Part shown: positions 1-25,574 of the stretch, in pieces
Layout of the letters: each line of letters opens with the position of its first letter
Position numbering within the stretch: position 1 is the first letter of the stretch
DNA from: a virus
Length of the DNA stretch: 25,574 nucleotides
Virus record (IMG/VR): IMGVR_UViG_3300020394_000307
Location: 1-25,574 of that record
Direction: 5' to 3' (one strand)
Translations under genes and position numbers: made by a program
The notes under the pieces: generated by a model
Told to the model about the DNA's origin: nothing
The model's database searches: none
What the model saw: only the letters and a program-made list of their open reading frames with translations

Positions 1-1
1 C

Positions 2-907
2 CATATGATTATGAGTGGACAGGAAAAGAATACAGATTGCAGAATAGTTGTATCCACCTGGCAGTCTCTATACAAGATGCGTAAGGATTACTTCTCTCAG
101 TATAACGTTGTGATCGGTGACGAGTGTCATCTTTTCAAAGCAAAGTCGCTCACATCTATAATGACAAAGCTCATCGACTGTAAGTATAGGTTTGGATTTA
201 CAGGAACACTTGATGGAACGCAAACTCATAAGTTAGTACTCGAGGGGTTGTTCGGAAGATCAAAACAATTTGTAAAGACACGTGAGCTCATTGATCAAGA
301 GGTACTTGCAAACTTTAAAATTAAAGCACTTGTTCTCAAGTATAATCAGAACGATAGAAAACAAGTAAGTAAGTTAAAGTATCAGGACGAGATAGACTTC
401 ATAGTTGGAAATCTTAAAAGAAATAAATTTATACAGAACCTTGCTATATCATTAAGTGGTAACACACTTTTGTTATTTCAATATGTTGACAAGCATGGCA
501 AAATATTGTATAATCAAATCAATAAAGTAGCAGAAAACGATAGAAAGGTATTCTTTGTCTACGGTGGAACAAATGCAGAGACACGGGAAAAGATTCGGGC
601 TATCACCGAGGAAGAAGCAAACGCAATCATCATTGCTTCATACGGTACATTTAGTACTGGCATTAATATTCGCAATCTTCATAACATTATTTTTGCTTCT
701 CCCACTAAGTCTCGTATACGTAATCTGCAGTCTATTGGCCGTGGTCTGCGAAAGGGCCAGTCAAAAGATAAGGCAACTCTCTACGACATAGCCGATGATT
801 TACGAAATAAGAGCAAAGTAAACTATACACTGAAACATTTTGCCGAAAGAATTAAAATATATAACGATGAAGAGTTTGACTATAAGATCTATAACATTAA
901 CTTATAG
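2..907 (+). CDS. uvsW: UvsW-like DNA/RNA helicase, C-terminal part (5' end outside window)
   Basis: Superfamily 2 helicase. In T4, UvsW unwinds R-loops and branched DNA and helps switch from origin-dependent to recombination-dependent replication. The reading frame is open from the first base, so this is the C-terminal 300 or so residues. Visible motifs are the Walker B/DExH-type box GDECH near residue 40, motif III-like GFTGTLDG near 73, and motif VI QSIGRGLRKG near 247, followed by a short C-terminal tail. Walker A must lie upstream of the window. It is followed after 11 bases by a small Sm-like gene and then gene 55, an order I recall from T4-like cyanophages. A consensus promoter lies inside it at 486-514. 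Identification is firm; whether the missing N-terminus is intact cannot be judged. Confidence 0.93.
   Translation, partial: HMIMSGQEKNTDCRIVVSTWQSLYKMRKDYFSQYNVVIGDECHLFKAKSLTSIMTKLIDCKYRFGFTGTLDGTQTHKLVLEGLFGRSKQFVKTRELIDQEVLANFKIKALVLKYNQNDRKQVSKLKYQDEIDFIVGNLKRNKFIQNLAISLSGNTLLLFQYVDKHGKILYNQINKVAENDRKVFFVYGGTNAETREKIRAITEEEANAIIIASYGTFSTGINIRNLHNIIFASPTKSRIRNLQSIGRGLRKGQSKDKATLYDIADDLRNKSKVNYTLKHFAERIKIYNDEEFDYKIYNINL
486..514 (+). promoter_or_regulatory. sigma70-type promoter inside uvsW
   Basis: Perfect TTGACA (486-491), 17-base spacer, perfect TATAAT (509-514). It lies inside the uvsW coding region and points toward the gene 55-47-46 genes. Predicted start is about position 521. Its full match and exact spacing equal the promoter before uvsX, which argues against chance. 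Confidence 0.6.
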
Positions 908-918
908 AGGACAATACA

Positions 919-1293
919 ATGGATGTTTTATATCTTAAGTTAGTATCAGGAGAACACATAGTATCTTTCGTGGATACTATCGATGATCAGTATGTTGTTT
1001 TAGATAAGCCTCTTCAGTTGTTCGTTCAAAATAGTGTAAATGGAGCAGCTGTTCGAGTTGCAAAGTGGATTCCGTTTATTGAAGATCACTTGCTATCTTT
1101 AAAGCAAAACCATATACTGATGTACTCAAAACCTACACAGGACATTGAGGACTACTACTTCGAAGCTATCAATGCTTTAAGCGATGAAGAAGAATCTATA
1201 GGCCTTGCAAATGAAGAGCGTGATATTGAAGAAGAGGAAGTAACAATGGCTTTATACGAAAAGTTTTCTAATACAAGTATAGTGGTGCACTAA
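919..1293 (+). CDS. small conserved phage protein with Sm/Lsm-like N-terminus
   Basis: A 124-residue acidic protein. The N-terminal 55 residues (LYLKLVSGEHIVSFVD, then YVVLDKPLQLFVQ) have the short-strand pattern of an Sm-like beta barrel, similar to small proteins I recall between uvsW and gene 55 in T4-like cyanophages. The middle contains an acidic stretch (about residues 89-107, SDEEESIGLANEERDIEEEE). An AGAGGA Shine-Dalgarno ends about 7 bases before the ATG. Its stop overlaps the gene 55 start by one base (TAATG), so the two are probably translationally coupled. Function is unknown; RNA binding is only a guess from the possible fold. Confidence 0.8.
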   Translation: MDVLYLKLVSGEHIVSFVDTIDDQYVVLDKPLQLFVQNSVNGAAVRVAKWIPFIEDHLLSLKQNHILMYSKPTQDIEDYYFEAINALSDEEESIGLANEERDIEEEEVTMALYEKFSNTSIVVH

Positions 1294-1844
1294 TGGCAAA
1301 AAAGAAGTCACAGCACTATGTAAATAATAAAGAGTTCCTTGCAGCCATGATTGACTATAAGGAACAGGTTAAAAAGGCAGAGGCGGCAGGAAAGGAAAGA
1401 CCTGTTGTTTCTCACTATGTAGGCGAATGTATAATGAAGATTGCTGTACATCTGTCTCATAAACCAAACTTTATTAACTATACATTTAAAGAAGAGATGA
1501 TATCAGACGGTATAGAAAACTGTCTGCAGTATATCGATAATTTTAATCCTGAGAAGTCTCATAATCCATTTGCATACTTTACTCAAATTATTTACTATGC
1601 ATTCCTTCGACGCATACAGAAGGAAAAGAAACAGATGTATACTAAGTACAAGCTGATGGGTGAAATGGAAGTAATGAATCTTACGAGTGATTCGCAAAGC
1701 CATGATGACAGTTATGTTCCACAGGGTAAGATGAGCGAGTGGAGCAAGGATCATGTAGGAAACTTTATACAAAACTTTGAAGAAACAAAACGTCGTAAGA
1801 AGAACAAAACTTCTACAGCCATCGACGTCTTGATAGAGGACTAA
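1293..1844 (+). CDS. 55: late-transcription sigma factor gp55
   Basis: A 183-residue homologue of T4 gp55, the highly diverged sigma70-family factor. It directs host RNA polymerase to late promoters (TATAAATA) together with gp33 and the gp45 clamp. Supporting features are the length (T4 gp55 is 185 residues) and the region from about 64 to 120 (FKEEMISDGIENCLQYIDNF, then NPFAYFTQIIYYAFLRRIQKEKKQ), which matches sigma region 2 with its aromatic DNA-melting helix. The C-terminus ends TAIDVLIED. In T4 the gp55 C-terminus binds the sliding clamp, so this may be a divergent clamp-binding end. It overlaps both neighbours by one base, in an operon with genes 47 and 46. Confidence 0.92.
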   Translation: MAKKKSQHYVNNKEFLAAMIDYKEQVKKAEAAGKERPVVSHYVGECIMKIAVHLSHKPNFINYTFKEEMISDGIENCLQYIDNFNPEKSHNPFAYFTQIIYYAFLRRIQKEKKQMYTKYKLMGEMEVMNLTSDSQSHDDSYVPQGKMSEWSKDHVGNFIQNFEETKRRKKNKTSTAIDVLIED

Positions 1845-2914
1845 TGTTAGCAGCAGTTATAACTGACACGCACTTTGGTGCAAGAAACGATAGCAAGACA
1901 TTCTTACGATACTTTGGTAAATTTTATAAGGAAGTATTCTTTCCTTACTTAGATGAACACAACATCAAGACAATATTTCATCTTGGAGATATTGTTGATA
2001 GACGTAAGTTTATTAACTATGTAACATTGCGAGAGTTCAAGGATATCTTTGTTCAGCCATGTATCGATCGTGGCATAAAGGTACACGCTATCGTAGGTAA
2101 CCATGATATCCCTTATCGTAATACAAACGAGGTCAACGCACTCAACGAGCTGTTTGGAGATAAGCATCATCTAATTAGTGTGTACTCCGATCCACAGAAT
2201 GTAACATTTGACTCATGTGATATAGCAATGTTGCCGTGGATTAATAATTCCAACTATGCAGAGTCAATGCAGTTCATTAAGAACACAAAGGCTCAGATAT
2301 TATTCGGACACCTTGAGATCAAAGGTTTCGAGATGTATCGTGGCATGCCAAATCCACATGGATTAGAAAAAGCTTTATTCGATAAGTTCGACACAGTATG
2401 CTCCGGTCACTTCCACCACAAATCAAGTAGAGGTAACATTCACTACCTTGGTAATCCATATGAAATGTTTTGGAACGATCATAACGATCAAAGAGGGTTT
2501 CATATATTTAATTCTGAAGAAAGAATGTTGACATTTGTTCAGAATCCTTATAGAATATTCCATAAGATATGGTACGATGATACTGATATGAAACTTGAGA
2601 AGTTTTTAGAAAGCTTTGACTTTGGTTCCTATACTGATACTTATGTAAAGGTTATTGTACAGAATAAGTCAAATCCTTATTGGTTTGATCTATTTCTTGA
2701 TAATCTTTATAAGTCAAATCCTGCGCATTTATCAATCGTCGATGATCACAAGAATGCAGATCTACAAACCGAGGAAGAGATCATTAGCGAAGCGGAGGAT
2801 ACATTGACTTCTTTATATAAGTATGTTGATGTAATGGACACAAAAGTAGATAAGTCTCAACTTAATCAGTTGTTTGCTAATCTATACACTGAGGCCCAGA
2901 ACCTGGAAGTTTAA
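1844..2914 (+). CDS. 47: recombination nuclease subunit gp47 (Mre11/SbcD family)
   Basis: Metallophosphoesterase subunit of the gp46/gp47 nuclease complex, which resects double-strand ends for phage recombination and recombination-dependent replication and helps degrade host DNA. It has 356 residues (T4 gp47: 339). Phosphoesterase motifs in order are D8-x-H10 (ITDTHFG), GD49 (HLGDIVDRR), GNHD 85-88, GH156, and GH189FH191. All metal ligands expected of the Mre11 family are visible. The start is the ATG in the TAATG overlap with gene 55, and its own stop overlaps gene 46 in the same way, giving equimolar coupling. A promoter-like sequence lies inside it at 2528-2556. Confidence 0.95.
   Translation: MLAAVITDTHFGARNDSKTFLRYFGKFYKEVFFPYLDEHNIKTIFHLGDIVDRRKFINYVTLREFKDIFVQPCIDRGIKVHAIVGNHDIPYRNTNEVNALNELFGDKHHLISVYSDPQNVTFDSCDIAMLPWINNSNYAESMQFIKNTKAQILFGHLEIKGFEMYRGMPNPHGLEKALFDKFDTVCSGHFHHKSSRGNIHYLGNPYEMFWNDHNDQRGFHIFNSEERMLTFVQNPYRIFHKIWYDDTDMKLEKFLESFDFGSYTDTYVKVIVQNKSNPYWFDLFLDNLYKSNPAHLSIVDDHKNADLQTEEEIISEAEDTLTSLYKYVDVMDTKVDKSQLNQLFANLYTEAQNLEV
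2528..2556 (+). promoter_or_regulatory. promoter-like sequence inside gene 47
   Basis: TTGACA (2528-2533), 17-base spacer, TAGAAT (2551-2556). It uses the same hexamer pair and spacing as both arms of the divergent promoter region near 18.4-18.5 kb. Oriented toward gene 46 and the genes after it. Sequence evidence only. Confidence 0.45.
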
Positions 2915-4629
2915 TGATACGATTTCATAATGTTCGGTGGCAGAACTTTCTGTCATCCGGAAATACGTGGACTGAAATACAACTAGACAGGAGTCCTAAT
3001 ACTCTTGTGATAGGTGAAAACGGAGCCGGTAAGTCGACTATGCTCGATGCGCTTTGTTTTTCTTTGTTTGGTCGACCTTTCCGTAAGATCAATATTCCAC
3101 AACTCGTTAATTCAGTCAATCAGAAAGGACTGATGTGCGAGGTTAACTTTACGATTGGATCAACTCAATACCAAGTTATACGTGGAGAAAAGCCAAAGAA
3201 GTTTGAGATATACAAGGACGGTAACCTACTTAATCAAGTTGCATCACGCCGTGAGTATCAAATACATCTTGAGCAAAATATACTCAAGCTCAACTACAAT
3301 TCATTTACACAGATCGTTATACTAGGCTCGTCAACATTCGTTCCGTTTATGCAGTTACCTGCTCACCTACGTCGTGATATCATCGAGGATCTTTTGGATA
3401 TCAAGATCTTTACAACTATGAATATGTTACTGAAGGAAAAGATTGCGGACAATAAAACAAAGATAACCGATGTTAAGAATGCATTGCTCGTTGAAGATGA
3501 AAAGCTTCATCTGCACGAAAACTATATTAACGAGATTGAGAGTAAGAACCGAGAGCGCATTGCTAACCTCATGACTGAAGTGGATAAATCGGAATCTTCT
3601 ATCAGTCGACTTACACTATCCATCGAGTCGAATAACACAAAGATCAAGGAACTGCAAGAAAAGATTAGCGACGAAGATTCCGTACATAAGAAGCTGCAGG
3701 ATATACTAAAGATTGAAACTAAGTTCGGCGATAAGATCAAAAAGTATAAACGTGAAATAAAGTTCTTTCAGGATAACGATCACTGTCCTACCTGCGATCA
3801 AGATATCAATACAACCATTAAGAAGACTAAGATCGGAGAAGGAGAACAAAAGGTACATGAAGTTACCGATGCTCTTGATAAACTACAGGTTGAACTCGAC
3901 AAAGAAAATCAGCGACTCCTTGATATCACAGAAGTTAATAAGGAAATCCAAGAGTACCTTACAAAAGTAACTGATGAGAACAATCAGATTTCTTCTCTTA
4001 ACAGATACATCAGGCAGATGAGAGAAAGCATCGATACAGAAGTATCGGACAGCACAGACCTACAAGCCGAGAATAAAAAGTTAAACGATCTTAAGAAAGC
4101 TATCAAGGCTCTTGAGAAAAAGAGAGAGCAACATATCAACGAAAAGGAGTTGCTCGATGTTGCTTACGATATGTTACGAGACAAAGGTATAAAAACACAG
4201 ATCGTACGACAGTACATACCGGTAATGAATAAACTTGTTAATAAATATCTAGCGGCGATGGAATTCTTTGTAAGTTTTGAACTCGATGAAAACTTCGAAG
4301 AAACGATTAAATCCAGACACCGTGATAAGTTTAGTTATTCATCGTTCAGTGAAGGTGAAAAGATGCGTATTGATCTTTCGCTATTACTTACATGGCGGTC
4401 GATTGCAAAGATGAAGAACTCCACAAATACAAACCTTCTTATTCTTGATGAAGTATTTGATGCTTCACTTGACTCGAACGGTTGTGATGAGTTCCTTAAA
4501 TTGTTAAATGAACTTGGTATGGATACTAACATATTCGTTATAAGTCATAAGGGTGATATACTACAGGATAAGTTTCGTTCTGTGGTTAGGTTTGAAAAAC
4601 ATAAGAACTTTAGCAGGATAGCAGCATGA
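2914..4629 (+). CDS. 46: recombination nuclease ATPase subunit gp46 (Rad50/SbcC family)
   Basis: ABC-type ATPase partner of gp47; ATP binding controls nuclease access to DNA ends. It has 571 residues (T4 gp46: 560). Order of parts: Walker A GENGAGKST at about 34-42, a long charged coiled coil, a zinc-hook CPTC at about 291-294 in the middle of the coil, and a returning coiled coil. These are followed by the signature SFSEGEK at about 477, Walker B LLILDE at about 508, and the H-loop VISHK near 542. The 3' end overlaps the next gene by four bases (ATGA). It has the complete family architecture with no missing key residue. Confidence 0.96.
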   Translation: MIRFHNVRWQNFLSSGNTWTEIQLDRSPNTLVIGENGAGKSTMLDALCFSLFGRPFRKINIPQLVNSVNQKGLMCEVNFTIGSTQYQVIRGEKPKKFEIYKDGNLLNQVASRREYQIHLEQNILKLNYNSFTQIVILGSSTFVPFMQLPAHLRRDIIEDLLDIKIFTTMNMLLKEKIADNKTKITDVKNALLVEDEKLHLHENYINEIESKNRERIANLMTEVDKSESSISRLTLSIESNNTKIKELQEKISDEDSVHKKLQDILKIETKFGDKIKKYKREIKFFQDNDHCPTCDQDINTTIKKTKIGEGEQKVHEVTDALDKLQVELDKENQRLLDITEVNKEIQEYLTKVTDENNQISSLNRYIRQMRESIDTEVSDSTDLQAENKKLNDLKKAIKALEKKREQHINEKELLDVAYDMLRDKGIKTQIVRQYIPVMNKLVNKYLAAMEFFVSFELDENFEETIKSRHRDKFSYSSFSEGEKMRIDLSLLLTWRSIAKMKNSTNTNLLILDEVFDASLDSNGCDEFLKLLNELGMDTNIFVISHKGDILQDKFRSVVRFEKHKNFSRIAA

Positions 4630-5072
4630 TTCTACATAAGGCCACCCCAGATAGAGCATACTTAGTCGAGGATGATCCAGTACGTCCGAACATTAGTTAT
4701 GCATTCAGAACGTCTGCAAATAAAGACTTCTTTGTATATGAAAATGAATTTACAGGTGATGCTGCAGCTTGTATATGCGTATCATACAATGATCAGGTTC
4801 CTAAGAGTATGAGGGATCTCGTAGAGTTTCCAGATTTTAATGACCCTGCTAGTATCGCGGTGTTCTATACGGTATGGTCATATCAGAAAGGAGCAGGGAG
4901 AGATATTGTCTTTAAGACGGTAGATTGGATAAAAGAAAATAAACCGCATATACATAGGTTCGTAACACTTTCTCCAAAGACTAAGATGGCAGAACGTTTT
5001 CATCTACGAAACGGTGCAGTTCTTTTATCAGAAAATAAAGAAAGCAACAACTTTGAATATAGGAATGTTTGA
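4626..5072 (+). CDS. GNAT-like N-acetyltransferase-fold protein
   Basis: A 148-residue protein with the layout of the Gcn5-related acetyltransferase superfamily. A central QKGAGRDIV (about residue 82) resembles the acetyl-CoA pyrophosphate-binding loop (Q/R-x-x-G-x-G/A) at the start of a helix. The C-terminal strand-helix-strand (RFVTLSPKTKMAERFHLRNGA) resembles motif B and the usual FYxxxGF end. The substrate is unknown. ATGA overlaps at the 5' end with gene 46 and TGATG overlap with peptide deformylase at the 3' end show coupled translation. Its position beside a deformylase raises the possibility of N-terminal protein processing, but this is inference. An orthologous small gene near gene 46 is familiar from cyanophages, without known role. 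Confidence 0.6.
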   Translation: MILHKATPDRAYLVEDDPVRPNISYAFRTSANKDFFVYENEFTGDAAACICVSYNDQVPKSMRDLVEFPDFNDPASIAVFYTVWSYQKGAGRDIVFKTVDWIKENKPHIHRFVTLSPKTKMAERFHLRNGAVLLSENKESNNFEYRNV

Positions 5073-5605
5073 TGGGTGTATACACACTAATTGATAATGC
5101 AGATCCGATCCTGAAGGAAAAGACTGAAGCATTCAACTTTAATGATCCACAGATTCCACCTGAGCAACTTGCGTCTATGCTTGCTGATACGATGTGTCTT
5201 GAAAACGGTATAGGTCTTGCGGCACCACAGGTTGGTATAAATTTATCCGTATTCGTAATTGGTGATCCTTCAAATAAAGAAGGAGTCATGGCCATGTTCA
5301 ATCCAAAAATTGTTGACACCTTTGGTGATATGGTGTACTATATGGAAGGATGTTTAAGTTTCCCAGGTCTTTATGTAAAGATCAAACGTCCTGCTGGTGT
5401 AAGGGTTAGGTTTACTGATATGTACGGTAGAACAACGACTACTAAGTATAGCGGAATGACCGCAAGATCGATACAGCATGAGTACGATCATCTAGATGGT
5501 GTGTTGTTTCAAAAGCGTGCAAATCGTATACACCTAGACAAGGCCAGGAAAGACTATAAGATGTATATGCGAAGAAGAAAGAAGGCAAGTGGAAAGAGCA
5601 ACTGA
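5072..5605 (+). CDS. def: peptide deformylase
   Basis: Metalloenzyme that removes the formyl group from the N-terminal methionine of new proteins. All three family motifs are present: GIGLAAPQVG (about 46-55), EGCLS with metal ligand Cys94, and QHEYDHLDG with His136, catalytic Glu137 and His140. At 177 residues it is full length and longer than the trimmed cyanophage deformylases, with a basic C-terminal tail (RKDYKMYMRRRKKASGKSN). The ATG at 5072 overlaps the upstream TGA; a TTG one codon earlier is possible but less likely. Phage deformylases are thought to maintain processing of phage or host proteins during infection. Confidence 0.95.
   Translation: MGVYTLIDNADPILKEKTEAFNFNDPQIPPEQLASMLADTMCLENGIGLAAPQVGINLSVFVIGDPSNKEGVMAMFNPKIVDTFGDMVYYMEGCLSFPGLYVKIKRPAGVRVRFTDMYGRTTTTKYSGMTARSIQHEYDHLDGVLFQKRANRIHLDKARKDYKMYMRRRKKASGKSN
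5313..5341 (+). promoter_or_regulatory. weak promoter-like sequence inside the deformylase gene
   Basis: TTGACA (5313-5318), 17-base spacer, TACTAT (5336-5341), which keeps the TA...AT of a -10 box but matches only four of six bases. It could feed the small genes downstream. Much weaker than the other intragenic candidates. Confidence 0.2.
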
Positions 5606-5612
5606 AGATACC

Positions 5613-5753
5613 ATGTTCACCTATCTCGAAGGACTACGCCATTCAGGTGTAACGAATATGTTTGATGCAGGTCCATACCTTGAGCGTGAATTTGGATTGG
5701 ATCGCAATGAGGCTAAGAAGGTATTGTTAGATTGGATGAAATCATACGAATGA
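5613..5753 (+). CDS. 46-residue conserved phage microprotein
   Basis: A small open frame of 46 codons lying exactly between deformylase (8 bases upstream) and the next gene, which it overlaps by ATGA. The product starts MFTYLEGLRHSGVTNMFDAG and ends LLDWMKSYE. The YLEGLRxSGVTNMFxAxPYL...FGLxxxEA pattern is one I recall from small proteins in many T4-like phages, so this is a real gene and not filler. It is probably a compact helical protein. GAAGA just upstream is a weak ribosome-binding site; coupling to the upstream stop is likely. No function is known. Confidence 0.75.
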   Translation: MFTYLEGLRHSGVTNMFDAGPYLEREFGLDRNEAKKVLLDWMKSYE

Positions 5754-6046
5754 GTGTATATCCTGACATCGATACGATCCATCCTAATCGCTTGATCTCT
5801 TACTATATGATGAGCTCTTATCTCTACTATAAAAAAGATAAGAACGTTCTTTCTGATGCTGATTACGATAAGATGTGCAAACGCATTCTTGCGGAGTGGA
5901 AAGACATTAAGCATCAACATAAAAGAAGAGTAAATCGCAAGGCTCTTGGAGCAGGAACAGGATATCAGATTAAGAACTATCCTAATATTGTAATGTCTGC
6001 CGCCGAAGGGTGGTATCAAGATTGGAGTAAAGAGTGTGAGCAATGA
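5750..6046 (+). CDS. 98-residue protein with LigA-like N-terminal segment
   Basis: The start is the ATG at 5750 that overlaps the preceding TGA (ATGA); an in-frame ATG at 5732 lies well inside the upstream gene and is less likely. The stretch LISYYMMSSYLYYKKDKNVLSDADYDKM resembles the helical Ia region of NAD-dependent DNA ligase, where YxxxxPxxSDAEYD binds NMN. Only that segment is present and there is no adenylation domain, so it is not a ligase. A role in NAD/NMN binding is speculative. The rest is basic with a short C-terminus. It overlaps the next gene by 11 bases. Confidence 0.72.
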   Translation: MSVYPDIDTIHPNRLISYYMMSSYLYYKKDKNVLSDADYDKMCKRILAEWKDIKHQHKRRVNRKALGAGTGYQIKNYPNIVMSAAEGWYQDWSKECEQ

Positions 6047-6431
6047 TTGGGTAAAAGATATTAATGATATGCATGTAAAGTATGGCGTGCATGAATGGGT
6101 TAAGAATAATCCAGATAAACTAAAGAAGTACCTCGAGTTCAGGATTAACTTCTTACAGGAGGAACTCGATGAAACTCAGCGGGCAGCATTTATTTACGAA
6201 GATCCTGAAGAAATCGTGGATGGTCTTATTGATCTTTGCGTTGTTGCTATTGGAACCTTGGATGCATTTGGTGTTGACGCCAATGCTGCTTGGGATCAAG
6301 TCTTAAAGGCAAACATGGCCAAGGAAGTCGGTGTCAAACCGGAACGACCAAATCCGCTTGGGTTGCCTGACCTGATGAAACCTGAAGGATGGCAGCCGCC
6401 ATCACATAAAAATAATACAGGAAATCTCTGA
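6036..6431 (+). CDS. MazG-like nucleoside triphosphate pyrophosphohydrolase
   Basis: A 131-residue all-alpha NTP pyrophosphohydrolase. The metal-binding pattern is visible: E42-E43-x-x-E46 in LQEELDETQRA, then E59/E60, D63 and D67 in PEEIVDGLIDLCVVAIGTLDAFG, the classical EExxE...ExxD arrangement. The start is GTG at 6036, inside the previous gene. The N-terminal DWVKDINDMHVKYGVHEWV agrees with homologues that I recall from cyanophages. In this genome it may trim unwanted nucleotides; a dCTPase role like T4 gp56, needed when hydroxymethyl-dCTP replaces dCTP, is an inference. MazG-type removal of house-cleaning nucleotides or ppGpp is the alternative. Confidence 0.85.
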   Translation: MSNDWVKDINDMHVKYGVHEWVKNNPDKLKKYLEFRINFLQEELDETQRAAFIYEDPEEIVDGLIDLCVVAIGTLDAFGVDANAAWDQVLKANMAKEVGVKPERPNPLGLPDLMKPEGWQPPSHKNNTGNL

Positions 6432-6437
6432 AACTTA

Positions 6438-6465
6438 TTTACATATATCTTTTTTTAGATATAAT
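6438..6465 (+). promoter_or_regulatory. promoter of the DNA-modification cassette
   Basis: TTTACA (6438-6443), 16-base spacer, TATAAT (6460-6465) in the only non-coding gap between 918 and 14864. Predicted start is about 6472, giving a leader of about 57 bases before the ATG at 6529. It would drive the gene of unknown function, the Nmad1 gene and gene 42. Confidence 0.6.
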
Positions 6466-6528
6466 AATCTTATTCGGTCGATGACGGCCATACCTTACCA
6501 ACACCCATACCTCACGAAGGAACTTACA

Positions 6529-7122
6529 ATGGAAACGATGAAACTAGAATTGCCGATCTACGAGAAGCAAATTTCTAACGTGTTTAGGTATTATCCTGAT
6601 AAAGGAGAATACTATAAAAATTCTGGCTGTTCACTTGAAATATGGCAAGAAAATAAATTGCTATCTTCGATTAAACCGTTTAATGAAATTATGTATATTG
6701 ACAATGTACGTAATGCTATGGCGCCTGACAAACAGAAGAATACTTGGCTTTGGCTTTGTTTTGGAAACATTATTAAGGAGGCCGGTGGCAAACTTTATGA
6801 TGAGCGATTTTCTCAATACAGAGGAGGAGATATTCCTGTGAGTTCTCGAGAAGAAGAAGAAAGTGAAGGAGTGTACGAATATAGAGGCCAATCGTATTGT
6901 GTTTATTACGCTAAAGAAAGCAGAAAATATAAACTCCGATTTGATGTTAAAGATTATAGGCACAGACAAATTAGTACTCACGGAGCATTACATAAGACTA
7001 TTAAAGAGTGTCGTTCATTTGCGCATAAGGTTATTGATGAATTGAATCTAACAGATAGTCAGTATAAGTTTGAAGTTATTAAGCATGTTTCTAAGATGAT
7101 TAAGCAAGGAGCAACACTATGA
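6529..7122 (+). CDS. hypothetical protein, 197 residues
   Basis: I do not recognise this protein. The start at 6529 is chosen because AAGGA (6517-6521) sits 7 bases before it and because the promoter start at about 6472 leaves a proper leader. An in-frame ATG at 6481 has no ribosome-binding site and would be nearly leaderless. The product is soluble and charged. It has an acidic run near residue 110 (REEEESEG) and a basic C-terminal half with aromatic residues (YRGQSYCVYYAKESRKYKLRF). The second half repeats a strand pattern like a small nucleic-acid- or peptide-binding barrel, but this is weak. The ATGA overlap with the Nmad1 gene ties it to the nucleotide-modification genes. Confidence 0.8.
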   Translation: METMKLELPIYEKQISNVFRYYPDKGEYYKNSGCSLEIWQENKLLSSIKPFNEIMYIDNVRNAMAPDKQKNTWLWLCFGNIIKEAGGKLYDERFSQYRGGDIPVSSREEEESEGVYEYRGQSYCVYYAKESRKYKLRFDVKDYRHRQISTHGALHKTIKECRSFAHKVIDELNLTDSQYKFEVIKHVSKMIKQGATL

Positions 7123-7454
7123 GTGAAGCCTCCGGTGAACGTGAGTCAGTCAAAGTTTTGAGAGAATGCGTATATCTACAGACTCAAAAGTCGCAGGATT
7201 ATCAAAACCCAAACTCAAATGTCGTGCAGGCCATGCACTATCGTCGTGGTGTTGATACGATCCATGATATGATATGGCAAAAGTTACTTCGAGCACAGTC
7301 TTTACTCGAAGCAGAAGGCGACCCTAACTTCGAGTCTCTCGAAGATACATATAAGGATATGATCAACTACTGCAGCTTTGCCGTATCGTATATGCGCGGT
7401 AAGATGGAAGGTCAGGATCCGGATAGGGATATGTTCAATGCAAAACGTAAATGA
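7119..7454 (+). CDS. nucleotide-modification-associated domain 1 (DUF1599) protein
   Basis: A 111-residue helical protein with the typical Nmad1/DUF1599 signature: KSQDYQNPNSNV at about 24, MHYRRGVDTIHDMIWQKLLRA at about 40-60, and FESLEDTYKDMINYCSF at about 73. The family is associated by genomic context with base-modification genes in phages, and its biochemical activity is not settled as far as I know. Here it directly precedes and overlaps (17 bases) the gene 42 homologue, which fits that association. It starts at an ATGA overlap with the upstream gene. There is no sign of truncation. Confidence 0.82.
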   Translation: MSEASGERESVKVLRECVYLQTQKSQDYQNPNSNVVQAMHYRRGVDTIHDMIWQKLLRAQSLLEAEGDPNFESLEDTYKDMINYCSFAVSYMRGKMEGQDPDRDMFNAKRK

Positions 7455-8130
7455 TGTCCGTCAATACTTCATCGATGAGTTAGCTGCTAAGCGTTTTGTA
7501 ACCGATAAGACCGGCGTCAAAACTATCGAGATGGTTGCTGCTCAGTTTGTAGTCGATGAACCTTCCATCTTCGGTAAGGTCAACAAGGATTATGTCCGTC
7601 GTGAAATGGATTGGTACAAGAGCATGTCTCGTAATGTATACGACATTGAACCTCCTGTGCCTGAGATCTGGAAATCAGTAGCTGACAAGGATGGCAACAT
7701 CAATTCAAACTACGGTTGGTGTGTATACTCCGAAGAAAACTATAACCAATACGAGCGCTTGATCGACGAGCTCAAGAAGAACCCTGACTCTCGTAGAGCA
7801 ATCCTGATCTATACTCGTCCTTCCATCTGGGTTGACTTCGATGAAGGTGGTCGATCCGACTTTATCTGTACTAATGCTTGTCAGTATCTTATTCGAGACG
7901 GTAAGTTGGTTTCTATCGTCAGTATGCGAAGTAACGATGCCATCTACGGTTTCAAGAATGATGCAGCATGGCAGATGTATATTCACCAACTGATTGCTGA
8001 TGAACTCCTTGTCGAGAAAGGTGATCTGATTTGGAATGCAGGTTCTTTACATGTATATGAACGACACTTCGATCTTGTACGAAACGAACCACATCATTGG
8101 AATCGTAAAGCAACGGTAAATTTAAAATGA
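7438..8130 (+). CDS. 42: dCMP hydroxymethylase (T4 gp42 type)
   Basis: Thymidylate-synthase-fold enzyme that makes 5-hydroxymethyl-dCMP from dCMP and methylene-tetrahydrofolate. It is 230 residues from the ATG at 7438 (T4 gp42: 246), and resemblance to T4 gp42 as I remember it runs end to end. Examples are VTDKTGVKTIEMVAAQFVVD, INSNYGW, NPDSRRAILIYTRPS, CTNACQYLIRD and MRSNDAIYGFKND. The nucleophile Cys144, Glu56 and Asp175 align, with a constant shift of four, to T4 Cys148, Glu60 and Asp179. Asp175 is decisive: thymidylate synthases have Asn here to bind dUMP, while hydroxymethylases have Asp to bind dCMP. The phage therefore probably carries hydroxymethylcytosine. Confidence 0.9.
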   Translation: MQNVNDVRQYFIDELAAKRFVTDKTGVKTIEMVAAQFVVDEPSIFGKVNKDYVRREMDWYKSMSRNVYDIEPPVPEIWKSVADKDGNINSNYGWCVYSEENYNQYERLIDELKKNPDSRRAILIYTRPSIWVDFDEGGRSDFICTNACQYLIRDGKLVSIVSMRSNDAIYGFKNDAAWQMYIHQLIADELLVEKGDLIWNAGSLHVYERHFDLVRNEPHHWNRKATVNLK

Positions 8131-8714
8131 TCATTGAGAACTATCAACTGAACGATAAGCAGATTGCATACAGCGATAAGATGGCTGCAGATCTATTCAG
8201 CAACGGAAGAACCAACTATAATAACGAAACACTTGAGCATAAAAAGAGACAGTGCTTAAAGGGAAATCTCATTGAGTTTGCGGTGATGCATCTGTTACCG
8301 AACTCAAGACATGCTGGTGATGAAGCACCGAACTATGAGTTTGATATCATTACGACTCATGCCGATGTACAAGAGGCATTTGGTTGGTCCTTGAAAAAAG
8401 AAGGTCGAGCGACGATTGAATGTAAGCATATGAGTCGTCAGGATTATAAACAAGAGCAGACGTTTATTACATTTGAGAAGGAACGTATCTTTCATGCACA
8501 AAGGCATATCGATGCGATAGATTACGTTCTTGTAGCAGAGACGCTTAATCGTAACGATAAAGTATATTCCGGTGATATTGAGATACTTGGAATCTTTGCA
8601 TCACACGTACTTTCTGATCGTCGATATATACAGAAGAGTAAATATAACGATAAGTATTTCTTAAAGAACTATCCCATTGAGGGACACAAAGTAGGTAAGT
8701 ACTTTTGGAAATGA
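8127..8714 (+). CDS. predicted PD-(D/E)XK nuclease
   Basis: A 195-residue protein coupled to gene 42 by ATGA. The nuclease core is visible as an early helix with Glu50 (KGNLIEFAVMHLL), then YEFD with Asp73, then TIECKH with Glu98 and Lys100. This is the acidic-x(n)-E-x-K arrangement of restriction-endonuclease-fold enzymes. A later strand (DYVLVAET) and a C-terminal aromatic patch fit the fold. The family member is not recognised. By context, it might degrade unmodified (cytosine) host DNA or resolve phage DNA. The nuclease call rests on motif spacing and is moderate; a nuclease-fold protein with another role is possible. Confidence 0.65.
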   Translation: MIIENYQLNDKQIAYSDKMAADLFSNGRTNYNNETLEHKKRQCLKGNLIEFAVMHLLPNSRHAGDEAPNYEFDIITTHADVQEAFGWSLKKEGRATIECKHMSRQDYKQEQTFITFEKERIFHAQRHIDAIDYVLVAETLNRNDKVYSGDIEILGIFASHVLSDRRYIQKSKYNDKYFLKNYPIEGHKVGKYFWK

Positions 8715-9199
8715 TATCGTATAGCTGGCATCAAAAGTATCTAGGACTTGCAAAACATGTTGCGTCCTGGAGTAAGGATCCGAGCAAACAGATCGGAGCT
8801 GTAGCTGTTGGTGATGTCGGCGAGATACTTGCTACTGGGTTCAACGGTTTACCTCGTGGCATAGAAGATACGGAATTTAGGTTGACAAACCGTGAAGAAA
8901 AGTATAAGTTAGTTGTACATGCAGAGATGAACTGTATATACAACGCAACACACAATGGTATCTCGTTGCGTGGAGCAACACTATATGTATGGGGTCTGCC
9001 CGTATGTAGCGAATGTGCAAAGGGTGTAATCCAAGTTGGTATCAAACACGTTGTGATGCCACACGAAGGAGATGTTGTACCACTCAAGTGGGCACAATCG
9101 TTTATGGCAACGGCAGACATGTTTGAAGAAGCCGGAGTGACTTATGAAAGAATCAGTCTTAGTGATGGGGATCAATCCATCGAGCCAAGCATGGCGTAA
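8711..9199 (+). CDS. cd: dCMP deaminase
   Basis: Zinc deaminase converting dCMP to dUMP for thymidylate synthesis. The zinc site is complete: H70-A-E72 (VVHAEMNCIYNA) and P-x-C99-x-x-C102 (GLPVCSECAKGV). The N-terminal WSKDPSKQIGAVAV and ATGFNGLPRGIEDT are typical of phage and bacterial dCMP deaminases. The ATG at 8711 overlaps the previous TGA; an in-frame TTG two codons earlier is less likely. At 162 residues it is slightly shorter than the T4 enzyme (193). It competes with gp42 for dCMP, and as the family is usually controlled by dCTP/dTTP, the pair sets the ratio of thymine to modified cytosine. The 3' end overlaps the next gene by 56 bases. Confidence 0.93.
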   Translation: MISYSWHQKYLGLAKHVASWSKDPSKQIGAVAVGDVGEILATGFNGLPRGIEDTEFRLTNREEKYKLVVHAEMNCIYNATHNGISLRGATLYVWGLPVCSECAKGVIQVGIKHVVMPHEGDVVPLKWAQSFMATADMFEEAGVTYERISLSDGDQSIEPSMA

Positions 9200-9503
9200 G
9201 AACTGCTCATTGGATCGACTACAGATTTGGATGACCAAGTTAGGTTATGAACACTACTGTTTTAGTAATGTCATACCGTATGAAGGCGAGTACAAACTAA
9301 AAGATGTTGATCTCGACTTCGTAAAAGAACAAACCATCGGCCATAGTAAAATTGTTGCACTAGGAGGATTCGTATCGACTGTCTTTCGTCGGTGTGGTAT
9401 AGAACATTTCAAGATGCCTCATCCATCGCCTCTGAACAGAAGGCTAAATAGTAAGGAGTATGAACTTGAAATGTTGGATGAGTGTAGGAGGTACTTATGC
9501 TAA
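9144..9503 (+). CDS. uracil-DNA glycosylase superfamily protein
   Basis: A 119-residue small protein with the two hallmark loops of the uracil/thymine-DNA glycosylase fold: GINPSS at about residues 9-14 (water-activating motif, closest to the MUG/TDG GINP form) and MPHPSPLNRR at about 92-101 (HPSP DNA-intercalation loop). In between, IVALGGFVS is the usual beta strand. It is about half the length of typical glycosylases (200 or more residues), so it is a minimal version whose activity is uncertain. GGAG about 6 bases before the ATG supports the start, even though this lies 56 bases inside the deaminase gene. Its placement next to dCMP deaminase suggests handling of uracil or modified bases. 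Confidence 0.72.
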   Translation: MKESVLVMGINPSSQAWRKNCSLDRLQIWMTKLGYEHYCFSNVIPYEGEYKLKDVDLDFVKEQTIGHSKIVALGGFVSTVFRRCGIEHFKMPHPSPLNRRLNSKEYELEMLDECRRYLC

Positions 9504-10999
9504 ACGTTGTCATTCCAGCTGCAGGTGAGGGTACAAGACTTCGCCCTTTGTCAACAAACGTCTCGAAGGCGATGGTTCCTGTCAATGGAAAACCAACGAT
9601 CGCTTATATCATTGAACAAGTAAGAAAGCTAGCTGATGTCAAAGAGATCGTAATCGTCGATGGTAAATTTACAGATATCCGTGAGTTCGTTGAGTTACGA
9701 TATGATGATGTAAGCTGTGTTAATCAAGGTTCTTTGGATGGACCAAGGGATGCAATCGCAAAAGGTGTTGCGGCACTAAAGGATCCAAACCTACCGTTGG
9801 TTGTATGGCTTGGAGATGCAATCATTCTTGATGATGATCTTCCACTCGGATCCGACTTTGTTCTTACGACAAAGGTCGATGATCATTCTGCTTGGTGTAT
9901 GTATGATGGCGATAAGTACTATAACAAACCAAAAGAAAACATTGATAATGCAGAAGCGCTTGTTGGATTATACTCATTCTCAAAAGGCTGGGATGCAAGA
10001 CACCACTTTATAAGAAACCAAGGATACGATATCAGTGAAGCCATCGATGCTTACTGTAAAGACTTTCAGTCCACGACTCCTCGTCGTATGAAATCAATCA
10101 ATACAGATCAGTGGTACGATATCGGTGAACTGCGTACATATTATAAAACTTCTGCTGAACTTCTGAACCGTAAGAGTCGAGCATTCAATGATTTCAGTTA
10201 TGACTCAATGCTTAACATTGTAACTAAGAAATCTTTTGAAAGACCACAAACGATTGCACAGGAAAAGAATTGGTATCAGTGCATCAACGAAGAACAGAAA
10301 CTCTTCACTCCTAAACTATATGATCGTGGTCCGTGGCTGAACCTATCATACGAGACTGGTACATTGGTATCAGATCTCTTTATGTTTGGCGATCTTACTG
10401 AAGGCACCACCAAATATATCATCGATAGAACATTGGATATTGTTGCTCGATACTTCCACCAAGAACCGTGTAAGATAGATGATATCATCGAGATAAATGA
10501 TAATGTTGAAAGCCTGTGGGTACATAAGAGTATCAGCCGACTTAAAGGCCACTTCGATGAAGAGTACGAAAAGCTATTGATAGATATGGCAAAGTCCGCT
10601 GCTGATAATACGATACCAGTCAAATGTATGCACGGTGATCTACACGGAGGTAACATTCTCTATAACAGCTCGAACGATCATATCACCTTTATAGATCCAA
10701 GAGGTGGCTTTGGAAATCTTCTTGGTTGTCATGGCGATGCTCTGTACGATCTTGCAAAACTTGCTCACGATTTCTATCATGGTTATGGAGAGATCGTAAA
10801 CGAAGGTCAGTATAACATATATGTAAGAGACTCTTTCGTTGCAGCGTTGGAAGAAAGAGATCTTCCTGTGGATTTTATTGTTGACCTTGGTGCATTACTT
10901 ATGGCTACATGTGTTGAGCTGCACAGCGATAAACCTGGCCATCAGTCCCTTATGATCGAAACAGTAAAGAGTTACATTGATGAAAAGCATAGTCATTGA
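9497..10999 (+). CDS. bifunctional sugar nucleotidyltransferase / APH-type kinase fusion
   Basis: A 500-residue, two-domain protein. The N-terminal domain (1-230) is a RmlA/MurU-type nucleotidyltransferase: PAAGEGTRLRPLS (7-19, nucleotide-binding G-x-G-T-R), SKAMVPVNGKP, and a VWLGDAI metal site near 108. The C-terminal domain (about 270-500) is an aminoglycoside-phosphotransferase/choline-kinase-fold kinase with catalytic MHGDLHGGNILYN and metal-binding FIDPRGGFG. A sugar kinase fused to a nucleotidyltransferase would convert a free sugar to sugar-1-phosphate and then NDP-sugar, as the separate AmgK and MurU enzymes do. Choline or another alcohol is an alternative substrate. AGGAGG 5-6 bases before the ATG is one of the strongest ribosome sites in the window. 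A HAD phosphatase and a glycosyltransferase follow directly. Confidence 0.85.
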   Translation: MLNVVIPAAGEGTRLRPLSTNVSKAMVPVNGKPTIAYIIEQVRKLADVKEIVIVDGKFTDIREFVELRYDDVSCVNQGSLDGPRDAIAKGVAALKDPNLPLVVWLGDAIILDDDLPLGSDFVLTTKVDDHSAWCMYDGDKYYNKPKENIDNAEALVGLYSFSKGWDARHHFIRNQGYDISEAIDAYCKDFQSTTPRRMKSINTDQWYDIGELRTYYKTSAELLNRKSRAFNDFSYDSMLNIVTKKSFERPQTIAQEKNWYQCINEEQKLFTPKLYDRGPWLNLSYETGTLVSDLFMFGDLTEGTTKYIIDRTLDIVARYFHQEPCKIDDIIEINDNVESLWVHKSISRLKGHFDEEYEKLLIDMAKSAADNTIPVKCMHGDLHGGNILYNSSNDHITFIDPRGGFGNLLGCHGDALYDLAKLAHDFYHGYGEIVNEGQYNIYVRDSFVAALEERDLPVDFIVDLGALLMATCVELHSDKPGHQSLMIETVKSYIDEKHSH

Positions 11000-11333
11000 T
11001 TTAGATCATACGATCTGTATTCCAAACTTGGATATGCCGGATACATATCATCGATATGCAAAGGCAAAACCTGTTACAGAAATTATTGACAAAATGAAAG
11101 ATCTAAAGTATAATGGATTTAAGATAGTCATAGCTACATCTCGTCGAATGGTAACTCATAGCGGTGATATAAATAAAATCATAGAGGACGTTGGTCAAGT
11201 TACAACTGATTGGTTAAAAGAACACGACGTTCCCTATGATGAGTTGATATGGGGCAAGCCATATTCATCGACCTACTATGTTGATGACAAGGCCATGACT
11301 CCATCTAGTTTTTTAGAATGGGATATAGAATGA
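10980..11333 (+). CDS. HAD-family phosphatase
   Basis: A 117-residue minimal HAD hydrolase. Catalytic motif I is VIDLDHTIC (Asp nucleophile and acid), motif II is IATSR, motif III Lys lies in WGKPYSS, and motif IV is YYVDDKA. There is hardly any cap domain, so it likely acts on a large or polymeric phosphate, or on a sugar phosphate in a complex. Similar small HAD proteins sit next to nucleotidyltransferases in surface-polysaccharide gene clusters. The ATG at 10980 overlaps the preceding gene by 20 bases; an in-frame TTG at 10977 is possible. A perfect consensus promoter lies inside the gene at 11086-11114. Confidence 0.85.
   Translation: MKSIVIDLDHTICIPNLDMPDTYHRYAKAKPVTEIIDKMKDLKYNGFKIVIATSRRMVTHSGDINKIIEDVGQVTTDWLKEHDVPYDELIWGKPYSSTYYVDDKAMTPSSFLEWDIE
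11086..11114 (+). promoter_or_regulatory. sigma70-type promoter inside the HAD gene
   Basis: Perfect TTGACA (11086-11091), 17-base spacer, perfect TATAAT (11109-11114), pointing to the glycosyltransferase and methyltransferase genes. Predicted start is about 11121. It would give these two clamp-tailed genes their own transcript. Confidence 0.6.
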
Positions 11334-12565
11334 AACGCATAGCTTTCGCTAAGGTTGGTAAATCTATCAAGTTTGCATCAGCTTTCTCTCCAATAGGTGG
11401 AGATAACGAAGCGCCTGCGATTTTAAGAGCTTTAGCAAACAATAATCCAAATATCACCTTTTATATTGTCGGTCGTTCCGATTTTCATAAGCTAGATGAA
11501 ATAAAAGTTCACGAATTATTTCCATATGGGAATGTAGTTGATGTCTGGGGTAAAACCCGGTTTCTAAGTGAAACTGATAAATTTAACCATATTATACAGC
11601 AACATAAGAAATATGACTTTGAATATGGTATTATGATGTTTGGTCAGGTTGGCACGGTAACAATCCCAGGAAGAATCCAACAAGTAAAGAATCGTGATCT
11701 GATTGCATCCGTTATTGATATGACAAAGAACTACACATCTCCCATTACAATGTGGATGAACGAATGTAAGGTTCCATATGTTGAGATCCAAAACGATCCA
11801 CGCTATCATTGCAATCAAGCAAGGGATATATTTCATCTTCCTGAGGTTACTTTAAGCCAGTATGATTACACTCTTCAAGCAAGTCATATGAAGAGCTATG
11901 ATGATCAAGACCGAATTACGACTGATGTAAAAGCTGTATATGCCGGTATGGAGATGGGGTTCTGTTACGATCGTTCGTATCCTACACTTACGGATTATAA
12001 GAAGAGCGTTCCCTTTACGGTTGTACTTAATGAAGGATCTCCGTCAAGATACAGCATGCTTAAGGAATGGGTTCTTGATTATAACAAAGACGTTGAGATC
12101 TATGGTAAGTGGGAACACGAAGACGCATTAAGCGATACACGGTTTAAAGGATCGCTAAAACTTGAGGATCTTCAGCCGCTTTTACACCGTACCAAATATA
12201 CACTGATTATTCCAATTGCTAAGGGATGGGTAACGTCTAAGTATATTGAGATGATACACAACGGAGTGATACCATTCTTTCATCCAACTTATGATGAACA
12301 GAAACACATCGAGGTAAATGACTTCCTACGACCTAAGTCACCGAAGGATCTGATGGATCGTATTAAGTTCCTTGAGGAGAATCCCAAACAGTACAATGTT
12401 CTCCTTGATAAAATGCAGAAGATGTTGAAACATAGCTACTATGACGGTACATATATGTCGCAGCAGATCCTAGGATCGTTCATAGATGATTATGAACTAC
12501 CTGATCTTTCAAAGTATAAGAAACAAGAATTAAAGACTAACAGTTTAGAGGATTTCTTTTCATGA
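11330..12565 (+). CDS. GT-B-like glycosyltransferase with clamp-binding-like C-terminus
   Basis: A 411-residue protein starting at the ATG that overlaps the HAD stop (ATGA). The C-terminal half has GT-B donor-domain character: VEIYGKWEHEDAL, then a strand-rich segment ending KYTLIIPIAKGWVTSKYIEMIHNGVIPFFHPTYDE. There the S/T-x-K-x-x-E-x-I-x-x-G-x-I-P-x-F pattern equals the region before nucleotide-sugar binding in GT-B enzymes; T4 alpha-glucosyltransferase has a comparable ELGACGTIPVFW. The N-terminal half is not assignable. The protein ends NSLEDFFS, almost the same as the DNA polymerase end TLEDFFG. A role glycosylating hydroxymethylcytosine at the replication fork is inferred from this and from the gp42 gene. 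The GT family call itself is moderate. Confidence 0.7.
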   Translation: MKRIAFAKVGKSIKFASAFSPIGGDNEAPAILRALANNNPNITFYIVGRSDFHKLDEIKVHELFPYGNVVDVWGKTRFLSETDKFNHIIQQHKKYDFEYGIMMFGQVGTVTIPGRIQQVKNRDLIASVIDMTKNYTSPITMWMNECKVPYVEIQNDPRYHCNQARDIFHLPEVTLSQYDYTLQASHMKSYDDQDRITTDVKAVYAGMEMGFCYDRSYPTLTDYKKSVPFTVVLNEGSPSRYSMLKEWVLDYNKDVEIYGKWEHEDALSDTRFKGSLKLEDLQPLLHRTKYTLIIPIAKGWVTSKYIEMIHNGVIPFFHPTYDEQKHIEVNDFLRPKSPKDLMDRIKFLEENPKQYNVLLDKMQKMLKHSYYDGTYMSQQILGSFIDDYELPDLSKYKKQELKTNSLEDFFS

Positions 12566-13752
12566 AATGGGCACCTGTAATACCGCTGATCGGTGGATTC
12601 CCTTTAGGAAGCTACTATGCAACTAAAGAGAAGCCGATGGCAATCTATTCATACTCCGCATTTGAAGCAAACGATAGTCATCTTACAAACTATTGGGATG
12701 ATGTACCATACCGTCGGTTCGATGTCGAAGGAGAAGTGGATACACTGTCAGAAGGGTTGGACTTCGTCGTTGCAACTCCGCCGTGTGCTGCTCTTTCGCA
12801 ACTGAACACAGGTAAGACAGAAGAAGCAAAAGGTGTATGCGCTGCAAGTACAGTATGGATGTATGAGTCGATACGAGATGCAGTAAAGTATTTGAGCCCA
12901 AAGGTTATCATGGGAGAGAATGCTCCTGCACTCTACACAAAGAAGGGATTGCCTGTAGCAGAACAGTTACAGGATCTTGCGACCGAGTTAGGTTACTCCT
13001 TTACTTTATACAAGACAAACACTCGTTTTCATGGTATACCACAGAGTCGGGAACGTACATTCTATATCTTATGGAAAACAGATACAGCTCCTGTGATGAA
13101 CTTCTACGAACGCAATCGTGATACATTCCAACAGTATCTTTCTGAACTTGCAGAGGATGCAATGCAGAATGATATCGTTATCAATAAAAAGTTAACTGAC
13201 GAACCGCAATGGAGATTCCTAAAAGCAAGGTATAAGACTGATGATCCTCGTCCTATCATTGCTCAGCGAGCAATCACAGCACATAACTATATTATGAAGT
13301 CTGATCTGTTACCTGAGTACATTGAGTGGATTACTGACAATGGTACAGAGAATGAGATTCGTTTAGCTCATCATATGAAAATGAAGTACGACAGTGGTCG
13401 CGGTATATGGGATTCATCAGTGCATGTCTTTAGCGATGTAATGAATGCAGTCATCGGTCGAAACTTAAATGATACGATTCATCCAAATAAAGATCGTTCA
13501 TTGACAATACGAGAAGCATTACATATGATGGGATTCCCCGAAGATTTTGAACTCGTTGGTGGTCGATCAAAGCTAAATCATATTGCGCAGAACGTACCTA
13601 CCTGCACGGCGCGTGATATGACATTTGAAGTTATGAAGTATCTTGACGATGATCTTGATGATAGTGGTCTTCCATTCATGCGTCAGAACAATGTAAAGAA
13701 GACTTATGATACACCATTTACAACTGGAGCAACCCTTGAAAGTTTCATATAA
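12562..13752 (+). CDS. C5-cytosine DNA methyltransferase homologue
   Basis: A 396-residue protein with ordered C5-methyltransferase motifs. Motif I is degenerate (LIGGFPLGSYYA, near residue 9). Motif IV is ATPPCAALSQ with catalytic Cys near 76, motif VI is GENAP near 116 (usual ENV), and motif VIII is GIPQSRERTFYI near 156. A target-recognition region of about 100 residues follows, then REALHMMGFP (motif IX) and IAQNVPTCTARD (motif X). The enzyme is thus probably folded and catalytic, with atypical motifs I and VI. It ends ATLESFI, again like the polymerase clamp peptide. The specificity and role in a phage that hydroxymethylates cytosine are unclear; see findings. ATGA overlap with the glycosyltransferase. 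Confidence 0.85.
   Translation: MKWAPVIPLIGGFPLGSYYATKEKPMAIYSYSAFEANDSHLTNYWDDVPYRRFDVEGEVDTLSEGLDFVVATPPCAALSQLNTGKTEEAKGVCAASTVWMYESIRDAVKYLSPKVIMGENAPALYTKKGLPVAEQLQDLATELGYSFTLYKTNTRFHGIPQSRERTFYILWKTDTAPVMNFYERNRDTFQQYLSELAEDAMQNDIVINKKLTDEPQWRFLKARYKTDDPRPIIAQRAITAHNYIMKSDLLPEYIEWITDNGTENEIRLAHHMKMKYDSGRGIWDSSVHVFSDVMNAVIGRNLNDTIHPNKDRSLTIREALHMMGFPEDFELVGGRSKLNHIAQNVPTCTARDMTFEVMKYLDDDLDDSGLPFMRQNNVKKTYDTPFTTGATLESFI
13501..13529 (+). promoter_or_regulatory. promoter-like sequence inside the methyltransferase gene
   Basis: TTGACA (13501-13506), 17-base spacer, TATGAT (13524-13529). It would feed the DUF3310 protein and GT-A glycosyltransferase genes. One mismatch from consensus. Confidence 0.4.
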
Positions 13753-14014
13753 ATATAATGAAGGAGCAATCCTTAAACAAGTGCAAGACTATATCGATGG
13801 TACCTATGATGAGCACTACTCCACAAATAATTATCAAGCGACTGAGTTCATCATCGATGGTGGCCATGGTGAAGGCTTCTGCATCGGCAACATAATGAAG
13901 TATGCTCAGCGGTATGGTAAAAAGAATGGCTACAACCGAAAAGATCTTATGAAGATTATTCATTATGCCGTAATTGCTATGCATAATCATGATCTATACA
14001 GTGAGGAGAAGTAA
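13736..14014 (+). CDS. DUF3310 family small protein
   Basis: A 92-residue protein with the DUF3310 pattern: EFIIDGGHGEGFCIGNIMKYAQRYGKKNGYNRKDLMKIIHYAVIA, i.e. a gly-rich turn followed by GNIxKYxxRxxxKNG and two helices. The family is widespread in phages; some members are called SaV-like or nucleotide-kinase-like, without good biochemical proof. I prefer the TTG start at 13736, with GGAG 6 bases upstream and a 17-base overlap with the methyltransferase. An ATG at 13706 gives 102 residues but a longer overlap and no ribosome site. The GAGGAG before the next ATG belongs to the glycosyltransferase gene. Confidence 0.78.
   Translation: MKVSYKYNEGAILKQVQDYIDGTYDEHYSTNNYQATEFIIDGGHGEGFCIGNIMKYAQRYGKKNGYNRKDLMKIIHYAVIAMHNHDLYSEEK
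13748..13755 (+). promoter_or_regulatory. possible late promoter TATAAATA
   Basis: The only exact match I found to the T4 late -10 element TATAAATA, spanning the methyltransferase stop codon. gp55 encoded at 1293-1844 would recognise such a site. The predicted start, about 13760, would serve the GT-A glycosyltransferase. Eight A/T bases in an AT-rich genome can occur by chance. Confidence 0.25.
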
Positions 14015-14863
14015 ATGCCAGAAATCTCTATTGATGTTAGCGAATTACGAAAAAGAAAGATCCTTGTAGCAACACCAATGTATGGTGGTATGTGCGGAGG
14101 ACAATACACAAAGTCGACGGCCGATCTTGCAAAGCTCGGTGCAGCATACGGAATGACTATCGACTTCTTTTATCTATTCAACGAATCTTTGATTACACGT
14201 GCAAGAAACTATTGTGCCGACGAGTTCTTACGGCATGAAGAGTATACACACCTTATGTTTATCGATTCAGATATTGGTTTTAATCCACAGGATGTTCTTT
14301 CTCTTGCTGCGATTGCTGATCCTGAAAGTGATAAGGATATCCTTTGCGGTCCTTATCCTAAGAAGACCATCTCCTGGGAAAAGATCAAGCTTGCAGTGGA
14401 TAAAGGTTTTGCTGATAACAATCCACAGGATCTTGCACGCTTTGTTGGCGATTATGTTTTTAATCCAGTGCAGGGTGCTACTGAAATCGCAATCGAAGAA
14501 CCAGTTGAAGTCATGGAAGGTGGAACCGGCTTTATGATGATTCAGCGTAAAACATTTGAGAAGTATGCAGAAGCATATCCTGAACTTATGTATCTGCCAG
14601 ATCACGTAAGATCTGAAAACTTCGATGGTACTCGAGAGATTATGTGTTTCTTTGATGCATTGATCGATCCTAAATCTAAACGGTACCTATCAGAAGACTA
14701 TATGTTCTGTCAGTGGGCAAGAGAGATAGGACTGAAAGTTTGGTTCTGTCCATGGATGCAACTTACACATATGGGTTCCTATACCTTTGGTGGATCCTTA
14801 GCTGATATCGCAGCAATAGGAGCTTCCGCAACAGCGGACCCTCATAATGAAAAACTTAAGTGA
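14015..14863 (+). CDS. GT-A (family 2-like) glycosyltransferase
   Basis: A 282-residue protein. N-terminal ILVATPMYGGMCGGQYTKS and SLITRARNYCADEFL, then HLMFIDSDIGF with the metal-binding D-x-D near residue 90, are typical of GT-A glycosyltransferases. A later GYxF/EGGTGFMMIQRKTFE and EDYMFCQWAREIGLKVWFCP give the acceptor-side acidic ED motif and an H (QLTHMGS) as in GT2 enzymes. The sugar and acceptor are unknown; DNA, capsid or a cell-surface glycan are all possible. Unlike the GT-B protein it lacks the clamp-like tail (ends NEKLK), so it may add a second sugar or act elsewhere. A GAGGAG site 6-7 bases before the ATG; it immediately follows the DUF3310 gene. Confidence 0.85.
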   Translation: MPEISIDVSELRKRKILVATPMYGGMCGGQYTKSTADLAKLGAAYGMTIDFFYLFNESLITRARNYCADEFLRHEEYTHLMFIDSDIGFNPQDVLSLAAIADPESDKDILCGPYPKKTISWEKIKLAVDKGFADNNPQDLARFVGDYVFNPVQGATEIAIEEPVEVMEGGTGFMMIQRKTFEKYAEAYPELMYLPDHVRSENFDGTREIMCFFDALIDPKSKRYLSEDYMFCQWAREIGLKVWFCPWMQLTHMGSYTFGGSLADIAAIGASATADPHNEKLK

Positions 14864-14879
14864 TTTTTATTTACTTAAG
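14855..14879 (+). repeat. inverted repeat overlapping the glycosyltransferase stop
   Basis: CTTAAGT (14855-14861) and ACTTAAG (14873-14879) form a seven-base stem extended by G-T and A-T pairs, around an AT-rich loop. There is no U-run after it, so it is not a convincing terminator; the second arm overlaps the -35 of the gene 45 promoter. Confidence 0.4.
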
Positions 14880-14898
14880 ACATTATGTGTGATATTAT
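14870..14898 (+). promoter_or_regulatory. promoter of the gene 45-44-62-regA operon
   Basis: TTTACT (14870-14875), 17-base spacer, TATTAT (14893-14898) with TGA just before it, resembling an extended -10. It lies in the 80-base gap before gene 45; predicted start is about 14905. A GTGAGGA ribosome site stands about 6-9 bases before the gene 45 ATG. Confidence 0.5.
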
Positions 14899-14943
14899 TA
14901 TTGAGTTAACTGTGAATATTTGTCATTTTTGTGAGGATAAGAA

Positions 14944-15594
14944 ATGAACATCTCTACTCCAACTCTTTCAATCCTGAAGAGTTTTACTTCTATCAATCCG
15001 TCCCTGTATGTAAATGCAGGCAGCGTGATTAAAACGATCTCTCCGCAAAAGACCATCATTGGTCGTGCCGAGGTCGACGAAAGCTTTGATAAGTCGTTCG
15101 GTATCTATGATCTTAATCAGTTCATCAGTACCGTAAGCATTCTTGATAATCCTACCTTTGACTTCGAAGATACATCGGTTCATATCAAGAATGGCGAAGC
15201 ATCAGTTCGTTATGGTTATGCCGATGCGAATATGATTATGCAGGCTCCTGAAAAGGATCTCGATCTTCCTGATGTGGTCGTCGAGTTTGAACTCAAGGAC
15301 TCTGTATTCAAGAAGACTATGCAGGCAGCCAGCGTTATGCAGCTTCCTAACTGGTCTGTCGTTGGCGCAAACGGTGACGTTACTCTTGTGGTCGGTAACT
15401 CAAAGGATGACTCATCGAATGTCTTCCGCCACGTTGTCGGTTCAACCGATCTTGAGTTCGACCTTCTCTTCAAGGTCGAGAACCTTAAGTTTATGTCTGC
15501 TGATTACACAGTGCGTATCTCGTCGAAGGGTATCAGCCACTTCTCAACAAATGGAGGTAAGTTACAATACTTCATCGCTACTGAATCCCGCTAA
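14944..15594 (+). CDS. 45: sliding clamp gp45
   Basis: Homotrimeric processivity clamp of T4-type replication; it also activates late transcription with gp55 and gp33. It has 216 residues (T4: 228) and is recognisable by the N-terminal LSILKSFTSINPSLYVNAG, the internal GIYDLNQFISTVSIL, and the C-terminal two-domain repeat ending GGKLQYFIATESR. The loss of about 12 residues relative to T4 is normal for cyanophage-like clamps. It follows its own promoter region and heads the operon gene 45-44-62-regA. It matters here because several other proteins in the window end in peptides that look like clamp ligands. Confidence 0.95.
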   Translation: MNISTPTLSILKSFTSINPSLYVNAGSVIKTISPQKTIIGRAEVDESFDKSFGIYDLNQFISTVSILDNPTFDFEDTSVHIKNGEASVRYGYADANMIMQAPEKDLDLPDVVVEFELKDSVFKKTMQAASVMQLPNWSVVGANGDVTLVVGNSKDDSSNVFRHVVGSTDLEFDLLFKVENLKFMSADYTVRISSKGISHFSTNGGKLQYFIATESR

Positions 15595-15613
15595 TTGAAA
15601 GGCTTTTTATATT

Positions 15614-16546
15614 ATGAATGAATTGTGGGTCGAAAAGTATCGTCCGTCTAAGATTGACGATTGCATCCTTCCAACAGAGCTCAAGCAATCCTTTGCTGGC
15701 TTCGTGGACAAAAACTATGTTCCTAATCTTCTCCTCTCAGGTGGTCCTGGCGTCGGCAAGACCACGGTTGCGAGAGCAATGTTGGAAGAATGCGAGTTTG
15801 ACTATATCGTTATCAATGGTTCGATGAATGGTAACATCGACACTCTACGTGTCGAGATCAAGAACTTCGCATCGACCGTTTCTCTTACAGGCAATCGTAA
15901 GTATGTTATACTTGACGAGGCCGACTATCTTAATCCGCAGTCGACTCAGCCAGCTCTTCGTAACTTTATGGAAGAGTACTCAAAGAACTGTGGCTTTATT
16001 CTTACCTGTAACTTTCGTAACCGTATCATCGATCCGTTGCATTCTCGGTGTTCGGTTATTGAGTTCAAGATCCCAGCCAAGGAAAAACCAAACCTTGCTT
16101 CTGGGTTTATGTCTCGAGTGCAACACATACTTGAAGCGGAAGGTGTTACGTTCGACCAAAAGGTTATCGCCGAACTGATCACGAAGCACTTTCCTGATTG
16201 GAGGAGAGTACTCAATGAACTACAACGGTATAGTGCTACTGGTCATATTGACACTGGCATCCTTGTCAATCTGGGCGATGATAACTTTAAGAAACTTATC
16301 GGCCATCTAAAGGATCGCAACTTTAAAGATATGCGTAAGTGGGTCGGACAGAACCAAGACGTTGAGTCGACCGCTTTATATCGACGCATATACGATACAG
16401 CAAGTACATATATCTCTGATCGTTCGATACCACAGTTGGTACTACACATAGCAGACTATTCCTATAAAGCTGCTTTCGTAGCTGATCAAGAAGTCAACCT
16501 AGTTGCATGCTTGACTGAAATCATGACGGATTGTGAATTCAAATGA
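15614..16546 (+). CDS. 44: clamp-loader ATPase gp44
   Basis: AAA+ subunit (four copies with one gp62) that opens gp45 and loads it at primer-template junctions. It has 310 residues (T4: 319). N-terminal LWVEKYRPSKIDDCILP is the RFC-type entry, Walker A GGPGVGKT is at 43-50, Walker B VILDEAD at 98-104, and sensor region ILTCNFRNRII precedes the SRC arginine-finger motif (about 138-140). C-terminal helical collar follows. It starts 19 bases after gene 45 with GAAAGG as ribosome site, and overlaps gene 62 by four bases. Confidence 0.96.
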   Translation: MNELWVEKYRPSKIDDCILPTELKQSFAGFVDKNYVPNLLLSGGPGVGKTTVARAMLEECEFDYIVINGSMNGNIDTLRVEIKNFASTVSLTGNRKYVILDEADYLNPQSTQPALRNFMEEYSKNCGFILTCNFRNRIIDPLHSRCSVIEFKIPAKEKPNLASGFMSRVQHILEAEGVTFDQKVIAELITKHFPDWRRVLNELQRYSATGHIDTGILVNLGDDNFKKLIGHLKDRNFKDMRKWVGQNQDVESTALYRRIYDTASTYISDRSIPQLVLHIADYSYKAAFVADQEVNLVACLTEIMTDCEFK

Positions 16547-16932
16547 ACCCTTTCGATTATGTAAATGCTATTAATGCTGGCAAAGACATAATGACCGGCA
16601 CGGAGAATGATGAGCTTGCCGAAAAGGGATACAATCCGTTCCTGACGAATCGGCAGTTCTCATACTTTCAAGACACCGTCCACTTTGCTGCAGCTATGAA
16701 CCAGAACGCGCATATCGATCATAGGTTACAATTTGACTTTTTAATAAATATAGTTAGACCAAAGAAGCGGTTTGCTAAATGGTCTAAGACTGAACATCAC
16801 GATGATCTTGAAGCAGTAGTACAGTATTTTGGATATAGTTATGAAAAAGCTAAACAGGTCATGGATATTCTGTCTTCTCAACAGATAAAAGATATAAAGA
16901 AAAAGCTTGAGAAGGGTGGATTGAAAAAATGA
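16543..16932 (+). CDS. 62: clamp-loader small subunit gp62
   Basis: A 129-residue protein, shorter than T4 gp62 (187) but of usual size for the cyanophage-like branch. N-terminal NPFDYVNAINAGKDIM and NPFLTNRQFSYFQDTVHFAAAMNQ, then RFAKWSKTEHHDDLEAVVQYFGYS, are characteristic and show a helical collar-type protein. It joins gp44 to make the loader. Position between gene 44 and regA with ATGA overlaps on both sides is the classical T4 arrangement. Confidence 0.92.
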   Translation: MNPFDYVNAINAGKDIMTGTENDELAEKGYNPFLTNRQFSYFQDTVHFAAAMNQNAHIDHRLQFDFLINIVRPKKRFAKWSKTEHHDDLEAVVQYFGYSYEKAKQVMDILSSQQIKDIKKKLEKGGLKK

Positions 16933-17336
16933 GTTTTGATATCAATAGTCTCGTGGAGGTAAAACTCCGTAACGAAGACGACTTCCTAAAAGTTCGAGAG
17001 ACTCTAACTCGCATCGGCGTAGCTTCGAAAAAAGAGAAGACTCTTTATCAATCCTGTCATATACTACATAAACAGGGTCGCTACTTCATCGTTCATTTCA
17101 AAGAGCTCTTTGCTCTTGATGGTAAACCATCGAACATGTCTGAGTCAGACGTAGCACGTCGTAACACGATCTCAAATCTTTTGAAGGAGTGGGAGTTAGT
17201 CGACCTAGTAAAATCGGAGCAGACAGAAAATCCTATCGCTCCGATTAGTCAGATTAAAGTTCTACCGTATAAAGAGAAGAACGAGTGGGAACTCGTTGCT
17301 AAATACAATATCGGTAAGAAGAAGGTTGTTAGTTAG
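16929..17336 (+). CDS. regA: RegA translational repressor
   Basis: A 135-residue RNA-binding repressor that blocks initiation on many early phage mRNAs, including its own and those of genes 44 and 45 in T4. The matching stretches are DFLKVRETLTRIGVASKKEKTLYQSCHILHKQGRYFIVHFKELFALDG and ARRNTISNLLKEWELVDLV, covering most of the family. The 3' end overlaps by eight bases the 3' end of a minus-strand gene, so transcription converges here and no terminator is visible. In T4 gene 43 follows regA directly; here about 4 kb is inserted. Confidence 0.94.
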   Translation: MSFDINSLVEVKLRNEDDFLKVRETLTRIGVASKKEKTLYQSCHILHKQGRYFIVHFKELFALDGKPSNMSESDVARRNTISNLLKEWELVDLVKSEQTENPIAPISQIKVLPYKEKNEWELVAKYNIGKKKVVS

Positions 17337-17868
17337 GGACCGCGTAGATCTCAGCTTTTGAGTCGAACAGGTCAAAGTAACCGGACTTCAGTTCCTTCTT
17401 TCCAGGACGAGGAAAGTCGACAAACTTAGAGCACTTCGACTTCTTTGCAAAGACGGTAATCGTACGATCCTTTGCAAGCTCGTTCCATACGTATCGACCA
17501 CCGGGTGACTGACTGTCACCTGCCTGTAGGTTGTAGCCTTTCTTGATCAAGAAACTGTACATCTTACGAGCAAGCTTCTTACCACGAAAGTTTGAGTCGA
17601 CTCTTGCCAAGTCAACATGCCAGAACTTACCACGCTTTGATAGATCGAACTGAGCAGCAATCCTGTATGTATCAACGACATCGTTAGTGAAAGCGGTACG
17701 CTGACGTTTTGTTCTTGAACGATCATACACCCAGATCTCAACATAATCCTTTTCGATCTCATCGATCCATATGTCGAAACCAAGATGACGACCAGCGAGG
17801 ACATAGTCCTCGCCGATCTGACCATAACCGAGATTGCTTCTTTTATCCATTGTTATTTTCTCAGGCAT
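17329..17868 (-). CDS. GNAT-fold acetyltransferase
   Basis: A 179-residue protein on the minus strand. The segment from about residue 82 (FWHVDLARVDSNFRGKKLARKMY, then FLIKKGYNLQAG) is a typical acetyl-CoA-binding motif A (R-G-x-x-L-A-x-x-x-Y), followed by QSPGGRYVWNELA, as in phage acetyltransferases with QSxGG...W motifs. The N-terminal part is strand-rich. The substrate is unknown. The ATG at 17868 is supported by GAAGGA 6 bases upstream and an eight-base overlap with the preceding gene. It is the last gene of a three-gene minus-strand operon and ends inside regA. Confidence 0.75.
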   Translation of the reverse strand: MPEKITMDKRSNLGYGQIGEDYVLAGRHLGFDIWIDEIEKDYVEIWVYDRSRTKRQRTAFTNDVVDTYRIAAQFDLSKRGKFWHVDLARVDSNFRGKKLARKMYSFLIKKGYNLQAGDSQSPGGRYVWNELAKDRTITVFAKKSKCSKFVDFPRPGKKELKSGYFDLFDSKAEIYAVPN

Positions 17869-18166
17869 TTGTATCCTTCATATATTTTGCAACAACGTGC
17901 GCGGCTTGGGTGGAGTAACCACCGATGTGCCAATCGTATGTACGATGAGGCGTATGACCGAGCTTCCAATCATAGATCGTGGCTGTGACATACTCATCAT
18001 CAACGAGAAACTCAAGATTCCACTCAGCGGTAACCTTATCGTCACCACTGCTGGTGTAACGAGGCTCACCGAAAACTTCGACGAGATCGTTATAGTTGGT
18101 CTTGATGTAACCCACCAGCGAGGTACCGCCGGCAGGCGCTTCGGTATCAATCAGTGTGATAGCCAT
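17861..18166 (-). CDS. hypothetical protein, 101 residues
   Basis: Minus-strand gene whose product starts MAITLIDTEAPAGGTSL and contains VEVFGEPRY, then an EWNLEFL...TIYDWKLG segment and a WHIGG motif. The FGEP...EW...F...ATIYDWK pattern is one I recall from small proteins of many unrelated phages, with no known function. It looks like a compact alpha/beta protein. It overlaps the upstream gene (TAATG) and the GNAT gene (eight bases), so all three are made together. Confidence 0.75.
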   Translation of the reverse strand: MAITLIDTEAPAGGTSLVGYIKTNYNDLVEVFGEPRYTSSGDDKVTAEWNLEFLVDDEYVTATIYDWKLGHTPHRTYDWHIGGYSTQAAHVVAKYMKDTNA

Positions 18167-18336
18167 TAGCTTTTCTCCATGTCGTAAATTTCATTCTCAA
18201 TGCAGCGCATAACGAGTCGAACCTTACGGAGCTCATCGGAAGTCAGCCGCTTGAGCTGACGGCGGATATGACGAGCGCTGTCGTCCTCTGCTATCCGCTT
18301 GATGACGTCAATCATCGTGGTGTAGGTATAATCCAT
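18166..18336 (-). CDS. 56-residue protein, first gene of the minus-strand operon
   Basis: Small gene of 56 codons from the ATG at 18336 to the TAA at 18166. A strong AAGGAG stands 7 bases upstream and the gene follows a consensus promoter. The product starts MDYTYTTMIDVIKRIAEDDS, continues with basic helical RHIRRQLKRL and ends MRCIENEIYDMEKS. It is likely a two-helix protein, possibly nucleic-acid binding given its basic middle. Not recognised. TAATG coupling to the next gene. Confidence 0.7.
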   Translation of the reverse strand: MDYTYTTMIDVIKRIAEDDSARHIRRQLKRLTSDELRKVRLVMRCIENEIYDMEKS

Positions 18337-18366
18337 TGATTTCTCCTTTTCATCAACAATATATAC

Positions 18367-18395
18367 ATTCTACCCCATAACGCTATATATGTCAA
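18367..18395 (-). promoter_or_regulatory. minus-strand arm of the divergent promoter pair
   Basis: Read on the minus strand: TTGACA (18395-18390), 17-base spacer, TAGAAT (18372-18367). Predicted start is about 18360, 24 bases before the first ATG. Nearly the same core, spacing and downstream GTATATAT as the plus-strand promoter at 18496-18524. Confidence 0.7.
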
Positions 18396-18495
18396 TATTT
18401 ATTTTTATGAATAAAATCAATGGATTACGGATAAGCAGTTGATTTAGTTGGATAATTTTTTTTAGATTTTTTTTAAAAAAAATGCGGTATCCCTA

Positions 18496-18524
18496 TTGAC
18501 ATATATAATATTGTATGGTAGAAT
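18496..18524 (+). promoter_or_regulatory. plus-strand arm of the divergent promoter pair
   Basis: TTGACA (18496-18501), 17-base spacer, TAGAAT (18519-18524), followed by GTATATAT. Predicted start is about 18531, 21 bases before the ATG at 18552. Nearly identical to the minus-strand arm. Confidence 0.7.
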
Positions 18525-18551
18525 GTATATATGATGATAAAGGAAAACAGC

Positions 18552-18956
18552 ATGTTTACATTCGACGATCAAACCGTTTCTGACCTACACAAGGATGCTC
18601 GTGGCTTCCGGCCTCATGCAGCTTTCATGGAAGGTTGGAACTCATCCGACGACGAGAACAAACAGGCCATCTGGGATGGTCTCATTCGTGAGCTCGAGCG
18701 TCACCAGGCTTGGGAAGCTATACGAGAGCGTGAAGCTCTCAGCGAGTTCCAAGGTGAGCTAGAGATTCTCATCGAATCCGGTGCTGGAGATCGTCAGACC
18801 GCTCTGCGTTGGATGACGGAGACCGAGACGTTCCATAACAGCCAGTCGGTTGAGCATTGGGTCTTTAACCGTGGCATCCTGTTCACCGACTTCGGTCGGG
18901 AGCTCGTGAAGGAGCTCATGGACATTGTTACTTTTGAAGAGTGGGAGACAGCATAA
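18552..18956 (+). CDS. hypothetical protein, 134 residues
   Basis: The start at 18552 is chosen because AAGGA (18540-18544) is 7 bases upstream; ATGs at 18531 and 18534 coincide with the predicted transcription start. The product starts MFTFDDQTVSDLHKDARGFRP and continues with a helical, acidic body (RELERHQAWEAIREREALSEFQ). It resembles small phage proteins with a DLxKDARGxRPxxxF motif that I remember only as hypothetical. Function unknown. TAATG coupling to a membrane microprotein. Confidence 0.75.
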   Translation: MFTFDDQTVSDLHKDARGFRPHAAFMEGWNSSDDENKQAIWDGLIRELERHQAWEAIREREALSEFQGELEILIESGAGDRQTALRWMTETETFHNSQSVEHWVFNRGILFTDFGRELVKELMDIVTFEEWETA

Positions 18957-19033
18957 TGTTTGCGCCTGTCGGCTTCTTCACAGTGATGTGTTTTATATGG
19001 ATTGCGGCTTGCGTCGTGGCGCTTGTAGATTAG
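18956..19033 (+). CDS. 25-residue membrane microprotein
   Basis: Small open frame of 25 codons that begins one base inside the preceding stop codon (TAATG). The peptide is almost entirely hydrophobic from residue 5 to 24 (starting MFAPVGFFTVMCF and ending CVVALVD), enough for one membrane helix with no charge until the final Asp. Translation would rely on coupling, since no clear Shine-Dalgarno is seen. It could be a membrane lysis-timing, exclusion or regulatory peptide, but nothing shows which. It is the sort of gene pipelines miss. Confidence 0.5.
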   Translation: MFAPVGFFTVMCFIWIAACVVALVD

Positions 19034-19051
19034 ATCGATGAGGCAGGCATA

Positions 19052-19285
19052 ATGCAACCTGGAACACAAGTAAAGCTCAAGGGTAAGAGCAAACACGGTA
19101 AGAACCGTATTCAGCAGTTCGGCGAGGACTTCTGGGTATCAGAGGTTCGCGACCGTCTTCAAACGACCACGCATAAGAACTTGCCTGGTCCCTTCTTAAT
19201 GGTCTTCAGCGAGACTGGAGATAACCGATGGGTCGCTCTTAACAATGATCCCGACTTCGAGGTGCAACAACTTTTAACCGAATAG
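19052..19285 (+). CDS. small conserved phage protein, 77 residues
   Basis: The protein begins MQPGTQVKLKGKSKHGKNRIQ and continues QFGEDFWVSEV. The VKLKGKSxHGKNRIxxxGxxWxV pattern is familiar from small T4-like cyanophage proteins. The basic, strand-like N-terminus suggests an SH3-like barrel or nucleic-acid-binding protein. No function is known. GAGGCA lies 7 to 9 bases upstream. Its last stop-codon base is the first base of the tRNA. Confidence 0.75.
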   Translation: MQPGTQVKLKGKSKHGKNRIQQFGEDFWVSEVRDRLQTTTHKNLPGPFLMVFSETGDNRWVALNNDPDFEVQQLLTE

Positions 19286-19360
19286 CCGTCGTAGCTCAGT
19301 TGGTAGAGCAGGGGTTTTGTAAACCTCAGGTCCGCGGTTCGAGTCCGTGCGACGGCACCA
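19285..19360 (+). tRNA. tRNA-Thr (anticodon UGU), CCA encoded
   Basis: Complete cloverleaf: acceptor GCCGTCG pairs with CGACGGC, D arm GCTC...GAGC, anticodon stem GGGGT/ACCTC around loop TTTGTAA (anticodon TGT, reads ACA), T arm CGCGG-TTCGAGT-CCGTG, then A-CCA in the DNA. It begins at the last base of the preceding gene's TAG. Typical of phages that supplement codons rarer in a host. Confidence 0.95.
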
Positions 19361-19367
19361 TTTATAT

Positions 19368-20294
19368 ATGACAAGCATTAACGTATACGGAAAGACAGGG
19401 GAGGTCGAGAACACCATCACTATCGATGATGAACTCGAATATGTCGACGGCCGGGTCTCAAAAGGTAACAAGTGTTACTATAAGGGAACCGGCCTTCCGT
19501 ATGATGGCCACTATATTCTCGAGGAACCATCCTACGAATACAATAAACTCGGCGAGCCAGATATATTCTATCTGGGTTATCACGTCAAGAGAAAGGTATG
19601 GGATGGTAAGTACGGTATCTTCAAGGAACCGTATCAGCCGTTCTTTCTCGATCACATTGGATCGTGCGCAGGTAAGGAAGGTACCGTTGTCCTGAACTCA
19701 ATGCGCTTTGAAAAAACTTCCATCGAGATATATGACTGCATTGAGATCGATAAAGATGACGAGCAGTATTACTATGAGGTCGACTATAAATGCAAACGTC
19801 GTACCTACATGGAGGGTGGTAGTCCAGAAGATCTGATGGATCTTATTTTGTATATGCTTGAGAGTCACTGGAACTTTCTGTGGGACAAGGGAGCAATCAA
19901 CGATGTCAGTTACAACGGTCTTGTGACCGATCCTGCAGATCTTTTCTATTCGGAAGAGCCAAAACATAAGCTAGGTACGGTGTATGCCGTTCTATATAGT
20001 CTTGCAGAAAAGAGCCACTCAAAGTTCAAAGAGTTTATAGATCACATCGGACTGCACCATCACGACAATACATGGTTCGTCATGAATGCTCTATGGATGA
20101 TTAAGGACTATGTCGATATCAACTCTATGCTTTTAAGTAAAGCTTTACATAAAGATAACTACATACATATTGTAAAGAACTATCTGTTGACTGGAAAGAA
20201 CTGTGCTTATTGTGCATGTGATGCTTTCATCGATCAGGGTGACAAAGTAATGCAACAATATTTAGAAAAGTTTGGAAAACTTGTTGACTCTTAA
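19368..20294 (+). CDS. hypothetical protein, 308 residues
   Basis: Unrecognised protein starting at the ATG 7 bases after the tRNA; an earlier in-frame ATG lies inside the tRNA and is rejected. The N-terminal half is strand-rich (MTSINVYGKTGEVENTITI). From about residue 150 it is helical and aromatic (PEDLMDLILYMLESHWNFLW). The C-terminus may hold HEAT-like helical pairs (IVKNYLLTGKNCAYCACDAFI) with a Cys-x-x-Cys-x-Cys group whose purpose is unknown. There is no Shine-Dalgarno, so expression may come from processed readthrough RNA after tRNA cleavage. No frameshift is evident and codon use looks like its neighbours. Confidence 0.75.
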   Translation: MTSINVYGKTGEVENTITIDDELEYVDGRVSKGNKCYYKGTGLPYDGHYILEEPSYEYNKLGEPDIFYLGYHVKRKVWDGKYGIFKEPYQPFFLDHIGSCAGKEGTVVLNSMRFEKTSIEIYDCIEIDKDDEQYYYEVDYKCKRRTYMEGGSPEDLMDLILYMLESHWNFLWDKGAINDVSYNGLVTDPADLFYSEEPKHKLGTVYAVLYSLAEKSHSKFKEFIDHIGLHHHDNTWFVMNALWMIKDYVDINSMLLSKALHKDNYIHIVKNYLLTGKNCAYCACDAFIDQGDKVMQQYLEKFGKLVDS

Positions 20295-20312
20295 GCAACT
20301 GTTTGTTAGAAT
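20284..20312 (+). promoter_or_regulatory. promoter of the structured RNA
   Basis: TTGACT (20284-20289), 17-base spacer, TAGAAT (20307-20312), overlapping the end of the preceding gene. Predicted start is about 20319, just two bases before the first hairpin. Confidence 0.6.
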
Positions 20313-20318
20313 ACTAAC

Positions 20319-20407
20319 ATGATCGGGGATTACTCGATCTGTATACCGAGACGAAGTAAGGGGTGGTATCTCGGACCACACAAAGGAAAGCTCCTTACTT
20401 CATTTTT
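20319..20407 (+). ncRNA. structured leader or small RNA, about 88 bases, with terminator
   Basis: Three stems. Hairpin 1 is GATCGGG (20321-20327) with CTCGATC (20333-20339), at the very 5' end. Hairpin 2 is GAAGTAAGG (20353-20361) with CCTTACTTC (20393-20401) followed by ATTTTT, a rho-independent terminator pattern. Inside its loop is a third hairpin, GTGGT (20363-20367)/ACCAC (20375-20379). The seven-base loop of that hairpin holds TCTCGG, complementary to CCGAGA at 20346-20351, so a pseudoknot is possible. It ends about 24 bases before the HTH gene. It may be a free sRNA or an attenuated leader of that gene. Confidence 0.55.
20353..20406 (+). terminator. rho-independent terminator of the structured RNA
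   Basis: Nine-base-pair stem GAAGTAAGG/CCTTACTTC followed by ATTTTTG. The loop is long (31 bases) and itself folded, which is unusual for a simple terminator. Confidence 0.5.
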
Positions 20408-20430
20408 GTAACCACAAGGAGACATCGAGT

Positions 20431-20688
20431 ATGTCGAAATCTAGTCGCGTTCTTGACGCACTTATGAATGGAGAACAGCTTACGGTTAAGCAGATCCGTT
20501 CACGTTTTGGAGTTGCCAATCCTACGGCTTTGGTCGACTCACTTCGCAAGTCGGGCGGCTTTGCGATCTACAGCAATGCTCGTACCAACAGCAAAGGTGA
20601 AACCCGTAACTTCTATCGTATGGGTACGCCTTCGAAGGCCGTCATTGCAGCCGGGTACCGCGCTTTGGGTACACGCGTAGCGGCCTAA
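20431..20688 (+). CDS. small winged-helix/HTH DNA-binding protein
   Basis: An 85-residue protein with a helix-turn-helix at about residues 17-42 (LTVKQIRSRFGVANPTALVDSLR), then a beta wing (FAIYSN...NFYRMG) and a helical, basic end (PSKAVIAAGYRALGTRVAA). Similar small HTH proteins occur in T4-like cyanophages. It probably regulates transcription, but its target is unknown. AAGGAG lies 10 bases before the ATG. The preceding structured RNA with a terminator-like end may control it by attenuation. Its GC content is a little higher than that of its neighbours. Confidence 0.8.
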   Translation: MSKSSRVLDALMNGEQLTVKQIRSRFGVANPTALVDSLRKSGGFAIYSNARTNSKGETRNFYRMGTPSKAVIAAGYRALGTRVAA

Positions 20689-20694
20689 TCAAAT

Positions 20695-20768
20695 TAGGGG
20701 ACGGGAAACATCATTCTCCTTATCATCAACTTTTTCCCGTCCCCTATTGATTATTCTAGGAGAATGAT
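20695..20768 (+). promoter_or_regulatory. interleaved inverted repeats (potential pseudoknot or switch)
   Basis: Stem A: TAGGGGACGGGAAA (20695-20708) pairs perfectly over 14 bases with TTTCCCGTCCCCTA (20733-20746). Stem B: ATCATTCTCCT (20710-20720), inside the loop of A, pairs perfectly over 11 bases with AGGAGAATGAT (20758-20768) downstream. The two can form an H-type pseudoknot or compete. It is not followed by a proper U-run. It fills the gap between the HTH gene and the hsp20 promoter. Confidence 0.6.
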
Positions 20769-20778
20769 TATATATAAT
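20747..20778 (+). promoter_or_regulatory. possible hsp20 promoter
   Basis: TTGATT (20747-20752) with either TATATA (20769-20774, 16-base spacer) or TATAAT (20773-20778, spacer 20, too long). It would put the start near 20781-20785. Spacing makes the assignment uncertain. Confidence 0.3.
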
Positions 20779-20780
20779 AT

Positions 20781-20829
20781 TGAGAATGCCTTTAGGGTTC
20801 TCATATATTAACCTTGCTTAATAGGAGGT
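20781..20829 (+). promoter_or_regulatory. ROSE-like RNA thermometer in the hsp20 leader
   Basis: Two hairpins before the Hsp20 ATG. The first pairs TGAGAA (20781-20786) with TTCTCA (20798-20803), with inner CCT/AGG. The second pairs ACCTT (20811-20815) plus CT (20817-20818) with AG (20823-20824) and GAGGT (20825-20829), leaving only G816 of TTGCT bulged, around loop TAAT. It covers the AGGAGG ribosome site. A U-U/C-G-C-U anti-Shine-Dalgarno with one unpaired G is the hallmark of ROSE thermometers that control small heat-shock genes in rhizobia and other proteobacteria. Confidence 0.6.
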
Positions 20830-20833
20830 ACAG

Positions 20834-21319
20834 ATGGCAAGCTTAAACGCTGCGGACATCCGCAAACTCGATCCCTTTTTCGTCGGCTTTGATCGTCTCT
20901 GGAAACAGATTGACACTATGCAGCATACCGCGCATCCAAACGGCCGGCACCTTTCTTATCCCCCTTACAACATTCGTCAAGTGGCTGAAGACCATTATCA
21001 TATCGAGATGGCAGTCGCCGGCTTCACACAGGAAGATATTGAAGTCATGCTACAGGATGGTACACTCACCGTCACAGGAAAGGTTACGAATGAAGAAGAC
21101 GGAGGGAAACTTCTACACCGTGGAATCGCTAACAGAGCATTCACACGAGAGTTCACGCTATCCGACACTATCGAAGTGGAAGGAGCAGAACTTGAAAACG
21201 GGATCCTACTCATCTCGCTCAAGAACATCATCCCAGATCATAAGAAGCCTAAGACGATCAAAGTTACGTCCGGAGGTAAACTTATTGAAGGGAAAAAAGA
21301 ACTCTTGACTGAAGAGTAA
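20834..21319 (+). CDS. hsp20: small heat-shock protein Hsp20 (IbpA-like)
   Basis: A 161-residue alpha-crystallin-domain chaperone that binds unfolding proteins and keeps them refoldable. Visible: N-terminal FVGFDRLWKQID, start of the domain PPYNIRQVAEDHYHIEMAVAGF (about 42-63), LLHRGIANRAFTREFTLSD (about 94-112), the conserved ENGILLISL (about 122-130, corresponding to the family AxxxNGVLxI/L motif) and a C-terminal P-K-T-I-K-V motif of I-x-I type. Architecture is close to bacterial IbpA, and Hsp20 is also common in T4-like cyanophages. Directly downstream lies the gene 43 promoter. Expression is probably controlled by the leader hairpin, see separate entry. Confidence 0.94.
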   Translation: MASLNAADIRKLDPFFVGFDRLWKQIDTMQHTAHPNGRHLSYPPYNIRQVAEDHYHIEMAVAGFTQEDIEVMLQDGTLTVTGKVTNEEDGGKLLHRGIANRAFTREFTLSDTIEVEGAELENGILLISLKNIIPDHKKPKTIKVTSGGKLIEGKKELLTEE

Positions 21320-21324
21320 TCTTA

Positions 21325-21353
21325 TTGACTCTTATAGCAAGCTGTGATATAAA
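21325..21353 (+). promoter_or_regulatory. promoter abutting gene 43
   Basis: TTGACT (21325-21330), 17-base spacer, TATAAA (21348-21353) with TGA immediately before, an extended -10. The -10 ends 7 bases before the gene 43 ATG, so the predicted transcript would start at or within one base of the start codon and be leaderless. Confidence 0.5.
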
Positions 21354-21360
21354 TTAGAGT

Positions 21361-23859
21361 ATGGCAAGCTTCTATACTTCAGTCGAGCGTACCGCAGCTG
21401 ACATTCTTTATGTCGGCTACGAAGGGAACAGAAGAGTGGTCGAGAAAGTTCGCTTTCAACCGACCCTCTTCATCCCGACTCGCAACCAATCAAACTATCG
21501 TACACTTGACGGCGTCAATGTCGATACCATCCAACCCGGCAGCATGATGGATTGTCGTGATTTTATTCGAGAGAATGAAGCCACTAACTTTCGCATATAT
21601 GGTAACCGAGACTACATAGCACAGTACATTAGTGATCGCTTTCCTGACGGATGCGAACCTGATATGTCTTTAGTCAATGTTATGTTCATTGACATCGAGG
21701 TGCAGTCAGATCAAGGGTTTCCCGAACCTTCTCTTGCGCAACAGCCGATCACAGCTATTACAGTAAAGAGCAGTAACGACGATACTTTCTATACATGGGG
21801 TATCGGTGGCTTCTCTCCTGAGATCTCTATTGTTCAAGATACACGAATAGAATATAAAAGGTGTATGGACGAACATTCTCTGCTCAAGAGTTTTGTTTCG
21901 CACTATCATAATAACATACCTGACATCGTTAGCGGTTGGAACTCCGAAGAGTTCGACATGCCGTACATAGTTAATCGTATCGCACGCGTCCTCGGCGAAG
22001 ATCAGCTACGTAAGTTATCCTTGTTCGGCCATAAGCCTGAGTTGAATAAAGAAGGTACCATGTACAAGATCACGGGTACAACTCAACTTGACTTTATGAA
22101 GTTGTTTAAGAAACTCGGATATACATACGGTAACCAAGAATCTTACAAGCTCGACAATATCGCAAACGTTGTCCTTGGCGAAAAGAAACTTGATTACTCC
22201 GAGTACTCATCTCTTGCTGCTCTGTATCGAGAAAATCATCAGAAGTTTATCGACTATAACATTCGTGATACTCAACTCGTCGAACGCATGGAAGAAAAGA
22301 CAGGGTTCATTGCTCTTGCTTTAACTCTTGCGCACAAGGCTAACTCAAACTACATTACATCGTTTGGATCCGTTAAGATCTGGGATACCTACATCTATAA
22401 TGTTCTTCGTCGTCGTAACATCGTAATCAGTCAACCAGATCCGGTTCATGGAGATCGTAGGATCGAAGGCGCATATGTAAAGCAGCCTCTTACCGGCATG
22501 CACGACTGGGTTTGTTCCTTCGACTTAAACTCTCTGTATCCGCATCTGATTATGCAATACAATATGTCTCCTGAAACAATCGCCGACAGTGTTATGCCTG
22601 GTGTCGATGTTGAGACGCTGCTAACTAAGAATAAGTTTGATGTACCAAAGGACCATTGCTTATCCTCTACTGGGCAACTCTTTCGAACCGATACACACGG
22701 CATCTTTCCTCAGATCGTCGAGGAACTCTATAACGAACGATCGGTTACAAAGAAGAAAGCATTGAGCGCAATGCAGGATCTTGAAAAGATCAGCAAGGAT
22801 GATATACATCAAAGATTTCAAGTAGAGAAAAAGATCAGCCTTTACAATAACCAACAGATGGCAGTAAAGATCCTGATGAACTCACTCTATGGTGCAATGT
22901 CGAACAAGTGGTTTCGTTATTATGATATTCGTATGGCCGAAGCGATTACTATCTCCGGTCAGCTTACAATCCGTTGGGCAGAACAGCGAATAAATAAATA
23001 TCTAAATGAATTGCTAAAGACCGGTAATGTTGATTATGTCCTAGCTATCGATACTGATAGTTTATATGTTCGTCTTGGTGATCTTGTTAGCAAAGTTATG
23101 CCTGACGAAACTGATCAAGATAAGATATGTAAGTTTATTGATAAGGTGGCTTCGCAAAAGATTGAACCTCTTCTTGCAGATGCATACGAAGAACTTAAGG
23201 AGTACGTAAATGCATATGAACAAAAGATGGTTATGGCAAGGGAGATCATTGCGTCTCGGGTGGTCTTTACTGGCAAGAAACGATATATTGCGAACGTTCT
23301 AAACAACGAAGGCGTACAATACAGTTCACCAAAGCTCAAGGTAACCGGCATCGAGTCAGTTCGTTCTTCGACTCCTCAAGTATGTCGTCAGTTGATTGAA
23401 AAGACTCTTAAGCTTATCCTTAACGAAGACGAGTTTGCTGTTCAAGCATTTATTAAACAAGCAAGAGATAAGTTCAAAGGGTTGCCGGTTGAAGATGTTG
23501 CGTTTCCACGTGGAGTTAATAATCTGTGGAAGAAACAGAAGGAAGGCATCGGCGTACCGATACACGTAAGAGCCGCAAGAAAATATAATCATATGGTGAA
23601 GGAAAAGAACCTAAATAATAAATATGAAACGATTCAAAACGGAGATAAGATTAAGTTTACATATCTTAAGATGCCGAACCCAGCAAAGCAGAATGTAATT
23701 GCTTTTCCGATCATACTTCCTAATGAGTTTGATTTGGTAAGGTTCGTTGATTACGATATGCAGTTCGATAAATCTTATCTTGAACCGATCAAGAACATCC
23801 TAGATGCAATTGATTGGAATGTAGAGAAACAGAATACACTGGAGGATTTCTTTGGTTGA
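21361..23859 (+). CDS. 43: family B replicative DNA polymerase gp43
   Basis: An 832-residue polymerase with proofreading (T4: 898). The N-terminus MASFYTSVE corresponds to the T4 MKEFYISIE start. Exonuclease motifs are FIDIE (D111, E113), SGWNSEEFDMPYI near 195, and YNIRDTQLV near 302. Polymerase motif A is DLNSLYPHLI near 387, motif B KILMNSLYGAMSN near 503, motif C AIDTDSLYV near 562, and KKRYIANV follows. The end NTLEDFFG fits the C-terminal clamp-binding peptide of T4/RB69 polymerases (SLDFLFG). No clear ribosome site is seen before ATG 21361. A TTG gene overlaps its stop. Confidence 0.97.
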   Translation: MASFYTSVERTAADILYVGYEGNRRVVEKVRFQPTLFIPTRNQSNYRTLDGVNVDTIQPGSMMDCRDFIRENEATNFRIYGNRDYIAQYISDRFPDGCEPDMSLVNVMFIDIEVQSDQGFPEPSLAQQPITAITVKSSNDDTFYTWGIGGFSPEISIVQDTRIEYKRCMDEHSLLKSFVSHYHNNIPDIVSGWNSEEFDMPYIVNRIARVLGEDQLRKLSLFGHKPELNKEGTMYKITGTTQLDFMKLFKKLGYTYGNQESYKLDNIANVVLGEKKLDYSEYSSLAALYRENHQKFIDYNIRDTQLVERMEEKTGFIALALTLAHKANSNYITSFGSVKIWDTYIYNVLRRRNIVISQPDPVHGDRRIEGAYVKQPLTGMHDWVCSFDLNSLYPHLIMQYNMSPETIADSVMPGVDVETLLTKNKFDVPKDHCLSSTGQLFRTDTHGIFPQIVEELYNERSVTKKKALSAMQDLEKISKDDIHQRFQVEKKISLYNNQQMAVKILMNSLYGAMSNKWFRYYDIRMAEAITISGQLTIRWAEQRINKYLNELLKTGNVDYVLAIDTDSLYVRLGDLVSKVMPDETDQDKICKFIDKVASQKIEPLLADAYEELKEYVNAYEQKMVMAREIIASRVVFTGKKRYIANVLNNEGVQYSSPKLKVTGIESVRSSTPQVCRQLIEKTLKLILNEDEFAVQAFIKQARDKFKGLPVEDVAFPRGVNNLWKKQKEGIGVPIHVRAARKYNHMVKEKNLNNKYETIQNGDKIKFTYLKMPNPAKQNVIAFPIILPNEFDLVRFVDYDMQFDKSYLEPIKNILDAIDWNVEKQNTLEDFFG

Positions 23860-24256
23860 TACTAACATACCCGCAGAATATGCAAACCTCGATTATGGTT
23901 TCAGTGCGGTAGACGAAGCAACGTTCAAAGCAAACCAAGCCGAGGCGGAAAGTACTCCGCCGTCGATAGACGAAAACGATCTCGCACGTATTTTTTTAAA
24001 TATTTTGGAGCCGCTCGAAGATAAAATAGATACACTGATGACTCGCAGAAATGCAGAGGAAGCAGATGACGTACAGGTTGCTATTGCTCAAGCAACGGAA
24101 GAAGTAAAAGGCAAAACAGATAAGCTCGAGAAGTTGATCATGCCGCTTCTTGTTAATCTTTTAAAGACGGCCGATAAAGAATACATACATTGGCCGAATC
24201 GTGAAGCACAGGTTAAAAGTACTATCGATAAAGTATTGGCTATCACACGAGGCTAA
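23852..24256 (+). CDS. small conserved phage protein downstream of gp43
   Basis: A 134-residue, mostly helical and acidic protein beginning MVDTNIPAEYANLDYGFSAVDE. The YANLDYGFxAVDE start is familiar from T4-like cyanophages in the same place next to gene 43. It has a coiled-coil-like middle (LEPLEDKIDTLMTRRNAEE) and ends in REAQVKSTIDKVLAITRG. Function unknown; its location next to DNA polymerase suggests a role in replication. The start is TTG at 23852, with GGAGG 6 bases upstream inside the gene 43 tail codons and an eight-base overlap. Confidence 0.8.
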   Translation: MVDTNIPAEYANLDYGFSAVDEATFKANQAEAESTPPSIDENDLARIFLNILEPLEDKIDTLMTRRNAEEADDVQVAIAQATEEVKGKTDKLEKLIMPLLVNLLKTADKEYIHWPNREAQVKSTIDKVLAITRG

Positions 24257-24257
24257 T

Positions 24258-25358
24258 ATGGGTTGGCTAACTCTTATAGTCGCAATCGCTATATCAGGTG
24301 TTGCTGCCTGGTATAGTATCGTTGGTCTGATGGCCATCTTTGCGGCTGCAGCAATACCGATAGCAGTTATGGGTGGTGTACTCGAAGTAGGTAAGCTACT
24401 GACAGCATCCTGGCTCTATCAAAACTGGAAGACGTGTCCGAAACTGTTAAAGACATATCTTACGGCATCAGTCATCGTACTGATGTTTATTACATCTATG
24501 GGCATATTTGGTTTCTTATCAAAAGCTCACATAGATCAGACGTTGGTTGGGGGAGATAATTCTTTAGAAATTAGAGCCATAGATCAGCAGATCGAAAGAG
24601 AGCAGAGGAGAATCAAAGATGCCGAAATGGTCATCACTCAACTCGATAAAGCAGTCGAGACACTTATTGAATATGACAGGATCCGAGGTCCTGAAGGAGC
24701 CATCGCCGTGCGTGAAAGCCAGCGTATGGAAAGAGGCTCACTCGCCTCAATCATTTCTGAAGCGAGCGATACAATTAAACAACTACGGGATGAAGTTAGA
24801 CCCTTACAGAAGCAGCAACTTCAACTCGAAGCTGAAGTAGGACCGATAAAGTATATTGCTGCGCTCTTCTACAAAGATACGAATAAGTCAGTATTAGAAG
24901 AAGCAGTACGCTGGGTCATCATCACTATCATATTTGTTTTTGATCCTCTTGCAGTTCTTTTGATTATATGCGCAAACATGACACTGTCCAAACCAAAGAA
25001 GATAAAGACGGCTGTAAATGTTGCAGATAATTGGAACGACATTGAAGTCGAAGCTGAAGAAGAAGAGATCATTGTACCCGTTGATGATCCTACGAATACT
25101 GTTGAAGTTGTAGAGATGGATATCAAAGATGAAGTCGACTTTGAGAGTGAAACAACTCTTGACAGATTTATAGAAGAAGAAACAGACTGGGATGAAAAGA
25201 TTGTAGATGATTGGGAAGAACCTCTCTACAATGATCCTCAGATATCTGAACGTGAAGCACAGAACATGGAGGCTTTACGACAGAATGGTACTTTTGGACC
25301 AAACAGATCCGTGACAGCTTACGGTAACAATCAACCAAAAAGTGTTGACAAAAGCTAA
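24258..25358 (+). CDS. multi-span membrane protein with coiled coil and acidic tail
   Basis: A 366-residue protein starting at ATG 24258 (GAGG about 6 bases before); in-frame ATG 24201 lies inside the preceding gene. Topology by reading: two hydrophobic segments (about 4-25 and 26-46), a third at 67-88, a charged helical/coiled-coil stretch from about 100 to 200, and a fourth hydrophobic helix at about 218-241. A strongly acidic, probably disordered tail ends the protein. The segment IFAAAAIPIAVMGGVLEVGKLLTASWLYQNW is like one I recall in T4-like cyanophages, of unknown function. Its position between gene 43 and uvsX is unusual for a membrane protein and could anchor replication at the membrane, but this is only a suggestion. 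Confidence 0.82.
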   Translation: MGWLTLIVAIAISGVAAWYSIVGLMAIFAAAAIPIAVMGGVLEVGKLLTASWLYQNWKTCPKLLKTYLTASVIVLMFITSMGIFGFLSKAHIDQTLVGGDNSLEIRAIDQQIEREQRRIKDAEMVITQLDKAVETLIEYDRIRGPEGAIAVRESQRMERGSLASIISEASDTIKQLRDEVRPLQKQQLQLEAEVGPIKYIAALFYKDTNKSVLEEAVRWVIITIIFVFDPLAVLLIICANMTLSKPKKIKTAVNVADNWNDIEVEAEEEEIIVPVDDPTNTVEVVEMDIKDEVDFESETTLDRFIEEETDWDEKIVDDWEEPLYNDPQISEREAQNMEALRQNGTFGPNRSVTAYGNNQPKSVDKS

Positions 25359-25373
25359 GTAAAATATTATAAT
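25345..25373 (+). promoter_or_regulatory. uvsX promoter
   Basis: Perfect TTGACA (25345-25350), 17-base spacer, perfect TATAAT (25368-25373), overlapping the end of the membrane-protein gene. Predicted start is about 25380, giving a leader of about 28 bases with AGGAGG before the uvsX ATG. Confidence 0.8.
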
Positions 25374-25407
25374 ATCTGAATTATGCAAACTTCTATAGGA
25401 GGTATTG

Positions 25408-25574
25408 ATGACCGACTTCTTTCGTAATATTGTCAAAGAACTAAAAGACGAGTACACAAATGTCGCAGCTGATGGATTGGGCTCTAGTGAGTTTAGCGAT
25501 ACTATTGATACCGGCTCTTATATTTTTAACGCCGCTCTATCTGGCTCCATTTTTGGCGGTGCGCCCAATAATAA
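25408..25574 (+). CDS. uvsX: UvsX recombinase, N-terminal part (runs off the window)
   Basis: First 55 codons of the T4 RecA/Rad51-type recombinase. The product begins MTDFFRNIVKELKDEYTN and includes DTIDTGSYIFNAALSGSIFGGAPNN, characteristic of the UvsX family just before Walker A, which should lie beyond the window. The start is supported by AGGAGG (25398-25403) 4 bases upstream. In T4 it drives strand exchange with UvsY, working with gp46/gp47 and UvsW. It has its own consensus promoter. Confidence 0.93.
   Translation, partial: MTDFFRNIVKELKDEYTNVAADGLGSSEFSDTIDTGSYIFNAALSGSIFGGAPNN

Follow-up and report, generated by a model that had tools for sequence, protein, structure and literature searches.

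The 89-nt stretch at positions 20319 to 20407 is best read, with a probability of roughly 0.55, as a structured leader of the mRNA of a small helix-turn-helix (HTH) gene and not primarily as an independent RNA gene; it combines a hairpin at the 5′ end with a terminator-like, possibly attenuating module. The window, by which we mean the whole stretch of DNA analyzed (25,574 nt), is a 25.6-kb virus record whose replication genes, named by reading their translations, are T4-like and include a helicase-type protein, a recombination pair, a clamp, a clamp loader, and a DNA polymerase. The leader stretch is flanked by a 315-aa frame, which ends at 20294, and by an 85-aa winged-HTH-like gene, which starts at 20431; Hsp20 is encoded downstream of the HTH gene. 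The features of the locus are as follows.

19285 to 19357: tRNA gene in the window.
20284 to 20312, + strand: sigma70-type promoter, TTGACT-17-TAGAAT with TG before the −10, from the sequence and from comparison with the related locus L003.
20319 to 20407, + strand: predicted leader RNA, spanning the inferred start through the U-tract, based on its fold and on 89/89 identity in L003.
20321 to 20339, + strand: predicted 5′-end hairpin, the element seen family-wide, with its arms at 20321-20327 and 20333-20339, from folding and the leaders of the family.
20340 to 20401, + strand: putative insert of about 62 nt specific to this lineage and lacking in L004 and L005, two loci of close relatives.
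20346 to 20351, + strand: S1 5′ strand CCGAGA, a potential partner of 20369-20374, marginal against shuffles.
20369 to 20374, + strand: S1 3′ strand TCTCGG, from its complementarity to 20346-20351.
20353 to 20363, + strand: S2 5′ arm GAAGTAAGGGG of the terminator-like stem, from folding.
20391 to 20401, + strand: S2 3′ arm CTCCTTACTTC of the terminator-like stem, from folding.
20403 to 20407, + strand: T-tract right behind the S2 stem, from the sequence, with a borderline terminator score.
20416 to 20421, + strand: ribosome-binding site AAGGAG, read from the sequence.
20431 to 20688, + strand: 85-aa winged-HTH-like gene of phrog_4973 (function unknown), matching Pfam HTH_39 only below the cut-off.

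The initial annotation had proposed a structured RNA with its own promoter ahead of the HTH gene, and this is supported by strong conservation and by 5′-end hairpins found behind the promoter of the same gene across its family. The promoter is present as claimed, including the extended TG, and its hexamers are kept or better in L003 (TTGACA, TAGAAT), with only 12/17 spacer positions identical; taken as a class, promoter-like sites are no more frequent in this region than chance predicts (13 found versus 9.3 ± 2.9 in shuffles). Judging by the promoter position, transcription would start near 20319. The hairpin said to open the RNA is predicted there, beginning 9 nt past the −10 or at about nucleotide 3 of the inferred transcript, so that on this start a stem-loop lies within a few nucleotides of the 5′ end, as in 5′-hairpin leaders. 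The predicted fold of the 89 nt has an energy of −28.9 kcal/mol (z −3.16), and 2 of 200 shuffles were equally good. The described 3′ stem and T-run were also recovered, as 11 bp between 20353-20363 and 20391-20401 followed by ATTTTTG.

We agree with the annotation that no protein gene explains the stretch. A 30-codon ATG frame runs from 20319 to a TAA at 20409-20411, and reading it as a gene was rejected, as it would be leaderless and without a ribosome-binding site, and its continuation is lost in L004 and L005. Sequestration of the HTH start codon by the first hairpin (20331-20338 pairing with 20424-20431) was likewise discarded, since the pairing is broken in L003, L004, and L005. Positions 20260 to 20440 had no Rfam match up to E 10 among 4227 families, including all ribozyme and riboswitch models.

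Exact-word scans of viral_contigs recovered the module only in L001/L082, a single contig with 99.86% identity to the window, and in L003, the only independent homologue, which is 85.6% identical over 4.87 kb. The leader RNA is unchanged in L003 at every position, and the longest identical run between the two sequences (20315-20412, 98 nt) matches it; the second-longest (19265-19360) contains the tRNA gene. Only 18 of 4785 89-nt windows are fully identical, and the HTH gene is identical at 245 of 258 positions. Because the neighborhood is itself conserved, the identity with L003 partly reflects it and is strong, yet not conclusive, evidence. L004 and L005 keep the promoter, the hairpin, and TTTTGTAAC and lack the 62 nt at about 20340-20401, which may have been gained in the window lineage or lost in L004 and L005. 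Two IMG/VR matches to part of the module (L086, L087) were set aside as apparent protein-coding sequence missing the rest of it, a single actinobacterial match from a scan of genome_contigs was read as chance, and searches of phage records with the leader DNA returned nothing useful.

Relatives of the HTH gene were collected as 160 loci from two protein-guided scans, which partly overlap (L016 and L154 are the same contig, as are L012 and L155). The leader set comprised the loci of both scans plus three isolates, taking for each the best promoter scoring at least 9/12 within 170 nt and counting hairpins of −3 kcal/mol or better that start 3-11 nt past the −10. Excluding loci short of upstream sequence, 33 in which no promoter reached 9/12, and near-identical leaders left 68; controls were other promoter-plus-ORF leaders, from the loci of both scans only. 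A start hairpin was found in 45 of the 68 distinct HTH leaders versus 39/134 control leaders (Fisher p 9e-7), and a separate stem-based protocol gave 17/29 versus 18/166 (p 6e-8), p values that are optimistic because the leaders are kin by descent and not fully independent. At −5 kcal/mol the counts were 33/68 and 26/134, and among promoters of at least 10/12 the hairpin was present in 35/50 HTH leaders versus 8/62 controls; 23 of the 68 distinct leaders had no qualifying hairpin.

The arms of the family hairpins contain 24 G-U and 223 Watson-Crick pairs, with arm sequences wholly different between relatives, and neither the hairpin sequence nor the loop is conserved even among HTH proteins about 80% identical. 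An MAFFT alignment of 16 leaders is not structure-aware and was left out of these pair counts. A promoter followed by a 5′ hairpin is likewise seen in the leaders of Stenotrophomonas phage DLP6, where the hairpin sequence is different, and of Methylophilales phage Melnitz, for which a riboswitch and promoters are described (PMC9004378). In Pelagibacter phage HTVC008M, the HTH-family gene lies directly behind another gene. No account of this HTH gene's leader was found in the literature searched. One HTH relative is preceded by an unrelated, apparently pseudoknotted leader (L020:2895-2985, CCTGC/GCAGG across CACG/CGTG, by eye), which has no convincing Rfam match.

Some relatives carry a hammerhead motif in the leader, namely L006-L016 and L062, or 12 of the 80 loci of the first protein-guided scan; this count leaves out L040 and L089, flagged as hammerhead-like by a regular expression. 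The Rfam matches all fall below the gathering scores, with Hammerhead_1 in L013 (E 6.7e-5), HH9 in L062 (E 1e-6), and weaker hammerhead matches in L006, L014, and L016. The predicted cleavage product opens with a predicted hairpin at nucleotide 1-2 in 7/7 hammerhead leaders examined, and the stem I 3′ strand can also pair downstream in 7/7 examined, with modest individual shuffle p values of 0.03-0.12. The exact hammerhead word was found in 30 viral stretches, and in 21 of them an HTH relative lies downstream. Hammerheads in phage and prophage genomes, including phage hammerheads near early genes with suggested roles in the processing of phage messages and the HHphage of HF1/HF2, 13 nt ahead of an early gene, are described in PMC3088659. 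Hammerhead motifs lie in the corresponding leader position in L006-L016 and L062, whereas the window leader has no Rfam match and lacks the hammerhead core (CUGANGA ... GAAA, three stems).

Inside the module, an inner hairpin loop had been proposed to pair with CCGAGA upstream. The complementarity between 20346-20351 and 20369-20374 is real but only marginal against shuffles: when loop and linker were shuffled, an equally good duplex arose in 2.1% of trials on the upstream side and 7.4% on either side (p 0.02-0.07). The S1/S2 region is carried by only two independent sequences, the window and L003, both identical there. On geometric grounds, the loop pairing would not easily coexist with the full 11-bp stem plus a small GTGGT/ACCAC helix, suggesting that S1 and S2 may alternate as competing structures; in prefix folding, S1 is in the best predicted structure for RNA ends at 20376-20395 and S2 from 20400 on.

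The terminator assigned to the 3′ end stands as far as the stem and the A+TTTTT are concerned, but its score is borderline. The classical terminator score is +5.7 or −20.1, according to which position is chosen as the end of the S2 stem, and a simple terminator scan with a loop limit of 8 did not list this stem. The suggestion of an attenuator for the HTH gene fares similarly, being favored by the strong stem, the U-tract, and the earlier competing hairpin but weakened by the borderline score and by U-tracts being ordinary here. Among the family hairpins, only 8/45 have a terminator score above zero. A family-wide terminator first looked convincing (4.2 T in the next 8 nt versus 2.7 expected from the leader itself) and was dropped because control hairpins are nearly as T-rich (4.2 versus 3.7 of 8, p 0.36). 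Attenuation is thus plausible as a local effect of the 62-nt module rather than a demonstrated property of the family.

In the leader reading that we favor, the first ~21 nt of the transcript would form a hairpin right at the 5′ terminus of the HTH message, and evolution would keep this hairpin for the HTH gene while its sequence changes. By analogy with known 5′-hairpin mRNAs, the hairpin probably protects the HTH message, most likely by shielding it from 5′-end-dependent decay. Hairpins of the ompA type at the 5′ terminus stabilize bacterial mRNA, and like the window leader they place a stem-loop of non-conserved sequence at the extreme 5′ end of the mRNA; here, unlike there, stabilization is only predicted, the hairpin is seen across a phage gene family, and some relatives' hairpins are predicted to be made by a ribozyme. 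The 62-nt module, a conserved, lineage-specific addition, most likely represents an attenuator-like stem together with a hairpin that competes with it. Behind the 5′ hairpin it would contribute the 11-bp stem abutting the U-tract and the earlier-forming S1, and its likeliest added effect would be partial premature termination, releasing an RNA of ~89 nt while a fraction of transcripts reads on into the HTH gene. Attenuators built on intrinsic terminators share this layout of a competing early hairpin and then a stem and U-tract before the gene; the window leader differs in having no identified ligand, leader peptide, or regulator and a borderline terminator.

We considered whether the stretch could instead encode an abundant free phage RNA of ~89 nt that acts in trans, with expression of the HTH gene secondary. 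It is a compact unit with its own promoter, conserved over its full length including the loops, and its 3′ end is a stem plus U-tract; yet its only occurrences, in the window, L001, and L003, are directly ahead of the HTH gene, neither of two pattern scans of viral_contigs turned up a further copy, the family leaders keep the hairpin and not an RNA of such size, and the terminator is borderline, so a small RNA is possible but rather unlikely. We give somewhat less credence still to the idea that the module is an undescribed functional RNA, such as a self-cleaving ribozyme or a pseudoknot switch sensing a ligand or protein, placed in the slot that hammerheads and another hammerhead-linked RNA occupy in relatives, with the leader as a hotspot for swapping. 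If so, unrelated RNA devices swapped into the HTH leader would shape the 5′ end and the output of the same message. Theta ribozymes adjoin phage tRNAs (PMC10879173). Taking the HDV-like or theta layout as a nested double pseudoknot with a P3 hairpin before the P1 3′ strand, we read no such arrangement in the sequence, which leaves no room for P3 between 20363 and 20369 and has no Rfam match.

Control by a bound protein, either the HTH protein or another phage protein recognizing the module, would have a parallel in T4 but appears improbable. The gene 32 leader pseudoknot and the gene 43 leader hairpin of T4 are each bound by their own product (PMC3014915), and the window is T4-like in the gene content read from its translations. 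The gene 32 leader resembles ours in belonging to a T4-like phage and in being structured well upstream of the start codon, but the gene is different, an A+U-rich operator of the gp32 type is not seen here, and our pseudoknot is only marginal; moreover, the family hairpin differs from a shared protein site in conserving neither sequence nor loop, and the module itself is lineage-specific. A palindromic DNA operator at +1, bound by the HTH protein and making the RNA hairpin incidental, would match the classical autoregulation layout, in which the start site of an HTH gene holds a dyad. Close HTH relatives, however, vary freely in half-site sequence and in the lengths of arms and loops, and the differing arms together with their G-U pairs favor an RNA structure, making an operator very unlikely. 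That an ordinary promoter, an AT-rich leader, and an incidental stem mimic a designed unit would agree with the marginal pseudoknot, the borderline terminator, and the lack of enrichment of promoter-like sites, but the z of the fold, the longest identical run of the locus, and the gene-specific hairpin of the HTH family make chance highly improbable.

Should the leader reading hold, a single small regulator gene of phages maintains a structured start of its mRNA through either promoter placement or ribozyme cleavage, and two unrelated routes to such a start suggest that the mature 5′ end is itself under selection. Whether phage hammerheads act in shaping mRNA ends could then be put to a direct test in phages available in culture, such as Melnitz and DLP6.

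In phage tRNA arrays and some HTH leaders, we also observed a hammerhead followed by a conserved RNA of 114-176 nt, possibly a new RNA class, with the core GACCUURUGGUGUA ... AUCCGAUAG ... GUGUAGGCRUCCAAAGAUAAACCA. It was located at the following positions.

L174:5152-5282, L190:7494-7652, and L192:4190-4324: hammerhead-linked RNA.
L178:5531-5644, L186:9677-9791, and L083 (the same contig as L013):7990-8165: hammerhead-linked RNA.

The core pattern matches 18 viral stretches, and across nine sequences 12 of 24 predicted pairs show two-sided changes, such as UGUGGU/ACCACA to UAUGGU/ACCAUA in L174 and L192. Rfam gave nothing beyond the hammerhead in the four loci scanned. Kinship between the window module and the element in L013-L015 was rejected, no common sequence core being visible by eye.

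Two observations concern the region that follows the HTH gene. The ROSE_3 thermosensor is matched there, weakly and below threshold, at L006:3337-3396 and L172:572-635, the position of hsp20 in the window. In the window itself, 20695-20768 contains a stem (20695-20708/20733-20746) in which L004 and L005 show a compensatory replacement of A-T by G-C. The loop of this stem, ATCATTCTCCT, is complementary over its full length to AGGAGAATGAT, which occupies 20758-20768 immediately ahead of the presumed hsp20 promoter, and L003-L005 preserve both 11-mers without change.

Follow-up and report, generated by a model that had tools for sequence, protein, structure and literature searches.

A conserved ROSE-type leader, probably an RNA thermometer, in front of phage hsp20 genes

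ROSE elements and the hsp20 leader of the window

Among the described systems closest to the leader reported here is the short ROSE element of Pseudomonas ibpA (RF02523, ROSE_3), in which two hairpins fill a 5′ UTR of 61–62 nt, hairpin II carries the motif U(U/C)GCU and is the only one to melt, and the gene under control encodes a small heat-shock protein (sHsp) (PMC3669281). The ROSE element of E. coli ibpA (RF01832, ROSE_2) has the same U(U/C)GCU helix with the Shine–Dalgarno (SD) sequence, including the bulged G, and the ROSE1 element of Bradyrhizobium hspA (RF00435, ROSE) shares the sensing-hairpin motif and the gene class in a leader of four hairpins. In ROSE-G (PMC12857270), a bulged G also lies opposite the SD. 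Phage RNA thermometers have been named for lambda cIII, SPbeta blyA (fourU), and a sigma70 gene of a gut Caudoviricetes phage (PMC11182007); these are temperature-responsive phage leaders too, but none of them is of the ROSE type or lies 5′ of a chaperone gene. Our literature search returned no thermometer reported before a phage or cyanophage hsp20 gene, and the cyanophage sHSP papers make no mention of an RNA thermometer; subscription papers were mostly outside the search, and this absence is not proof.

The DNA analysed (the window, 25,574 nt) is an IMG/VR fragment that encodes gp46-like, gp55, gp45, gp44, gp62, RegA, Hsp20, and gp43 proteins. Gene content and the identity of gp43 to Synechococcus phages (roughly 45–47%) indicate that it comes from a T4-like marine phage; a search for a close cultured relative of the window found none. 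The features referred to below are the following.

1293–1844: gene of a gp55-type late sigma factor (phrog_234, E 5.5e-63)
16929–17336: RegA gene
19285–19357: tRNA gene (Rfam tRNA, 69.5 bits)
20695–20746, no strand assigned: inverted repeat TAGGGGACGGGAAA / TTTCCCGTCCCCTA, between the 85-aa upstream ORF and hsp20
20769–20776, plus strand: T4-type late promoter-like octamer TATATATA, recognized by its sequence; predicted transcript start ~20782
20782–20802, plus strand: hairpin I, GAGAA-U[G]CC-UUUA-GG-G-UUCUC, with bulged G20788
20811–20818, plus strand: anti-SD arm of hairpin II, A-CCUUGCU, with bulged G20816
20814–20818, plus strand: ROSE motif UUGCU, inside the anti-SD arm
20823–20829, plus strand: SD AGGAGG and U20829, the 3′ arm of hairpin II
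20834–21319, plus strand: hsp20, 161 aa, IbpA-type small heat-shock protein (PF00011, E 1.4e-19; phrog_432, E 1e-40)

The sequence-only reading had proposed that CCTTGCT pairs with AGGAGG and leaves only G20816 bulged, and sequence, coordinates, and predicted fold agree with this. Hairpin II spans positions 20811–20829 with its loop at 20819–20822. Its outer pairs are A20811-U20829, C20812-G20828, C20813-G20827, and U20814-A20826, followed inwards by U20815·G20825, the bulged G20816, C20817-G20824, and U20818-A20823; the hsp20 ATG at 20834 lies 3′ of the hairpin.

The T4 late promoter TATAAATA occupies about −13 to −6. Applied to the octamer at 20769–20776, this spacing places the predicted transcript start at G20782, where hairpin I begins, and the leader counted from there would be 52 nt long. 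Relatives have TATAWATA or CTAAATA, mostly 58–75 nt 5′ of the start codon, and a late-promoter-like word lies within 110 nt in 43 of the 69 leaders collected blind to leader sequence. The inverted repeat upstream of the promoter is strong, is also found in close relatives, and is likely a terminator.

The features by which ROSE elements are recognized are present at this locus: U(U/C)GCU 5′ of the SD, imperfect pairing with the SD and a bulged G in the 3′-proximal hairpin, a further 5′ hairpin, and a small heat-shock gene directly downstream. With the Pseudomonas short ROSE it shares the compact two-hairpin 5′ UTR (~52 nt here), the AUGCC..GGGU apex with its bulged G, the U(U/C)GCU motif of hairpin II facing the SD, and the adjoining sHsp gene; it differs in its phage genome, in a T4-type late promoter instead of a sigma-32 promoter, in its A+T-rich composition, and in covariance-model scores below gathering. 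The upstream CGCC-UGAU-GGG hairpin of the E. coli ibpA leader resembles hairpin I, whereas the extra middle hairpin of that leader has no counterpart in the window. ROSE-G is set apart by CUGCU, two opposing bulged Gs, and ABC transporter genes, in place of UUGCU and a single bulge. Nor is the element a FourU thermometer, as its arm, CCUUGCU, does not offer four consecutive U against the SD.

When the folded stretch ran from roughly the predicted start to within codon 8, the minimum free energy (MFE) structure consisted of hairpins I and II at all temperatures from 10 to 50 °C, with the G20816 bulge persisting up to 42 °C; hairpin II alone has −6.3 kcal/mol at 25 °C and −4.5 kcal/mol at 37 °C. 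The predicted probability that the SD is unpaired rises from 0.05 at 10 °C to 0.23 at 50 °C, and the same method over the same range gives 0.06 to 0.14 for E. coli ibpA and 0.00 to 0.16 for E. coli ibpB. This predicted opening is compatible with a thermometer and proves nothing, since 97 leaders separate little from their shuffles (at 10 °C, mean SD unpaired 0.32 vs. 0.40 in shuffles; at 42 °C, no difference) and the fold changes when a longer stretch of the window is taken. For positions 20740–20850, with promoter DNA included and less coding sequence, the MFE structure pairs CUUGCU of the anti-SD arm with codons 1–4 in a competing 6-bp helix, and the z-score is only −0.8, which is not significant. 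Single-sequence energetics alone are therefore insufficient to reveal the leader, and given the weak separation from shuffles, energetics were dropped as proof. We also rejected a bistable switch, in which the anti-SD arm pairs with codons 1–6, as such pairing is no commoner than in permuted pairs (p = 0.1).

A covariance search with the Rfam ROSE families, which the sequence-only reading had named as a check, failed for the window itself and was partly successful for its relatives. In the window, a search over 401 bases with a limit of E ≤ 10 gave no RF02523 match, and no ROSE family reached gathering; RF01832 gave no match, its control finding E. coli ibpA at 100 bits, and RF00435 gave none either, with a control that likewise matched nowhere. 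In a scan of 50 relative loci against the full set of 4227 Rfam families, RF02523 matched more than 10 of the 50 hsp20 leaders over its full length (positions 1–69), with E down to 1.7e-4 and a best score of 36.1 bits, the gathering score of 43 being reached by none. In the alignment, both the U(U/C)GCU/SD helix and, in hairpin I, the AUGCC..GGGU apex with its bulged G coincide, and the phage leaders are in this sense kin to ROSE_3. As the window lies below every Rfam ROSE model, its membership rests on anatomy and relatives and not on a database score.

Conservation, gene specificity, and covariation

Relatives were collected by the Hsp20 protein alone, blind to the leader. The U(U/C)GCU/SD register is present in 60 of the 69 distinct (non-redundant) phage hsp20 leaders of this protein-found set, with U at the variable position in 38 and C in 22. 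In the first leader-blind IMG/VR subset, motif and SD occur together in 36/38 distinct hsp20 leaders, whereas none of the 77 other ORFs with an SD on those contigs is preceded by the motif; among isolates, 14 of 16 hsp20 leaders have both. The converse search was gene-blind: the DNA pattern AACCTTGCT N3-7 AGGAGG N4-9 ATG, run on IMG/VR, gave at least 80 sites. Among the 80 matches listed, 73 lie directly 5′ of hsp20, 3 precede an ORF that is cut by the contig end and has an hsp20-like start, 2 precede a 67-aa ORF with hsp20 directly after it, and 2 fall at the 3′ end of a coding sequence lying upstream. The association of the motif with hsp20 is far beyond chance. Motif-positive ORFs of 94–97 aa were set aside as coincidence, the upstream gene there reading ..NNNLA-stop.

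The loci with the 67-aa ORF (L083, 2604–2831, and L116, 344–571) have the element, then this ORF, then hsp20 with its own SD, and possibly form a two-gene unit. In Synechococcus phage Sf-CH3 (L215, ~401–433), the annotated hsp20 start (ATGTCTCGCTT...) falls within the element; the true start is likely the ATG 3′ of the SD.

Carriers of the element include the Pelagibacter phages HTVC008M, Mosig, HTVC115P, and HTVC103P, the Synechococcus/Prochlorococcus phages S-PM2, S-RIM12, S-CAM9, P-SSM3, and S-H38, Methylophilales phage Melnitz-3, and the Sinorhizobium jumbo phage Phosso. Viruses of cyanobacteria, SAR11, methylotrophs, and rhizobia thus have nearly the same hsp20 leader. Two expectations of the sequence-only reading have to be given up on these data. 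A thermometer-type leader, which it considered unusual for a phage, is the rule among the phage hsp20 genes sampled (60/69), and since phages of all these hosts have it, the element is no pointer to host lineage.

Two clades depart from the common form. Three leaders (L080, L313, and L218) have hairpin I (GGAAUGCCAUAAUGGGUUCC) directly 5′ of the SD and no hairpin II, and hairpin I may be used alone there, or control may have been lost. Three others (L304, L314, and L316) are without the ROSE motif; their SD lies between the arms of a short inverted repeat (GUUGUC..AAGGAGACAAC), which may form another kind of SD-masking hairpin.

These counts bear on the reading that the leader is a structured 5′ end that serves mRNA stability or constant low translation and senses no temperature. 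The position of hairpin I at the predicted 5′ end, the modest predicted opening of the window SD, and the small temperature swings of oceanic hosts are in keeping with it. However, the bulged G and the U·G (or C-G) pair, by which ROSE elements are typified, are kept in 60/69 leaders, though a perfect helix would mask the SD equally well, and for the known E. coli thermometers the same method predicts an opening just as modest. We regard this reading as unlikely.

For covariation, 67 leaders were aligned by model, an alignment that leans to the structure and in which one row (L315:185-258) is a second, weak match and no hsp20 leader. In it, 92.2% of cells are paired, and 183 cells are double-changed vs. 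54 in shuffles, a level reached in 0/500 shuffles; all slid registers fall far below the true one. The further hairpin that the sequence-only reading had noticed just upstream, as in ROSE, is borne out: all 8 pairs of hairpin I show double changes, with 95.9% of its cells paired, and RNAalifold found hairpin I unprompted in an independent MAFFT alignment of 28 leaders. Hairpin II was not recovered by RNAalifold in that alignment; the fixed SD leaves it less room to vary. Compensating changes have nevertheless arisen naturally in hairpin II: in S-TIM5, CCACGCU faces AGGUGG, and in HTVC103P, AUCGCU faces AGGAU. The outer pair of hairpin II in the leader-blind set is C-G in 23, U-A in 9, and A-U in 2 leaders.

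A covariance model, R1, was trained on the window and IMG/VR leaders only, with isolates excluded. Of 16 complete isolate phage genomes, 14 had their best R1 match on the hsp20 leader, with its end at the start codon; under strict filters the model gave no match in S-TIM5 and HTVC103P. Weak second matches of 17–21 bits were observed at 129871–129935 in Sf-CH3 (W15), 101230–101283 in S-8S55 (W10), and 111719–111770 in HTVC008M (W04).

Covariation also speaks to the reading that the conserved AACCTTGCTTAA is a DNA site, either a T4 MotA middle-promoter box (TGCTTtA) or a Pho box. TGCTTA does resemble the MotA box (PMC9004378), and the S-PM2 version has been listed as a putative Pho box (PMC10976474). 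Against this, the arm covaries with the SD; no −10 element, due ~12–13 bp downstream, fits before the ATG 15 nt downstream; TCGCT and CACGC variants break the MotA box with SD pairing retained; and the S-PM2 site shows neither PhoB binding nor a phosphate response (PMC10976474). A DNA site is thus extremely improbable, and the ROSE element accounts for the sequence upstream of S-PM2 hsp20 that was listed as a Pho box yet does not bind PhoB. Hardly more credible is an operator of the translational repressor RegA: the window does encode RegA, but HTVC115P, HTVC103P, Phosso, and S-TIM5 carry the element with no detectable RegA.

Overall, conservation, covariation, gene specificity, and the full-length, sub-threshold ROSE_3 alignment of relatives uphold the initial proposal of a ROSE-like SD-masking leader before phage hsp20.

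The Hsp20 protein and the bulged-G motif

The phage Hsp20 is IbpA-like. Aligned with E. coli IbpA, the window protein has Arg at the R93 position, as do 91/97 phage Hsp20s; an aromatic residue is found at 34 in 97/97 and R/K at 97 in 92/97, and IbpA K98 is not conserved. The element follows the same protein type in bacteria: in 58 alphaproteobacterial genomes sampled, U(U/C)GCU occurs in 16 of 19 IbpA-type hsp20 leaders, which include a Sneathiella MAG contig (L218) without the motif, and in 0 of 12 other hsp20 leaders. The link of the element to IbpA-type hsp20 is near-exclusive.

An unrooted maximum-likelihood tree places 19 of the 21 bacterial Hsp20s in one group separate from the phage sequences. 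The exceptions are the Sneathiella MAG contig, whose Hsp20 groups with that of phage L080, and L337 (alphaproteobacterial genome G009, 1.4 Mb), whose Hsp20 groups with phages and whose leader is very phage-like; donor, recipient, and phage contig are candidate identities for L337. A search of genome contigs with the window Hsp20 gave a single locus, the Sneathiella MAG contig, and model R1 had no match over the Sneathiella genome. RF02523 matched in one alphaproteobacterial genome (L219) with no hsp20 ORF nearby.

E. coli IbpA represses its own translation via the 5′ UTR, for which R93, R97/K98, and the aromatic residue at 34 are needed (PMC10474464). With Arg at the R93 position kept in 91/97, autoregulation, added to direct thermosensing or replacing it, is the leading rival: Hsp20 (or host IbpA) would bind the SD-masking leader and keep its own translation repressed until it is drawn off by unfolded clients, and temperature would act only indirectly. 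The retained aromatic residue at 34 and R/K at 97 fit this, as does the strong conservation of hairpin I, although this hairpin leaves the SD unmasked. On the other side, K98 is not conserved, the kept residues may serve folding, and binding is putative; moreover, such feedback is compatible with a thermometer, as E. coli ibpA has both. We consider a feedback leader possible, though doubtful.

In the window, hairpins I and II have the same local geometry at the bulged G20788 and G20816. The corresponding motif of hairpin I (Y, bulged G, and C facing G-G) is found in 62/69 leaders against a shuffled mean of 1.2, and ROSE_3 and the E. coli ibpA leader have it too; no SD-masking role is evident for it. 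More speculatively, and in our judgement improbably, the two hairpins could serve Hsp20 as a double docking site and act as thermometer and aggregation sensor in one, kept independently of host thermometers. If this were true, a lytic phage would free its chaperone once folding clients pile up late in infection, and the pair would be kept across phages of cyanobacteria and proteobacteria.

Proposed regulation and its meaning for marine phages

Taken together, our results show that the leader is real, conserved in phages, and of the ROSE type; it is best explained as a phage branch of the ROSE thermometer family in a new setting, and we hold with good confidence that the hsp20 leader is a phage-borne RNA thermometer. 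By kinship to ROSE, a temperature response of the leader is likely, and we infer that hairpin II represses translation. The late promoter would start the mRNA at hairpin I, and hairpin II would close the SD with the imperfect CCUUGCU helix, with its U·G pair and bulged G, lowering translation at growth temperature. Warming would loosen hairpin II and allow ribosomes to load, the result being a chaperone supplied on demand, late in infection.

The gene hsp20 is a core gene of T4-like cyanophages and is also present in pelagiphages and methylophages. With a ROSE element before this core gene, control of the chaperone, that is, temperature- or folding-load-dependent synthesis, can be tested directly in viruses that are among the most abundant in the sea.
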